64,000 nucleotides of DNA, taken from positions 186,001 to 250,000 of the forward strand of contig JAPFFF010000072.1 in assembly GCA_039105265.1 (NCBI GenBank). The letters run 5' to 3'. The stretch is from Tritrichomonas musculus. Lineage: Eukaryota; Parabasalia; Tritrichomonadida; Tritrichomonadidae. The position numbers were made by a program, and so were the translations under genes. Below, in pieces: positions 1 to 64,000 of this stretch; position 1 is the first letter of the stretch, and every line of letters starts with the position of its first letter. The notes below the pieces were generated by a model, which had not been told where the DNA came from, searched no databases, and was given only the letters and a program-made list of their open reading frames with translations.

Positions 1-1
1 A

Positions 2-1681
2 CACTTTGTCAAGGAATTATTTAATCCAATGATTCTCAATTATGATGAAGATACTCTTATTGATTCAGAAATGATTGACAATTCACATGTTATGAGCAAA
101 TATTATAAATATTTCTTTCCATCAGTTACTTTTCATTTTGATATCCAACCTTCCAAAATAGCCATCAAAAAAATCATTGAATTACTTCCAAAAGAAATGA
201 TTATAGCATCCATTGAAACAGGGAGCACTTTTTTAACAATTGCATTCATTTCAATTGAATCACCTGAAACAATAGAACAATTTAAAGAAATAATAGATCC
301 TATTTTTCAAAAGTTTATTTCAATATTGGATGAATCAGTTATTGGAAATTTGAAAGGCGATCCAATCATTAATTTTCCAGAACAATTTGATTGTCAAACA
401 CTTATTAATTTGACTAATTACACAGAAATATTAAATCAAATCAATTTTGACTTTATTATCAAAGAAGTTCAAAAAAAATTATTAAATGAATTCAAATATA
501 AAGGCAAAGAAGAATTGGAATTCATATATAATAATTATGAAATTTTTGAAGCAGCAGAAGAACAAGTTCTTGAAAATATTCGGGATCAAAAAGTTGAATT
601 AATTGTCCTTGGAACAACAATTATAGCAAATAAATATTTTAATGAATATAAAGGAATCAAACAAAAAATTGAAAGTCAATTAAAAGATTACGCCAATCCT
701 ACAGAAAAATATGAAAACATCCTTTATCATGGGACTAAACTTAAAAATATTCCGGGAATTGTGATTGAACATTTCAAAGATCCAGATGATAATAAATTAA
801 AAACAACACAAAATTTATATTATGGAAAAGGCATTTATGCAACTGAAAACATTTTGTATGCATCAATTTATGGAAATTATGAACATCAAATGGACTATTG
901 TGATAAAACTTCAGTTCTTTGCTGTCAAACAATTTTCAATCCAAAATATATCAAAGAAATTGATTCTTCAAATGAAGAACAAGTTGTTGGCAAAAGTATT
1001 TCACCAGAAATACAAGATAATCATGGAATTCATAGAATTCTCATTGGTGATAGTAATGATTTTCATCCAATTACTAAAGATCAAAAAGAAAGTTGTGATC
1101 TTGTTGCTTATGAATATGTTTTTCCAAATAAAAATCAAATCATTCCAATATGCTCAATCAAATTAATGAGAACTGATTCCTTCATTTTATGGGCAGATGA
1201 AAATGAAGCCAACAAAAATTTATTATATGATTTGAAAAGAAAAGTTATTGAAAACGTCTACTATTTCAATGCTAATCAACACGAATTAGAAAAAATAAGC
1301 AATTTTGTTGATAAAAAGAAGGATAATAATATAAAATTAATAATTAGTTATTATAATGAAGAAATGGCTACTCAAATCATTGAATACGTTAGAGAGCAAT
1401 ACGGATTTGATATTGTTTGCTTAATTTTCTCACAAAATCAAAATCAAAATCAGCTTGATTTTGCAAAAGAAAATACAAATGTTCTTTACACCAATAAAAT
1501 TGAGGATGTAATCATATATGCTAATTTAAAAATGGCATCAAATTACCAACAAATAGTTAATAGTTTAGTTTGTTTTGCAAATAAACTTGGAAAAGATCAA
1601 AACACACACTTTAATATATCAAAATTATCAATACAATATTATTTTAAAAATAAGACACATAATCCTTACGTATTACAATGA
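2..1681 (+). CDS. PARP-like ADP-ribosyltransferase domain protein, 5' partial
   Basis: The frame stays open to the left edge (HFVKELFNP precedes the Met codon at 29), so the start is probably outside the window; residue numbers here count from that Met. Around residues 232-290 there is a PARP-type signature: YHGTK with the NAD-contacting His at 234, then YYGKGIYATE with the Tyr at 270, followed by a small residue-rich segment (YASIYGNY). This is the H-Y part of the H-Y-E triad of poly/mono-ADP-ribosyltransferases; I could not place the third (E) position with certainty. Residues 1-230 and 400-550 are not recognised. The stop is TGA. Directly overlapping it, a 55-codon frame starts at 1678 (ATGA overlap), which could be a tail lost by a frameshift. 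Family call moderate; activity unproven. Confidence 0.6.
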   Translation, partial: HFVKELFNPMILNYDEDTLIDSEMIDNSHVMSKYYKYFFPSVTFHFDIQPSKIAIKKIIELLPKEMIIASIETGSTFLTIAFISIESPETIEQFKEIIDPIFQKFISILDESVIGNLKGDPIINFPEQFDCQTLINLTNYTEILNQINFDFIIKEVQKKLLNEFKYKGKEELEFIYNNYEIFEAAEEQVLENIRDQKVELIVLGTTIIANKYFNEYKGIKQKIESQLKDYANPTEKYENILYHGTKLKNIPGIVIEHFKDPDDNKLKTTQNLYYGKGIYATENILYASIYGNYEHQMDYCDKTSVLCCQTIFNPKYIKEIDSSNEEQVVGKSISPEIQDNHGIHRILIGDSNDFHPITKDQKESCDLVAYEYVFPNKNQIIPICSIKLMRTDSFILWADENEANKNLLYDLKRKVIENVYYFNANQHELEKISNFVDKKKDNNIKLIISYYNEEMATQIIEYVREQYGFDIVCLIFSQNQNQNQLDFAKENTNVLYTNKIEDVIIYANLKMASNYQQIVNSLVCFANKLGKDQNTHFNISKLSIQYYFKNKTHNPYVLQ

Positions 1682-2682
1682 AAGTTAAGATTGATGATAG
1701 TTATTACTTTTATTATCGTGAATCAACATATGATAATGAAATCCACATAATCAAAAATAATAATAAAAATAATCCTAATGAAAACATTTTTATTTATTTA
1801 TTGTTTGTGAGAAAGCATTTTCATCAATATAAACATCTTTATTGACATATCTATCAAGATTATTAATAATCTTGATCAACTTAATTTATTGAATGAATTC
1901 ATTTTATTTTATAATGGAAACTATTATATTATTCTGAAATAATAAATATTGTCTTTTTTTTTAAAAAAAAAGATTCAATTTCAAACTCTGCATAGTATTA
2001 AATGACTTGATTTTTTGTTTTTTAATAGAAATTGATAACATTTTAACATAATGGTAATTTTTTATTCATTTGTGCAGATTTTTAATTTAATAATTGTATG
2101 AAAATAAGAAATTATGAATTAAATTTTCTTTATATAATATTTATAGGTAAAATTACTATATTTATGGAGAAAATTATTTTTTATATAGCATAAAATTAGA
2201 ATTTTTCTGAGATATTAATTAATTTTAGAATTTACATAAGATTAACTTTTTCTTAGTTATATAAAATATTATTTTATTTTTATCTTAAAAAAAATAAAGT
2301 TTTTCTGATAATATTATATAAAAAAGAGATATAAAATAAATAACATTTTATTTTTTAACGATATATATAATAGTGATATCTTTTATATTTCATTGAATTT
2401 TAATTTTTGTAAGACCATTAATTCCGAAAATTTTCAAATAAACCATAGAATATTTTATTTGATTTGAAAATTAAAAATAAAGAAAAATAAGCATTTATAG
2501 ATTTTTTATAAATAATCAACAAAAATATTTTAAATAATAATTATATTTATAATATTTAATGATATGTGAATAAAAATATCAATATTTTGCTAAGATACAT
2601 TATTTTTATATATTTTTCAAAATTGAATATGTATTGAAAAGCATTGAACTTAAGTTTCTCTCTTTTTTTTGGAGTTATTCAA
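1682..2682. other. AT-rich gene-free stretch
   Basis: About 1 kb of very AT-rich DNA with many stops in all frames. The only open stretch is a 55-codon frame at 1678-1845 that overlaps the previous stop; its product is K/N/Y-rich and not recognised. I see no tRNA, inverted repeat or convincing promoter element here. Confidence 0.6.
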
Positions 2683-3831
2683 ATGGATGTTCAACAATAT
2701 TTGGAAAGAATGAAAGTTATTCATGAACAACTTCTTAAATATATAGAAAATGATCAAAATTCTAATGAAAATTACCAAAATCTAATCAAAATATTAGATG
2801 ATCAAAAGATTCGAGAAAATAAATATGAACTCAAGTCGTTACTCAACATAATATCAAGAATTTCAAATCATCATCGTCGAATCCCTGATTTCTTTATCAA
2901 AATTGATCAACTCATTCAGCATTTCAAATCAGATATCACAAATTATTTCACGAATTACGAAATTTTCAGTATTTTTAAAGAGAACAAACGAGCCATTTTA
3001 CTATTAATTGAATCCCAATTACTTTCAATTGACAAAAGCATTGTAAACACCATCAAAAACAACAAATTTTTCAAAGTCGATTATCCACTCTATTTCTTCC
3101 CCGAAATGAAGCCTTTCCTCAGTCGCGAATTGAGCCAAGAGAAAGAAAATGAGGACCCCGATATTAAAAGGCTCCATGAATTTTCAAAAAACGTTCCAGC
3201 CGATTTTGAAGAGAAGCGAAAAATTGGCGAAAATGACAACAAACTTTGTCAATTAATACGAAGCGATTCTTTGAAAGAATTCATTGATTACATTGAAGAG
3301 AACAAGTTATTAATTCAAGCGACAACGATGGTTGAACCTTCACTTTTTGAGACGAATTTATTTTTAATCAAAAATAAAAAGATTACATTGATTGAATACG
3401 CTGCATTTTACGGTTCTATTCAAATTTTCAAAATGCTCTCTGAAAACAAAAAATTGAGACAAAAAGTGATGTTCTCAGCAATTCATAGCGAAAATATGGA
3501 ATTAATCCAATTGATTGAAGATAAAAATGCCGATAAAGAAATTATGAAAAAAGTGCTCAAAGAGACAATTAAATGCCATCACAATAATTTGACCAATTAT
3601 TTTATCGAGAACTTTTTCAAAGATGATGCTGATATTTCGGCGGTTATTTCAATGCTTGCTCTCAAATATTATAACTTCGCTTTCTTGAAAAATGAAATCG
3701 TTAACGAATCAATTTTTTACGACTTGTGCTGCAATGATTATTACCCGATTGTTGAATTTATCCTCAAAAATGGAAATGTCGATATTAACAAAATAGTAAT
3801 TCAAAAAGTGGCACTTTTTTATTCAATTTGA
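2683..3831 (+). CDS. DUF3447 ankyrin-family protein, first coding block of an interrupted gene
   Basis: The start is the ATG at 2683 (MDVQQYLERMK); the open frame further upstream lacks an ATG. The protein has the layout of trichomonad DUF3447 proteins: a helical N-terminal part (IFSIFKENKRAILLLIESQ), a linker with FEEKRKIGEND, then the DUF3447 core (LCQLIRSDSLKEFIDYI, a TLIEYAAFYGSIQIF block, AIHSENMELIQLI and KCHHNNLTNYF). It ends with an ankyrin-like helix pair and VDIN at about 3789. After that the frame passes into spacer-type DNA and stops within 14 codons. Family members normally continue with ankyrin repeats, and such repeats follow here as separate 84-bp modules. The role is unknown; ankyrin proteins usually bind other proteins. 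It is either exon 1 of a gene with unconventional introns or a broken gene. Confidence 0.75.
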   Translation: MDVQQYLERMKVIHEQLLKYIENDQNSNENYQNLIKILDDQKIRENKYELKSLLNIISRISNHHRRIPDFFIKIDQLIQHFKSDITNYFTNYEIFSIFKENKRAILLLIESQLLSIDKSIVNTIKNNKFFKVDYPLYFFPEMKPFLSRELSQEKENEDPDIKRLHEFSKNVPADFEEKRKIGENDNKLCQLIRSDSLKEFIDYIEENKLLIQATTMVEPSLFETNLFLIKNKKITLIEYAAFYGSIQIFKMLSENKKLRQKVMFSAIHSENMELIQLIEDKNADKEIMKKVLKETIKCHHNNLTNYFIENFFKDDADISAVISMLALKYYNFAFLKNEIVNESIFYDLCCNDYYPIVEFILKNGNVDINKIVIQKVALFYSI

Positions 3832-4214
3832 ATCAAATTTTTTTTAATGGAATTCAAAATTATTTTTATTTACAGAATTTTAAATCAAATGCTTTTTTAT
3901 CACATTTTTAAAATCATTTTTGTTAATAAAATTCCTTAGAATTTTTTTATGGAATTTTTAAAAACGGTTTGTTTAATTTAATTTCTAATAAAATCTTGTT
4001 TGAATGATATTTCAAAACAGGCATTAATAGAATTTCATTTTTTACGTTTTAAATGAAATTTTTCATTATTTAGTTTTTATCATGTTTTTATTCATCCATT
4101 TTTTATGCAATTCTTATTTTCAATTGTCAAAATGACGTTTAAAATTCAATGTTTTAAATACAATTTCCAACAATTTATATAAATCAAATTTAAAAACTTA
4201 TTACTTCTTATAAT

Positions 4215-4298
4215 ACAGCAATACAAGCTGCCATTGAAAATGGAAATATTGAAATTGTTCAGCTTTTGTTACAACATGATAATCTTGATATTAATCTT
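4215..4298 (+). other. Ankyrin module 1 (28 codons)
   Basis: Reads TAIQAAIENGNIEIVQLLLQ and ends HDNLDINL. It has the helix-turn-helix core of an ankyrin repeat. No stop, no indel. Confidence 0.75.
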
Positions 4299-4641
4299 GT
4301 CTCAATTTTGAAGCAAATTATTCTAATAAAATTTCAAGACTTTGTTTTTTTTGAATGTAATTTTCAGTTTTAGATTTCAATTTGATTCCAAATTAAATCA
4401 TTTAAATATAATTCCAATTTCAAAATTTAAATCATGTTTCAAATCATTTTTATCAATTCAATTTCAAATACAAAAAATTAATACAATTTTATCATTCAAA
4501 ATTTGAATGACATTTCAAATTTATGATTTAAATGAAATTAAAAAAATTAGTAATTTTAATGGAGTTTCAACTTATTTATTTTAATGAAATTAATATTTTG
4601 TTATTTGAATGAAATTTTTAATGAAAAAATTAAATGAAAAA

Positions 4642-4725
4642 ACAGCTTTGCATTTGGCAGTTGAAGATGGAAACATTGAAATTGTGAAGCTTTTATTGCA
4701 ACGCGATGATATCGATATTAATCTT
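4642..4725 (+). other. Ankyrin module 2 (28 codons)
   Basis: Reads TALHLAVEDGNIEIVKLLLQ and ends RDDIDINL. It lies inside a longer chance-open frame (4609-4851) whose flanks are spacer sequence. Confidence 0.78.
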
Positions 4726-5314
4726 CCAGCCATTTTTAAAAAACTTTTAAATAAAATTCCAAAATTGTATTTTAATGCTATTTTAATTCGTGAATTTTTG
4801 AATAAAATTCATAATCAAATCATTCAATCTAATTTCAAATCAGTTTTTTAATACAATTTCACATCATTTTTTTAATTCAATTTTAAATCATTTTTTTAAA
4901 CACAATTTCAAATATATATTTTAATACAATTTCATTTTGATTTTAATGAAGTTAAAAATCCAATATAATTTATAAAATTTTAAAAGTTGTTTTTTTCATA
5001 GCATTCTAACTTTATTCATTTTGATGAAATTTGAAAACAATTTTTTTTTTCATCTCGTTTTCATTCAAATTTTTCAATGGAATTCAATTTTTTTGAATTT
5101 AATTTCATTTTAAAATTAAGCATTTTAATATAATTCTAAATTCAACTTTTTTAATGGAATTTAAATATTTGTTTTTACTAATGAAATTTAAAATCTTTTT
5201 TTTTCTTTAATGGAGTTAAGAATCAAATATTTTAATAATGTTTATCATTAATATTTTCCATACAATTTTATATTCAATTAATTCAATGAAATTATCATTT
5301 TATAATTTCATAGG

Positions 5315-5398
5315 ACTGCTCTATATATTGCAGTTGAAACAGGAAATGTTGAAATTGCTCAACTTTTAGTGTCAAAAGAAAATCTTGATGTCAACTTT
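5315..5398 (+). other. Ankyrin module 3 (28 codons)
   Basis: Reads TALYIAVETGNVEIAQLLVS and ends KENLDVNF. The preceding spacer ends TTTCATAG. Confidence 0.75.
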
Positions 5399-5813
5399 CT
5401 GAACATTCCAACAATTTTACGATTTTATAAAATTTTATTTGGTTTTAAATTCAATTTCAAATCTCACTTTTCAATAAAATTTCATTGAAATTTTTTTATT
5501 CAGTTTAAAAGGCTAATATTTATTAATAACGTTTTATAATCAAAAATTTGAATTCAATTTCAAATCAAATATTTTTTATCAAATTTTATTTCAATTTTTT
5601 TTATGATATTTAAAAATCATTCATTTTCATAAAATTTTAAAATCAATATTTTTTTGATGAAATTACTTTTTTTATATATTTATTCTATTTTATCTAGATT
5701 TTTAATGAAATTTCAAATCAATTTTTCTCTAATGAAATTTTAATTTTCAATATTTTGAATACAATTTCATTGCCAATTATTTCAATGAAGTTTGAATTTT
5801 TATTTTGAATAAG

Positions 5814-5897
5814 ACAGCATTGCATGCAGCAGTTGAAAATGGAGATATAGAAATGGTCCAACTTTTATTAGCAAATAAATCCGTTGATGTCAATCTT
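5814..5897 (+). other. Ankyrin module 4 (28 codons)
   Basis: Reads TALHAAVENGDIEMVQLLLA and ends NKSVDVNL. It is preceded by GAATAAG, which would code NK, the usual residues before TALH. Confidence 0.76.
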
Positions 5898-6479
5898 CTT
5901 AACATTTCCTTTTTATATCATTTTATAAAATTTCAAAAAATCAATATTTTGAATAACGTTTAAAACTATTATTTAAATATAGTTTACAATTCAATATTTC
6001 AACTGCATTTCAGTTTATATGCTTTAATAAAATTTCAAGGAATTTTCGTTTATTCAATTTCAAATCAACAAATTTAAATACAATTTCAAAATAAATCCTT
6101 TTTAATACAATTTCTTTCTAATTTAATGATATTTTAAATAATTTTTTAAATTCAATTTTAAATGAAACAATTTTTAATGGAATTTCAACTTATTGTTTTA
6201 AATCTCATTTCAAGTCGAATTTTTAAATCTAATTCAAAATTCAATTATTCAATGGAATTTCAAATAATTAGTTTTGATTTCATTACAAATTTAATACTTA
6301 AATGTAATTTCAAATTAATTATTTCAATGGCATTTTAAATCATTTTGTTTTTAATGAAATTCAAAAGCAAATGAAATTTATGGAATTTGACATCTGTTTT
6401 TTTCATGAAATTTTATATACCATTTTTAATACAATTTCTTATTTTATAGTTTAATGAAGTTTTATTATTATTTCATAGT

Positions 6480-6563
6480 TCAGCCTTGCATATTGCTGTT
6501 GAAAATGGACAAACTGAAATTGTCAAACTTTTACTAGAGCGTGATGATCTTGACATCAATCTT
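6480..6563 (+). other. Ankyrin module 5 (28 codons)
   Basis: Reads SALHIAVENGQTEIVKLLLE and ends RDDLDINL. The preceding spacer ends TTTCATAG, as for module 3. Confidence 0.75.
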
Positions 6564-7000
6564 CTTAGTAAAATTTCAAATTATTATGTTCAATTCAATT
6601 TCATATCAAAAAATTGAATAAAATTTCTTATTTGAAGTTTTAATTCAATTTGAAGTGATATTTATTTAATACAATTTCAAATTTATTTTTAAATATGATT
6701 TCATATATGCTTTTCCAATGAAATTCCATCTTAAATTTTTCAATACAATTCTCAATTTTTGATTTGAATGAAATTTTATTTCAATTATTTCAATGTAATT
6801 TTAAAATCAATCAATTAAATAAAATTTAAATCAAAATGATTAATCTAATTTTAAAAAAAATATTTTTCGTTTATGACATTTTAATTATATAATTTAAATA
6901 CAATTTCTTTTCAAAAATATTTAAATACTATTTCAATTGAAATATTTAAATAACATTTCAAAATAATTATTTCAATGAAGTTTTGATATAATTTCAAAAT

Positions 7001-7084
7001 TCAGCATTGCATCTTGCAGTTGAAAATGGAAATATTGAAATTGTTAAACTTCTTTTGGCAAACAAAAAGACTGATGTCAACCTT
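7001..7084 (+). other. Ankyrin module 6 (28 codons)
   Basis: Reads SALHLAVENGNIEIVKLLLA and ends NKKTDVNL, close to the family consensus. It is preceded by the conserved phrase CAATGAAGTTTTGATATAAT. Confidence 0.77.
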
Positions 7085-7457
7085 CTAAACAAAATTTAAA
7101 AAAATATTTTTTTCATACAGTTTTCATTTTTTTTTCTAATAAGATTTCAAATTTAATAATTCAATCAAATTAAAAAGAATCATTTTTATCAAATTACATA
7201 TTATTTGCATTCATTATATTTCAACATGAATGTTTGAATGGAATTCAATATTATATTTCAATGAAGTTTCTTTTTTAAAATTTTAATGAAATTTTTTCAT
7301 AAATTAATATTGTTACAACAATACAATTTTAATGGAATTCATCAATCAACTATTAATTTCGTTTTAAATTAGAGTTTTTAATGAAGTTTTTGATCTTAAT
7401 GATTTCAATGAAGTTTCATTTAATCAATTGAATGAAATTTTGTGATATTTTCAAAAT

Positions 7458-7541
7458 GCTCCATTGCACATGGCTGTTGAAAAAGGAAATATCGAAATGG
7501 TTCAACTATTGTTTTCAAGAACTGATCTTGATATTAATTTG
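7458..7541 (+). other. Ankyrin module 7 (28 codons)
   Basis: Reads APLHMAVEKGNIEMVQLLFS and ends RTDLDINL. Confidence 0.74.
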
Positions 7542-7809
7542 AAAAATATTTTTAAATATTCTTTTTTAATAGAATTTCAAACAAACCTCTTTTTTTAATA
7601 TAATTTTCGATCATTTGTTTTCGCATCTAGTTTTAAATTATCTGTTATAATACAATTTGACATGAAATATTTTTTAATGGAGTTAATACTTAACCTTTAT
7701 AATGAAATTTTAACAAATATACATTTTTTTAATGACATTTCAAATAAAAAATTCAACGAAATTACAAAAGAAAAAAATTTTAATAAAATTTTATTGGAAT
7801 TTTAATAAA

Positions 7810-7893
7810 TCAGCATTATATATCGCAGTTGAAAAAGGAAACATAAATATGGTCAAAACTTTGCTATCAAATAAAAACATTGAAGTTAATCTT
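7810..7893 (+). other. Ankyrin module 8 (28 codons)
   Basis: Reads SALYIAVEKGNINMVKTLLS and ends NKNIEVNL. It lies within a chance-open frame, 7732-7923. Confidence 0.74.
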
Positions 7894-8141
7894 CTGATTA
7901 GGATTTCAAATTTTCTATTTTAATTCAATTTTAATTCAAAAATTCTGATCACATTCAAAAACTATTTTTTTTTAATTCAATTTCAAACTAAAAATTTCAA
8001 ATGCAATTTCAAGTTTTATCTTTAAATGAAATTCACTTTTGATTATTTTCATGGAATTTTAAAAGAAAAGTTTTTTTTATGATGTTTTTTGAAATAAATT
8101 TTTTTGAACAAAGTTTTTTTCTTAAAAAAATTAATAAGACA

Positions 8142-8225
8142 ACAGCTTTGCATCTTGCTGTCAAAAATGACAATTTTGATATCGTTCGGCTTTTGGTAGA
8201 GGCAAAAGGAATAAATACTAACGTA
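8142..8225 (+). other. Ankyrin module 9, most diverged (28 codons)
   Basis: Reads TALHLAVKNDNFDIVRLLVE and ends AKGINTNV. It is the last module of the array. No further coding block follows before the next gene, so no C-terminal end of the protein is visible. Confidence 0.72.
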
Positions 8226-8505
8226 AAAGATGATGTTTTTTCTATATTTTTTTTCTTATAAAATTTCAATATAACTGCCCTAACGGTTTTTCTTATTTAC
8301 TTATGCAAAAAGCCTATAGATTACACAACAAAAGCCAAAATTAAGCTATTATTCAGAAAATTTAAATAAACATTAAAATTCATTTTACTTTATACATTAT
8401 TTATTTCTTTTAAATGGAAAGATGAGTAATAATAATAATTTATCACAATTTTTTTAATAAAAACTTTAAAAATTCATCATATAATTGATTTTAAGAAGCT
8501 GTTTA

Positions 8506-8575
8506 TGAGCCCTGTTTTAAAAAATCGTTTATTGACCAATAAACTTTTTATGAACTTATTTGAATACAGGGCTCA
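8506..8575. repeat. 70-bp nested inverted repeat
   Basis: Outer arms TGAGCCCTGT and ACAGGGCTCA pair perfectly. Inside lies a second hairpin, GTTTATTG-ACC-AATAAAC. It sits in the gene-free gap (8281-8740) between the ankyrin array and the next gene. Function unknown. Confidence 0.7.
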
Positions 8576-8740
8576 ACTATTATTTTCAAATTTCCCATTC
8601 TATTTTGCTAAAAATGCGTTCAAAACGTATCACGTTATATTTTTGCTTGTTTTTGCTGTTTAGTTGTATTTTTTAACAATATTGTTTTGTTTAGTATAAA
8701 TACTCGACAATTAAAAAAGTACCAAAAAATTGAATACAAA

Positions 8741-8820
8741 TTTTAGTGGAACATTCAAAATTTTTCGTCTAAAATTTCCTTTTTAGTGGAAAATTCAAAA
8801 TTTTTCGTCTAAAATTTCCA
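8741..8820 (+). promoter_or_regulatory. Two 40-bp direct repeats ending 8 bp before a start codon
   Basis: Two adjacent 40-bp copies (8741-8780 and 8781-8820) differ at two positions. Each runs TTTTAGTGGAAMATTCAAAA, then a TTTTTCGTCT core, then AAAATTTCC. The second copy ends TTTCCA, followed by TTTTATTT and the ATG at 8829. The position suggests a duplicated core promoter, since the second copy creates CCATTT, close to the trichomonad initiator TCAYTW. The repeat is seen; the promoter role is inference. Confidence 0.6.
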
Positions 8821-8828
8821 TTTTATTT

Positions 8829-11252
8829 ATGTACATTAGATATAGATGGAATAAGGATCCACTAATTAAATTCACCTCTCAAACAGAGAAATCAGATATT
8901 GATTGTTCAGATCAAGATCAGCAATATATCAATCTATACAAAATTAACATTTTTGAATATTTAAAAAAAGATTTCAAAATTTCGACAAATAATAGCTCAT
9001 ATATGTTTAACATCGAAATTTTAAAAGAGATAAGTTCAGTAATATCTCAACATATTATAGATAATCAACTAGATTATCATTATCATCTCAACATGGACGA
9101 CGATGGGAATATTCTTGGAAAATTCGAAAGTATTCTCGATGGAAATCCAATTATTTTAGAAGAACAAGAGTTTTCTATTTTTAATCAAATAATCAATAAT
9201 TTAAAAATACAAGGTTTAATAGATTTAATAGAAAAGCAAAAAGAAAAACACAGCATTACTATCAAAATAGAAAAGTCAAGTCTTTTTTATTTCCTTGAAC
9301 AAAATTCTGACACTGATTTTATATTTTCTACAAATAAAAAAGAATACGAATGTAAACGCATTGGTGCTTTATCTTCACAAATCATTAAAAATTTTATTGA
9401 AGAAAATCCAACAGCAGACAAATATTATTATGATTTTGATGATGAATTTGATGAATTCAAACATATTTGCGACTTATTCAATTTTCAACTTGTTTTTCTG
9501 TCAAGCAGCAACATGCAATCACTAAAGAAGATTGCTGAAGAACTAAAAATTGATGCTATTTTAGATGATATAAACAAAAACATTGAAGAAAATGAAAAAA
9601 TGATTGCTTCAATAAATGAACAACAAGAACTTATTGATTCAATTGATGAATTATTGAATTGGCTGTGTAACTTAAACGAAGAAAACATTTCTTCTGTTAA
9701 AGATTCTATTGTGAACTCGTTATGGTCACAAACAGAAGACAACATCAAAGAATTAGCAGCCTATATCATTCAAGCTTCTGAAACAAATATTTTAAAAAAT
9801 CAAACAATCGTTGATTTATTAATTCAGCTTGATCAAGAATCGGGTCAAACAAACCAATTGAAAAAGTTACTACCTTTCATTATTAAAAAATCGTTAGATT
9901 TATTTGGAAAAACAGAACAAAACTGTTCATTTGTTTACAATTTATATAAAAGAAAGCTTATTTCAGAAGCTACAATTAATCATAAATTAAATAACGCATT
10001 TTCTGAGAAGCCAAAAAAGCCAACTAACAATAGATGGAGGATGAAAGTAATCTGCCCTACAATTAATGAATCACAAAATATCATTGATTGGTTTCTACCA
10101 GAAATCGTTCAAATTGAAGATTTACGTGAAAAAGTTTTAAAAAAGCATGAAGAATTTCTTCAAATATATTGGCCAGACAACATTGAAGATCACAAGAAAA
10201 TGCGAGACAATGGTGAACCGTTTGATGAGATTACGTTATCATTACGTCATGATGATGTTGATAAATTCCAGCATATCATATCGATGTCTAATATTGATAT
10301 TACAAAAAATGTTGTTCCATACAACATTTTTGAAGATTATGTTAAAAATGGGAAGACAAGTTATCTTGATTACGCAGCTGCTTATGGATCAATCAGATGT
10401 TTTAAATACTTATTGTTAAATCATGCTGTTATGTCCCAATATACAAATGGTTGTGCAATTCATGGTGGCAACAATGAAATTATTCAAATTGTTCACCAAC
10501 AAAACTCACCAAAACCAGAAACAAATGGAAGTAGAAGCATGATAAATGTAATTCCTTCTATTATGAAGCATGAAAATGATATATTTGACTGGATAATTAA
10601 TCAATCTAATATTTTGTATGACCTGGGATCATTTTCAAGCAATTTGGCATTATTCTCACTTGAAAATGGCAATATTCATTCATTTGTTGAAATAATTATT
10701 CATAGACTCTGCTCTTTTAAACCTCAAAGCATACTATTCTGGCTTTTATGGGCTGCAAAGAATGGATTTTATAGATTGATGCTATTTATATACAATGTTT
10801 TTAAACAAAAAATCAAAGATGTTAAAATAGAGAAAAAAGATGATTTCTATCAACCAGAAAATTTGTTTTCCGTTATTTCGTTTGGTAATTTATCAATTTT
10901 TAAAATTCTTTATCAATTTTTTGATGAAGATCAATATGATTTATTATTGTTTTATGTAATGAAATATGATTATACAAAATATAATGCAGATATTGTATCT
11001 GAAATGTTCACAAATCATCATTTTGATTCGGAAAAATCAGTTTTCTTTAACTATTTCACTCATTTTATTTCTACTCATGGAATTTCAGAAGAAGCTCTGA
11101 AATTATTTGATGAATATGACAGCAAACACAACGAGAACTTTTATTCCACCATAACTGAATCTGAACAAAAACATATATATTCAACTAATAAATTAGAAAA
11201 ACTTATTTCTATATCGAAATTCTCATGGACAAACTATTATATGTATCGCTAA
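8829..11252 (+). CDS. Large DUF3447-type protein with BTB-like N-terminal half
   Basis: 807 residues from an ATG placed just behind the 40-bp repeats. The C-terminal half has DUF3447/ankyrin features: LSLRHDDVDKFQHIIS near residue 470, then SYLDYAAAYGSIRCFKYLL near 515, an AIHGGNNEIIQIV helix, and a KHENDIFDWIINQ block. The N-terminal half has two segments resembling BTB-like domains of trichomonad proteins (SDTDFIFSTNKKEYECKRIGALSSQIIKNFI at about 156-188, then FEYLKKDFKI-type helices). A helical region rich in E/N/I follows at about 225-320. No signal peptide or membrane segment. The stop is TAA within TAAA, the trichomonad polyadenylation signal. Probably a cytosolic scaffold; no catalytic motif seen. 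Confidence 0.7.
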   Translation: MYIRYRWNKDPLIKFTSQTEKSDIDCSDQDQQYINLYKINIFEYLKKDFKISTNNSSYMFNIEILKEISSVISQHIIDNQLDYHYHLNMDDDGNILGKFESILDGNPIILEEQEFSIFNQIINNLKIQGLIDLIEKQKEKHSITIKIEKSSLFYFLEQNSDTDFIFSTNKKEYECKRIGALSSQIIKNFIEENPTADKYYYDFDDEFDEFKHICDLFNFQLVFLSSSNMQSLKKIAEELKIDAILDDINKNIEENEKMIASINEQQELIDSIDELLNWLCNLNEENISSVKDSIVNSLWSQTEDNIKELAAYIIQASETNILKNQTIVDLLIQLDQESGQTNQLKKLLPFIIKKSLDLFGKTEQNCSFVYNLYKRKLISEATINHKLNNAFSEKPKKPTNNRWRMKVICPTINESQNIIDWFLPEIVQIEDLREKVLKKHEEFLQIYWPDNIEDHKKMRDNGEPFDEITLSLRHDDVDKFQHIISMSNIDITKNVVPYNIFEDYVKNGKTSYLDYAAAYGSIRCFKYLLLNHAVMSQYTNGCAIHGGNNEIIQIVHQQNSPKPETNGSRSMINVIPSIMKHENDIFDWIINQSNILYDLGSFSSNLALFSLENGNIHSFVEIIIHRLCSFKPQSILFWLLWAAKNGFYRLMLFIYNVFKQKIKDVKIEKKDDFYQPENLFSVISFGNLSIFKILYQFFDEDQYDLLLFYVMKYDYTKYNADIVSEMFTNHHFDSEKSVFFNYFTHFISTHGISEEALKLFDEYDSKHNENFYSTITESEQKHIYSTNKLEKLISISKFSWTNYYMYR

Positions 11253-11279
11253 ATCCACTTTTTTTTATATTAATAAAAA

Positions 11280-12417
11280 GGGGAACTTTTTTTAGCCCCC
11301 AAAAATTGAAAGGAAAAATGGGGGAAAAAATGTAAAAATGTGTTTTTTCGCCCCCACTTTTTTGAAAACTTTTTCAATTGAAAATAATCGTAAATTAAAT
11401 TTAAAAAAAGAGCAAAAAAAGCATATTAAAATAAAATAAATGCAAAAAAAAGGAAGTTATATGTTAAAAAACGTATAAAGATAAAAATAACACGAAAAAT
11501 TCTAAAAAACATCAATAATTCTTGATTATTACTTTATTAAGATAAACTATTTAATGATAGATAGAATAAAAAGGGAAAGAATCATTAACTCATACTGGAA
11601 ATTATATATTATCTCAAAAAAAGCCATAAAGCTGGTGTTTATATTAACATGAATAAATTATTATATTTCATATTCATTATAAAAATATGAAAGTATAATG
11701 TCTGGTTTAAGTTTAAGATCATTTTGGGCAAAAAGAAAATGCTGCTGCGTTAAATAATTTAATTAAATTGATCCTAAATAAGAATTAGTGTGTTTCATTT
11801 ATTACCAAAATTTTTGTGAGAATATTTGGTTGTAATAGAAACTTTTTGAAAATATTTTGACCATATAAACTATCAAAAATATTTAAAAAAAATCGTTTAG
11901 TAAAAGCAAAATAAAGTCGTTTAGTTTTTTTAATGAACAACAAAAATAATTAAAAATAGAGAAATTCTTTGGTGAATAAAATAATAAACGATATTCGAAA
12001 ATAATTACATATATATAACCAAAAGCGCAAGAAAAACTTTTAGAATATATAATCTTTGATTAAACAAAACATTATATATAGAGAAAATATTATCAATAAA
12101 ACCTTTAATCATTTTATTTCTATTTAAATTCAAGAGATAAGATGTCCTTTTTACCTATAAATAGAGATAAATAATAATATCCTTTTTTATTTTCAACCAA
12201 TTCTATTTATTTATTTAGTAATATGCATAAAGGAGCTACAAAGAAAAAATATTTTGGGAAATACTTGCGAAATGTAAAGTCTATGGGATGAAAAACACTT
12301 ATGAATAAAAAAAATTGGGGGCTAAAATACAACTTTCAATAAAAAAATAAACAAAAAATCATTTAGCCCCCAAAAAGAAATGTGATATGAAAAATGGGGG
12401 CTAGAATGCATTTTCCC
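11280..12417. mobile_element. 1.14-kb non-autonomous DNA transposon, MULE-like
   Basis: The stretch is flanked by a 9-bp direct repeat, TAATAAAAA, at 11271-11279 and 12418-12426. Its ends are imperfect inverted repeats with the same order of GC boxes in otherwise AT-rich DNA. From the left: GGGGAAC, AGCCCCCA, TGGGGG, CGCCCCCA. From the right, inverted: GGGAAAA, AGCCCCCA, TGGGGGCT, AGCCCCCA. No transposase or other reading frame lies inside. A 9-bp duplication is typical of Mutator-like elements, which are known in trichomonads. Element and duplication are seen; the superfamily is inferred. Confidence 0.6.
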
Positions 12418-12462
12418 TAATAAAAAATATTATTTCTTCTTTGAATTATCAGATATATTATA

Positions 12463-12971
12463 GGGGTCTCAAAAAGTTTTTAGGGCGATATGATGAAGAA
12501 AGGTCAATCTTTTAATACAGAATATTTTATTAATAATGTGCTTGAACCAACAATTGATGAATTTAGAAAAACATCAAAAAAGAAAAAGCTTAAACTCCAT
12601 CTCGATAATTGTAGAGTTCACATCTCGAAAAAATCAAATGAGTGGTATAATAAAAATGGTGTTGTGAGGGTGCCACATCCTCCATACAGCCCAGACTTGG
12701 CACCCTCAGATTACTTTCTTTTCGGATATCTGAAAGAAAAGCTAGCTGGATTATCTTTCACCTCACCTGAAGAATTATTTGACGCAATAACCGAAATCTT
12801 GCATGAAATACCAAGTGACATAATGAACAAGGTTTTTGAATCATGGATAAAGAGATGCGATGAAATAATAAATAATAATGGTGAATATATTAAGTAAAGA
12901 TTATTATATTTTAATATTATAACTTTAATCTGTTTCTTTAATAGTCGCCCTAAAAACTTTTTGAGACCCCT
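12463..12971. mobile_element. Internally deleted mariner element with intact inverted repeats
   Basis: Perfect 26-bp terminal inverted repeats (start GGGGTCTCAAAAAG, inner end TTTTAGGGCGA) lie at 12463-12488 and 12946-12971. They are flanked by TA on both sides (12461-12462, 12972-12973), the target site of Tc1/mariner elements. The element is only 509 bp; full-length trichomonad mariners are about 1.3 kb, so roughly the 5' two thirds of the transposase are gone. Identical repeats suggest recent activity or mobilisation in trans. Confidence 0.92.
12490..12897 (+). pseudogene. C-terminal remnant of mariner transposase
   Basis: 135 codons starting at an ATG right behind the left inverted repeat. 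The second and third catalytic aspartates are present: HLDNCRVH, then SPDLAPSDYFLFG. Exactly 34 residues separate them, the D34D hallmark of mariner. The DNA-binding helix-turn-helix and the first catalytic Asp are missing, so it cannot be an active transposase. The stop is TAA within TAAA. The frame is undamaged. Confidence 0.9.
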
Positions 12972-13044
12972 ATATGAAGGAAAAAAAAATTATATGAACG
13001 GAACTTTATAAAAACATAAAAATAAAAAAGCAAGTTATAATTTT

Positions 13045-13290
13045 TTAAAAAACCGTAACATTTTCTGAATAATGCTTTTTCATATTTGGAATTAAAAACA
13101 GCCCAAACCAAATTCCGAAGAATGATACAATTGCACAAAAAAGAACAGATCCAAATTCACCAAATTCCTTAATTAAAGCATTCTGCAAGTAACCGAACCA
13201 AATTCCCATGAATTGGTTAACAAATGTGTTAATTCCACCTCTTTCAATCATGAGTGATTCAAACAGGGATGGGATTCGGGACGTAATATT
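13045..13290 (-). pseudogene. Fragment of a membrane transporter, possibly MFS C-terminus
   Basis: On the minus strand an open segment (ITSRIPSLFESLM, then INTFVNQFMGIWFGYLQNAL) leads into a hydrophobic helix (GSVLFCAIVSFFGIWFGLFL) and ends PNMKKHY. This resembles the last two helices and the PxxK tail of sugar-transporter-type MFS proteins. Upstream is a poly(A/T) tract and no more coding sequence. The resemblance is by eye only, and it could be another transporter family. Confidence 0.4.
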
Positions 13291-13299
13291 TGTTATACA

Positions 13300-13339
13300 T
13301 CAAAAAAAAAAAAAAAAAAAAAAATAAAAATCAAAAAAA
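13300..13339 (-). terminator. Pol III T-run downstream of tRNA-Ala
   Basis: Directly behind the tRNA 3' end the minus strand reads a T7 run and then a T-run of over 20, which fits an RNA polymerase III terminator. Confidence 0.6.
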
Positions 13340-13411
13340 TGGATGATAGGGGAGTTGAACCCCTGGCCTCCACTATGCTAAAGTGGCGCTCTACCACTGA
13401 GCTAATCACCC
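13340..13411 (-). tRNA. trnA-AGC: tRNA-Ala (AGC)
   Basis: The minus strand folds into a 72-nt cloverleaf. The acceptor GGGTGAT pairs with ATCATCC and includes a G3:U70 wobble, the identity element of tRNA-Ala. The D arm is GCTCAGTGGTAGAGC, the anticodon stem is CCACT/AGTGG with loop TTAGCAT (anticodon AGC), and the T arm has loop TTCAACT. The discriminator base is A. No intron and no encoded CCA. Confidence 0.95.
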
Positions 13412-13638
13412 TTCATGTTTAACTCCTTATTTGACTCTTTTTTAACAACTAAAATGTAATTTTATAAATAAAATTTAATAACCTAAAGATTTCAAAAACA
13501 AAACAATACAATAATAAAACAATAAAAATTGGTGTTTGGTTGTTTATTTACCATGTTTTTTATTTTTACTTCTTTTTAGTCTGAAATAAAAGTGATAATA
13601 TATATCATATATATATCGATATACATCATTCTGTTATT

Positions 13639-14685
13639 TCAATTGACTATCTTTTTTTCTGAAGCTATTTTCTTCATTTTTTTAGTCATATTTTTCAAGC
13701 TGCCAATAATTTTTTTTGCTTTTTTATTTGCTTTTACTTTCACTGCCTTCTTTTCTTTCGAAGTAGAAGCAACAGTGGCAATTTTAGCAGGAGCAGAAGC
13801 GTATTTCTTATCTTCTTTCATTTCTTTAACAAGTTTTTGCAGATTTACATGATCAGCATTTCTGTCGATTTCAATAGGTAAAAAATTGAAATTAGGAATG
13901 AAAAGAAAATAATTAATTACTGGAGCTGAAAAAACATTGGTTATGACTGCCAAAATGAAATGTGATGTCTTATGATTTATATCATGCATGAATTTTTTCT
14001 GTGCTGAACTGATTTTGTGTCCTCTTGTTGATTCATTCGTTGATTTAACCTCGAAGTAATATTTATTCTTTTCAGAATCTTCTGCATATATATCATAATG
14101 CTCACCATCTTCCTCAATGAAATATTGATTACCGTTGTTTAATGTAATGGATGGAAGATTTCGATTTTGGGATAATCCATTCCATTCGATTTTTGTGAAG
14201 CATTGCATTTTAGCAATATCTTCATAAGTCAGACCTTCACCATTATATCCAATCAAAAAGCCTCGATCTTTTTCTTGGTTTTGGATTTTTCTTGATTTTC
14301 GTGTTGTTAAGTTATTATTTTTTGAATCTTCTTCATCTGAAGATGAAGAGTCCGATGTATTTGTTTGAATTATTGTAACTTTGTTGCTTGCCTTTGAGTT
14401 TTGTTTCTTTTTATTTGTATTATCTTTTCTTTCTGTTTGGTTTAATTTCTTCTTTTTTTGTTTTTTTGTAGAAGGCAAAGTTTCATTGGTTGGCAGTAAT
14501 CCTTTAACTAATTGTTCAATCATATCTAGTTTATTGAGTATGATCGAATTTCGTTTTTCTATTTCTTTGAGGTTTTTCGAATCTGTGGATAAAGTATTAA
14601 GCATCCAATCAAATTGACTAATACAGTCATCCAAAGAATTATCTCGCATTCTTATTCTTTTTGCGGTATTCGATTTGGGAATCAT
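13639..14685 (-). CDS. DUF3883-like PD-(D/E)xK nuclease-fold protein with basic tails
   Basis: The first ATG of the frame gives MIPKSNTAKRI at 14685; the frame upstream has no ATG. 348 residues. The N-terminal part is a predicted helix, then a Lys-rich linker (KKQKKKK, KDNTNKKKQN) and a Ser/acid patch (SDSSSSDEEDS). Residues about 150-290 hold an alpha/beta domain with HYDIYAEDSEKNKYYFEVKS, followed by ISSAQKKFMHDI and SHFILAVI. The D-x(n)-EVK arrangement plus a following helix and strand is the pattern of DUF3883, a restriction-endonuclease-like fold. The C-terminus is strongly basic (VKVKANKKAKKII), which suits nucleic-acid binding. Possibly from a mobile or bacterial source; activity unproven. 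Confidence 0.55.
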   Translation of the reverse strand: MIPKSNTAKRIRMRDNSLDDCISQFDWMLNTLSTDSKNLKEIEKRNSIILNKLDMIEQLVKGLLPTNETLPSTKKQKKKKLNQTERKDNTNKKKQNSKASNKVTIIQTNTSDSSSSDEEDSKNNNLTTRKSRKIQNQEKDRGFLIGYNGEGLTYEDIAKMQCFTKIEWNGLSQNRNLPSITLNNGNQYFIEEDGEHYDIYAEDSEKNKYYFEVKSTNESTRGHKISSAQKKFMHDINHKTSHFILAVITNVFSAPVINYFLFIPNFNFLPIEIDRNADHVNLQKLVKEMKEDKKYASAPAKIATVASTSKEKKAVKVKANKKAKKIIGSLKNMTKKMKKIASEKKIVN

Positions 14686-15297
14686 ATAAAAAAATTGATA
14701 TGAAAAATTGTTTTCATTCAACAAAATTTAATAAAATTTATAAAATTTTAGATATAAAATTTTCATAAAATTTTGACTATAAACTTAAAGTAAAAAGGCA
14801 GACCACTATTTTTTCCCTCAATTATTATGACATAAAATATTTCTTCTCATTTTTAAAATTTTCTAAAATTTTATCTCAAAATCTTATTTACCAATCTTTT
14901 TTTTTTTACGATTTTCATCAATATCGCAGCAAAAACTTCAAGCAATCGCTAAATAAGCATCAAAGAATTTTTTTACTCTTTAAACATTACAATTTGTTAT
15001 ATTATTTGATCTATTCAGATTTAAAATTTTTAACCAATTTTCAATCAAAAACACCAAATTTCACGTAATACACTCAACAACAAGAAGATGTCATTAAAAA
15101 TTTTCAGTTATGCGCCAAAACAAGGTTTTTTACTCTTTTTATTTTTTGATCGTATCTCATTGAACAGCACGACATAGCGCAGTTCTTATAAGAGAATTAT
15201 TTTTATATTAATTTTCATGAAAATAGAAAGCGATCCTAATGAAAAAAAGAGCAAAACTATTTTTTTTGTAAAACACATTTTTATTCAATTTTAAATC

Positions 15298-17659
15298 ATT
15301 AAGGATAAAGTTGGATTTAAATTTAATTGAAAAAAATTGAAAAAAATTGAATTTGCACAGAAATTATTGAATACGCATTGAATTTATTTCTATAGGTATT
15401 CAATATTTTCAAAGCTCCTCTTAAATCAATCCCAAAAAAACAATTCTCACAGGATTTTCTAATGAATTTTTTGTTGTGCATTATGTTTTAATGAACGTGA
15501 AATCATCGAAATTTTTTGATCATGCCAATAAAATGGTTAGAAAATGATTGCATAAAAAAGTGAAAAAATCAGATATTTGGATCATGTAATGAATAAGTAT
15601 TTACTAATAAAAAGTATATATTAAAAATATGCATTAATTATATATAAAAGTGAATGTAGTTTTGTAGGTCTATCACTGTCATACATGAAATTAAGAGAAC
15701 TTTTTATCGAAATTTTCAGACCTCTTTTTTTTATCTGTTGATTTTATTGAACCCATATTGAAAATATATAAAATCCCGAAGATTTCCAATTAATGTACAT
15801 AATTTATGAAAATATATATAAAATATTCATTTGGAAAATGATATTGGAATATCGTACCATTGAAAAAAATTCAATTATTTTCATATAGGTAGTTGGATCT
15901 TCTAGAAAGAAGCAATTTTGACATTTAGAAAAGGTATGATCATACTAGCTAATATGTCGTTAATAATTCGTTATATCTGAAAATTTAATAAATGAATCAG
16001 AAAAAGAAATATGATTGCATTTTTTGGATTTTCTTGAGTAAAGCCTATATATTTTGATTGTCAATCAATGTATCATACTGCGATACCATTTTGATATGGA
16101 AAAATAGAATCCAAATTGAGAAACTTGTTGTTCAAATTGAACAATTTTGATGAAATTTCTTAATAACGGATAAATTTTGTTTAGTATTCAAATTTCTAAA
16201 ATAAAAATACATATTTTTTAAATATCTTTTTCATTTCTTTTCGATTAAATTGAGTAATTATTAATATAATATATAAATACAATTCTAAAAGATTAATACT
16301 ATTTAAAATAAATTTTAATAGTAATTTAATTGATAAAATTTACATATATGGTGTTTTATTTTTATTTAACTTTTCAATATAGTTTATTATTTCAATGCTT
16401 TAAGTATTTTTTCAATAATCGATAAATATTTCTAATATATTTAAATCAACTTTAATATTTATTTTAAAGTATTGCAAATATAAAAAAATTCCTTAATGAA
16501 ATTAATTGAATTTTAAAAATATTAACTGAAAAATATTTTTCAGAAATAATTATATATTTTTTTCCCTTTTATCTTGTTAAATAAAACAAATTATAAGAAA
16601 AAATATTTAGATTAAAATAAAATAACTGAACTAGATAATAAAAATTAAAAAATATTTTTTCTTTTGATTCTCCAAAAATTAAAGAATAAAAAAATAGAAA
16701 AAACCAATATGTATTTTGAGTTTCTTTTGATTACATATTTGGTTAAATGAATAGAAAAAGTTCAGGAATGGACAAATATTCTTTGAAAAATAATCCTGTG
16801 AGAAATCCAAACAATTGTTCATTTTAAGGATTTGGATTTCCAAACAAAATGATAAATTTGAATTACTTGAACAACCGATTTTATTGAATTTTTCTTATTT
16901 ATTAAGAATACTAGCTCCAATCGATGCTATTGATGATGTATTTTTTTATTTTTTTAAGATTGAAAATTTATATTAACGATTTTTTTTTTTTTTTTGGCTT
17001 ATATACCGTTTTCAGGTAATAAAGATTGGAATTAAATTATTGAAATTTAAATGAGCCTTAGTGAAGAAATTTTTAGAAAACTCACTGAAATATCATAATT
17101 ATTTTTATTCCTTTTAAACTATTATAAAAGATTTTTGCTCATAATCTATGTTATAAAAGATATGATAACAAATGTATATGAATATTATTAATAAAATAGC
17201 CTTTAACACAGATAAAAGAACTCATATCAATTAGGTTTTGGAACAAGAAAACATTTGTTATAATATATATAATATTAATAATATAAAATAATTATTATAT
17301 TTATATGGAATCTTTCTTTAATTTCGGCAAAAAAATTATATTTTTATTTAATAATATTTTTAATTCAATATTTTGAGAAAACAAAAAAAAAATACTCAAT
17401 TATTTGATAATATTGAAATATTGATTTTTTATGATTTTCATATTATCCCTATATAAAATGCATATATTATATTACATATGAATTAATAATGTAAATATTA
17501 GCAATTAATACATAAATACAAATAAAATAAATCTTCTATCATTTGTATAGTAAAATATATGAAAAATAACCAAAAATGATTTTTTTTTAGTATAAAAATT
17601 TACTCAATTTTTTTTGAGGTTCATTCAAAAACTTGAGATAATCCAACTTTATCCTTAAT
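15298..17659. repeat. Pair of perfect 20-bp inverted repeats 2.3 kb apart
   Basis: ATTAAGGATAAAGTTGGATT at 15298-15317 is found again inverted as AATCCAACTTTATCCTTAAT at 17640-17659. The sequence is not simple AT filler, so chance is unlikely. No target-site duplication is evident. A 13-bp part (CAACTTTATCCTT) recurs near 55047. It may mark the ends of an old element with no recognisable content. Confidence 0.5.
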
Positions 17660-18176
17660 CATTGAAAATTAATAAAATTCAATTTGGAAAAAACTCATAC
17701 CATTTTTTGAATATAAAAGCGTATATACGATCAACAATTTGAATATAAAAAATTTATAACGATCATATAAAGTATTCAAATTATATATATTATTTATTAA
17801 AGAAACTTTCAGTTCCTTATAACTTTTTTTGACCTTTCAACCGTTTAGTTTTCAGAAAATTAAAATTTTTAAATGAAAACTATAAAAAAAATATATATCA
17901 AAATTTATCTATATTTAAATAATATTTTGCTTTATAAATTACCGAAAAGCATATAATTGGTATTTTAAATATTAAAAACATAATTAATAAATAAAATTAT
18001 TTAATAATTTATGATATAAAAACAAATTATAACAAATGGCATAATTTTTTTAGAATTTTACAAATTCCACGTAGTACTTTTTGAATTTGTAAATCTCTGA
18101 ATTGATTTCACTTTTTGAATTTTTCTCACTCAAAAAGTGACCATTCAAGAGATTTTATAATTTTTTAATTTTATTT

Positions 18177-18182
18177 TCATTA
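18177..18182 (+). promoter_or_regulatory. Initiator-like element TCATTA
   Basis: Matches the T. vaginalis initiator TCAYTW, with the A (+1) 6 nt before the ATG at 18185. Trichomonad 5' leaders are typically this short. Confidence 0.5.
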
Positions 18183-18184
18183 GA

Positions 18185-21100
18185 ATGGATCTCTCTTCTA
18201 AAGATATTAAATTGCTTTTTATTTGTGATCCTCAAGAAGCAATTGCAAAATGTCAGGAAATCATCTGCTCTGCTTCTAATTTCAGTACCTTTCAAGATTT
18301 TTATAATTATCATCTTCAAAATTCGCATGTTTCAACCTGTCAAAACGAATGGTCAACAAACAGGCAAATGTCAATTCACTGCGATGATTGTTCCAATAGC
18401 AAAAATTCCTGTATTTGCCTTCAATGTTTTTTGAATGGAAATCATCAAGGCCATACATACGTTGTTAACCCCAATTCCGTAGGCAATTGTGACTGTGGCG
18501 ATCTTTCATTATGGAAACGTTCCGGATTTTGCAAACATCACCAAGGATTAGAAAATGATTCGCATCCAGAAAATTATCTTGATGAAAAATTACGAACCGC
18601 CCTAACCGACACAGTATTCAAAGGTGCTTTTTCAGCCATCAAACACCTCACGGAAGATAACGGCGAAAATCTTCCCATTATATTTCAATTCCTTAAATCA
18701 TTTTTAAAATTCGGTGACGGTTTTCGACGGTTACTTGTTATTTCGCTTACTGAACGTATAAACTTCGACAAACTTTTTGATAGCATTTTTGAGGCCACCC
18801 CTGAATTCAATTCGCAACTACAGAAATTTTGCGGTTTGTTAATAAACGATCAACTTTTCAAATACAAATTCTGTTCTGTCGATTCGAGGTTGATGGCCGA
18901 CAAGATCATTCCATGTCGTCTCACTGAAATGGAAACAGGACTCGGAAAAATGAGTAATATTAAGTCCTGGGATTCATTTTGGTTTCATGGATTTCAAAGC
19001 GATTCAATTAAATACTGCATCGATCATAATGGATTCAATTTAATTGAATTTGCCATTCAAATTTTGAATTACATGAAGGAATTGTACTCATTGATGGACA
19101 GGCCACCGAGATCAATACCAGATTTCTTCTACCAATTTCCATCGATTACTAGAGCAACTGTTCATTTGAATGATGACCAAATTCAGAATCTTTTTGACCA
19201 AATATTTGTTGATGTTCTCTCAAAAGGTTCAAAGAAAGGCTTTGAAAAAAGTGGAAAAAATGACACAATTATTTCCACAACTTTTTCTAAAGATACTCGG
19301 CCAGAGTATTTTCAGTATCTATTCGATTTCAACGCCGTTTTTTATGACATTTTCGATGCATTCAAATCAAAGGACAATTTGAAGTTCGACAAAATGTTTG
19401 ATGAATTGAATAGATTAATTGACATAAGGCCAATTTTTCTGTTGGGAAAAAATGCTCATGGTGAGGAGAACGATAAGTTTGTTTCTAAGTTTATTCAAAA
19501 GGACGATCAATTTGAATTCAATGAGATTTTTTATGATTCGTTTGTGAAAGGAGGCTCGTTTTTCATCTCGCATCCGATTGTTCATTCACTCGCTTTCTTG
19601 ATGAGAAACGACGATTTGTCACGAAGGAAAATTGCACAATTCCTGAAGATGGAGAAGTATTCGAATCTTCGTGTTCAGCTTGGAATTTTGGCGGTTAAAA
19701 GTGTCATTTCGCAAATTTGCGTCAATCAGTCGATTGTACCACAAACGAATTTAGGTGCGTTGAATTATTATTACATGTTCGATCGAAATGCAGTCTTTAG
19801 CAATTTTGGAATTCCACTTCTTTTTCCTTTGCTGCAACTTTTGATTGGTCTTCAATGTGATGTGAAATCTGATTTCAATTTGAAAGAATTCTTCGCATTC
19901 GAAGTTGCCAAACAATTCGGTTTCTTCGATTCTGATTCTTTGGACATCGAAGATGGAAACGTGAAGAAAATCATCTTCTCTTTCTTGTATTTCACCTTAC
20001 TGTTGGTAATTGAAAGAACTCTATTCAATTTTGACGGTTATAAATACGTTAGAGAACAGATCATTTTTCAATTGAAAAAAGGAGTGTCAGATTTGAATGA
20101 TCTGAAAAATAAATACGATTTGTTTGTCTGCGATTTAACAGCAGCAACAATTTTGAACAAGGTTGTTTCTGAGGTTTCAACACCAAGACAAAAGGCCAAA
20201 AAAGGTCAAAATAAAAACGGTGGAGAACATGATGTTACTTTCGAATTGAAAGAAGGAATTGATTTCAATTTAATCTCAGCAATCAATTCATTCAATCATG
20301 AAAAAACAATCATGAATGAAATGATTCAAAAACACCCAGAATCATTGATAAAAATTCAGAAATTTGAACCAGAAGAAACGTATTTCTTCAATCAAAACGA
20401 TGAAAATAATTCAAATGATTTGAGTGTCCGTTTGAAAGATTTCCTCTTCACACCAACCGTTTTTGCAATCGTCTATCAAACTTTGAGAAATGACAACTCA
20501 CATAAAGTGGAGTTAAATGAACATCTTGCAATGAACATTCTTGTTTTAATTTCGAAATTTATTCAAGAAAATTCAGATGAAAACGATCCTTCATTTGATG
20601 AGAATTTGCAAATTCAATATGACTCTAAATTGATTGATTTAATTTCAAAATTAAAACGATCTGTTTTTGAATTGAATATTGATTCAAACGAAGAAGCAAC
20701 AATCAAAAACATAATGAATAAAAAGGCCTTTAATTTATTGATGAGGATGAAAATTTCATCAACTGACGAACAGCCGAAATCATTGGTTGATTTACTTCTT
20801 GAAAAAGGAGAAATTGGTAAAAACGTTCTTGATCAATTATGTGTTCAAATCGATGGAATTTCAAATGAACAAGAGAAGGAGGATTTGAACAAGATGAAGA
20901 AGATTCGTGCTCAAAAATTGAAGGAAGATATCATGAACCAATATAAAACAATGACTATGAACTTCAACAAAAACGAAGACGATGAAAATGAAGACGATGA
21001 AACTATATCGAACACTGATAAAGAAATCTGTTCAATTTGCTCAAATGTAAGAAAGAACGAAGTTCTTTCTTATCCATTGTATATTTATCGAACCAAGTTT

Positions 21101-22768
21101 CCATTCATTGTTGATAAACCACCAAATGTAACAATCCCTATTCGAATAGCCATGAAAGAAGCCGATGTTTTTCTCGATGATGACAACATCATGAAAAAGG
21201 AAAATAATCAAGATGATGAAGAAGAGGAAGAAAACATTCCAGATCCAGAGGATGTTTTCGCTCATTTTCTCAGTCAAATTCCTGGTCTTGACATCACGAA
21301 TGATATGAGTGAAGATGAAATTATAGCTCGTCGAGAAAGGATTGAAATGCTTCATCAAACAATCGTTGAACAGTACAACAAAAGGATGGAATTTCTTAAT
21401 GAAAGAAAAAGACAGAGAGAAGAAGAAAGAAAAATTCGTATCCAGAAAGAAAAAGAAGAAAGAATCGAAAGAGAAAAACAGCTTGAAAAACCAGAATTGC
21501 CCGTTACAAAACAATTGACGGCAGGAAATTTGTTCGTCATTCAATTCGGAATTTGTCAGCATTTAGTCCACCATGATTGTGTTGATAAAGAAAACTTCAC
21601 ATGCCCAATTGATAGGTCAATCAAAAACGGTTTCCTGCCAAATATTGACGATCTTTCAAATGATGCTATTTTCTCCGATAAATCGAACTTTGAATTATCA
21701 GAAGAATTGAAGGATTCGTTGAACTTTTTCATTAGTAAATATTCTCTCTTTTTCAAGGCTTTTGATGAGAAAATCGTCGATTTGTTCGTCGAACTTGTGA
21801 AATCAATAAGCGGACTGATTTCGACGTATGAGGTTCGATTGAGGAGTCTTCCCGATTGTCTCGATTCAAAGAAGACAAAATTGTTGTCGAGAAATCTTTT
21901 CTTGACGTGCTGGTACGCTTATCGAATGAAAGGAAAACTGACAATGAAGACCGGTTTTGTCGACGATGTGTCAGAAGACGTTGAATTGAGATTGACCGTT
22001 TTCCAAAAGTTCATTAAAAGATTGATTGAATGCGATGAAATTGAGGAAAGTGTTTCTCAGAAAAAAGAGTTTTTGAACAGAATTATTTCTTCGTTCAAAA
22101 AAGAAAGCAAATTTGAGAACGAGAAAGAATTTTGCTTGTTTTTGAGAAGGGTCTGTTTGGCCGATCATTTCTTGTTGAAACAAGATGAGTCTCAATCGAA
22201 ACTGATTGACTGGGATGACATTTTATCCGTAGAAAATCTTTCACAAAAGTTTGAAGTAACATTCAAAACAGCTGAGTTTGATTTCAAGCCAATCACCTTC
22301 GCAAAACTTCCAAAAGAATTCTTGAGATTCGCACAGGAGCCGTACAACTATCCTGTTGAAAAGACGAATTTTTACACCGTTTTCAACTTGATTGATTATA
22401 ATCAAATGATCAAGAGGTACAACGATTTGGATGAAGAAGATGATTCGAATATTGATTACTCAAGTAGATTGACTTGCTTTAATAGTGGTGTTGCAAAATC
22501 ATTCCTTTCGTTTGCCCAAATGAAACTTTCGAAATTAAACTACCCATCTGTTTTGATTTTCATTGGAAAAGAATCTTCAAACATTTTGATAATTGAAGGA
22601 AAAAGACTCAGAGTCTTGAGACCTTTTTATTTGGACAAATATGGTTGTACTGACATTGGATATGAAAGAAGAGGTCCATTGTTTTTAAATGAAGAAAGAT
22701 ATGATCGTGTGATTGATCAAATTCTTTCTGGTGACTTTTCAAATGGATTGAATTCTTTCTCAACTTGA
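18185..22768 (+). CDS. UBR-box E3 ubiquitin ligase (N-recognin family)
   Basis: 1527 residues. Residues 52-120 form a UBR zinc-binding box, with Cys/His spacing in TCQNEWSTN, IHCDDCSNSKNSCICLQCF, GNHQGHTY, GNCDCGD and GFCKHHQG. UBR boxes bind N-terminal degrons of short-lived proteins. A RING-like region is split: ICSICSNV at about 949, then an acidic and coiled-coil insert of about 170 residues (DDEEEEENIPDPED, then charged R/E repeats), then ICQHLVHHDC at about 1124 and FTCPID at 1140. The C-terminal end (YGCTDIGYERRGPLFLNEER) matches the UBR1-type cap. The order UBR box, long helical middle, RING, cap is that of UBR1-like ligases of the N-degron pathway. An initiator-like TCATTA lies just upstream. 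No ClpS-type domain was identified. Confidence 0.88.
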   Translation: MDLSSKDIKLLFICDPQEAIAKCQEIICSASNFSTFQDFYNYHLQNSHVSTCQNEWSTNRQMSIHCDDCSNSKNSCICLQCFLNGNHQGHTYVVNPNSVGNCDCGDLSLWKRSGFCKHHQGLENDSHPENYLDEKLRTALTDTVFKGAFSAIKHLTEDNGENLPIIFQFLKSFLKFGDGFRRLLVISLTERINFDKLFDSIFEATPEFNSQLQKFCGLLINDQLFKYKFCSVDSRLMADKIIPCRLTEMETGLGKMSNIKSWDSFWFHGFQSDSIKYCIDHNGFNLIEFAIQILNYMKELYSLMDRPPRSIPDFFYQFPSITRATVHLNDDQIQNLFDQIFVDVLSKGSKKGFEKSGKNDTIISTTFSKDTRPEYFQYLFDFNAVFYDIFDAFKSKDNLKFDKMFDELNRLIDIRPIFLLGKNAHGEENDKFVSKFIQKDDQFEFNEIFYDSFVKGGSFFISHPIVHSLAFLMRNDDLSRRKIAQFLKMEKYSNLRVQLGILAVKSVISQICVNQSIVPQTNLGALNYYYMFDRNAVFSNFGIPLLFPLLQLLIGLQCDVKSDFNLKEFFAFEVAKQFGFFDSDSLDIEDGNVKKIIFSFLYFTLLLVIERTLFNFDGYKYVREQIIFQLKKGVSDLNDLKNKYDLFVCDLTAATILNKVVSEVSTPRQKAKKGQNKNGGEHDVTFELKEGIDFNLISAINSFNHEKTIMNEMIQKHPESLIKIQKFEPEETYFFNQNDENNSNDLSVRLKDFLFTPTVFAIVYQTLRNDNSHKVELNEHLAMNILVLISKFIQENSDENDPSFDENLQIQYDSKLIDLISKLKRSVFELNIDSNEEATIKNIMNKKAFNLLMRMKISSTDEQPKSLVDLLLEKGEIGKNVLDQLCVQIDGISNEQEKEDLNKMKKIRAQKLKEDIMNQYKTMTMNFNKNEDDENEDDETISNTDKEICSICSNVRKNEVLSYPLYIYRTKFPFIVDKPPNVTIPIRIAMKEADVFLDDDNIMKKENNQDDEEEEENIPDPEDVFAHFLSQIPGLDITNDMSEDEIIARRERIEMLHQTIVEQYNKRMEFLNERKRQREEERKIRIQKEKEERIEREKQLEKPELPVTKQLTAGNLFVIQFGICQHLVHHDCVDKENFTCPIDRSIKNGFLPNIDDLSNDAIFSDKSNFELSEELKDSLNFFISKYSLFFKAFDEKIVDLFVELVKSISGLISTYEVRLRSLPDCLDSKKTKLLSRNLFLTCWYAYRMKGKLTMKTGFVDDVSEDVELRLTVFQKFIKRLIECDEIEESVSQKKEFLNRIISSFKKESKFENEKEFCLFLRRVCLADHFLLKQDESQSKLIDWDDILSVENLSQKFEVTFKTAEFDFKPITFAKLPKEFLRFAQEPYNYPVEKTNFYTVFNLIDYNQMIKRYNDLDEEDDSNIDYSSRLTCFNSGVAKSFLSFAQMKLSKLNYPSVLIFIGKESSNILIIEGKRLRVLRPFYLDKYGCTDIGYERRGPLFLNEERYDRVIDQILSGDFSNGLNSFST

Positions 22769-22795
22769 ATTATTAAAAATTCATTTTTATTTAAT

Positions 22796-22797
<2 letters not shown>

Positions 22798-22828
<31 letters not shown>
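22798..22828 (+). repeat. T31 homopolymer 30 bp behind the UBR gene
   Basis: 31 uninterrupted T on the coding strand, close behind the stop of the preceding gene. Similar long T tracts follow other genes in this window. Confidence 0.8.
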
Positions 22829-22829
<1 letters not shown>

Positions 22830-23572
22830 GGATAATAAAAACAGCAAAGTTTGTTGGTGATATGACCAACAAACTATATTCTAATTTTGAAAGAAAAAAG
22901 ATTTGAATATATGACTTTTTGATTAAACAGCTTTTTCAAATAAACCCTTTTTGATAAAACAACTTTTTGAATAAATATAATGTTAAACTGGTTAAAATCG
23001 ACTATACAAACTAAAAAAAAAGGTAAAAAATGAAATATTATACGTCAAGCGGAAATAATGAACAAATTATACTAACTTTTTTATTCACATATAAGATTTT
23101 TATTCCCAAATTGGAGATATGAAATAAATATTAACGGATTTGGTAACTGAACTTTTTAAATTAAAAAAAATTTCGTAAAAGACATTGCAACTTTTTCATT
23201 AAAAAAAGATAAAAATTATATTTTTCCCATTAACTTCTATAAAATAGTTAATAGGAAAGAATTAAAATTGTAATTTATTTTTTTATATATAATTTTTTTA
23301 TCCAAATAGCCCCCAAATTTTTACTATTTTTCCCCAAAAATTTCAATTGAATTTTTGCGGCTAAATGTCACCACTCTTTGTGTTAAGTTATAAATTTTGT
23401 AAAATATATATAATTTTATTCATCATCATTTATGAAAGGATAATTATTACAAATAGAAATTTTCATTTGGAAAATTTATTAAAATTTTAAATTGAACGGA
23501 AAAAGGTGGAAATATTTTTTCAATTGAAATTAAAAAGATAAAATCATATCATTTTTAATCAAATCAATAGAA
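22829..23572. other. AT-rich intergenic stretch with one GC-box remnant
   Basis: No coding signal. At about 23310-23370 the phrase ATAGCCCCCAAA, followed by TTTTCCCC and GCGGCTAAAT, recalls the GC boxes at the ends of the 1.14-kb element at 11280. It may be a decayed end of a related element. TCATTT at 23549-23554 is initiator-like, 22 nt before the next ATG. Confidence 0.4.
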
Positions 23573-26500
23573 ATGAGCATAAACTCACACCAATATAAGG
23601 TCATCAATAATAATTTTAAATCCAAATCTTCAGCTATCATTGAAGATCTAGATACCAAAGAACTTTATTTTCAAAAAGAAATAAAATATCAAAAATTAAC
23701 AGAAGAAAAAATCAAGGAAATAATACCGATAATCAAAGATAATCCTACAGTTTTACCTGTTGTTGATTTCCAGTCTTCTGCTGTTCAAAACAATCATCTA
23801 ATTCTTGTTACAAAATATTTGAAAAATGGATCCTTAAAAGAATTCCTAGAAAAGAATAAAAATTGTTTGACTGAAGACAAAAAACAAATTATTATATATG
23901 GAATTGCCTTTGCAATGATGCACTTTCATATACATGATATTTATTCAGGAAATTTAAGCATAGACCATATTTACATTGATGATAATTGCTATCCTTATGT
24001 TGACTTCTCCACATTTTCAAGCTTGAAAGAACAAAATATTGATGATAAAGAAAAATATTTTTTGAAGTCAGAAGATATTTTGTCATTTTTAATTATTTAC
24101 TATGAAGTAATGACAGGTGTTGAAATTTTCATTAATGATCAAAACAAACATATAATACCTGATTTATCATTAATTCAAGATGATGCTCACAAATTATTTT
24201 TACAAAAGAATTGGTCAAATGGAATAAGACAAATCATTTCATTTAGAGAAATTTTCAATGAAATAAATATATTATATTCAGTAGAATTTTTACGATATAA
24301 TTTAATTGTTGATGATTATAAATCATTATATATACACAATTTTAAAAAAGAATCAAATTTATTAGACAATATTGATGATATATACACATATGGAAAATTG
24401 TTGTTGGCCAAATATAAAAAATGTGAAAATTTACTTGATGAAGTAAAGCCATTTTTTAAAAAAGCGGCCAATTCAGGAAATATCGATGCGATGTTTGATT
24501 ATTCAGATGTATTTTATTCAGATAAAAATGATATTTCAGAAAGTTTGCACTATATGAAAAAAGCTGCTGATTTAGGCAAAATTCAAGCAATGCTTTACTA
24601 TGGATTATTATCTAAAAATCAGCAAGATAAAGTTCATTATATTAAAAAATCAGCTGATCTTGGTTCATGCAATTCAATGAGAGTTTATGGAATATATCTT
24701 TTAAATGGAGAAATAATTCAACAAGACATAAATGAGGCTGTCAAATACATCAAAATGTCAGCTGAAAATGGATCAGATGTAGGAATGATTGATTATGCAG
24801 ATATTCTTTTTGTTTGTGATGAAAATCCTCAAAATAAAAAAGAAGCAGCTGAATATTACAAAATTGCCGCTGATTTGGGAAATGAAAAAGGAATAAAAAA
24901 TTATGCTCAAATGCTATATATCGGTGATGGAATTGATGAAAACAAAGTTTTGGCACTCCAATATTTCAAAATATTAGCTGATAAAGGAGACATACATGAT
25001 ATTAGTGATTACATTAATAAATTACTTATAATGAATAAAACAGAAGAAGAAAAATATAAGGAAGCCGCTGATTATATTAAAAAAGAAATAGAAAAAGGGA
25101 ATTATGAACATAAGGAACATTTTTTGAATCTAGTTAGAAAAAATATAGGAATTCCAATTGAAAAAAAGGAAGCTGCACAATACTATAAATTAGCTGCCGA
25201 TATTGGTGAAACAGATAATATATACCTGTACGCTTTGTTATGTGATAATGGAGACATAATTCCAGAAAATAAAGAAGATGCAGCCAAATACTATAAAAAA
25301 GCTGCAGATAATGGAAATGTTGATGCTTTGAATAAATTTGTAAATATGCTCAAAAATGATGAAATAGATTTTGATAAAAAAGAGTCATATAAACAAGTAT
25401 ACTATAAAATGGCAGCAGAAAATGGGAATGTTATAGCAATGAATGAATATGGTATCATTCTTAAAAATGCCGAAAAAGATTATGAAGGAGCAGCTAAGCT
25501 CTTCCATAGAGCTGCAGATAAAGGAAATATTGAAGCAATGTTCAATTATGGAGTTATGTTGAAAAATGGAGAAGGAGTAGCACAAAATGAAGAGGAATCT
25601 GAAAAATGCTTCAAAAATGTAATTGATAGTGACGATTTTATTTCGTTGATATGTTATGCTAAAATGATTAACTCTGATGAAAAAAGTCCAGAAAAAATTG
25701 TAAAAGAATTTCAATATTTAAAAAACCGTTCAGAATTAGGTTTTGAAAATGCTGATTTAGCTCTCAAATCATTAATAAATATTGGAACTGGTAGTCAAGA
25801 TTTCTTAATTGGAAGAACAGAATTTTTTAAAATAGAAGCTGAAAAAGATGATTTTGAAGCCATTTACAAATATGCAACAATGTTGGAGAATGGAATTGGA
25901 GTTCAAGAAAATTATGAAGAAGCAATTAATTATTATAAATATTTAATTGATAAAAAATATTACAGACCAATTGTTGATTTTATCCATTTACTCTCAAGAA
26001 AAGGAAAAGAAATATTTTCGTTAGATGTATTTTCAATGAATGTCGATTATATTCAAAAAGTATTAAAGACAATTACAGATGCTGACCTTGAAAAAGAAAA
26101 ATTAAATGCTAATTATTATAGAATGGCTGCTAATATAGGTGATGTTGATGCAATGCGTATATATGGATATATGCTATCAGATGGATATGGAGTTCCTGCA
26201 AATAAAAAACTTGCAATCAAATATTATAAAATGGCAATTAAAAAAAATGACCCACTGGCAATGTTCTTCTATGCATTAATGCTTAAAAGAGGAGACGGCA
26301 CTGAAATTAACTACAAAGAGGCTGCAAAACTCTACAAAAAAGCTGCAGATATGGGAATAAATGATGCTATGAACAATTATGGTGTGCTTCTTCAATCTGG
26401 ATTAGGTGTTCCAATTGATAAGAAAGAGGCAGCAAAATTTTTTAAAATGGCAGCAGAAAATGATTCAACGAAAGGAATGTTTAATTATGGAAGGATGCTT

Positions 26501-26737
26501 ATATATGGGAATGGAATTCCAGAGAACAAAATTGAAGGTGCATATTATCTAAAAAGTGCTGCAGATAAAAATGATGGAAATGCTGCCCTTTTGTATGCCC
26601 AATTATTAGAAAAAGGAGATGGAATTCCTATTAATCTTGAAGAAGCAAAAAAATATTATCAGATTGCATCAGAAGAAAATAAAGCTGCTAAACTCGAATT
26701 AAGGCGGCTTTGTTATGGCTTTTGTAATGCAATTTAA
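23573..26737 (+). CDS. Pseudokinase with long Sel1-repeat array
   Basis: 1054 residues. Residues 1-260 follow a protein-kinase fold (LVTKYLKNGSLKEFLE hinge, IIIYGIAFAMMHFH helix), but the catalytic loop reads YSGNLSIDHIYI where HRDLKPENIL is expected: catalytic Asp to Asn127, Lys to Ser129, Asn to His132. The DFG motif is DFS (144-146) and no glycine-rich loop is visible. From about residue 285 to the end there are roughly twenty Sel1-like repeats (AAxYYKxAADxGNxxAMxxYGxMLxxGxGV). Sel1 repeats form solenoids for protein-protein contacts. The product is probably a catalytically dead, cytosolic signalling scaffold, an architecture common in trichomonads. Stop TAA. Confidence 0.85.
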   Translation: MSINSHQYKVINNNFKSKSSAIIEDLDTKELYFQKEIKYQKLTEEKIKEIIPIIKDNPTVLPVVDFQSSAVQNNHLILVTKYLKNGSLKEFLEKNKNCLTEDKKQIIIYGIAFAMMHFHIHDIYSGNLSIDHIYIDDNCYPYVDFSTFSSLKEQNIDDKEKYFLKSEDILSFLIIYYEVMTGVEIFINDQNKHIIPDLSLIQDDAHKLFLQKNWSNGIRQIISFREIFNEINILYSVEFLRYNLIVDDYKSLYIHNFKKESNLLDNIDDIYTYGKLLLAKYKKCENLLDEVKPFFKKAANSGNIDAMFDYSDVFYSDKNDISESLHYMKKAADLGKIQAMLYYGLLSKNQQDKVHYIKKSADLGSCNSMRVYGIYLLNGEIIQQDINEAVKYIKMSAENGSDVGMIDYADILFVCDENPQNKKEAAEYYKIAADLGNEKGIKNYAQMLYIGDGIDENKVLALQYFKILADKGDIHDISDYINKLLIMNKTEEEKYKEAADYIKKEIEKGNYEHKEHFLNLVRKNIGIPIEKKEAAQYYKLAADIGETDNIYLYALLCDNGDIIPENKEDAAKYYKKAADNGNVDALNKFVNMLKNDEIDFDKKESYKQVYYKMAAENGNVIAMNEYGIILKNAEKDYEGAAKLFHRAADKGNIEAMFNYGVMLKNGEGVAQNEEESEKCFKNVIDSDDFISLICYAKMINSDEKSPEKIVKEFQYLKNRSELGFENADLALKSLINIGTGSQDFLIGRTEFFKIEAEKDDFEAIYKYATMLENGIGVQENYEEAINYYKYLIDKKYYRPIVDFIHLLSRKGKEIFSLDVFSMNVDYIQKVLKTITDADLEKEKLNANYYRMAANIGDVDAMRIYGYMLSDGYGVPANKKLAIKYYKMAIKKNDPLAMFFYALMLKRGDGTEINYKEAAKLYKKAADMGINDAMNNYGVLLQSGLGVPIDKKEAAKFFKMAAENDSTKGMFNYGRMLIYGNGIPENKIEGAYYLKSAADKNDGNAALLYAQLLEKGDGIPINLEEAKKYYQIASEENKAAKLELRRLCYGFCNAI

Positions 26738-26853
26738 CAAGAACAAATTATAAAAATTAAATAATTACTTTTTATATATATATATATTTGTTCAAAATGA
26801 TATTTGAAAATATAGTTGAGCTTTTTCAGTGATATATACAGGCCATATATTTG

Positions 26854-27342
26854 AAAATATGGCCTGCATAAATCTTTGAAAAGATAATCAATTATTATAT
26901 CTGAGGTTCAAATCCTTAATTAAAAAAAAATATTTTTTTAGATAATTTACAGGTCCCGACATCCAAAATGAGATTTGATGACATCCAAAATGAGATTCTC
27001 TCAATTATTTCAATGCATTCAATTTTTTTATTTTCTATTTTTTCCAATCAAAAAGTTTAGTTATAAATTTTTGATATATTGGAATAAATATTAACAAGCA
27101 TTTGAATTTCTTTAATATCGCTGATCACATTTTGCATATTCATAAATGTGAAAAAAAGTTAATTGAAAAATTCAAATTCATTGAAAAAATTGAGAGAGAT
27201 CTCATTTTGCTTGTCATCAAATCTCATTTTGGATGTCGAGACCTGTAAATTATCTAAAAGAATATTTTTTTTATTAAGGATTTAAACATCAGATATAATA
27301 ATTGATTATCTTTTCAAAGATTTATGCAGCCCATATTTTTGC
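26854..27342. mobile_element. 489-bp foldback element with ~170-bp inverted arms
   Basis: The left arm (26854-about 27025) and right arm (about 27165-27342) are inverted copies about 93% identical by eye, around a loop of about 140 bp. Each arm carries a partial internal duplication of GACATCCAAAATGAGAT. The right arm ends exactly where homology to a DUF3447 gene begins, so the element appears inserted into, or at the breakpoint of, that gene. A separate short hairpin (CAGGCCATAT and ATATGGCCTG, 26840-26866) overlaps the left end. No coding content. Confidence 0.8.
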
Positions 27343-27905
27343 AATTTTTCAAAGACGACATCAAGACATTCTTTTCAAAATCAGCGATATTCAATATTTT
27401 TAAGAGCAACAAAAGGATTTTTTTATTCCTCATTGAGCAACAAATAATAGTTATTGATGAATATATAGCTAAAAAAATTATGAAGACTGATAATTACAAA
27501 ACTTACCAATATCCACAGTATTTCCAACTAGAAATTCAACCATTCATCAATGAGAAATGGTTCCCAAAGTATGATTCGAAAGATTGTGACATAAAGAAAA
27601 ATGGATGGGTTGAAGAGATAAATGAAAAATTGCCAGAAAATTTTAATAGAAAAAGAAATGAAGGGGAAAATTACAGTCAAATCTGTGAATTGATTCGGAA
27701 GGACATGATTACAGAATTTGTTGCATATGTTACTCGAAATAGTGTTTCACTTAATGCAAAAATTCAACCATCAATATATGAAACAAATTCATTTTTACTT
27801 AAAAAGTCAAAAAGATCAAATCAAAATAACCAATAAGATTGTCGACTGACATTGATTGAATATTCAGTATTTTTTGGCTCATTTCAAATATTTTTGAAAT
27901 ATTTT
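27341..27905 (+). pseudogene. DUF3447 gene fragment, 5' truncated and frameshifted
   Basis: Begins at the edge of the foldback element with FFKDDIKTFF, IFNIFKSNKRIFLFLIEQQ and later ENYSQICELIRKDMITEFVAYV and SIYETNSFLLKK, all matching the DUF3447 proteins at 2683 and 59670. After LLKK (about 27810) the frame shifts and resumes as LTLIEYSVFFGSFQIFLKYF up to about 27900, then passes into spacer-type AT repeats. The Met at 27324 lies in the foldback arm and is not a native start. The upstream part of the gene is missing. Confidence 0.8.
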
Positions 27906-28529
27906 TTAAAATGGAATTCAAAAGCATATCTTTCAATGAAGTTCAAAATCATAACTTTCAATACCATTCAAAATCATATTTTTCAATGACATTCAATATC
28001 AGATTCATCAATGACATTCAAAAACATATTTTTAAATAGAATTCAAAAGAATGTTTTTCAATTCAATCATATATTTCAATGAAATTTTGATATAATAATA
28101 TATAAGATAGCATTATATTTGGCAATTGAAAAGGAATGCATTGAAATTATCCAACTTTTATTATCGAATGATAAACTTGATATCAAAATTCTTAATATTT
28201 TCTTTAATATTTACAAAATTTGAAATATTATCTTTCAATATCATTCAAACACATGTCATTCAATGAAATTTCAAATCATATCTTTCAATATAATTTAAAA
28301 TTGTATAATTCAATGAAATTTTAAATTATATCATTTAATGATATTCAAAATCCTATCATTCAACGTAATTTAATATATTATATTTCAGTAGAATTCAAAG
28401 TTATATCTTTCGATGTAATTCAGAATCATATTTTTCAATACCATTCAAAATCATAAATATCAATGAAATTTTGATATAATATATATTTATAAGACAGCAT
28501 TATATCTGGCAGTTGAAAAAGATAGTATA
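27906..28529 (+). repeat. Second spacer/ankyrin-module stretch
   Basis: AATGAAATTCAAAATCAT-type degenerate minisatellite, as in 3.8-8.3 kb. It holds an 84-bp module (28107-28190) and the start of another at 28496. Both modules are preceded by TCAATGAAATTTTGATATAA. The similarity to the first array shows that the arrangement is a family feature. Confidence 0.7.
28107..28190 (+). other. Isolated ankyrin module, second locus (28 codons)
   Basis: Reads IALYLAIEKECIEIIQLLLS and ends NDKLDIKI. Exactly 84 bp, no stop, the same phase and boundaries as the nine modules at 4.2-8.2 kb. Confidence 0.72.
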
Positions 28530-28867
28530 GAAGCTTTTGTAGAGAAGCAAAGAAAGATTCAAAGAATACTTTTGGATTATTTTGATGATACAGGGTATCA
28601 AGATACTATTCAGCAATTGGATCTATATCAATGTTCAAAAAATACATATGATTTTAAAATCATACTTTATCTTATTGTCAATTTTACAAAAGAGATATTC
28701 TTCAATATTTTACCAATTCTGAAATATTCCATATTTTTCGGAGAAACAAACGAATCTTTTTATTTTTAATTGAAGAAAAAACACTAATTCTTGATGAAGA
28801 TATTTCGAAAAGCATGAAACGTTATCCTCATTATTTGGTGGAACGTCACAAACTATCAACTTTGTAA
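28496..28867 (+). pseudogene. Broken ankyrin module joined to a second DUF3447 fragment
   Basis: ALYLAVEKDSIEAF starts as an ankyrin module but runs into VEKQRKIQRILLDYFDDTG, which resembles the N-terminal part of DUF3447 proteins (compare KKKLQEILLDYIDN in the protein at 59670). After LYLIVNF the frame shifts and continues as QYFTNSEIFHIFRRNKRIFL, later SKSMKRYPHYL, with a stop at 28867. Two gene copies therefore seem joined by deletion or unequal exchange. Confidence 0.7.
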
Positions 28868-28959
28868 ATTTGAAGAAATTTCTTCTCCAAGTGTTTCTGT
28901 TAACCCAAAAAAGTTTTTGTAAGGCTGCTGTGTATGACTGCTCTTGAACTGGAAGACCT

Positions 28960-29705
28960 TCTTTTTAGTTCAGTTTAGATATTTTAATCATTGATGCTGA
29001 AAACACAGGAAGAATCATGCATTGATGTCGATGGATGAATGAATTGCATGAATTTACTAGGGTCATATATATAATCAGCATCTCTTTGCATCTTAACAGC
29101 TCTGACTGCACTTGAAATATATTTATTTGGCTGAATATCTGTGATACTTTTTTAGATCATTTGGTTGTTCAGCATTAGCTATTAATTTTAATCTTTTTAT
29201 GAATCAAATTTGCCGTAATTATCAGATCACAAACACATTCCCAAATTGACTTGAATATCCATGTGAGCTTGCTATTTCCTCCTTTAGAAATGATTGCTGA
29301 ATTGGGAGCAGTATCAATGAACAAGTTATCAGCTTCATCAATAATTGTTGTCATGAATGGTCGATGCTTTTCATTATCAAACAAAAGAGGTAGTTTGGAT
29401 GTTATCATTACATACGATTCCTTCACGGAATAATGCAAACTCAAACCTTAAGTTGACTGAGTATAACACATGAAAATCAAAGCCATTTGGATTATTTTTC
29501 TCAGAAACAAAACCACATTTCAAACCAAGTTTTTTCATAAAATGGTTTGAACTTTTCAGCATCTTTCAGCAAGATGCATTGAAGATGGAATAACATCAAC
29601 ACAACTTCCTGTAAGTGCGATTGATCCTGCTAGCATTGCAATGATGATACTTTTTCCTTCACTTGTGGCAACTTGAGCCATTCTTCCTTTCAATTTAGGC
29701 CTATC
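28960..29705 (-). pseudogene. Decayed SecA-DEAD-like gene
   Basis: Minus-strand pieces in the right order but in different frames. GRMAQVATSEGKSIIIAMLAG resembles the SecA Walker A region (ATGEGKT in SecA; here SEGKS) and is followed by GSCVDVIPSS. Then come LGLKCGFVSE and YSVNLRFEFALFREG, then TTIIDEADNLFIDTAPNSAI (Walker B DEAD-like, compare VDEVDSMLIDEARTPLI), then ISSAVRAVKMQRDADYIYDP (cross-linking-domain-like). Stops and frameshifts break it at least three times. SecA-like DEAD domains occur in large trichomonad proteins. Non-functional remnant. Confidence 0.75.
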
Positions 29706-29740
29706 TTGTTAATCATCGAATGATGAATGGATTAAGACCA

Positions 29741-30410
29741 AAAACCTGCCGTTTGCACCGTTTGTCAGGGATGCAATTGCTGGCAGGACGATAGATGAAA
29801 GGGCCATTTTTAGCGTTGATGAACGATTCAAAAAGTTCATCACAAATCTTCGTGAATGTCAAAAAGACGTTAATTTATTCAATTCATATCCGAGACCGTT
29901 TAGATGGGACGGTTAGTGAAGTAACAAATCCAACCAGTTCACAAATTGTGTTACATGAACAAATTGGCACTTTTATTTCAAATTCTATTCGAAAAAGAAT
30001 TGACCTTTTAACCGATAAAATTTACCTTATCGGAAACGGTATTTATGAAAATATCGGCTTTAGTTCTCCCTTTGTCAAGGATCTAAGATGATAACCGTCG
30101 ATGAGCTCAGAGAAAGAATTTCTTACAGAATTGGAGAATCAAGAAAAACTTACTTTTTGGGAATGTCTTAATTTGATGAGCTACAAGCAGCTCTCTTTGC
30201 TGCTTGTAGCTCATAACGGTTTTGACAAAATTGCCGAAAAGTGACCATAATTTCAGAATCATTGTTTCAGATAAGTTTGAAACAGACAAGTTGCCTGAGG
30301 CAGCGACTTGCTTCAATACTCTTTTTTTTCCAAATAACTCATCTCCTGAAATTGCAATGAAAATGATCATTATTGCAATCGAATCATGCCAAACAATGGA
30401 AATCGCATAA
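29741..30410 (+). pseudogene. Decayed HECT ubiquitin-ligase domain
   Basis: Plus-strand pieces in order: LPFAPFVRDAIAGRTIDERA and VDERFKKFITNLRECQKDVN with SYPRPFRWDG. After a stop and frameshift come EQIGTFISNSIRKRIDLL and GIYENIGFSSPFVKDLR, then FWECLNLMSYKQLSLLLVA in another frame. The C-lobe end is LPEAATCFNTLFFPNNSSPE with AIESCQTMEIA and a stop. The Cys in ATCFN aligns with the catalytic Cys of HECT ligases (usual TCFN/TCAN context). At least three frame breaks make it a pseudogene. It lies back to back with the SecA-like remnant, 35 bp away. Confidence 0.75.
30177..30213. repeat. Perfect 15-bp-stem hairpin inside the HECT remnant
   Basis: TGAGCTACAAGCAGC, loop TCTCTTT, GCTGCTTGTAGCTCA. 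A perfect stem in decayed coding DNA, possibly a local inverted duplication. Confidence 0.85.
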
Positions 30411-30712
30411 TATGTAATCTAAACTAAAATTATAAAAATTGATAATACTGTATTAAAAAATAGAGAACAAAAAAGAGGTTAAAAAACGGTTATTTAAGGA
30501 AAACTTAATAGAAAAAAATTTTTAAGTAGTTTAAAAAATTAATCAAAGAACCCTTATTAAATGGTGTAAGTATAAGTTTTGATTCAAAAAGATCTTTCAA
30601 AAAAATGACAAAAACTTTGATATATTTTAAACTGACAATGCTTCATGCAAATACTGCAAAAAGATAAAAAAAAGACATTTAGAAAAAAAGTTCCAAAAAA
30701 ATTAGTTTTTTT
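30411..30712. other. AT-rich intergenic stretch
   Basis: About 300 bp between remnants. No coding signal, RNA gene or repeat seen. Confidence 0.5.
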
Positions 30713-31145
30713 CTACTTGAACTTGTTCTTTTTGATTAAGCAGAGATTTTTTGGGAATGACGGACGATCACTTGGCGACGTTGACGAGCAACTGTTGATG
30801 AGTTGGTGGATATCTTGTTGATGCTCGATGTGATCCTCGCCTTCTTCCAGCAACCTTGTTCGATGATGCTTATCTTCGGCATTTTCCTGCCACTCAAGAA
30901 GAAGAAGACGACAAAGCCGAATGAAAAAACGTCTACTTTGTTGTCGTTCTTCGTGCTTCCTTTCAGAAGTTCCAACCCCATGAATTTCAACATTCCAACT
31001 CGTCTTCGACGATGCACTAAATGCCAAAGTCGTTGATTTTCACGTGGCCTGACTCGTCAAACAGGACGTTTTCTGGCTTCAAGTCGCTGTGCATCATGCT
31101 CGTTGCGTGACAAAAAAGATCATATAAGACTCTCATGATTAAGAT
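30713..31145 (-). pseudogene. Decayed protein-kinase gene
   Basis: On the minus strand: IMRVLYDLFCHATSMMHSDL leads into KPENVLFDESGHVKINDFGI, i.e. the HRD-type catalytic loop (HSDLKPEN) and a DFG motif, then an in-frame stop. In shifted frames follow DNKVDVFSFGFVVFFFLSGR (subdomain IX) and SPSDRPSFPK (subdomain XI). The region is clearly more GC-rich than its surroundings. The N-lobe is absent. Non-functional. Confidence 0.82.
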
Positions 31146-31427
31146 TATTCATAAGCCAGTTATGCTTTTCGAATATTCAAGTGAGCTTCCTTTAGAGAAA
31201 GAAAAAGATGAAATACAAGGAAATAACTCAATTAAAAGTGAAATAAATGTAGGCATCGATAATGCTCAATTGAATGCAAATTCAATATTTGACCTTTATT
31301 AATGTTAATATTGAAAATAACTATTTTAAAATCAATCAAATCTTGTCGTTGAATTTGTCTGGTGAAAGATGGAAATATAGTGTCATTTCTTATATTTTTT
31401 TAAAAAAAAGTACATCGTTTTCATTTT
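31146..31427. other. Intergenic stretch with a short orphan coding-like fragment
   Basis: On the plus strand a frame of about 50 codons reads HKPVMLFEYSSELPLEKEKD and ends IFDLY with a stop near 31302. Its composition is protein-like but I do not recognise it. The rest is AT-rich filler. Confidence 0.35.
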
Positions 31428-32415
31428 TTATATTTCTATTCCAAATCCTTCATAAAAGACTGAGTTGATATCTGGTGCATTTTTTTGATTCATATTTATT
31501 CTCTTTTGTTTCTGAAATTCAGAAAGTGAAACAAATTTCCTTAAATATTTATCTCGATATGACTCATAATAATTTGTGAAAATAGCATTTGATTGTAATA
31601 AATCTAAAAAGTTGAATATTGAAGATAATAATGCTTTTGATTTTTTACTGTTGAGTTCTCTAACATGCTTTTCAATTTCTTCTATTTGAAAACCTAATAA
31701 TATACGTGAATGAAGAAATTGATCAAATGATTTAAATAGCAATTCAATTGCTTTAGCAATTTTTTTTTCATAAACTTTTTCATAAATATAAATGTTTGCC
31801 AAATTATACATTGATAAAATATCATTTTTTTTTGTCGAATGGCTTCTTCAAGGTATACAATAGCATTTAATACATTTAACTAAATTTGTTTTGATTTGAT
31901 TTACAATATCAATTCCATTTTTTATATTCATTTGAACCCAAAAATTGCTTAAATTTGGACATTATAAATATGGTAAAATTAATTTTCCAAGAGATTCGAC
32001 TGATTTACCAAGAATACTCACATAATGACATCCCAAAATTCCATCTATTTCATAAAAATCAGATTGAATTGACTCTTCAAATGGAGTGTAGCCAGAATTG
32101 TTAGGAATTTCAAGATCAAAATCGCAGCATGAAGTTAATAAATGAATAATTATATGAAAAGGAGTATTTCCATCTAAATAGCGTGCACAAAGAATGCTCT
32201 TTTCTTCTTGTAGATCTTTGATTTCATTAAGATGATTCAATATAATAGTTGAACATCCAATTGAGTTAAATTTAGTTCATATATGAATTGGATTCTCGCC
32301 ATTTACATTTGTTTTTTCTGAATCGCAACCAAACTTAAGGCTAGGGATATAAGTGAACAGCAATAATCATCTTTATATTCATTCAAACATTTAATATCAA
32401 CAATTTCAAGCATTC
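31428..32415 (-). pseudogene. Decayed ankyrin/Sel1-like gene
   Basis: Minus strand: LKFGCDSEKTNVNGENPIHI, stop, then LNEIKDLQEEKSI and DGNTPFHIIIHLL with NNSGYTPFEESIQSD (ankyrin-like). After a frameshift come AIVYLEEAIRQKK and MYNLANIYIYEKV, then KIAKAIELLFKSFDQFLHSR (Sel1-like). The final open frame (31428-31811) has 127 codons, with FLDLLQSNAIF in a helical tail. Several breaks. Confidence 0.6.
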
Positions 32416-32623
32416 AATATTTTTTGACACTTTTTACAAAATAAAAGACATGTTATATAAAATTTTTTTTAAAAAAAATTAATATTAAAAACTTTCAGAA
32501 TCTCAAATCTGACACGCAATCAAATTTTAACTTTTTCTGAAAGGTAGAATTTAACAAAAAATAAATTTCCATAGGTCAAATAAATAACGTATTGGATTTA
32601 TACGTTAAAAATGAAAATCAGAG

Positions 32624-32646
32624 GGGAAAAAAAAAAAAAAAAAAAA
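32624..32646 (-). repeat. T-tract just behind the BTB-F5/8C gene
   Basis: Poly(A) on the plus strand, i.e. poly(T) on the coding strand, within 10-30 bp of the stop at 32655. Confidence 0.7.
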
Positions 32647-32654
32647 TCTTTAAT

Positions 32655-35069
32655 TCAAAAGTAGTATCCAAAGAAGTCCAAATGGAAAAACATTAAAAAT
32701 AATTTATCATTCCATGTTGGTCCTGTTTGAATCAATCTAACGTATTTAACCGGCGGACTTTGACGAGTGAATTCATAAATATCTAATTTTTGATGTTCAT
32801 CCTCGGCCTTTTCATCGATTTCAATCAAAGTAGTCCAAGAATTCAATGGTTTATTTGCATCGTCAGTTGCGATTATTTTGAAACTTCTCAATTTATACAA
32901 ATTTCCTCTTTTGAGACGAAAACCGTTAATAACCGCCCATCCTTTAGTCAATTCTATCTGGAACCAAGAATTTTCTTCGTTTGATGTGCAAATGTGATGC
33001 TTTGAATCAATCAAAAAGAACGTATTAAAATCATAATTTTTGGCGGTTATTTTCACTGGACATTTGTGAGGATCATTTTGAGGACTTTGTTCAATCAAAG
33101 TTGAAAAGACACCTTTTGAATACTGACAATCATCTGATAGAATTTCAAACCTCCTCATATTCAAAAAGTTATTGCCTCTATCCCAATTTGGCCCTGTTTG
33201 AATGAATTTCACTTTTGAACCAAAAATTGAATCAAAAATGATCGTCATTTCTTTGAATTTGCCATTTAGCTCATTTGCCTCTTTTATTGATTTAACAATT
33301 ATGCCATCAACTTCAATATCAAATGATTTAGGAAACCGCGTTGATGATGAAAACACTTTAATTCCATTGATTTTGATCGGTCTTTCAAGTTCAAATTCAA
33401 TGAAAAAGTTGCCATCATTTCCTGTTCCAATGTCATCCTTCGTGTTTGGATCAATCAAATTGTAAATGTCACATGAAGACGTCGATGCAATAAACAATTT
33501 GTCAAATTGATTTTTTTCTTTGCTTTTCAAATGATTCAAAATTCCCGTTGTCGAAAGTCCAATGTTTGTCATGAAGGAACATGATGCAAAATGTGAAACC
33601 ATTGAAAGCATTTCATTTTTCATTTCATATTTCACTCTAAGTAGTTTTTCATCATTGTTTATTAACTGTGAATAATTATTCATTATTTTTTTGTTTTTCA
33701 TTTCAATTTGATTGATATGATTTGAGAGTAAATCGGTGGTTTGATTCAATTTTTCATTATTATATTTAATTTCATTAATTATTTGATTTAAATATAAAGT
33801 GATGTCATTTTTTAACTTTTCACTTTTTGAATCAATCATTTGTTTCAATTTTTCTATAGAATTTTCAATTTCTTTTTGAAAATCCTTTTCAATTTTGTGA
33901 ATTTGATCCTGATTGAGAACTTGATTTATTTTCTTATTTTCGTTTTGTGGCTTGTTTTCGATATTTTTAATTTGGCTTGACAAGATGATTGTCTTCTTTG
34001 ACACTTCTTCGATATTATTATATATTTTTTCAATTTCTTTTTTATAACTTTTTGCTTTCTCTTCCACATTTTCCTTATTGAATTTAAGTTGTTGATTTAT
34101 ATTTGATTTTTCATTTTCAAAATCCAAACGGACTTTGTCAATTCTTTGATCTGATTCTATTTTATCTTTTTTATTCTTTTCTGACATTTCATCAATTTTT
34201 TTATTTAGATCTGAGATTTCTTTGATTTTTAGGTCAAAAAGTCGACTTTTTTCATCAAATTTATTCATCAGTTCTTTTATATTTTCTTCAATCAATTGGA
34301 AGTTGTGACCATTTATTTTTTCAGATATTGATTGAATTCTCTGATTTAAGTTTTCTTTTTGAATTGAAGATATTTCATTTTTTAATTCATTTATTTGGTT
34401 CAAGTGATTATTAAGTATGGCTGCAAATGATTTTGTCGTTATTTCTGGAGTGAAGCCAAAATAATCATTACAATGTAAAATTGAATCAATTAGATTTTCT
34501 TCAGAAAATTTGCTTGCATCTAATGTAGTAAGTAATATTAAAATTTCTGTATTGTTTGTTTTTTTAAAATATTGAATTATTGTCTCATATGCAAGATTAT
34601 AATTTGTAATTTTATTATTCGGATGACTAAAAATATTACATAATCGCTGAATCGGTATTTCCATTACTTTTTGACCATATTTACTGAGGTATAAATCAAG
34701 TTTTTGAGCAATATAATCTTCATAATATGATAAATCATGTGAATCTACGTTTTTTATATAGGTTAAATTATACCAATTATCTCCATACTGTGATATTTTG
34801 CTTTCTACTTCATTTTGAAGTATTCCAAATTCTTTACTTAATTGATAATAATCCCAAAAATTATCCATATTGATTTCTGGTATAATGTCATCAACTAAAT
34901 ATTTAATGAATGATTTAAATGTATTGTTTTCTACATGTGATTGAACAACATATTTGTGATAATCAAAGAGCTCCTTCATAACTTCATCTGATAATTCTTT
35001 TAATTTTGGAGAATATTGAATCGTAAATGTAGTAGAATTTAATATTAGTTCAATGGATGTTGGTTTCAT
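32655..35069 (-). CDS. BTB/BACK-like, coiled-coil, tandem F5/8 type C protein
   Basis: 804 residues from an ATG (MKPTSIELILNST). Residues 1-100 resemble a trichomonad BTB-type domain (FTIQYSPKLKELSDEVMKEL) and 105-200 a BACK-like helical bundle. Residues about 215-470 form a long coiled coil rich in K/E/N/I. Two discoidin-like F5/8C domains follow. In the first (about 495-640) are GNDGNFFIEFELERPIKING and KFIQTGPNWDRGN. In the second (about 665-804) are WFQIELTKGWAVINGFRLKR and VKYVRLIQTGPTWNDK. F5/8C domains bind glycans or lipids or act in protein contacts. No signal peptide, so probably cytosolic. The family is greatly expanded in trichomonads. TAAA follows 4 nt after the TGA stop. Confidence 0.82.
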   Translation of the reverse strand: MKPTSIELILNSTTFTIQYSPKLKELSDEVMKELFDYHKYVVQSHVENNTFKSFIKYLVDDIIPEINMDNFWDYYQLSKEFGILQNEVESKISQYGDNWYNLTYIKNVDSHDLSYYEDYIAQKLDLYLSKYGQKVMEIPIQRLCNIFSHPNNKITNYNLAYETIIQYFKKTNNTEILILLTTLDASKFSEENLIDSILHCNDYFGFTPEITTKSFAAILNNHLNQINELKNEISSIQKENLNQRIQSISEKINGHNFQLIEENIKELMNKFDEKSRLFDLKIKEISDLNKKIDEMSEKNKKDKIESDQRIDKVRLDFENEKSNINQQLKFNKENVEEKAKSYKKEIEKIYNNIEEVSKKTIILSSQIKNIENKPQNENKKINQVLNQDQIHKIEKDFQKEIENSIEKLKQMIDSKSEKLKNDITLYLNQIINEIKYNNEKLNQTTDLLSNHINQIEMKNKKIMNNYSQLINNDEKLLRVKYEMKNEMLSMVSHFASCSFMTNIGLSTTGILNHLKSKEKNQFDKLFIASTSSCDIYNLIDPNTKDDIGTGNDGNFFIEFELERPIKINGIKVFSSSTRFPKSFDIEVDGIIVKSIKEANELNGKFKEMTIIFDSIFGSKVKFIQTGPNWDRGNNFLNMRRFEILSDDCQYSKGVFSTLIEQSPQNDPHKCPVKITAKNYDFNTFFLIDSKHHICTSNEENSWFQIELTKGWAVINGFRLKRGNLYKLRSFKIIATDDANKPLNSWTTLIEIDEKAEDEHQKLDIYEFTRQSPPVKYVRLIQTGPTWNDKLFLMFFHLDFFGYYF

Positions 35070-35649
35070 TTTTATATAAAAATTGATTTTGGAAATTTTG
35101 GAAATTTTGGATGTAAAAATGAAAATTTCGGATAGACTAACTTTTCCCCACTTTTACTAAAATTTCTATTCAATTATTTTTGAATAATTTTTAATCGTCG
35201 TGGCCAGACATTTTCCATTTCCCTTCTCTCCTTATTGAACATATTGTCAGCCACGCAATTCTATTTAAAAACAAGACACTACACATTTAATTGTTTAAAC
35301 GCATTGGAACGCAGAAACGATTGAAATACTCAATCTTATTTTTATATCAGAAACGATGATTGCGTTAGGGCATATAAACTTATATTAACAGACTATAGTT
35401 TTACAATCATGTATCTTTTTTATGATACTATTTCTAAATTTGATCATATAATGAAAATATAAATTCACGAAAATATAATTATGTACTTGAGATCGCCAAT
35501 CTACTTTTACAATAGCAAGAAGAACAAATGAATTGATTTAACTAACTTCATAAATAAACACATCTTTTTTCTAATTAATACTTTCATATTTTTAGATTTA
35601 TATGTTAAAACTTTTAAAGTTTTTTTTTTTAACTTTTTGAGAAAAAATT
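35070..35649. other. AT-rich intergenic stretch
   Basis: Directly upstream of the minus-strand gene ending at 35069. TTTGGAAATTTTGGA-type short tandem repeats occur at 35085-35110. No other feature seen. Confidence 0.5.
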
Positions 35650-36775
35650 TTGATAGTTTTGTTACTTGAAGAAAATAAAGTTGCGCATGATGACAAAATC
35701 ATCAAAGAATCGATGAAATGCCATCATAATGAAATCACAGAATATTTTTTAAATAATGCAATTGAAAAAGAATACTCTTGTGATACTTTTGCAATCAAAT
35801 ATTTTAATTTTTGAATTCTTTCCAAAATCACTGGAAAGTAAGTTGTTATTTTATTATCTGTGTAAATATGATTATTATTTCTTAGTTGAAACTCTTTTGA
35901 ATTCAACAGATATATTTATTAATTATTTTGAGCCCGAAAAGTTAGATCTTCCTCTTATATTGGGAAATACGAGTATAACTCCCATCATTAGTGCTCTTTT
36001 TCATAATTTAATAAGAAAAAACCCAATCCATGCAGCAGCCAAAAGAAAGAATTTAGATGTCTTAGAATTGTTGTTAAGTCAAGACGGAATTAAAATAAAT
36101 AATTTTTGCTTTTTTAATTGTAATGAAATTGAAAAAATCATAATTCCTTCTTCGGTAACTTCAATTGGAGATTTTGTATTTATTGGATGCTCATCATTGA
36201 GAGAAATCGCAATTCCATCTTCTGTAACTTCAATTGGAAATTCTGCTTTCAAAGGATGTTCATCTTTGACAAGAATCACAATTCCCTCTTCAATAAAATA
36301 TATTATGAGTCGAGCATTCAAGAATTGCACATCATTAACTGAAATAACATTTGAAGACAAAAGTTCGTTGGAGACACTTGATGAGTATGTCTTCTTCAAG
36401 TGTTCATCTTTAACTAAAGTAACCATCCCTACTTCGTTAAAGTCAATTAAAAGAGGAAGTTTTGCAGGATGTTCATCATTGTCAAAGATATCAATTCCTT
36501 CTTCGGTCATTGAAATTGGCGAATTTGCTTTTAATGGATGCAAATCTCTGAGAGACATCATCCTTCCTGACTCATTATGTCAAATACGAAAGTGCTCATT
36601 CAAAAAGTGTGAATCATTAGAGAGAATCATCATTCCAAGTTCAATATCAAAGATTGAATCATACGCATTCTTTTCATGCTCATCATTAAGCGAAGTTTTT
36701 ATTTTACCAACAAACGCCACCATTGAAGTTTTAGCATTTCCATCGCATACATTAGTAATACAACTTTATCATTAA
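35650..36775 (+). pseudogene. 5'-truncated DUF3447/ankyrin-BspA LRR gene
   Basis: From 35650 a frame reads LLEENKVAHDDKIIKESMKC and HHNEITEYFLNNA, the C-terminal half of DUF3447, ending in a stop near 35816. The next frame (ATG 35756, 339 codons) continues with FFPKSLESKLLFYYLCKYDY and an ankyrin-like HAAAKRKNLDVLELLLSQDG, then about nine 23-residue BspA-type LRRs (IPSSVTSIGDFVFIGCSSLR and so on). The start of the DUF3447 domain is missing and the two parts are separated by a frameshift, so the native gene is broken. The 339-codon frame itself is intact and may still be expressed. Stop TAA in TAAA. A near-identical inverted copy of the LRR part lies at 48369-48930. Confidence 0.7.
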
Positions 36776-36937
36776 ATTTTATATCAAATAATCAATTAAA
36801 ACTTTATTTATCATTTTAATAAGTCAACTATTAAGAAATCATAAGATAAAAAAATTCTATAATTTTTATGAATAATGACATGTTATATAAAAACTAAATT
36901 CAACGATTAAAATAAATTCAAAACATTTGTATTCGAA

Positions 36938-39694
36938 ATGATATATCGATTCTTTCCTAATGAATACAAAAGATATATGCAGAATGTAAATAATTCTTTC
37001 AACGAGAAAATCTTAGATTTTATAATAGATGATGATGATGAAAATTTTTCACAACTCATATTACCTTTAATTTCAGTAAAATCTGATACAAATATACGAT
37101 TTTCGCTAACAAGTTATCGAGTTCCAAAACTTATATCGAATTGGCCAACATATGGCTCATTATGTGCATTTTTTAGTTCAGAAAAATGTTTTAATTCTCT
37201 TATTTTGCTCTGTCCAGAAGGAATTCAATCTGAAATATTTAAAGAAGAGGATGATTATGGCAGATCTATTCTTCATTTTGCATGTTTTAGTGGAAATTTG
37301 AACATTATTCGAAAATTATGCCAAGCCGGATATGATTTACATGTAACTGATAAAAACGGTTATCAAGTGAGTCATTATGCTGCTATGAATGGACAAATAG
37401 ATGTACTCAAATACTTGTTAATAAAAGGGATTGAAATTGTTTGGAGTAATGAAAATATGATGTCACCTTTGCATCTTGCTTGTTATTACGGACAACTTGA
37501 CACAATAAAATTTATATGTGAAGATGTTGATACTGAAAAAGCTTCACTCGTAAACAGTTTTGAATCTAAAACAGCACTTCATTTTGCTTGTGATGGAGGT
37601 TTTATTCATGTTGTCAATTATCTTTTGAATTCTTATAAAAATATTGTTGAAAAACAAATTAATAAATTCGATTATAATTCATTTACTCCAATTCTTTATG
37701 CATGCAAAAATGGAAGTTTGGATTGCGTTAAGTCACTTGTGAATTTTGGAAATGTTCGTTTCAATTATGGTAATAGAACTTATAATCCATTTGTTGAAGC
37801 AGCAAGTCGAGGTCATATTGATATTATTAAATATTTTATTAATTTAAAAGAAGTTGATTTAAATGCATCTGATTCAAAAGGAACTCGTGCTTTAAAAGCA
37901 GCCGTTGATCATGGCCATTTTGATATAATTGAATTGCTTATTAATAATGATGTAATAGATGTGAATGATAAGAATAAAATTGGTGACTTATTTATGATTG
38001 CTTGTGAAAATTCTGATATTGAAACGATGCAATTTTTGGATAATTTACTCAACATTCCATATGAAAAAATGGGTAGTTTATACATGACAAAAGCAATTGT
38101 ACGTGAAAATGAAGAAATTGTTTCGTTTTTGATTTCGAAAAATTGTGAAATTAAAAAAAGTTTGCCTTTTATTAATTTTAGAGGAAAATGGACACCATTT
38201 ATGTCTTTCTTGAAAAGTAAAGGAGCTTCATTTACTAATGTTATCTTAAAGTCAGGAATACCTCTAATTGTTGAAGCAGCCAAACATGTAAATTTGAAAA
38301 ATCTTAAAAAATTGATTTCTGAAGGATTTGAATTAAATAAGGAAATAATTGAAAAATACAAGCTTCTTTCAATTACTGCTAGAGCAGCAAATATTGACTC
38401 TTTTCTCTATTTGATGAGTTATAAACCTGATTTAAATGATGGAGAAAATTGTTTCTTAGTTCTTCTTGAAAAGTATAACAACTCACAATTATTGCATAAT
38501 CAGCGATTTATAAATAACTGTATGTCAATTGCTGAAATCCTTCTATCAAAATATAATGTTAATCCAAATGATCAATCTATTCTTAATTATGCTTTTTCAC
38601 ATTCATTAATATCAATTCTTGAACTTCTTTTACGATTCAATGCAAACTTTGAGAATCATCCATTTGATTTTAAAATATTACAAAATGATGTCGATTTCAA
38701 TGTTGTCAATTATTTAAAGAATAAAAATGTTAATATAAATAATCTAATTTCTAATAGAAATGTTCCAATTATTGTTGAAGCATTACGCACAAATAACTTG
38801 ATCATAATTAATCGATTCATTGATAATGGATTTGAATTAAATAGAAAAATAATTTCAAAATATAAAATATTTGAAAATGCTTGTTTAGAAGGGAACATTG
38901 ATATGTTTAATTTTTTAATCCAATATGAACCAGTAATAAAAAATGAATCCAAGGTTCTATTTCAATTAATTTCAGAATATAAATCCTGTAAAAACAAGCA
39001 AAAGTATTTTTTTTATTTTAATGAAAATGATCATAAACAAAATGCAACAGACATTAATAATTACTTCGTAATTATTGAAGAATTAATGAAGAATTATCAA
39101 ATTATTCCTGATGAAAAGATTATTAACCATTCTGCTATTAATGAGCTCGTTGAAATTCTGGAACTTTTAGCAAATCATGGTGCAGATTTCTCAAATTGTG
39201 GTCTAGACTATTCGAAAATGATTTATAAAAGACACCTTCCTATTTATAAATTTTTAGAAAAGCAAGGATGCAAATTTAATAAATACCAAAAATATTCTTA
39301 TGATTCAAATGGAAATATGACCAAATGCGAAGATAGCACTTGTTCACCTATTGAGATTAACTTTAAAAAAACAAAAAAAATTGCTCATGATATTGAGACA
39401 CTCTTGTTCTTAATAGATTATTCAAGTAAGGAACAAATAATCAACTTAAGAGTAGAAAATAAATCATTTTTCTCTTTAAAACATTATGACTTTGCAAGTA
39501 CAGTTGACAGTTTAAATATCATTGATGTCTTGTTATTAAGAAAAAGGTATCATGAAATATTGACTGTTTTTAAAAAAATCAATCAGGTTCTTCTTCCACA
39601 AATTTGTACAATACAAACTTTAAAAAAAAAATTAACCGAAAAATTAAGTGAACAAGATCGTAAAGAATTAGATTCTTTTCAAATAAATGAATAA
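36938..39694 (+). CDS. Ankyrin-repeat protein, 918 residues
   Basis: Starts MIYRFFPNEYKRYM. The N-terminal 90 residues are not recognised. From about 105 to 360 canonical ankyrin repeats follow each other: GRSILHFACFSGNLNIIRKL, YQVSHYAAMNGQIDVLKYLL, MSPLHLACYYGQLDTIKFI, KTALHFACDGGFIHVVNYLL, FTPILYACKNGSLDCVKSLV, YNPFVEAASRGHIDIIKYFI and RALKAAVDHGHFDIIELLI. Degenerate repeats continue to about residue 760. The C-terminal 150 residues are helical and charged. No signal peptide or membrane segment. Probably a binding scaffold. Unlike the genes at 2.7 and 27.3 kb, its repeats are uninterrupted. Stop TAA in TAAA. Confidence 0.85.
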   Translation: MIYRFFPNEYKRYMQNVNNSFNEKILDFIIDDDDENFSQLILPLISVKSDTNIRFSLTSYRVPKLISNWPTYGSLCAFFSSEKCFNSLILLCPEGIQSEIFKEEDDYGRSILHFACFSGNLNIIRKLCQAGYDLHVTDKNGYQVSHYAAMNGQIDVLKYLLIKGIEIVWSNENMMSPLHLACYYGQLDTIKFICEDVDTEKASLVNSFESKTALHFACDGGFIHVVNYLLNSYKNIVEKQINKFDYNSFTPILYACKNGSLDCVKSLVNFGNVRFNYGNRTYNPFVEAASRGHIDIIKYFINLKEVDLNASDSKGTRALKAAVDHGHFDIIELLINNDVIDVNDKNKIGDLFMIACENSDIETMQFLDNLLNIPYEKMGSLYMTKAIVRENEEIVSFLISKNCEIKKSLPFINFRGKWTPFMSFLKSKGASFTNVILKSGIPLIVEAAKHVNLKNLKKLISEGFELNKEIIEKYKLLSITARAANIDSFLYLMSYKPDLNDGENCFLVLLEKYNNSQLLHNQRFINNCMSIAEILLSKYNVNPNDQSILNYAFSHSLISILELLLRFNANFENHPFDFKILQNDVDFNVVNYLKNKNVNINNLISNRNVPIIVEALRTNNLIIINRFIDNGFELNRKIISKYKIFENACLEGNIDMFNFLIQYEPVIKNESKVLFQLISEYKSCKNKQKYFFYFNENDHKQNATDINNYFVIIEELMKNYQIIPDEKIINHSAINELVEILELLANHGADFSNCGLDYSKMIYKRHLPIYKFLEKQGCKFNKYQKYSYDSNGNMTKCEDSTCSPIEINFKKTKKIAHDIETLLFLIDYSSKEQIINLRVENKSFFSLKHYDFASTVDSLNIIDVLLLRKRYHEILTVFKKINQVLLPQICTIQTLKKKLTEKLSEQDRKELDSFQINE

Positions 39695-39919
39695 ACTAAT
39701 TATTCTATCCCATAAATTTATTTTTTTTTATTTTAAAATATGGAAACCAACATCAAAGATAATTAAATATGCATTTACTTCATAGAATTTGAAGATTTGG
39801 AAAAAGAAAAGTTTTTCACAGACATTATTTGCAGCACTTTCTTCAGAAAACAAAATATCGCAGAGATGACAAGGAATTTGTCCTTCTCAAAAAGTAAAAA
39901 CGAGAAATAAAAAAAAGAA

Positions 39920-40105
39920 TTAAAATAAATCTATTTTAAAAATAATACCATAAACGGCAAGGCCGATACAAAGGATAAATGTAGAAATTGACCTCAGAGA
40001 GCAAATTCCGATATAATCAGATATAAAATAGGATTCTAATTTGAAACATAAATGAATGAAATAGCCAAGTGAAAGTCCAAAATTTGCTTTATGGTATTTA
40101 GCCAA
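39920..40105 (-). CDS. Possible small membrane protein or transporter remnant
   Basis: 61 codons from an ATG: MAKYHKANFGLSLGYFIHLC, a middle with YFISDYIGIC, and a hydrophobic helix FILCIGLAVYGIIF near the end. Composition is unlike random AT-rich translation (G, S and hydrophobic helix). It may be a short membrane protein or the tail of a lost transporter. Not recognised. Confidence 0.3.
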   Translation of the reverse strand: MAKYHKANFGLSLGYFIHLCFKLESYFISDYIGICSLRSISTFILCIGLAVYGIIFKIDLF

Positions 40106-40250
40106 TATTTAACTTTTTTTAGTTTAAATACAATAATTATTAAATAAACACAATAAATATATCATTTCAAATATGAAAATAATGATATTCTTGAAGTATA
40201 TGAAAATTAATTTTCAATAAATATTTAAAAAATAATTTACTTTTTTACTT

Positions 40251-40360
40251 TCAAGAATAGTCTTGTTTTCTGAACTTTCCATCTTTCTTATGTATGGAAA
40301 TATTACCGCCTTGTTTCTTCAATAATTCTCGAGCATATGATTCTGCTTCTGCTTCTGCAT
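40251..40360 (-). pseudogene. DUF2188-like fragment
   Basis: The minus strand encodes AEAEAESYARELLKKQGGNI, then SIHKKDGKFRKQDYS and a stop. This matches the second half of DUF2188 (EA-rich helix, GG, HxKDG, R). The N-terminal strand with its Trp is not found upstream, where the DNA is AT filler. Too short to be a functional domain. A spliced first exon is possible, but no trichomonad splice motif is seen. Confidence 0.5.
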
Positions 40361-40541
40361 GTAAAAATTTTTATTAAATTTTTATAAAAATAAGCATTAC
40401 TTAAGGGTTTCTTTTAAAAAATAACTATAATTTAATTATTCAATAAAACATAAAATAAAATATTTTTATTCATGCAAAGATATAATGATATGGTTTTTAT
40501 TTACAGATATGTTTCTGGTGAAATTGAAATAATTACAACAT

Positions 40542-41429
40542 TCATTCTGTTAATTTTGATTGAGAATTCTTAACATATTCAATAAACTCATCTCTATCAA
40601 TTGAATCTGTGATAAATCCAAGATTGTTCTTTAATTCATTAATTATTTGGTTAAAAGATGGCCTTTTAGAAGGATCTTGCGACCAACATTTTGAAATAAG
40701 TTTAGAATAACACTTTGGAATATCCGATGTCATATTAGGACGACTTCCTGCTATAATACTATGAAGATCATTAATTTCGGCTGATGGTTTCTTACCAGAA
40801 ATAATTAAATAAACAATCATACCAAATGAATATATATCTGATTTGTCATAATGATAATTACCTTGCAAAATTTCGGGAGCTAAATAAATGTTATCTTCAA
40901 CATTACTAAATAACTTTTTTTGAGATATTTTTTCAAATCTATGAGATGAAAAAACAAAATTGTAAATTTTTGGATAGAAATTTTCATCTTCAAAAATATT
41001 TAATGGGTTCAATATACGATGAACAATTCCATGAGAGTGCAAATAAGACATTCCCGATGCAATTCCGTAAATATTTATAAGCTTTTTAGTATCATCCCAA
41101 TCTATCGGCGATATTCCTTGCTGTTCCAAATTTAAAATATTTTTTAATGAGCCTTGATCATAGTACTCTGTAATTAAAGTTAATTTTTTATCATGTTTTT
41201 GATCAAAACGATTGTATCCAATAATTTTGATAATAGATTGATGAGAAAATTGCACTATTCTTTGAATCTCTTCAATCATCGGTATTTGAGGCCATTTTGA
41301 TGATTTGTTATATATTTGAGCTAAAAATTCATTTCCTGTGGTTATATCTCTAACTTTATATTTTGTCATAAAAGGTTCTCTATCAATAAATGAATAGAAT
41401 TCATAGTTAGCGATATTAATACCTTCCAT
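40542..41429 (-). CDS. Pseudokinase lacking all key catalytic residues
   Basis: 295 residues with a complete kinase outline: EYYDQGSLKNIL hinge region, YLHSHGIVHRI loop, YLAPEIL (APE) motif, KSDIYSFGMIVYLIISGKKP, CWSQDPSKRPSF. However, the beta-3 Lys is Ile (FLAQI, residue 39), HRDLKPEN is HRILNPLN (catalytic Asp to Ile139, Lys to Asn141), and DFG is NFV (157-159). There is no glycine-rich loop (FIDREPFMTKYK). The fold residues are kept, so it is probably an allosteric or scaffold pseudokinase rather than a decaying gene. The frame is undamaged. No Sel1 repeats follow. Confidence 0.88.
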   Translation of the reverse strand: MEGINIANYEFYSFIDREPFMTKYKVRDITTGNEFLAQIYNKSSKWPQIPMIEEIQRIVQFSHQSIIKIIGYNRFDQKHDKKLTLITEYYDQGSLKNILNLEQQGISPIDWDDTKKLINIYGIASGMSYLHSHGIVHRILNPLNIFEDENFYPKIYNFVFSSHRFEKISQKKLFSNVEDNIYLAPEILQGNYHYDKSDIYSFGMIVYLIISGKKPSAEINDLHSIIAGSRPNMTSDIPKCYSKLISKCWSQDPSKRPSFNQIINELKNNLGFITDSIDRDEFIEYVKNSQSKLTE

Positions 41430-41692
41430 TAATTTTCAATGAAAATTTACAAAATTTTTATTTCAAAGCTCCCTTTCAAATCTTAATTGACTAAAAAACT
41501 CAAATATATTGATAAAATAAATATTATCAACAGGAATATTTTGCAAAAAATAAAAGAAATTTTTGTTAAATAATTAAATTATATATTTCTTTATTTATTT
41601 GGAAATGTTTTTTAATTCGAAGTTCTTTTTTAAACGGTCTCTTTTATAAAGTTTATTGTTTTCTATTCTTTAACAAAAAAAAAACAGTTAAA
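41430..41692. promoter_or_regulatory. Shared intergenic region of divergent genes
   Basis: 263 bp between the pseudokinase (minus) and the RABL6-like gene (plus). A TCATTG, one base off the TCAYTW initiator, lies 12-17 nt before the minus-strand ATG. Before the plus-strand ATG only a CTTTAAC and A-rich leader are seen. The promoter call is inference. Confidence 0.35.
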
Positions 41693-44080
41693 ATGGGAAA
41701 CGAACAAGGCAGTCCTTATTTGCAACAAAAGCAACAACAACAATCGTCCAAGCCAGGTTCATCTCCATATGATTTTGAATCATTAATTGTAATTCGAGGT
41801 GAAAGGCGAACAGGCAAATCAACATTATTAACTCGAATGAAAGGCCAAAACTTCAATCCAAATTATACCCCGACCCCTGGTTTAGAAGTCTATCAATTTC
41901 CATGGAAACTTAATTCTAGTCATTGCAATAATGTAATGATTTCAATTTGGGATGTTGTAGAACATTCTATACCACAACAATCTACTACAGAAACCAATCC
42001 AACGAATTCAGCTCCTCTTCCCGATGCCCAAACAATTGACACATTAAAGCGTGCAAACGGTCTTGTTATTATGATTGATCCGCGAAGTCCGTCTTCAATT
42101 TCGCTTGCAGAGCAGCTTATTTGTGAAGCACCAGAAGAGTGTCAAATTGTTGTATTTTCCAATTTTTATGGCGAAGAGAATGTCAAAGGAATCATTCCAA
42201 TGAAACTTCGTTCTCATATCGGCCGTTTTTCTTTCATTCCAGGAAATTTGAGAACAAATCTCGGTTTGAAGCAGTTGGCAAAGTGGCTTCAGCTTCCCTT
42301 GCTCGCTGCCAAAAGGAAAATGTTTGCCGATTTGTTTAGAGCAGCAGACAATGACTTGCACTCGCTTGAAGATGAGTTTTACGATGATGCAAAAGGTTAC
42401 TTGTCGGTCCAATCAGCAGCGCAAAAGATAGAAGCATCGTCTCCGAAGATGCAAAGTTATTCGTATCTCGATCAGCAGAATCAATCAAATATTTCGAATT
42501 CGAATTCGAACTCAAGTGTGAATTATTCTGAGCCTTCAAAATTGGAAAGACCTTCTGTTTTTGCTGAGCCAATTAAACCCAAAAAGAGGAAGAAAATGCC
42601 GTTCTTCAACAACACTGGGACATCTTACAATGAGGACCAGAATCAAGGCAATGATGATGATGATGATGGATTTTGGAGTGATGACGATGGAAATGGCATT
42701 GACGACCTCAATAATTATGATGAAGTTCCTTCAAGGAAAACAAACGAATTGAGGCCGAATCCAATGGTGCAGGCGCCTCCTCCAAAGAAGACAATGAAGC
42801 AGATCATTGAAGAGAACACAATTAGAGTTGATCATCATGAAGACGTGAACGATGCCCATCCAACAAACAAGAAAAGGAAGAAGAAAGTTCATCACGATCA
42901 GAAAGTGCAACAGAACAATCAAGAACAAGTTGAAAACGACAACTTCTTTTCTGATTCTGGCGATGAGAACAAGGCAAATGAAGTGCCTGAAAGTAATGCC
43001 GCAAATCACGAAGAAAGCACAAAGGCACCTCAGGCAAAATCCAAGACAGTGTTCACAACGACGCTTGTTCTTGAAGAAGAGGACGAGGAAGATGAACTTG
43101 AGAAGCCAAGCATTGTGAATAGCCACATCGTTCAGGCAAGCCAACAAGAGATCGTTGATGCACAGAGAAACGCTGAAATCAGCGCCAAAGAGCAGTCTAA
43201 TGAAGATGGAGCTGATGAGGAAGGTTTCTGGTCTGACAACGAAGATGAAAACAATTCGCAAGAACAGCAAGAAAGTATAAATGTTAACGATGACGATGAC
43301 GAAATAAAGCCGAATCCACTCGTGCAAAACATCAAGCCAAGAGAGAACAACTACCAAAATGTCGTCCCTCATGCACAAGAGAAGCCAGAAACTCAAGAGA
43401 AAGTAAAAAACGACATCAATGATGGTGATGAAGAAGAAGAAGCCGAGATTCAACCAAATCAACAAGAAGAACTGAAACCGAATCCACTTGTTCAGCCAGT
43501 CAAAAAGCGAACAAATCCATACCAGAACATCACACCAATCCAAACACAGCAACAAAAGCCGATAGAGCAAGAGAAGCCATTGGAACAGCAGACTGAAAAA
43601 AGTGCCACAAATGCTCCTTCAACAAACGACGATGACGACTTCTGGAATTTCGAGCAGCCCGCTGTGAGTCAGCAAGTCATCGCCGCTGCCATCCAGCACA
43701 AGAAAAAGAAGGTGAAGAAGGCTGCTGCTGCTGCTGCTCCAGAACAAGCCAAGCCAAAAGAGAGGCCGCTTGTCATCCCAAAGTCGCAGGTTGCCCAGCG
43801 GACGATCACAGTCGGCACGAGCAAGCTCTCTTACCAGCAGCAGCAGCTTCAGCAGCAACAACAACAGCAAATTCCTGTCATTCCCACAACAGACCTCTTC
43901 TCTGACTTAAACGAGCCTGGAAGTGACTTCTTCCCTTCACAGAAGCCGGCTTCTTCGAAAGCACAAATGAGTCAAACTACTCAAAAAGTTGATTCTGCAT
44001 CAACAACAAAAACGGTTAGAAAAAGAAAAAGAGTGGTGAAAAGTGGTGCTGGATCGACATCTGGATATGATGCTGTTTAA
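41693..44080 (+). CDS. RABL6: RABL6/Parf-like GTPase with acidic repeat tail
   Basis: 795 residues. Residues 30-210 form a Rab-like GTPase domain: P-loop GERRTGKS (36-43), YTPTPGLEV (switch region), ISIWDVVEH (WDxx in place of WDTAGQ, as in RABL6), VIMIDPRSPSS, VVFSNFYGEEN (an N-x2-G in place of NKxD), then a helix and LAAKRKMFADLFRAA. The WDVV motif and the conserved segment after the domain are characteristic of RABL6/Parf. Residues 240-795 are low complexity. Acidic-aromatic motifs recur (GFWSDDD, NFFSDSG, GFWSDNE, DFWNFE), PNP[ML]VQ occurs three times, and there are polyQ and KKRKK basic stretches. The N-terminus MGNEQG could be myristoylated (weak). The gene is visibly more GC-rich than its neighbours. 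Stop TAA in TAAA. Confidence 0.8.
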   Translation: MGNEQGSPYLQQKQQQQSSKPGSSPYDFESLIVIRGERRTGKSTLLTRMKGQNFNPNYTPTPGLEVYQFPWKLNSSHCNNVMISIWDVVEHSIPQQSTTETNPTNSAPLPDAQTIDTLKRANGLVIMIDPRSPSSISLAEQLICEAPEECQIVVFSNFYGEENVKGIIPMKLRSHIGRFSFIPGNLRTNLGLKQLAKWLQLPLLAAKRKMFADLFRAADNDLHSLEDEFYDDAKGYLSVQSAAQKIEASSPKMQSYSYLDQQNQSNISNSNSNSSVNYSEPSKLERPSVFAEPIKPKKRKKMPFFNNTGTSYNEDQNQGNDDDDDGFWSDDDGNGIDDLNNYDEVPSRKTNELRPNPMVQAPPPKKTMKQIIEENTIRVDHHEDVNDAHPTNKKRKKKVHHDQKVQQNNQEQVENDNFFSDSGDENKANEVPESNAANHEESTKAPQAKSKTVFTTTLVLEEEDEEDELEKPSIVNSHIVQASQQEIVDAQRNAEISAKEQSNEDGADEEGFWSDNEDENNSQEQQESINVNDDDDEIKPNPLVQNIKPRENNYQNVVPHAQEKPETQEKVKNDINDGDEEEEAEIQPNQQEELKPNPLVQPVKKRTNPYQNITPIQTQQQKPIEQEKPLEQQTEKSATNAPSTNDDDDFWNFEQPAVSQQVIAAAIQHKKKKVKKAAAAAAPEQAKPKERPLVIPKSQVAQRTITVGTSKLSYQQQQLQQQQQQQIPVIPTTDLFSDLNEPGSDFFPSQKPASSKAQMSQTTQKVDSASTTKTVRKRKRVVKSGAGSTSGYDAV

Positions 44081-44538
44081 AAATGACAGTATTTTAATTA
44101 TATTATTATTCTAATTTATTAAAAAAAAAATCTATTTGAACTTTGCTTAATTTTTAATTTTGTTTAAATGTTGATTAAATAAATTTATTGAAAATAAATT
44201 GAAAATTTTAATTATGCTATGAGTTATCAAAGTTTTTTTTTATTTCTGTCAACCACTTTTTTTTATGAGGTTTTCTATAATTTTTGAAATGAGAGTTTTT
44301 TAATAAAAAATAAAATATCTTGTAATATAAAAGATAATTACCATGATATTTCTAAAAATAAATATATATATTAATATATATAAATATACTTCTTTTTATT
44401 TTTAGATTTTATCCTAAAATAAACAAAAAATATTAAAAATTATTTGGAACCCTATTACCATAATGGTATAGAAAAAATAATAAATTTTATATCAAAAAGT
44501 AACAACGTTGAAGAACGTTTAATTATTACTTTTTTTTT

Positions 44539-45101
44539 ATGCAGCAGCAAATAGATTCACTCCAAGAGCAAGTTAAAGCTCTCCAAGAACAAGTTAATCA
44601 ACTTGTTGCATGCAATAAGCGCATTCAATGCACCTATGGAGGTGTTTTCCAGCATCTTCATAATAATTCCCAAACACATGTCTATAATGAAGTTGATATT
44701 ACTTCATCAGACGGAGAAAATACTACTTTAACGAACATTTTGCTCATTGATGATAATAATTCAAGTTATACCCATGGATATGCTTTGATTTCAAAGATCG
44801 CCAAATTCACCTAACTAACTATACAATTCGCTCCAATTTTAGTGAAGCAAATCATGGTGCTCATCCGAAATCATGGGTATTTGAAGGATCACATGATAAG
44901 AAAGAGTGGTCTGTCCTTGATGAAAGAAAAGATTGTCCAAATTTAAACGGAAAAAGTGCTATTCATACATTTACACTAGCTAAACATACTCGTCAAGATT
45001 ACCGTTATGTAAGAATGCGAATTACTGATAAAAATTGGTTTGGAAATTATACCTTATCGTTTGCATACATTGAACTTTATGGTGCTTTAATAAACCAATG
45101 A
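44539..45101 (+). pseudogene. Coiled-coil plus F5/8C protein, one frameshift
   Basis: Starts MQQQIDSLQEQVKALQEQVN (coiled coil), followed by the first third of an F5/8C domain (IQCTYGGVFQHLHNNSQT, ITSSDGE). At about 44755-44775 the frame must shift by one base. It then continues PWICFDFKDRQIHLTNYTIR, HPKSWVFEGSHDKKEWSVLD, YRYVRMRITDKNW and ends AYIELYGALINQ with TGA at 45101. Apart from that single site the domain is complete and undamaged. Either a young pseudogene or a sequencing error. The family normally has a BTB domain in front of the coiled coil, which is absent here. Confidence 0.75.
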
Positions 45102-45760
45102 GCGTGTAATTGTTTTTTTTTTAATCTTCCCTTTACATATAAAAGTAATATCTTCAACAGAGATTATTATTTTGATTGATTAAATCCAAAAGCAGACAAT
45201 TTGACTCCTCTATGACAGATATCAATTAGAATTGTCATAATCACTTCGATTAATACAATTATGTATGATTGTGGAAAAATAAGTTTGGATTTACCTAAAA
45301 ACACTATATATTACAATTTCAAAGTATTTTTTTTTAGGAATAAATATAAATATTTTTATATTTCTTTCATTTCAAAATCTCCAAACCCAAAAAAATATAA
45401 ATTTAAAAATAAAAAAGATATAAAAATTATTTTAATTATTTTTATTTCTTTTTTATCATAAGATATTGGTATTTATCTTTTCAATATATCATTCAAAAAG
45501 TTTGTTTTGATGTGCTTGAAAATCATACTTAGATTTAATATTTTTTTTGGTTTTATATTTGTCACAAACTATCCAACTATTGCTGATCATAAATATTCCT
45601 TAAGTTCAAAAAAATAATAAGCAGATGCAATTTTGGATTTTTTGTTTTGGAGATTTTTGATTGAATTCATTCAAAATTTTTTTTTTTTGATAATTAAAAT
45701 TGAATTAACCTAAAAATTTGCCCAGATTACGTAAAAAAATATCGTTTGCACCATAACGAG
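45102..45760. other. AT-rich intergenic stretch
   Basis: Only K/N/F/I-rich chance frames (for example 45261-45461). No RNA gene or repeat structure recognised. Confidence 0.5.
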
Positions 45761-48232
45761 ATGAATTTCACCAATGCCGTCTTTAATTTGGAAGACTTCG
45801 AGCTTATCAAAGAAATGATTGGTAACCGAACATTCGGCACCGTTTTTGCGGTTAAAAATATCAAGGAAGATAAGCAATATGCTGCAAAAGTTCTAAATTG
45901 CAGTGATGAATTTGATGGAACTGAGCAAATAAAACTACTCCAAGAATCAATCAAGTTTATCAAAATAGATCACCCGTCAATCGTTAAATTTTATGGAATA
46001 AATTTCAAATCAATCAGAGATCAGTCCACATTTAGCCCGACCATACTAAATGAGTATTATTCTTCAAAATCGTTGAAAGATTGTCTTCAAAATCAAGATC
46101 AAAACTTTACTTTCACAAAAAGATATAAAGCATTAATATGGATTTCTGATGCAATGCGCTATTTACATGATCAAGATATACTAAATTTGGATTTAAAACC
46201 AGAAAACATATTATTTGATTCCAATTTTTATCCAAAAATTACTGATTTTTGTTTATCATCATTATTATTAAATTTATTCTCAAAAAATATAAAATCGATC
46301 ATAAATAAAGATAAAGAATCTCTTGCTTATATCGCACCAGAAATTTTAAAAGGAGAAAACAACTATACAAAAAGTTATGATGTTTATTCATTTTCAATGC
46401 TGGCCTATTCAATTTTAACCAATAAAAAACCGTATTATGAATTAGGTGATTCAATTTCAATATCAGAATTAAAAACCAAAATATTATCTGGTTATCGTCC
46501 CGAATTAACATCAGATATTCCAGATAAAATGAAAGAACTCATATCAAAATGCTGGAATGAAAAACCAGAAGAACGTCCTTCTTTTCGAGAAGTTTTACTT
46601 GAATTGATGGATTTCCATAATGTTTCTGATGATTTAGATGCAGATGAACTTGAATCTTCTATTGAATATATTAAAAAAACACTTAAAATTGAAGAAGAAA
46701 AAATGTTTGATGATTTTCAAAAAGCTTTGATTAACTTAGCTACTTTAGATGTCAATAAAACAACAAAAAGAAAAGAAGAAAAACAACGAGAAATAGCAAA
46801 TTCACAAAATAACTTGCTTGAAAATTATAATATAATCTTTCCAGAATCTAATCTTCATTTCTGCTCTGGACTTGTTGCATTATTTGAAAATACAACTCCT
46901 AATATTGTAAAAGCTATTTTTGAAATGCATTTAGCATCTCAAAAAGGAAATCCTTATGCTTCTTTTATTTTAGGTCTTCTATATTATTATGGACATTTTT
47001 TAGAAAAAAATCATGAAAAAGGATTTGAATATTTGATCAAATCAGGTGAACAAGGAAATCCACGAGCTTATAATGCAATAGGAGTTTTCTATTTTAAAGA
47101 AAAAAAATATGAAAAAGCACTTGAATATTACAACAAAGCAAAAGATCTTGGTGACCTGACTAGTATTTATAATATTGGTGAAATGTATAGAATTGGTCAA
47201 GGTGTTGAAAAAGATTATTCCAAAGCCTTAGAATATTTTCAAGAAAGTATCAATAAAGGTAATATGGAATCATTAGTTTCGATTGGACAAATGTATGAAG
47301 AGGGAAATTTAGGTCCGAAAGATAATAAAAAGGCACTTGAATTTTATTTACTTGCAGCCAAAGCAAATTGTGGAGGAGGATATTATAATGCTGGCAGAAT
47401 GTATTGCAAAGGAAAAGGTTGTGATGTTGATTATAAAACTGCTTTCCAGTATTTTAAAAAAGGGCACCAGTTGCACAACATTGAAGCATCCAATATGCTT
47501 GCTAGCATGTATTTATACGGAAAAGGTGTTAGTAAAAATGAAGAGATGGCATTTGACATTTACCAAAGATCTGCGAAAGAAAATGATTCTGAAGCTTTGT
47601 TCAGGTTGGGTTATATGTACTGCTTTGGAATTGGAATAGAAAAGAATCATGATTTGGGTTATTCATATTATTGCAAATCTGCTCAACAAGATAATTCCTC
47701 AGGCTGTGCAGGGGTTGGATTTTGCTATCGATATGGATATGGAGTTCAAAAAAATTATCCTCTTGCAATTAAATGGTACCAAAAATCTGCTGATCTTGGC
47801 AATTCATTTGCACTACCCAAAATTGGTGAAATATATGAAGAAGAAGACAATTCTATAAAAGATTTAAATAAAGCCCTTTTATTTTATCAAAAAGCAGTTG
47901 ATTTAAACAATTATGATGGATTTGTTAGATTGGGCCTTTTGTATGAAAATGGAAAAGGAGTAGCAAAAGATTACGGAAAAGCCTTTGACTGTTATCAAAA
48001 AGCTGCTCGAAGAGGAAGTTCTGAAGCTCTCATTCTCATTGGAAAAATGTACGAATTTAAAAAAGGATATAGAAGAGACTACCCAACAGCAATGAAATAT
48101 TACCAACAAGCAGCTGACCTTGGAAATTCAGATGGATTTATAGCAATTGGTTCATTATACGAAAATGGAAAAGGAGTCACTAAAAGTTTAGCCACAGCAT
48201 TTGAGTATTATCAAAAAGCTGAAAAAAAATAA
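45761..48232 (+). CDS. Protein kinase with C-terminal Sel1 repeats
   Basis: The start is the ATG at 45761 (MNFTNAVFNLEDFELI), 823 residues; the open frame upstream lacks an ATG. The kinase domain is at about 12-290: loop IGNRTFGTVFAV, beta-3 YAAKVL (Lys43), catalytic loop LNLDLKPENIL (Asp144 and Asn149 kept; His and Arg of HRD replaced), DFC in place of DFG (162-164), YIAPEIL, YDVYSFSMLAYSIL, CWNEKPEERPSF. From about 395 to the end there are about eleven Sel1 repeats (ALEYYNKAKDLGDLTSIYNI and so on). Lys, Asp and Asn are present, so activity is possible although HRD and DFG are atypical. It contrasts with the two dead kinases in the window. Stop TAA in TAAA. Confidence 0.87.
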   Translation: MNFTNAVFNLEDFELIKEMIGNRTFGTVFAVKNIKEDKQYAAKVLNCSDEFDGTEQIKLLQESIKFIKIDHPSIVKFYGINFKSIRDQSTFSPTILNEYYSSKSLKDCLQNQDQNFTFTKRYKALIWISDAMRYLHDQDILNLDLKPENILFDSNFYPKITDFCLSSLLLNLFSKNIKSIINKDKESLAYIAPEILKGENNYTKSYDVYSFSMLAYSILTNKKPYYELGDSISISELKTKILSGYRPELTSDIPDKMKELISKCWNEKPEERPSFREVLLELMDFHNVSDDLDADELESSIEYIKKTLKIEEEKMFDDFQKALINLATLDVNKTTKRKEEKQREIANSQNNLLENYNIIFPESNLHFCSGLVALFENTTPNIVKAIFEMHLASQKGNPYASFILGLLYYYGHFLEKNHEKGFEYLIKSGEQGNPRAYNAIGVFYFKEKKYEKALEYYNKAKDLGDLTSIYNIGEMYRIGQGVEKDYSKALEYFQESINKGNMESLVSIGQMYEEGNLGPKDNKKALEFYLLAAKANCGGGYYNAGRMYCKGKGCDVDYKTAFQYFKKGHQLHNIEASNMLASMYLYGKGVSKNEEMAFDIYQRSAKENDSEALFRLGYMYCFGIGIEKNHDLGYSYYCKSAQQDNSSGCAGVGFCYRYGYGVQKNYPLAIKWYQKSADLGNSFALPKIGEIYEEEDNSIKDLNKALLFYQKAVDLNNYDGFVRLGLLYENGKGVAKDYGKAFDCYQKAARRGSSEALILIGKMYEFKKGYRRDYPTAMKYYQQAADLGNSDGFIAIGSLYENGKGVTKSLATAFEYYQKAEKK

Positions 48233-48259
48233 ATCTTTACTTTTTTTTACTTGAAATCT

Positions 48260-48950
48260 TTATTTTTCATATATTTTGATTTTAAAAAGAATGAATAATG
48301 AAAATAAATTACTGTTTATAAATAAAGTCTTAATATAATTCATTATTTTATATGAAATCTGAACAAAGAGTTGTATTACTAATGTATGCGATGGAAATGC
48401 TAAAACTTCAATGGTGGCGTTTGTTGGTAAAATAAAAACTTCGCTTAATGATGAGCATGAAAAGAATGCGTATGATTCAATCTTTGATATTGAACTTGGA
48501 ATGATGATTCTCTCTAATGATTCACACTTTTTGAATGAGCACTTTCGTACTTGACATAATGAGTCAGGAAGGATGATGTCTCTCAGAGATTTGCATCCAT
48601 TAAAAGCAAATTCGCCAATTTCAATGACCGAAGAAGGAATTGATATCTTTGACAATGATGAACATCCTGCAAAACATCCTCTTTTAATTGACTTTAACGA
48701 AGTAGGGATGCTTACTTTAGTTAAAGATGAACACTTGAAGAAGACATACTCATCAAGTGTCTCCAACGAACTTTTGTCTTCAAATGTTATTTCAGTTAAT
48801 GATGTGCATTTCTTGAATGCTCGACTCATAATATATTTTATTGAAGAGGGAATTGTGATTCTTGTCAAAGATGAACATCCTTTGAAAGCAGAATCTCCAA
48901 TTGAAGTTACAGAAGAAGGAATTATGATTTGTAAATTTCTTCAATTTTAG
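48260..48950 (-). pseudogene. Inverted duplicate of the LRR gene at 36.1 kb
   Basis: Minus strand from about 48930 to 48369 repeats the LRR part of the plus-strand gene at 36137-36765, with only scattered differences (for example RAFKKC for RAFKNC, CQVRKC for CQIRKC). It lacks one 23-residue LRR (69 bp) near its start. Before the homology there is a TGA and no ATG. After it the frame runs on as LFVQISYKIMNYIK into unrelated DNA and stops at 48260. It is therefore truncated at both ends. Confidence 0.85.
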
Positions 48951-49145
48951 AAAAAAAGATAATCCTATCAGTTGATCGTTATTTGATATATTACATTAAA
49001 AAAGTACCATTTTAAATCGAATGGTTTTTTGAAAATTGATAAGAACATTATTTTGGTGCTGCCTTTCCTGAACATGATTTTGGTATTTATAATTTTAAAA
49101 ATGTAAACTTTTAAATGTTTGGTATTAAAAAAACTTGAAAAAAAA

Positions 49146-49219
49146 TGCCTCCGACGGGACTCGAACCCGCGACACTCGGATTAAAAGTCCGATGCTCTAG
49201 CCGACTGAGCTACGAAGGC
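49146..49219 (-). tRNA. trnK-TTT: tRNA-Lys (TTT)
   Basis: The minus strand folds into a cloverleaf of 74 nt. The acceptor GCCTTCG pairs with CGGAGGC (one G-U). The D arm is GCTCAGTCGGCTAGAGC, the anticodon stem TCGGA/TCCGA with loop CTTTTAA (anticodon TTT), and the T arm has GGGTTCGAGTCCC. A T8 run directly downstream on the minus strand serves as Pol III terminator. No intron. Confidence 0.95.
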
Positions 49220-49648
49220 CTCGAAATATTCAAATATTACTAATTTGATAAAATCAAATATTTTAGTCAGACTAAAAATGACATTCAAAATTCAAGTTGG
49301 ATTATTTATATAAATGTTATAAGGTGCTCCCTTTGATTAATGCTTTTATGACATTAATCTAAGTAATTAAATACCGAATTCAAGTAGAATGGAAAATATT
49401 AAACAGTAAATATAAATAATAATTTTTTGATTACACATGAGTATACTTGTGGTATCATTAAAAAATAATTTTACACCATTAATATAACTATATAAATACA
49501 AAATTCAAGTATAATAATTTGTATTTAACAGTAAATATATATATTAATTTTTTATAATATTTCAAAGTACTTATTTAATAAATTCTGATCTAAATTTACA
49601 GAAATTTGTTTCAATTGAATTTTTCACCAAAATTTGTAATATTACATA
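49220..49648. other. AT-rich intergenic stretch
   Basis: About 430 bp. The phrase AATTCAAGT(A/T) with AACAGTAAATATA occurs twice (near 49378-49410 and 49501-49540), a diverged direct repeat. No gene seen. Confidence 0.4.
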
Positions 49649-50065
49649 ATGCTAGAAACAGATACACTAGTGCTACCGAATGACCCATGGGAGGATCATG
49701 TCATTTCATCTGATGATCTGGGTGAAGAAAAAGATTGTCCAATTTGCTATTGTGATTTTAAGAAGGGTGATAGTGTAGCTAAGCTAAATTGTGGCCATAT
49801 TTTTCATAAAAATTGTATTATTCTGTGGTTTGATAAAAAAATTTCTTCTCCAACATGCCCAATATGTAGGATAAATATGTTTGAAAACGAATCAAATCAA
49901 AAACAACCAGCAGATAACGCAAACCAAACTAATATAGAATTTAATTATGGCCAAAATATTTCTCCGAATACCCGTACAAATTCTAATAATCAACCAAATA
50001 CTAATCACCAGACAAGAAATTCAAATAAAAATCAAACAAGCACTTGCTGTTGTATTTTAATATAG
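49649..50065 (+). CDS. RING-H2 protein with C-terminal CaaX box
   Basis: 138 residues. A RING-H2 finger occupies 30-73: C30-x2-C33, C48-x-H50, H53-x2-C56, C70-x2-C73 (CPICYCDF, LNCGHIFHKNC, TCPIC). This is the E2-binding fold of many ubiquitin ligases. Residues 80-130 are N/Q/T-rich and disordered. The protein ends STCCCILI: the last four residues, CILI, fit a CaaX prenylation box (Ile at the end favours geranylgeranylation), and the two preceding Cys could be palmitoylated. It would thus be a ligase anchored to membranes by lipids rather than by a helix. The RING call is firm; the lipid anchor is inferred. Confidence 0.88.
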   Translation: MLETDTLVLPNDPWEDHVISSDDLGEEKDCPICYCDFKKGDSVAKLNCGHIFHKNCIILWFDKKISSPTCPICRINMFENESNQKQPADNANQTNIEFNYGQNISPNTRTNSNNQPNTNHQTRNSNKNQTSTCCCILI

Positions 50066-50171
50066 ACTAAAATCATAACTCGGCATGTTTTCTTATTTAA
50101 ACGTAATACAGAAAATTATGAAAAGTATATATTTTATTTTTTTTAAAACAAAAGAATTTAAATTGTAAAAT

Positions 50172-50579
50172 TTATGGATGGTTTCCAGTATTCCAGCACC
50201 ACTGAGCGATTCTTTTAATTAAATCGGTATCAACATTTCCATATGGAATTCGTATGGTTCCTTTATCCACACTATAACCATTAAATTCATCTTTGAATTT
50301 TGCAACTGCTTCAGTACCAGGATAAAGGCCAATATGCTTTTTGGCTGCTGAAAATTGAATTATGTTATGATTTTTCCAGAATGTGGGTATACTCAAGGAA
50401 ATACGCTCTTCTGCCTCAGGTAAAGCTTCATGTAAAGTCTTCCTTACAAGCTGTAGGTCAGCTTGCTTATCATTATCCTGACGAGAAATATAATCATCAA
50501 TTGTTTTGGGCCGTTCTCCACATGAATGGCTTTGATTTGTCCTCTTAAAATGCTTTCCACATTTTGGGCATGTCCACAT
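50172..50579 (-). CDS. DUF1801 (YdhG-like) protein with zinc ribbon
   Basis: 135 residues. It starts MWTCPKCGKHFKRTNQSHSC, a small zinc-ribbon (CPKC and SHSC). A DUF1801-type domain follows: IDDYISRQDNDKQADLQLVR, LPEAEERISLSIPTFWKNHN, HIGLYPGTEAVAKF, GTIRIPYGNVDTDLIKRIAQ and WCW at the end. The same two-part arrangement is common in bacterial proteins, rarer in eukaryotes, so lateral transfer is plausible. Biochemical role unknown. Length is typical and the frame intact. The TAA overlaps TAAA. CCATTA, close to the initiator, lies a few bases before the ATG. Confidence 0.85.
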   Translation of the reverse strand: MWTCPKCGKHFKRTNQSHSCGERPKTIDDYISRQDNDKQADLQLVRKTLHEALPEAEERISLSIPTFWKNHNIIQFSAAKKHIGLYPGTEAVAKFKDEFNGYSVDKGTIRIPYGNVDTDLIKRIAQWCWNTGNHP

Positions 50580-50858
50580 TAATGGGAAATAACAATAATG
50601 TGTTTACAATAGAAAATATATTTTATTAAATGCTTTACAAATTATTTTTTAAATTGTGATAAAATTTTGAATCAAATTTCTAAGGGATAAGAAAAAATTA
50701 TTTTACATTTTTCTTTAAATAAACAAATATTTTCCTAATTTATCCAGTAAAAATATTATAATATTTAATTTCTTCAATTAAAAATATATATAATTATGGT
50801 ATAATTTTAATGTTTATAATGGAGCTAATTTTCCTGTTCTTCTTGCCAACAACATATG

Positions 50859-50882
50859 TTTCCTTAATATATATTAAGGAAA
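50859..50882. repeat. 24-bp perfect palindrome
   Basis: TTTCCTTAATAT followed by its exact reverse complement. An adjoining AAGATATCTT (50881-50890) is also palindromic. It lies in the gap between two minus-strand genes (50580-51020), upstream of the DUF1801 gene; nothing else was seen in that gap. Confidence 0.85.
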
Positions 50883-51020
50883 GATATCTTTTCCTACTAT
50901 ATACCTTTTATAATTTATGAAAATCTTAAGAGAAAGTATTATATCTATTCAAAGTGTTAGTAATAAAAATAAATAAAAAAATAAAAAAAAAGTATAAGTA
51001 ATATTAAACGATAGACAAAT

Positions 51021-51419
51021 TTAGGCTTTGAAAGGTGTTTTTCCGGATTTGTCAAGATGGAAAACAAGACGAACTTTTCCTCCACTTTTTGCACCTTTAA
51101 CTGGTGTGAAAGTGTACCATTGGTCAACTACTTTTCCAGGTGGAAAGTCTTTAACGGTAAATCCTTTATTTGAAATGATATCATCTTTTGAAACATCGTC
51201 ATCATCATAAAGGCTGACTGTAAGAACATCAGACATACCTGATGTAATTGGTAAGTGGAATTCTTCATTCCAAACTGGTGTGGTGGTATTTTTCTTTGAT
51301 TTGGTTTTCCATTCTTGAGAAGAAGTGCTTAAGTGGAATTTAAGATATGGATCTGACTTGCCAACAGTGTCCATTTTTGGAACATCTGATGCTTCGACAG
51401 CTCTAATATGTAATTCCAT
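51021..51419 (-). CDS. Single C2-domain protein
   Basis: The start is taken as MELHIRAVEASDV (ATG at 51419), because a TCACTT initiator lies 6-11 nt before it and the C2 domain begins there. A further upstream ATG at 51476 would add 19 residues. 132 residues, one complete C2 domain: KMDTVGKSDPYLKF (loop 1 aspartates), TTTPVWNEEFHLPI, SLYDDDDVSKDD (loop 3 aspartates), VDQWYTF. The aspartates needed for calcium-dependent membrane binding are kept. No other domain and no membrane anchor. Likely a small Ca2+ and phospholipid-binding protein. Stop TAA in TAAA. Confidence 0.9.
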   Translation of the reverse strand: MELHIRAVEASDVPKMDTVGKSDPYLKFHLSTSSQEWKTKSKKNTTTPVWNEEFHLPITSGMSDVLTVSLYDDDDVSKDDIISNKGFTVKDFPPGKVVDQWYTFTPVKGAKSGGKVRLVFHLDKSGKTPFKA

Positions 51420-51424
51420 AATAA

Positions 51425-51430
51425 AAGTGA
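51425..51430 (-). promoter_or_regulatory. Initiator-like element TCACTT for the C2 gene
   Basis: Matches TCAYTW on the minus strand, with +1 A at 51428, 9 nt before the ATG at 51419. It supports the downstream start. Confidence 0.5.
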
Positions 51431-51479
51431 AATGAACATCGAACTCTTGAATTTTTTTGTATAGAATTCCGATCATTAT

Positions 51480-52129
51480 TTACTTTTATAGTTTTTAAAT
51501 AAGTTTTTATGATATAATATACAAAAGAACAAAGTTGTTTAAAAATATAACCTAAATTATTTTTATTTCAAAAAGTTACTTCTAGTAAAATAAAAATATT
51601 ATTATCTCAATAAATAAAGTTAAAAAATATTATTAATTTAATTTTATTATATTATAATAATATATACAAATTATTTTATTATTTTAATGATTTTTTTTTT
51701 TATTTTAATAAAATTATATGAATGTTTTGGTATTTAGAAAATAAACTATTCATATCATATCACCTAAGCAATATTTTTTATGATTGATAAATTATTTGTA
51801 TATTAGATATTTAAATTATTTATATTAAAAAAATTAAATAATGGAACAATCACTTTTTATAGAAGCGGATCGTTCATTCAATTTTGATGTAAAATTTTAC
51901 GAAAATTTATTTGAGATATTCCCGAAAAAATAATTAAATAATTTATAATACTTTTATATTATATAAAAATAAAATACTTAAGTATATATTTTACTTTTAA
52001 TTTGTTTTCTATCAATGTAGTTTTAATAGATTTACGATATTATGCCAACTATTAATTCAAAATTATTTGCTGCCATTTATACTTTGAAAAAGTTAAGATA
52101 TCTAAAAAATTTCACCTTTATTTTTTTAA
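51480..52129. other. AT-rich intergenic stretch with one tiny coding-like frame
   Basis: A 30-codon frame at 51841 (MEQSLFIEADRSFNFDVKFY, stop at 51933) has protein-like composition and may be the leftover of a gene start. The remainder is AT filler. Confidence 0.35.
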
Positions 52130-54745
52130 ATGAAAAAAAATCAGCAATTGGAAGATTCAATAACAATAATTAAACATAATTTTATCACATATTCATTAAA
52201 AGAAATTGAAAAAACGGCCAGTATAATTGATTGCAAAAAAAATAATATTTCATATTTCATTCCACGTTCAATTCGTCATAAAACAAAAGAATACATAATC
52301 AAAAGCATTGAAAAAGGTGCATTTTCCCATTCATATTTAAATATGATTCAATTTGCACCAGATTCGATGCTTGAAATAATTGAAAAAGAAGCTTTTGCAT
52401 TCACGTCAATAAAAAGGATAAAAATTCCATCGGAAGTTAGAATAATAAGTGAAAATTCATTTTTTGAATGCAGAGAACTAGAAATAATTGAAATCCCAAA
52501 TGATTCTAAGCTTCAAACAATTGAAGCAAATGCATTCAATGGAACGAAAATTGAATGCTTTACAATTCCATCAAAAGTCAATAAATTAGCAGAAGGATGG
52601 TGTAATAATACACCGAATTTAGTTAAAATTGACTTAAGTCCATTAAATCCCTATTTCAAAACTTATGGAAACAAAATGATAATTGGGAAATCTACAAATA
52701 ATTCAAAAAATTATGATTCAATTATTTTTTGTGAGAGAGACATTGAAAAAGTCACCATTCCCAATTTTATTGAACACATTAATTCATCCACATTTGATCA
52801 ATGTTGCCAACTTCATCAAATTGAATTTGAGCAAGATTCAAAACTTAAAACAATTGGTTCTTTTGCATTTAATTTAACTTCAATTGAATACGTCAAAATT
52901 CCGGTACAAGTCAAACACATTGGCGAATCTGCCTTTTCACAATGCCCACAGCTTTTCCAAATTGACTTTTCAATGGGATCAAAACTTGAATCATTTGAAA
53001 AAGATGTGTTTTTTGGATCTGCAATTCAAAGTCTTACAATTCCATCAAATGTCAAAGAGCTTAAAGAAGGATGGTGCAATGGTACAATTGAATTAAATAA
53101 AATCAATGTAAGCCAATCTAATCAATATTTTAAAAAATATGGAAACAAATTGGTCATTGGGAAATCTTCAATTAAAAGAACGAATTATGATTGTCTTGTT
53201 TTTTGTGAAAGAGATGTCGAAACAATAACAATTCCTAATTTTATTAAACATATAAATCCATTTGCGTTTAATTATTGTGAAAAACTTCAACGAGTTAATT
53301 TTTCACCTGACTCAAGAATTCAAACAATTGAAAATAATGCATTTTCATTGTCATCAATCACAAGCATAACTATTCCATCACAGGTTACACGTATTGGTAT
53401 TTGTGCATTTTGTTACTGTTATCAGCTTTCTAATCTTGAAATTCCAAATAATTCCAAACTTCAGTTGATTGATGAAGTAGCATTTTCAGAAACATCAATT
53501 ACGAAAATAAAAATTCCATCATCAGTAACACAAATTGGAAATGAAGCTTTTAAACTCTGTGAACAACTTAAAAAAATTGAATTTGCTGCCAATTCAAAAT
53601 ATCAAAAGATAAATGAAGAAACATTTCGAGAAACATCAATTGAAAACATTACAATTCCTTCACAAGTTACAGAAATTGGTCAAAATTCGTTCAATTATTG
53701 CTCAGACCTTGTAAAAGTTGAATTTGCAGCTGGTTCAAAACTTCAATTAATTGATGAAGATGCTTTTTCTTACACTTCAATATCAAGTATCACAATTCCA
53801 TCAAATGTAACTTGCATTGGTGAAAGGTCATTTTCATGTTGTTATAACCTTCAACAAATTGAATTTGAATCTGAATCAAAACTTCAAACAATTGAATCAG
53901 GAGCCTTTTTTAATACATCTTTTGAAAGCATTACTATTCCATCAAATGTAAAAGAACTTAAAGAAGAGTGGTGTCAAAATACAATGAAATTAACGAAAGT
54001 TAAAGTGAGTCAATCTAATCCTTTTTTCAAAATGTATGGAGAAAAAATGATAATTGGTAAAAGTAATCCTGATCAAACCAATTTTGATTGTCTTGTTTTT
54101 TGTGCAAGAGATGTTAAAAACGTAATAATTCCAGATTTTATAGAACATATTTGTTCAAGTGCATTTAATCATTGTAAACAAATTAAAAAAATTGAATTTT
54201 CACCAGATTCTAAACTTAAAACAATAGGTGCTTATTCATTTGCTTGGTCATCGATTAAAAGCATTAGAATTCCATCACAAGTTACTCAAATTAAGAAGCA
54301 TGCTTTTTCAAACTGTAAACACCTTTTAGAAGTTGAATTTGAACATGATTCAAAACTTACAACGATAGATGATCATGCATTTTATGAATCAGCAATTAAA
54401 AGCATTAAAATTCCTTCTCAAGTAACTCAAATTAAAGGAAGAGCTTTTTGTACTTGTAGTAAACTTAAAAGAGTTGAATTTGCTTCTGATTCAAAACTAC
54501 AAAAAATTGATGAAGATCCATTTTATTCATCTGCATTCTATAGCATTGTAATCCCACCACATGTAACATATATTGACAAGTTTGCTTTTCAATTTTGTTA
54601 TAAACTTCAAATAATAGAAATTAATGAATGTTTAGAAATAGAATCTTTCAATTCTCTTATATATGATAAATGCCAAATAATTATGATTCCTGCAAATTTG
54701 TGGAAAAAATTTAATCCTCACGATTCAATAATAGGAAATACATAA
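52130..54745 (+). CDS. BspA-type LRR protein, 871 residues
   Basis: Made almost entirely of 23-residue BspA/TpLRR repeats (IPSQVTxIGxxAFxxCxxLxx), here alternating with variant repeats reading VEFAxxSKLQxIDExAFxxT. This gives a two-repeat superperiod of about 46 residues. Four blocks with FKxYGxKMIIGKSxxxxxNY and IIFCERDIEKVTIPNFIEHI interrupt the array at near-regular distance (about residues 172, 340, 625), so longer units were duplicated. No signal peptide, membrane helix or cell-wall motif. BspA-like proteins of T. vaginalis are candidate surface proteins, but this member has no visible export signal. Start ATG 52130; the leader has TTTCACCTTT, near-initiator. Confidence 0.85.
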   Translation: MKKNQQLEDSITIIKHNFITYSLKEIEKTASIIDCKKNNISYFIPRSIRHKTKEYIIKSIEKGAFSHSYLNMIQFAPDSMLEIIEKEAFAFTSIKRIKIPSEVRIISENSFFECRELEIIEIPNDSKLQTIEANAFNGTKIECFTIPSKVNKLAEGWCNNTPNLVKIDLSPLNPYFKTYGNKMIIGKSTNNSKNYDSIIFCERDIEKVTIPNFIEHINSSTFDQCCQLHQIEFEQDSKLKTIGSFAFNLTSIEYVKIPVQVKHIGESAFSQCPQLFQIDFSMGSKLESFEKDVFFGSAIQSLTIPSNVKELKEGWCNGTIELNKINVSQSNQYFKKYGNKLVIGKSSIKRTNYDCLVFCERDVETITIPNFIKHINPFAFNYCEKLQRVNFSPDSRIQTIENNAFSLSSITSITIPSQVTRIGICAFCYCYQLSNLEIPNNSKLQLIDEVAFSETSITKIKIPSSVTQIGNEAFKLCEQLKKIEFAANSKYQKINEETFRETSIENITIPSQVTEIGQNSFNYCSDLVKVEFAAGSKLQLIDEDAFSYTSISSITIPSNVTCIGERSFSCCYNLQQIEFESESKLQTIESGAFFNTSFESITIPSNVKELKEEWCQNTMKLTKVKVSQSNPFFKMYGEKMIIGKSNPDQTNFDCLVFCARDVKNVIIPDFIEHICSSAFNHCKQIKKIEFSPDSKLKTIGAYSFAWSSIKSIRIPSQVTQIKKHAFSNCKHLLEVEFEHDSKLTTIDDHAFYESAIKSIKIPSQVTQIKGRAFCTCSKLKRVEFASDSKLQKIDEDPFYSSAFYSIVIPPHVTYIDKFAFQFCYKLQIIEINECLEIESFNSLIYDKCQIIMIPANLWKKFNPHDSIIGNT

Positions 54746-54839
54746 TTATATTCATTTATCCAAATGGAATTTTTACAAAAATTAATTAATTAATTCACTT
54801 TTTTTTTATTATGATCATTATTTATTTTTTCACTCTTTA

Positions 54840-54842
<3 letters not shown>

Positions 54843-54888
<46 letters not shown>
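54843..54888 (+). repeat. T46 homopolymer behind the LRR gene
   Basis: 46 uninterrupted T, about 100 bp behind the stop of the LRR gene and just before the RCC1-like remnant. Confidence 0.85.
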
Positions 54889-54890
<2 letters not shown>

Positions 54891-54949
54891 ATTATAATAA
54901 TAAAAATACTTTGATATAAAATTAAAAAAGAAAAAAAAACCGAAGAAGA

Positions 54950-55640
54950 AAAGAAACAACTTTTGCCATCAATTGTTACTGTTAGTGGAAATGATTATTA
55001 CAATCAACTTGGAAAAATTCCAAAATTCACAAATAAGCATTCGATAAAGAATTCAACTTTATCCTTCTCCACTTATGTCTTTTTCTAGTTATTTTTGTCA
55101 CGAGTGATGGTTCACTGAGGAGAACTAGCTACACCAGCGATGGTCGAATCAGTGGCTCTTTTGAAAAAAGTCTCATCGATCACTTCACAGATTTTTTTTT
55201 TCTAAAGTGGCAGTGACACACTTTACATGTTTTCAAAAAAATAGAGGGAAGGAGAGACAACTCGTACTATGCAATTTATCAATAAATTGAGGCAGTCCAG
55301 TTTTACTTGGCGTCAATAATCATTAACCAGTGTCACTTTTCGGTAGTCAATCTAATTTGACAACTATCTGCAAAGAAGGTGAAGCAATTCAATCATACAA
55401 CCACCTCAAACACGCATCGAATCCGTTTCACTTCCATCAGGTGAGAAAGCATCGAGTGTCCCTTGCTGTAAAGACTCATTCATTGTTCTGAGCTTAAAAG
55501 ATTGAGTTTCCAGTTCAAAAGTCAACTGAAAGAAATTTAATGAATTTTAAAAAATTCAGGAAATTTCAGGGAAAGAAATTGTCAGTTTATCAGGCACATG
55601 TAAACGCGTCCCTGCAGTCAGCAAGGAAGGTCTAGTCTTT
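54950..55640 (+). pseudogene. Decayed RCC1-like repeat gene
   Basis: Plus-strand pieces in several frames: LPSIVTVSGNDYYNQLGKIP (blade start with GNDxxxQLG), VTSDGSLRRTSYTSDGRISG with FEKSLIDHF, then TICKEGEAIQSYNHLKHASN, VRKHRVSLAVKTHS and EISGKEIVSLSGTCKRVPAV with SKEGLVF. These recur in RCC1-BTB proteins of trichomonads (SGxxxxxQLG, VTSDGxLxxxGxNxDGRI, HxxAVSKEGxV). There are many stops between them. More GC-rich than its surroundings. Non-functional. Confidence 0.65.
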
Positions 55641-55692
55641 TGATGTTTTTTTTTTTTTTTTTTTTTTGAGATATTTTTTGCCCTCAACGGTT

Positions 55693-55746
55693 AAGGTCAA
55701 TATTGACCTTTTTTTATATTTTTTTGGCATCATCAAATTTGATGAT
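55693..55746. repeat. Two adjacent 18-bp perfect palindromes with T-runs
   Basis: AAGGTCAATATTGACCTT (55693-55710) is followed by T-rich DNA, and 18 bp later ATCATCAAATTTGATGAT (55729-55746) is followed by TTTATTTTA. Each is self-complementary and continues into T. The arrangement looks like stem plus U-run terminators, although this is a eukaryotic context. Confidence 0.8.
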
Positions 55747-56280
55747 TTTTATTTTAGATATATCTTTTTAAATAAACAATAAAATGATTAAAAATTTTCT
55801 CAACTTATTAAATGTTCATCTACAAAAGTATTTAAGCAGTATTACTTTTTGTTATCTCTATGATGTAATTTGTTTTATTACAATGTATTTCGTTCGATTT
55901 ACCTTAAATGCATGATAGGTTTTTATTTTATATTTCTATACAATATAAATATTGGTAAAAAAAGTTGAGAAAGCATTTAAGTAAATTATATTGATTTTTC
56001 TTTGAGATGCTTTTAAAATAAAAATTATCAAAACTACTGGAGTTAAAAAATTTGGAGAATATTCATTATGTCTAATGAATTCTTTGATTTATTTATATAT
56101 ATATATTCTCTTATGTTTATGAAAACTAATAATTTATTAAATATGTATATATCTATTTTACTGATTGAAAAAAAAAAAAACAATTAATAATTTGTGAATA
56201 TTAAATAAAAATTCAAAATGAGACTGCTCCCTAAAAAAAAAAAAAAATTAATTTTGGCAATTTGATAAAATTATTTTTAT
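55747..56280. other. AT-rich intergenic stretch
   Basis: No coding signal or tRNA. It is the 3' flank of the minus-strand LRR gene, with an A-run at 56235-56248, i.e. a T-run on the coding strand about 35 bp behind the stop. Confidence 0.5.
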
Positions 56281-59200
56281 TTAATCAGTGAAATTGAGTT
56301 CACAACTTCCATATACCCTAATTACCCAATGAATTTGGCTTCTCTTTAATGTTATTTTCCGAAGTGAATAACAAATAATGAATGCATTAGGATGAATCCT
56401 TCTTACAGAAGGAGGAATAGTAATTTCAATTAAATTTCCGCATCGAGCAAAAGCTTCACTCCTAATTGCGAGTAAAGAAGAAGGCAGTGTTATATGAATT
56501 AATGATTGCAAATCATAAAATGCATGATGATCTATTATAGTAATAGAAGAAGGCAATTGAACTTTATATAAATTACAGCATTGACTGAAAGTAAAAGGAT
56601 TAATCGCTGTTACTAATGGAGGAATAATAATATCATGCAAAGATATGCAAGATTGAAATGCCGATTGACCGATATATTTCACACTTTCTGGAAGAGAAAT
56701 TGATCCAAGATCACAACAATTGTAAAAAGCATATTGTTCAATACATTCAACTGTAGAAGGAAGAATTATTTCTCTTAAATGGATGCAATCAGAAAAAGTA
56801 TATCTAGAAATAACTTTCAAAGGAGCAAGAATTTCAACTTTAATAAGATATGAGCATTCGGCAAAAGCAAAAGAACCTAATTCAGTTACAGAAGGTGGAA
56901 TTGTAATTTCGGTAATTGATGATTCGAGAAAAGCAAATGAATCAATGAATGTTACTGTTGGAGGAATTATTAATTTAGTTAATTGATTAAATTTTGAAAA
57001 TAGGCCTTTTTCAATTGTTTTTAATTTTGATGGAATATTCACATCATTAATTGAACTATTTCTGAAAGCATAAGGACCAATTTTAGTAACTGTTTCAGGT
57101 ATATTTATGCTATAAATAGAAGAGCAACCATCAAAAACATATGATTCAATTTCCGTCACTGATGAAGGAATATCTATTTTGTTTAATGATTTACAATAAC
57201 AGAATAATCCAGAAGGAATTGTCCTTATTGATGTTGGAAGAATGACTTCTTTAAGTGATGAGCAAGATTTGAATGCTTTTTGTCCAATTTCTACGATTGA
57301 TGAAGGTATTTCAATCTTAGTTAATGCTTTGCAATAACTAAATACAAATTTTCCAATTTTTGTCACCAATGAAGGAATTGTTATCTGAGCCAAACTACGA
57401 CATCCACAGAAAGTACCATCTTCAATTTCATTTATTGATGAAGGAATTGTTATTTCAGTCAATTTACAACAATTTTTGAATGCAAATTTGCCAATCTTTG
57501 TCACTGAGGATGGAATTGTTATCTGAGTCAAACTACGACATCCACAGAAAGTACCATCTTCAATTTCATTTATTGATGAAGGAATTGTTATTTCAGTCAA
57601 TTTACAACAATTTTTGAATGCAAATTTGCAAATTTTTGTCACAGATGAAGGAATTGTTAGCTGAGTTATTTTGGTGCAATCTGAAAATGAACCATTTCCA
57701 ATTGTTGTTACTGAGGAAGGAATTTCTATCTTGCAAAGTGACCGACAATTTTTAAAAACATTTAACTCAATAGATGTTATAGATGAAGGAATCGTGAATT
57801 CAACAAGAGAGGAGCATCCTTCAAATGATCCTTCACTAATACAAACAATTGAAGAAGGAATTGTAATATTTTTAAGTGACTTGCAAGAGCGAAATGTATT
57901 TCTTTCAATTGTTGTTATTGAAGAAGGAACTTCCATTTTAGTTAATGATTTGCATTTCACAAAAGCATTCATCCCAATTCTTTTCAATGAAGAAGGAAGT
58001 GAAATATCTTTGAGTTTTTTGCATCTTAAAAATGCGAAATCATCAATTTCAACTAATGATGAAGGAAGCTCAATTTCAGTTAATGAAGTGCATAATTTGA
58101 ATGCTCCTTTACCAATTTTTGTCACTGATGAAGGAATGATCATTTTAACAAGTGATTCACATTGACAGAATGTAAATTCATCAATAAATGTTAATAAAGG
58201 AGGAATTATCAATTCTTTCAATCTAGTGCATCCAATAAATGCAGCCTTTCCAATCATTGTCACTGAAGAAGCAATTGTAATTTGTTCAATTGATGAAGCA
58301 TCTTCAAAAGCATAATTATTGATTCGTGTAACTGAAGAAGGGATGATTACATGTTTAATTGTTTGACATTTATAAAATATACGATTAACTTCTCCTTCAT
58401 TTACAATTTCAAGAGTTTGGCAACCTTCGAAAGCACGTGGACCGATATATTTAACGGAGGAAGGAATCGTTATTTCCCTTAAATTTTCGCATCCTTCAAA
58501 AGCAGATGAATCAATATATGTAACAGATGGAGAAATGACAACTTTCCTTAATTTTTTGCAATTTTTAAACATGTTCTTTCCAATTTTGGTCACTGATAAA
58601 GGTATATTTACCTCAGTCAGGAAGCTGGCGAAAGAGAATAAATTTTCTTCTTTCGAAATTGAAAAGAAATCGTCTAAGTCATCAAAATAAAAATAATAAT
58701 TATGATACTTGCTTGCATATGACATAAGACTCGTGGAATTATCATCAAAGAAATTAGTGAATAAATAATCAGCAATATTGTTATGATAACATTTAACTGA
58801 TTCTTCCAGAACTTTTTCAATGGCATTCAATCTCTCTTTAGGATTCATTTCTTCTGTGTAGAATTCCACGTTGTTGTTTTCTAAAATGTGGATTATCATC
58901 GCATTGTTAGAGTGAATGGCATAAAGCCATAGTGATGGTGTCAGGGGAACATCATTTCGTTGCAAGTATTGAAAAATTTTCAATGAACCAAAAAAAGTGG
59001 CATATTCAATTAATGTCGGAGTTTTGTTAATCAAAAATTGGTTTGTTTCAAAAAATGATGGATTAATAACCTTGGTTAATGGCATGTTAGACATGGTGAC
59101 ATGTGATATGAAATCTTCGATTAAATCTAAACGGATTAGTCTACAGATATATGAATCGTTTTCCCCTGATAGGAGTTTGTCTTCAAAATTGGTTAAAATA

Positions 59201-59670
59201 TTCGGATCTTGCTTTAAAAGTATGTTTTCTATTTTTTTCTTCTTCCTTCTGCCAAGAAGCTCTTTGATCTCTGGATATAAAATTTGGCAATATCGTCGTT
59301 TATATGGATCGCTTTTTTTAAGGATTTGAGTGAAATAAGACTTCTCTGGAATTAATATTTTTTCTCGAAAAAGAAAAAGAAGAATTTGAGGGCTGTATGA
59401 AAAATTATTAAATATTTCTTCATTCGAAAAATTGGATTTAATTGTTCCAATGAAATATTTAATGATTTCAAAAATTTTGTTGAAAAAATTTGGGTATCTA
59501 TGATGATTTTCAACAATTTTTGATATTATAAAGAAAAGTTCTAATAAATCATCATGATCAGTTAAACTAGGCTGAAACTCGAAATGATTATCAGAAGACT
59601 GATTGTCAATATAGTCTAAAAGAATTTCTTGTAGTTTCTTTTTTGGTTTGATATATTTTTCAATTTCCAT
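56281..59670 (-). CDS. DUF3447 N-terminal domain fused to ~33 BspA-type LRRs
   Basis: 1129 residues, MEIEKYIKPKKKLQEILLDY onward. Residues 1-345 are a full DUF3447 region (NEEIFNNFSYSPQILLFLFR, ENDSYICRLIRLDLIEDFIS, TLIEYATFFGSLKIFQYLQR, LEESVKCYHNNIADYLFTNF). From about 370 to the end there are about 33 leucine-rich repeats of 23 residues with consensus IPSSVTxIGxxAFxxCxxLxx. It is the intact counterpart of the broken gene at 35.65 kb and shows the full domain order. Two LRRs are duplicated in tandem (138 bp, 57381-57656). No signal peptide or membrane helix. TAA overlaps TAAATAAA. Probably a scaffold; localisation unknown. Confidence 0.88.
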   Translation of the reverse strand: MEIEKYIKPKKKLQEILLDYIDNQSSDNHFEFQPSLTDHDDLLELFFIISKIVENHHRYPNFFNKIFEIIKYFIGTIKSNFSNEEIFNNFSYSPQILLFLFREKILIPEKSYFTQILKKSDPYKRRYCQILYPEIKELLGRRKKKKIENILLKQDPNILTNFEDKLLSGENDSYICRLIRLDLIEDFISHVTMSNMPLTKVINPSFFETNQFLINKTPTLIEYATFFGSLKIFQYLQRNDVPLTPSLWLYAIHSNNAMIIHILENNNVEFYTEEMNPKERLNAIEKVLEESVKCYHNNIADYLFTNFFDDNSTSLMSYASKYHNYYFYFDDLDDFFSISKEENLFSFASFLTEVNIPLSVTKIGKNMFKNCKKLRKVVISPSVTYIDSSAFEGCENLREITIPSSVKYIGPRAFEGCQTLEIVNEGEVNRIFYKCQTIKHVIIPSSVTRINNYAFEDASSIEQITIASSVTMIGKAAFIGCTRLKELIIPPLLTFIDEFTFCQCESLVKMIIPSSVTKIGKGAFKLCTSLTEIELPSSLVEIDDFAFLRCKKLKDISLPSSLKRIGMNAFVKCKSLTKMEVPSSITTIERNTFRSCKSLKNITIPSSIVCISEGSFEGCSSLVEFTIPSSITSIELNVFKNCRSLCKIEIPSSVTTIGNGSFSDCTKITQLTIPSSVTKICKFAFKNCCKLTEITIPSSINEIEDGTFCGCRSLTQITIPSSVTKIGKFAFKNCCKLTEITIPSSINEIEDGTFCGCRSLAQITIPSLVTKIGKFVFSYCKALTKIEIPSSIVEIGQKAFKSCSSLKEVILPTSIRTIPSGLFCYCKSLNKIDIPSSVTEIESYVFDGCSSIYSINIPETVTKIGPYAFRNSSINDVNIPSKLKTIEKGLFSKFNQLTKLIIPPTVTFIDSFAFLESSITEITIPPSVTELGSFAFAECSYLIKVEILAPLKVISRYTFSDCIHLREIILPSTVECIEQYAFYNCCDLGSISLPESVKYIGQSAFQSCISLHDIIIPPLVTAINPFTFSQCCNLYKVQLPSSITIIDHHAFYDLQSLIHITLPSSLLAIRSEAFARCGNLIEITIPPSVRRIHPNAFIICYSLRKITLKRSQIHWVIRVYGSCELNFTD
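57381..57656 (-). repeat. 138-bp tandem duplication of two LRR units
   Basis: The segment from TTATCTGAG at 57381 recurs at 57519 with only scattered changes (LAQITIPSLVTKIGK versus LTQITIPSSVTKIGK). 138 bp is exactly two 23-codon repeats, so the frame is kept. A recent unequal exchange. Confidence 0.9.
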
Positions 59671-60709
59671 TTATAATATATTTTGACAAAACTTTTTCAA
59701 ATGTTTATCTATATTTTCAATACTTAATTCACCTATCCAACCAAATATTTGAATTAATATATTTTTGTATATATTTTCTCTATGAATATTAGTTCTTATC
59801 ATTAAAATTATAATTGTATATCATTTGTTCACTTATATTTGAAGATATACTTCCAATAATCTTAAATGGAAAATGAAATTGAATGATTTTAAAAGTTTTC
59901 AATATTTTCATTTATCTCATTAAAATAAGTACATTTAAAAATAATAATTACTTATTTAATATGTATGTTAAATATTGTTAATAATATTTTGTTTTATTTA
60001 AGTCAATTGATCAATTGAGATAATATCAAATTTGCTAAAATGAGATATATCATGAATTAAATATGAGTTACAATTATTTGGTATATTATATACAATATTT
60101 AAGTAATTGGGTAGATCGTAAAATGCTTTTTTTTCCGAGATTTTCCTCTCAATATTTTGAATATTTTTTAATCGTTTTCATAATGGCTGTTTATAATAAT
60201 TTTTATTTATTCTATGTAAGCCCACGGTATGTTATTTCACTATTCTTTTCGGAAAATAGCATCAATTGGTTAGAAACAAGCTGATATAGGGGACTGAAAG
60301 ATTGGCAGCTATCCCACATTTGATATTCTTTGCCATTTAATATTTATATAGTGAACGTTTTTTAAATTCAAATTATCCATCAAAGCATGCTTTATGCAAC
60401 GATTCTGCTCCTTTATAATGAAAATCAAAAAGAATTGAAGCTATTGTAACACATATATTTCAACATTAGTAATAAGTCACAGAATTTTTATTGCCCAGCT
60501 GTTTGTTTTTGCATCATTCCCAAAAAAAGCTAAAAAGGCTTTGAAAAAACTATTCTTTATTATAATAAATATTTCTTTTTTACATTATTTATATTTATGT
60601 CATTTTACTCCATTAAAATTTCTGAAACAAAATCTCGGAAAAAATGAAAAAATTGTGTGGAAAAACTTTTTCAAAGCGTTTGAGAGAAAAAAAATAGTAT
60701 TGTTTTTAA

Positions 60710-60740
<31 letters not shown>

Positions 60741-60910
60741 GACAAAATTCTTTTTTTAAAATACTTTATATTTTATTAGTTTTTATTACTAAATAGTATA
60801 ATATATATAAAATCATTATTATTTCAAGATGTGCAGCATAATACAATAAGATATACTTTAAATATACCAAAATTTTGAAATAAATCATTTTTTAGAAAAA
60901 GTTTAAAAAA
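59671..60910. other. 1.2-kb AT-rich gene-free stretch
   Basis: Small open frames at 60063-60284 and 60541-60759 are F/Y/K-rich and I do not regard them as genes. A T28 tract lies at 60713-60740. TCATTT at 60885-60890 is initiator-like, 24 nt (from +1 A) before the ATG at 60911. Confidence 0.5.
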
Positions 60911-62929
60911 ATGATACCCAATCTATCTTTAATTTTTTTTTCTTGTCATAGCCTGCATTATTCTCCAATGATAGCATCGCCTAAAATTTCATTTCCTTGC
61001 TCATATAGTTTCGACAAAGTCAATGCCTTTAAATTATTTAATTCATTTTTCTTCCATAATTCTTGTAAAATCAAAGAAAAAATTTCAATTTATAATTCTT
61101 TTTTTACAAATATTTTAAATTCGGTATTTTTTATTTCATCAACAGATGAATTAGACCAAATTTTTACGTCAAGGATAGAAGTAACCGAAACTATGAGTAA
61201 ATTAAACCTAACTAATTGCTGTTTCACACACTGCTTAACAATGGATCCGTCAAATAAAAATGGAAGTGCCATTTATACGACATTATCCTATTCTTCAATA
61301 TATGCCACCAGCACAGTGTTTGCTACATGCTCATCCTCTGGATACGGTGGTTGTATATATTCAACTGGTCAAGAAGTTATTATTAAATCATGCTTATTTT
61401 CAGGATGTCAATCCGATGAAAAAGGAAGTGCAATTTATCATGAAAAAATTGACTATTCACTGAATAAAATTGATCAATCATTATTTACTAACAATATTTG
61501 CAAAAGTTCAGTTGTTTATTCAGATACTACAAATAATGATTGTGACAATTCAAACTTTACAAGAAATCAAAACATAATTCACAATCAACAATTATGTTGT
61601 GTTTATTTATTTTGGAGCGAAAGAAGCCAAGTCATCTCTTTTAGTCATAATAATCTAATTGATAACAGTGGCGACTTTTTGATTGATTTGAAATTAGGTG
61701 ATTATAACAGTAACTTTCATGTTGAATATGTGAATATGATTGATAATACCAATTTAATCTTTTTCTTATATCTCCAAGAAATTAATCCTACAAATGACCC
61801 CATTATATCAAATTTTGCCCTTTTTGGAAACAAGCCCCTCTCAGAAACCGATGGGGTTAAAATGGCTAATTTGGTCTCTGTTTCAAAAATGATTTTAACA
61901 AATTTTATTTTTGAATATAGTGAAAATGAGGTTAATTCAATGTTAAACGGTCACCAACTTAATGGTGGAGTTTTTAATCAGCCAAAAACAACTTACATTC
62001 AAAACCAATTATTTAACAAACCAACAAGATGTGCTGTTGATTCAGACATCTTCACAAATTCAAAAGAATTCACAAATTCAGATGTGTTCACAAAAAGTTC
62101 AACTTTTTCTGAGTCATCAGAATTTTCTTTTTCAATGAAATTTACTGGCTCGTCTTCTTTTTCTTCTTCTTCACTATTTTCTAGGTCAGATCATTTTTCT
62201 CATTCTTCTTCTTTTTCAATGTCATCGTTTTTCAGCCAATCTTCTTCTTTTTCACGAACTTCATCTTTTACTAAGTCTTCTTCCTTTACTAAGTCTTCTT
62301 CTTTTAGTGAGTCTTTAACATTCACTCAATCATCTTTGTTTACATTCTCATCTACTTTTTCATTATCTTTGCCTTTTGGCCTTATTCGACCATCCTCACT
62401 TTTCTCTCAATCTGACTTGTTTTCATCATCATATACTTTCATTGTCATGACTCACACACAGACGAAAGAATTCACTCCTTCATCGCCCTTCACTCCATCG
62501 AGAATCTTCACGCCAAACAGGACGAAAATTCCAGATCCAATGAATATTTTCAATCCTATCGTGTCAGGGCGAAAGGAGGTTTTCACGAAGGAAGAACTCA
62601 AGAAGGCTGCTGCTCCAGCTTCGATTTCTTTTATATTTATCATTGTTGCTATCGTAATGTGCGTTTTTTATATCAAGAGGAAGATAAAAATGGTGAGAAA
62701 TGAGGACAACATACCTGACTTTGATACTTCATTCTTAGACGAAGAATCTGATGATAGTGAGTATTCGTACTCTTACTACACGTACACGTACACATATTCC
62801 ACAATATATTCTGAAGAAGAAGAAAGTCAAAATGAAACGATTAGTAGTAAACATGACAGCTATTCCAATAGTTATTATGACGAGTTCACATATAGTAGTA
62901 TAAGCTATTTCACTAGTAATGAAAAATAA
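60911..62929 (+). CDS. Pmp-like single-pass surface protein with F-S hexapeptide stalk
   Basis: 672 residues. About 75-330 resembles the beta-helix of polymorphic-membrane-protein-like families, with repeated CxF or GSAIY/GGCIY steps (TNCCFTHC, NGSAIYTT, YGGCIYST, KSCLFSGC, KGSAIYHE). About 375-520 is a stalk of some 25 tandem six-residue units xxF[ST]xS (SSSFSRTSSFTKSSSF), then T/P-rich PSSPFTPSRIFTPNRTK. One membrane helix lies near 570-592 (PASISFIFIIVAIVMCVFYI), followed by a stop-transfer KRKIK and a cytosolic tail of Tyr/Ser pairs and acids (EYSYSYYTYTYTYS). The topology implies an extracellular adhesin-like protein. The N-terminus (MIPNLSLIFFSCHSLHY) is a poor signal peptide, so the gene may be 5' truncated. 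A tail rich in Tyr could be phosphorylated. Confidence 0.75.
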   Translation: MIPNLSLIFFSCHSLHYSPMIASPKISFPCSYSFDKVNAFKLFNSFFFHNSCKIKEKISIYNSFFTNILNSVFFISSTDELDQIFTSRIEVTETMSKLNLTNCCFTHCLTMDPSNKNGSAIYTTLSYSSIYATSTVFATCSSSGYGGCIYSTGQEVIIKSCLFSGCQSDEKGSAIYHEKIDYSLNKIDQSLFTNNICKSSVVYSDTTNNDCDNSNFTRNQNIIHNQQLCCVYLFWSERSQVISFSHNNLIDNSGDFLIDLKLGDYNSNFHVEYVNMIDNTNLIFFLYLQEINPTNDPIISNFALFGNKPLSETDGVKMANLVSVSKMILTNFIFEYSENEVNSMLNGHQLNGGVFNQPKTTYIQNQLFNKPTRCAVDSDIFTNSKEFTNSDVFTKSSTFSESSEFSFSMKFTGSSSFSSSSLFSRSDHFSHSSSFSMSSFFSQSSSFSRTSSFTKSSSFTKSSSFSESLTFTQSSLFTFSSTFSLSLPFGLIRPSSLFSQSDLFSSSYTFIVMTHTQTKEFTPSSPFTPSRIFTPNRTKIPDPMNIFNPIVSGRKEVFTKEELKKAAAPASISFIFIIVAIVMCVFYIKRKIKMVRNEDNIPDFDTSFLDEESDDSEYSYSYYTYTYTYSTIYSEEEESQNETISSKHDSYSNSYYDEFTYSSISYFTSNEK

Positions 62930-63215
62930 TACTCATTTAAATGGAATTTATCTGCTTATAGTATTTTTGTTTGTATTTAATAAAAGTAAAACTATAATTA
63001 CAAATCAATTATACAAAATGTTTTTAACAAAAAAAAAAGTTCTTTTTATATTGAAAATTCAATCCTGAAAATTTTTATTCGAATTGCAAAATCAAATTGA
63101 AAGATAAAAAAACATAAAGTTTTATCATGCTTTATTTGATTGTTTATAAATAAAATAACATAAAGTTTTAATCAAGTATAAATATTGTTTGTAACAAAAT
63201 GAAAAAAAAAAAGAA
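62930..63215. other. Convergent 3' intergenic stretch
   Basis: Lies between the convergent surface-protein and RGS genes. AT-rich with A-runs; no further feature seen. Confidence 0.5.
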
Positions 63216-64000
63216 TCAAGTTTGATTATTATTTCGATCGTTTCGATTATTACGGTTATTGTGGCGGTTATTTTTATGGCCATAACCGACCAAAACGTTT
63301 TCTCTTCTATAAAATTCATTGAGTAAATCTTTTGCCGCTTTAGTGCACTTAAAGTTAATGAAAATATCAGTTTCAAGCAACTTTTTATTTTCATTAAAAG
63401 CTTCATTCAAGACCTCGTTATTTATGCTGTTTTCATTCACCTGCAAAATATCATTCAAAATTGAACCTAGGACGTTAATATGCCAAATTGCGTCTTTCAT
63501 TATAAATCTCTCTTTTATAGTCCTAAATAATTTAGTTCTTTCAACAGGGTCGCCTTCTTTTCTGAACCTCAAAACAGCGTCGTAAAACAAGAATCCTTCG
63601 AGGCATTGTCTTTTCTCACAAAAATCGCGAAACTTTTTCTTAGCATTTTTCATTATATCGTCATGTTCGTTCGGTTCCATGACATCTTCCAAATGGCGAA
63701 ATATTTTGTCAGTGTTTGTCGGTTCTAACGGTTTTGTAACCGATAATTGAATAGGAAAACCGAAACTGGCCAAAAAAACGCCAACACACAAAAGAATTCC
63801 CATAATTGGCTGGATTTCAGCGGGTGTAAGACGGATCCAACCAAAGATGATGTATAAGGTCATGAAAATAATCCAGACAACGCCGACAATGGCCAATTCT
63901 ATGGTGAAATATAACTTATCGTGAAATTGAGAAATATAGTAAAGAGTAATCCAATGAAATACACTGAAACATATTAGTAGTATTAAACACCATACAAAAA
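63216..64000 (-). CDS. Multi-pass membrane protein with C-terminal RGS domain, 5' partial
   Basis: The frame is open to the right edge (WCLILLICFSVFHWITLYYI, then ELAIVGVVWIIFMTLYIIFG), so the start lies outside. Three hydrophobic helices are visible: about 63920-63985, 63835-63895 and 63750-63815 (IQPIMGILLCVGVFLASFGF). A cytosolic RGS domain follows: FRDFCEKRQCLEGFLFYDAV, RFRKEGDP, INVLGSILNDI, NEVLNEAFNENKKLLETDIF and INFKC. RGS domains speed GTP hydrolysis by G-alpha subunits. The combination recalls 7TM-RGS proteins of plants and protists. The C-terminal tail is N/R/H-rich (NNRHNNRNNRNDRNN). Number of helices unknown because the gene is cut. Confidence 0.8.
   Translation of the reverse strand, partial: FVWCLILLICFSVFHWITLYYISQFHDKLYFTIELAIVGVVWIIFMTLYIIFGWIRLTPAEIQPIMGILLCVGVFLASFGFPIQLSVTKPLEPTNTDKIFRHLEDVMEPNEHDDIMKNAKKKFRDFCEKRQCLEGFLFYDAVLRFRKEGDPVERTKLFRTIKERFIMKDAIWHINVLGSILNDILQVNENSINNEVLNEAFNENKKLLETDIFINFKCTKAAKDLLNEFYRRENVLVGYGHKNNRHNNRNNRNDRNNNQT

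Follow-up and report, generated by a model that had tools for sequence, protein, structure and literature searches.

A Tritrichomonas musculus ankyrin gene with loops apparently written codon by codon between 22-nt elements

The window, by which we mean the whole 64,000-nt stretch of DNA analysed here, comes from the mouse-gut protist Tritrichomonas musculus, a parabasalid as presumed at first pass. On its plus strand, positions 2683-8369 very probably form one protein-coding gene of the ankyrin family, with relatives labelled DUF3447, in which the loops are written codon by codon. The predicted gene comprises 143 elements and 133 exons of a single codon and would encode about 820 residues (reading of the parser described below, plus a last element placed by eye). 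Exon 1, the modules and the C-terminal cap share one joined reading frame with one stop. The putative exon 1 (2683-3798, +), an open frame with a boundary set by the parse, encodes the N-terminal region, 370 codons up to DINK, and two further codons, IV, before the first element. It has 747 database relatives. The first-pass annotation had spoken of a DUF3447 block ahead of the modules; in the present analysis the name stems from the database labels of the relatives. No Pfam family matches exon 1 at E<=0.001, and the match to the DUF3447 (PF11929) profile is confined to the ankyrin region.

Behind exon 1 follow nine ankyrin modules, located with a module profile as 87-nt windows at 4212-4298, 4639-4725, 5312-5398, 5811-5897, 6477-6563, 6998-7084, 7455-7541, 7807-7893 and, with the codons KDD added from the parse, 8139-8234. 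All nine lie on the plus strand and carry neither stop nor indel, as the first-pass annotation had described them, and its estimate of more than 3.6 kb of spacer is borne out by eight inter-module spacers of 245-586 bp and a 419-bp spacer after exon 1 (3,650 bp in all). Run on the first 12 kb of the window and on 20 related loci, a profile built from the window modules detects 169 modules, and 0 when the sequences are reversed; hence the nine modules are not a product of chance. Isolated modules, for which a search had been suggested at first pass, number 168 in this set; two of them have a stop, both in locus L009. The profile is ungapped and would miss indel-bearing modules, for which a half-module scan gave three cases. 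L016 and L017, two of the loci, are nearly identical to each other. When decoded, the region of modules and loops (X in place of the one stop) matches Ank_2 in seven stretches (E=1.2e-79), and the modules evidently are under selection as protein.

The spacers had been taken for non-coding DNA, a view that does not hold: they are built of periodic units of ~25 bp carrying codons, and their triplets are nearly free of stops. Each unit consists of a 22-nt element (A/GTT...AAT) and one variable trinucleotide, the element being G-poor, ~22 nt long (mostly 18-27 nt) and of the consensus RTTYAAA...TTTNAAT. A parser that is blind to stops and uses a uniform codon model recovered 1877 elements in 187 spacers; of the 1690 runs between elements, 1682 are exactly a single codon long. 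Runs of single-codon exons reach 22 in the window gene and 33 in locus L013. Genome-wide, a particular 22-mer with AATNNN before it and NNNATT after it is present in 5,661 copies (reversed control, 0), and the copies examined among the 100 places listed are tandem and lie within ankyrin loci. The array pattern had no match in IMG/VR contigs, a collection that may lack records close to the window's genome.

In the window gene the arrays hold 9-23 elements each, with a single codon between neighbours, and a parser trained without the window reads it identically (1 stop in 133 codons). The predicted arrays are all on the plus strand, and from the second onwards the coordinates include the module-end codons. 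Array 1 (3799-4211), unchanged by that training, has 16 elements (20-25 nt) with 15 single codons between them, and yields, together with the two preceding codons, the loop IVSGRHKGLDREHADTQ. Array 2 (4299-4638; 13 elements, 12 single codons) gives the loop VSKVLIHSTDEGEE, and array 3 (4726-5311; 23 elements, 22 single codons) gives PAKAKLTSTTEKSELGFIGEGNTE, for which the predicted joined 30-mer is CTCGGATTCATAGGAGAAGGAAATACAGAA (codons LGFIGEGNTE), followed by AGGACTGC. Array 4 (5399-5810; 16 elements, 15 single codons) reads LNKSKSNSQDKESEETE, and array 5 (5898-6476), with 23 elements and 22 single codons, reads LNKNICKSTTDSGLLGFVGEGETE. Array 6 (6564-6997; 17 elements, 16 single codons) contains the stop, marked by the asterisk in its loop LSKSKSTMETEV*LDTTNE; this sole TAA would become AAA if the boundary were shifted one base on, a parse that is 2.6 bits worse. 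The remaining loops are LNKTKQQYGEEIGFEEE in array 7 (7085-7454; 15 elements, 14 single codons), KNRILTGEDEK in array 8 (7542-7806; 10 elements, 9 single codons) and LIRSHSAEGDK in array 9 (7894-8138; 9 elements, 8 single codons). A last element of 36 nt, GTT...AAT (8235-8270, +), was missed by the parser; its position was set by eye to fit the frame of the predicted C-terminal ankyrin cap exon, ITALTVFLIYLCKKPIDYTTKAKIKLLFRKFK plus stop (8271-8369, +), which continues the joined frame. A remnant of a second such gene, in which one module (28104-28190) is flanked by two arrays of 25-bp units, lies rearranged at 27860-28480 (+).

We show here, on the grounds of sequence statistics, that the variable spacer triplets behave as codons. 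The triplet register has the highest entropy of all registers (4.40 bits) and holds 1 stop in 977 units against 74.3 expected from its base frequencies, or 1 in 560 unique units against 44.5, an expectation under independence that is rough and for other registers is off by up to three- to fivefold in either direction. No other register of comparable entropy is free of stops. Genome-wide, AAT followed by TAA or TAG directly before the 22-mer was found 0 times and TGA in this place likewise 0 times, while TAC or TAT occurs 249 times. Of 1712 codons parsed, 3 were stops, a single one in each of the window, L016 and L020, compared with 239/2858, 261/2885 and 228/2778 in dinucleotide shuffles (8-9%), 84/1834 on the reverse complement and 459/2657 on the reversed sequence. 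Moving the frame one base earlier produces 822 stops in 1682 codons, and one base later 129; two bases earlier or later there are 0 of 1682, since neither ATN nor NAT can spell a stop, and in these registers two of the three variable bases fall outside the codon. Based on the triplet diversity and the register counts, the codon reading was adopted and an interpretation of the spacer as a minisatellite dropped. A hypervariable triplet arising as a mutation hotspot, a target-site duplication or a hairpin loop was likewise set aside, given that the triplets are nearly stop-free, although a mutation hotspot may add to their variability.

The joined reading evidently also makes sense as protein. 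The decoded loops are polar, like the continuously coded loops of uninterrupted paralogues, and for seven diverged loci their composition correlates with that of these paralogues at r=0.91, compared with 0.30 for a three-frame translation of the same spacers. As judged by alignment, the loops of arrays 3 and 5 in the window are homologous as protein (11 of 17 aligned residues identical, a result equalled by 0 of 20000 shuffles), while elements in corresponding places resemble each other just as much as other pairs do (0.69 identical in both comparisons).

We propose that each loop codon would be an exon of its own, with an element of ~22 nt between neighbouring codons, and that the elements would be taken out, most likely through splicing of the pre-mRNA independent of GT-AG, the codons joining in frame. 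One of two readings offered at first pass, in which introns derived from repeats and lacking GT-AG divide the exons of a single gene, thus pointed in the right direction but mistook the unit, as each spacer in the window comprises 9-23 elements of ~22 nt and not one intron. Arrays would expand and contract by tandem duplication of the 25-bp unit (22-nt element plus codon), a history that we infer. Gain or loss of a unit would change the loop by one amino acid without a frameshift, and loop length would therefore be free to vary. Probably, this is a class of nuclear genes with loops composed of runs of single-codon exons, ~22-nt AT-AT introns and splicing without GT-AG, in which tandem gain and loss of units serves as frame-proof loop diversification in a large family of binding proteins. 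To our knowledge, runs of three-nucleotide exons have no precedent, and correct pairing of their ends would be a difficulty for a spliceosome.

The elements depart from both spliceosomal intron types. Among 1027 unique elements, only two start with GT and end with AG as U2-type introns do, while 921 start and 951 end with AT; 35 end with AC, and the start consensus RTTYAAA differs from the 5' consensus ATATCCTTT of U12-type AT-AC introns. The 3' intron motif of Trichomonas vaginalis, ACTAACACACAG, has 6 exact copies in the genome compared with 29 for the reversed control, and with GTATGT 8-38 nt upstream it was found 0 times in the whole genome. An Rfam search for U1 gave no match in this or in the control genomes and is thus uninformative. 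The consensus ends of the element are complementary (ATT/AAT); however, observed pairing was about that of permuted pairing at all eight positions in 462 unique elements, and no covariation between the ends was found in this set. Recognition of the elements as hairpins was therefore abandoned. Since no element joining two long open frames of other genes was found in the window and 29 loci (three matches all lay within arrays), the elements are unproven as a general intron type of T. musculus.

The triplet evidence would fit translational bypassing equally well, with the arrays staying in the mRNA and the ribosome hopping ~22 nt after every loop codon. Nucleotide blocks are likewise skipped between codons in T4 gene 60 and in Magnusiomyces mitochondria, the latter at 81 sites, some without matched codons (PMC5009743). 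Gene 60 uses matched codons (PMC5009743), unlike the arrays, where the take-off codon equals the last element triplet in only 70 of 1877 cases. Moreover, a nuclear gene would have to be read in cytosolic translation with one block per codon skipped serially, up to 23 consecutive hops per loop, and the element ends do not covary. We therefore regard bypassing as very unlikely. Elimination at the DNA level, by which the elements would be excised from a working genome copy, much as ciliates remove their internal eliminated sequences, would explain why the elements are short, AT-rich and uniform in size and why their ends are fixed at codon boundaries. We know of no second genome form in parabasalids. 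The arrays are present in an assembly of PacBio and Nanopore reads from FACS-purified parasites (PMC11978803), and we consider elimination very unlikely.

Were this a case of plain decay or, as in the other reading offered at first pass, of a silent cassette store, modules and arrays would be relics or donors that are not expressed as one protein. Some copies are indeed broken: stops occur in both the modules and the parsed spacers of L009, the L035 array includes one module with a stop, and the 27860-28480 remnant is rearranged. Yet triplets avoid stops in 18 loci and genome-wide, loops are conserved as protein while their elements show just the similarity of other pairs, and the arrays join exon 1, modules and cap in one frame with one stop, which speaks against a silent store and leaves this alternative highly improbable. 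For intact loci plain decay is rejected because of stop avoidance and protein-level loop conservation, in agreement with the earlier remark that ordinary decay fits poorly. A classical GT-AG intron over each whole spacer, with codon-like triplets as an accident of repeat structure, has next to no probability, even though introns are reported for 2,500 genes among the T. musculus gene models (PMC11978803), as the 5' module edges listed for 20 loci and the window lack a common GT, stops are avoided in the one variable register and the array 3/5 loop homology would be left unexplained.

Compared with known systems, the putative splicing of the elements has only partial parallels. The type B introns of T. 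vaginalis resemble the elements in order of length and in phylum; they are 23-25 nt long and spliceosomal, with GT and AG at their ends and the branch site merged into the 3' motif (PMC12316389). The window elements differ by their AT..AT ends and by numbering more than 140 in one gene, and the T. vaginalis motif is rarer in the genome than its reversed control. Introns of Stentor coeruleus measure 15-16 nt, and we know of no single-codon exon arrays in this organism. They are likewise exceptionally small and nuclear, but are called spliceosomal (PMC9505925). Noncanonical introns of euglenids and diplonemids also lack GT-AG, with a removal mechanism reported as unknown, yet they have variable borders and base-paired ends (PMC4770533, PMC12621601), whereas the window elements have uniform ends without detected covariation. 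The introners of Amoebophrya are likewise repeated noncanonical introns, described with inverted repeats of 8-20 nt and direct repeats of 3-5 nt and with ~1.4-1.5 introns overall for each kb of coding sequence (PMC7789003); in contrast, the T. musculus copies are tandem inside ankyrin-gene loops, one per codon.

The joined product was not found among database proteins, where the full product of ~820 aa exceeds the length limits of the search and therefore only fragments could have appeared. Among the matches listed (models of at most 668 aa), 23 of 25 T. musculus relatives are 356-437 aa long, about exon 1 alone. An open relative, P0128, was considered as a spliced product and rejected, having its own uninterrupted genomic gene at 95% identity. 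In the literature searched (titles and beginnings of abstracts, with most subscription journals and all preprints outside), neither single-codon exon arrays nor Tritrichomonas musculus together with ankyrin was encountered. RNA-seq data for the species exist (PRJNA841657; PMC11978803). If the proposed splicing is correct, no coding sequence known to us would be interrupted more densely, with one intron per codon in runs of up to 22 codons in the window gene. The introns would be near the smallest known and would lack GT-AG, and the arrangement would challenge models of splice-site pairing. It would further suggest that gene finders truncate a large T. musculus gene family at exon 1, and it would offer a route to loop-length evolution without frameshifts.

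A second family of such loci carries spacers with three codons, the first K, N, D, R or E in 50 of 55, then a variable residue, then G in 42 of 55, and skipping of the elements restores the ankyrin beta-turn QD-x-x-G-x-TAL. Among the 55 second codons, the alignment has one TGA (L038), a codon that the parser reads otherwise. Frameshifting through these spacers was discarded: the frame of the next module is often open far upstream, but contains stops in 13 of 55, and spacer lengths are 99-102. In the interrupted modules of this family, pN/pS is 0.24 at framework codons and 1.82 at ligand-contact codons.

In excerpts of PMC11978803, Tritrichomonas musculus is described as a commensal of the mouse gut with 2,500 intron-bearing genes; those excerpts hold no splice-motif analysis. 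In the gene at 2683..8369 (+) all nine ankyrin modules (starts 4212, 4639, 5312, 5811, 6477, 6998, 7455, 7807 and 8139) are free of defects, each 29 codons as cut here, so the intact modules claimed in the first-pass annotation stand. A search of the assembly holding the window (193.4 Mb, 746 contigs) for DNA resembling this gene gave 71 matches, about 36 loci after grouping, many of which carry several modules spaced a few hundred bp apart. In 20 of these loci plus the window, an ungapped profile found 169 modules; a stop codon was present in 2 of 168 isolated modules, both in one locus (L009), and an added scan for half modules, which are what frameshifts leave, found three. For the modules, simple pN/pS comes to 0.49 within the window and spans 0.24-0.83 across individual loci, given as raw proportions between paralogues, part of whose divergence may be older than the interruption. 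Broken copies, namely L009, one module of the related locus L035 and a window remnant at 27860-28480, are expected in a large family.

The spacers before and between the modules had been regarded as non-coding, a view we do not share. In young loci their lengths lie near multiples of 25, and when broken into lines of 25 bases they turn out to be arrays of near-identical units, each with 22 bases that are homogeneous inside a locus (the element) and three that vary. In 18 of 19 loci, those with at least four units, mean diversity is 0.47-0.64 at the three variable bases and 0.01-0.38 at the others, where the unit search pattern itself fixes 5 of the 22 element bases; diverged loci show little contrast (in the window, 0.64 versus 0.37). 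Between loci the 22-mer changes in sequence, while the position of the variable triplet is constant. In the arrays of L019 and L025 the elements are nearly identical inside the locus (diversity 0.04 and 0.01) and the intervening codons vary (0.47 and 0.56); strong diversifying selection on the loops, a local hotspot or homogenisation sparing the codon are candidate causes.

Stops are nearly absent from the triplets, with 1 in 977 units where 74.3 are expected from triplet base frequencies (1 in 560 unique units, 44.5 expected), a rough expectation that takes bases as independent and is off by as much as three- to fivefold, in both directions, in other registers. No other register combines comparable entropy with stop absence. 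One exact 22-mer flanked by AATNNN and NNNATT has 5,661 copies genome-wide (reversed control, 0); it is never preceded by TAA, TAG or TGA and 249 times by TAC or TAT. Judged by these sequence patterns, the variable triplet behaves as a codon.

A parser that models element ends and lengths and treats all 64 triplets alike was trained on 187 spacers, 128 from 19 window-type loci (family 1) and 59 from seven loci of a second ankyrin family with short spacers (family 2), leaving out L009 and the duplicate L017. It returned 1877 elements, 1313 of exactly 22 nt, and the runs between them are a single codon in 1682 of 1690 cases. Stops account for 3 of 1712 parsed codons (a single one in each of L016, L020 and the window), for 239/2858, 261/2885 and 228/2778 in shuffle controls, and for 84/1834 on the reverse complement and 459/2657 on the reversed sequence. 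Shifting the register gives 822/1682 stops one base earlier and 129/1682 one base later; two bases either way give 0/1682, as no stop can form with the fixed bases of those registers (ATN, NAT). With the window left out of training, the parser yields the identical nine window loops with 1 stop in 133, which becomes AAA under an alternative parse 2.6 bits worse.

Read by skipping the elements, the window gene makes sense. Its decoded loops are IVSGRHKGLDREHADTQ, VSKVLIHSTDEGEE and PAKAKLTSTTEKSELGFIGEGNTE (arrays 1-3), LNKSKSNSQDKESEETE, LNKNICKSTTDSGLLGFVGEGETE and LSKSKSTMETEV*LDTTNE (arrays 4-6), and LNKTKQQYGEEIGFEEE, KNRILTGEDEK and LIRSHSAEGDK (arrays 7-9). Uninterrupted relatives, whose genome matches lie inside open frames roughly 190 to 1,900 codons long, code loops continuously at the equal position, for example LYKSHLGSCIEDDQ, PLKSSNESESD and YCKSFEKKNNEIE, and share with the decoded loops a frequent x-x-K start and acidic end. 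Compared with loops of 17 uninterrupted sequences (4 genome loci and 13 database proteins, five named T. musculus), the decoded loops correlate in composition at 0.91 (seven diverged loci) and 0.88 (all of family 1), versus 0.44 for modules and 0.30 when the spacers of the seven loci are translated in three frames. Within the window, array 3 and array 5 have loops that are identical at 11 of 17 residues over STT....LGF[IV]GEG.TE, an alignment that none of 20000 shuffles equalled. Their elements have identity 0.69 at matching positions (14 pairs) and likewise in other pairs (506); therefore, in this one loop pair, the codons were conserved while the intervening DNA diverged to a common consensus. 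Searches among database proteins of 210-668, 131-418 and 229-728 aa gave no joined product, the predicted window product having about 820 aa. A boundary of D-x-N-x, one to three residues and I/V, the predicted start of a first element, occurs in the last 60 residues of 114 of 120 relatives listed (shuffled tails: 48 on average, maximum 58), and the interrupted layout is probably widespread among relatives.

Family 2 (C4:7205139, C20, C15, C43 and others; at least 174 matches, from 40 of 331 candidates) has 87-bp modules and 99-102 bp spacers. Its consensus spacer, from 55 unique units in seven loci, consists of four elements, 22, 22, 22 and 20 nt long, separated by three codons: the first K/N/D/R/E in 50 of 55 units, the second variable with one TGA (L038), the third glycine in 42 of 55. 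Skipping the elements gives Q-D-x-x-G-x-T-A-L, which is the ankyrin beta-turn as in the designed-ankyrin consensus, a consensus with variable positions. Spacer length differs from 101 in 19 of 55 units, and no module has an indel by a profile that is ungapped and blind to indels. At codons 1, 6, 9, 10 and 24, picked after data inspection, pN/pS is 1.82, versus 0.24 at the remaining 24; at codons 1, 9 and 10, the variable positions of designed ankyrins, it is 1.89, versus 0.38 at the other 26. Since module and spacer were copied together, protein selection acted on these modules while they were interrupted. In L035, L038 and L041-L045 the ligand-contact codons are hypervariable (1.82) and the framework conserved (0.24), a pattern like that of a diversifying recognition family.

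The elements (consensus RTTYAAA...TTTNAAT) fit no known intron type in any defining feature tested. Among 1027 unique elements 921 start with AT, 103 start with GT and 951 end in AT; GT..AG ends occur in two, in agreement with the earlier reading of repeat-derived introns that disobey this rule. G makes up 3.3% of elements versus 19.6% of codons, and 910 of 1877 elements lack G altogether. Their ends are complementary by consensus, with no covariation between them. A scan of the window and 29 loci for a single element linking two open frames of 70 codons or more found none in other genes; its three matches all lie within arrays (L023 and L025). The T. vaginalis 3' intron motif ACTAACACACAG has 6 copies genome-wide versus 29 for its reversed control, and ordinary T. 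musculus introns therefore probably use other signals.

Most likely, the elements are removed from the pre-mRNA through splicing. Whole codons would remain whichever later 3' end an element 5' end is joined to, so that mis-pairing would merely shorten a loop with the frame intact, and this tolerance may be the reason the layout can persist; a 25-bp tandem duplication would add one loop residue. The main rival, in which ribosomes bypass the elements, appears improbable: take-off and landing triplets match in just 70 of 1877 elements, although in Magnusiomyces (PMC5009743) bypassing does not always need a perfect match. Elimination at the DNA level is slightly more improbable still.

Besides the spliced-gene candidate, the window holds a second-gene remnant at 27324-28520, in which a fragment of exon 1 carrying an in-frame stop, a single module (28104-28190) and arrays of 25-bp units were made out by eye, with 0 stops in 10 scored triplets; it is apparently fused to the beginning of another exon 1. 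The open frame at 2-1681, which the window start truncates, contains a PARP catalytic domain (PF00644, E=5e-7), and two tRNA genes lie on the minus strand (13340-13411 and 49146-49219). G+C is 41-46% at 42001-44000, mostly inside a 795-codon open frame (41693-44080), versus 17-36% in the remaining 1-kb windows. A 138-bp tandem repeat with 92% matches (57341-57666) lies within a long minus-strand open frame (56281-59670). At L019:7476-7811, adjoining an interrupted ankyrin locus, three copies 124 bp apart give weak profile matches and differ in sequence from their AT-rich surroundings.
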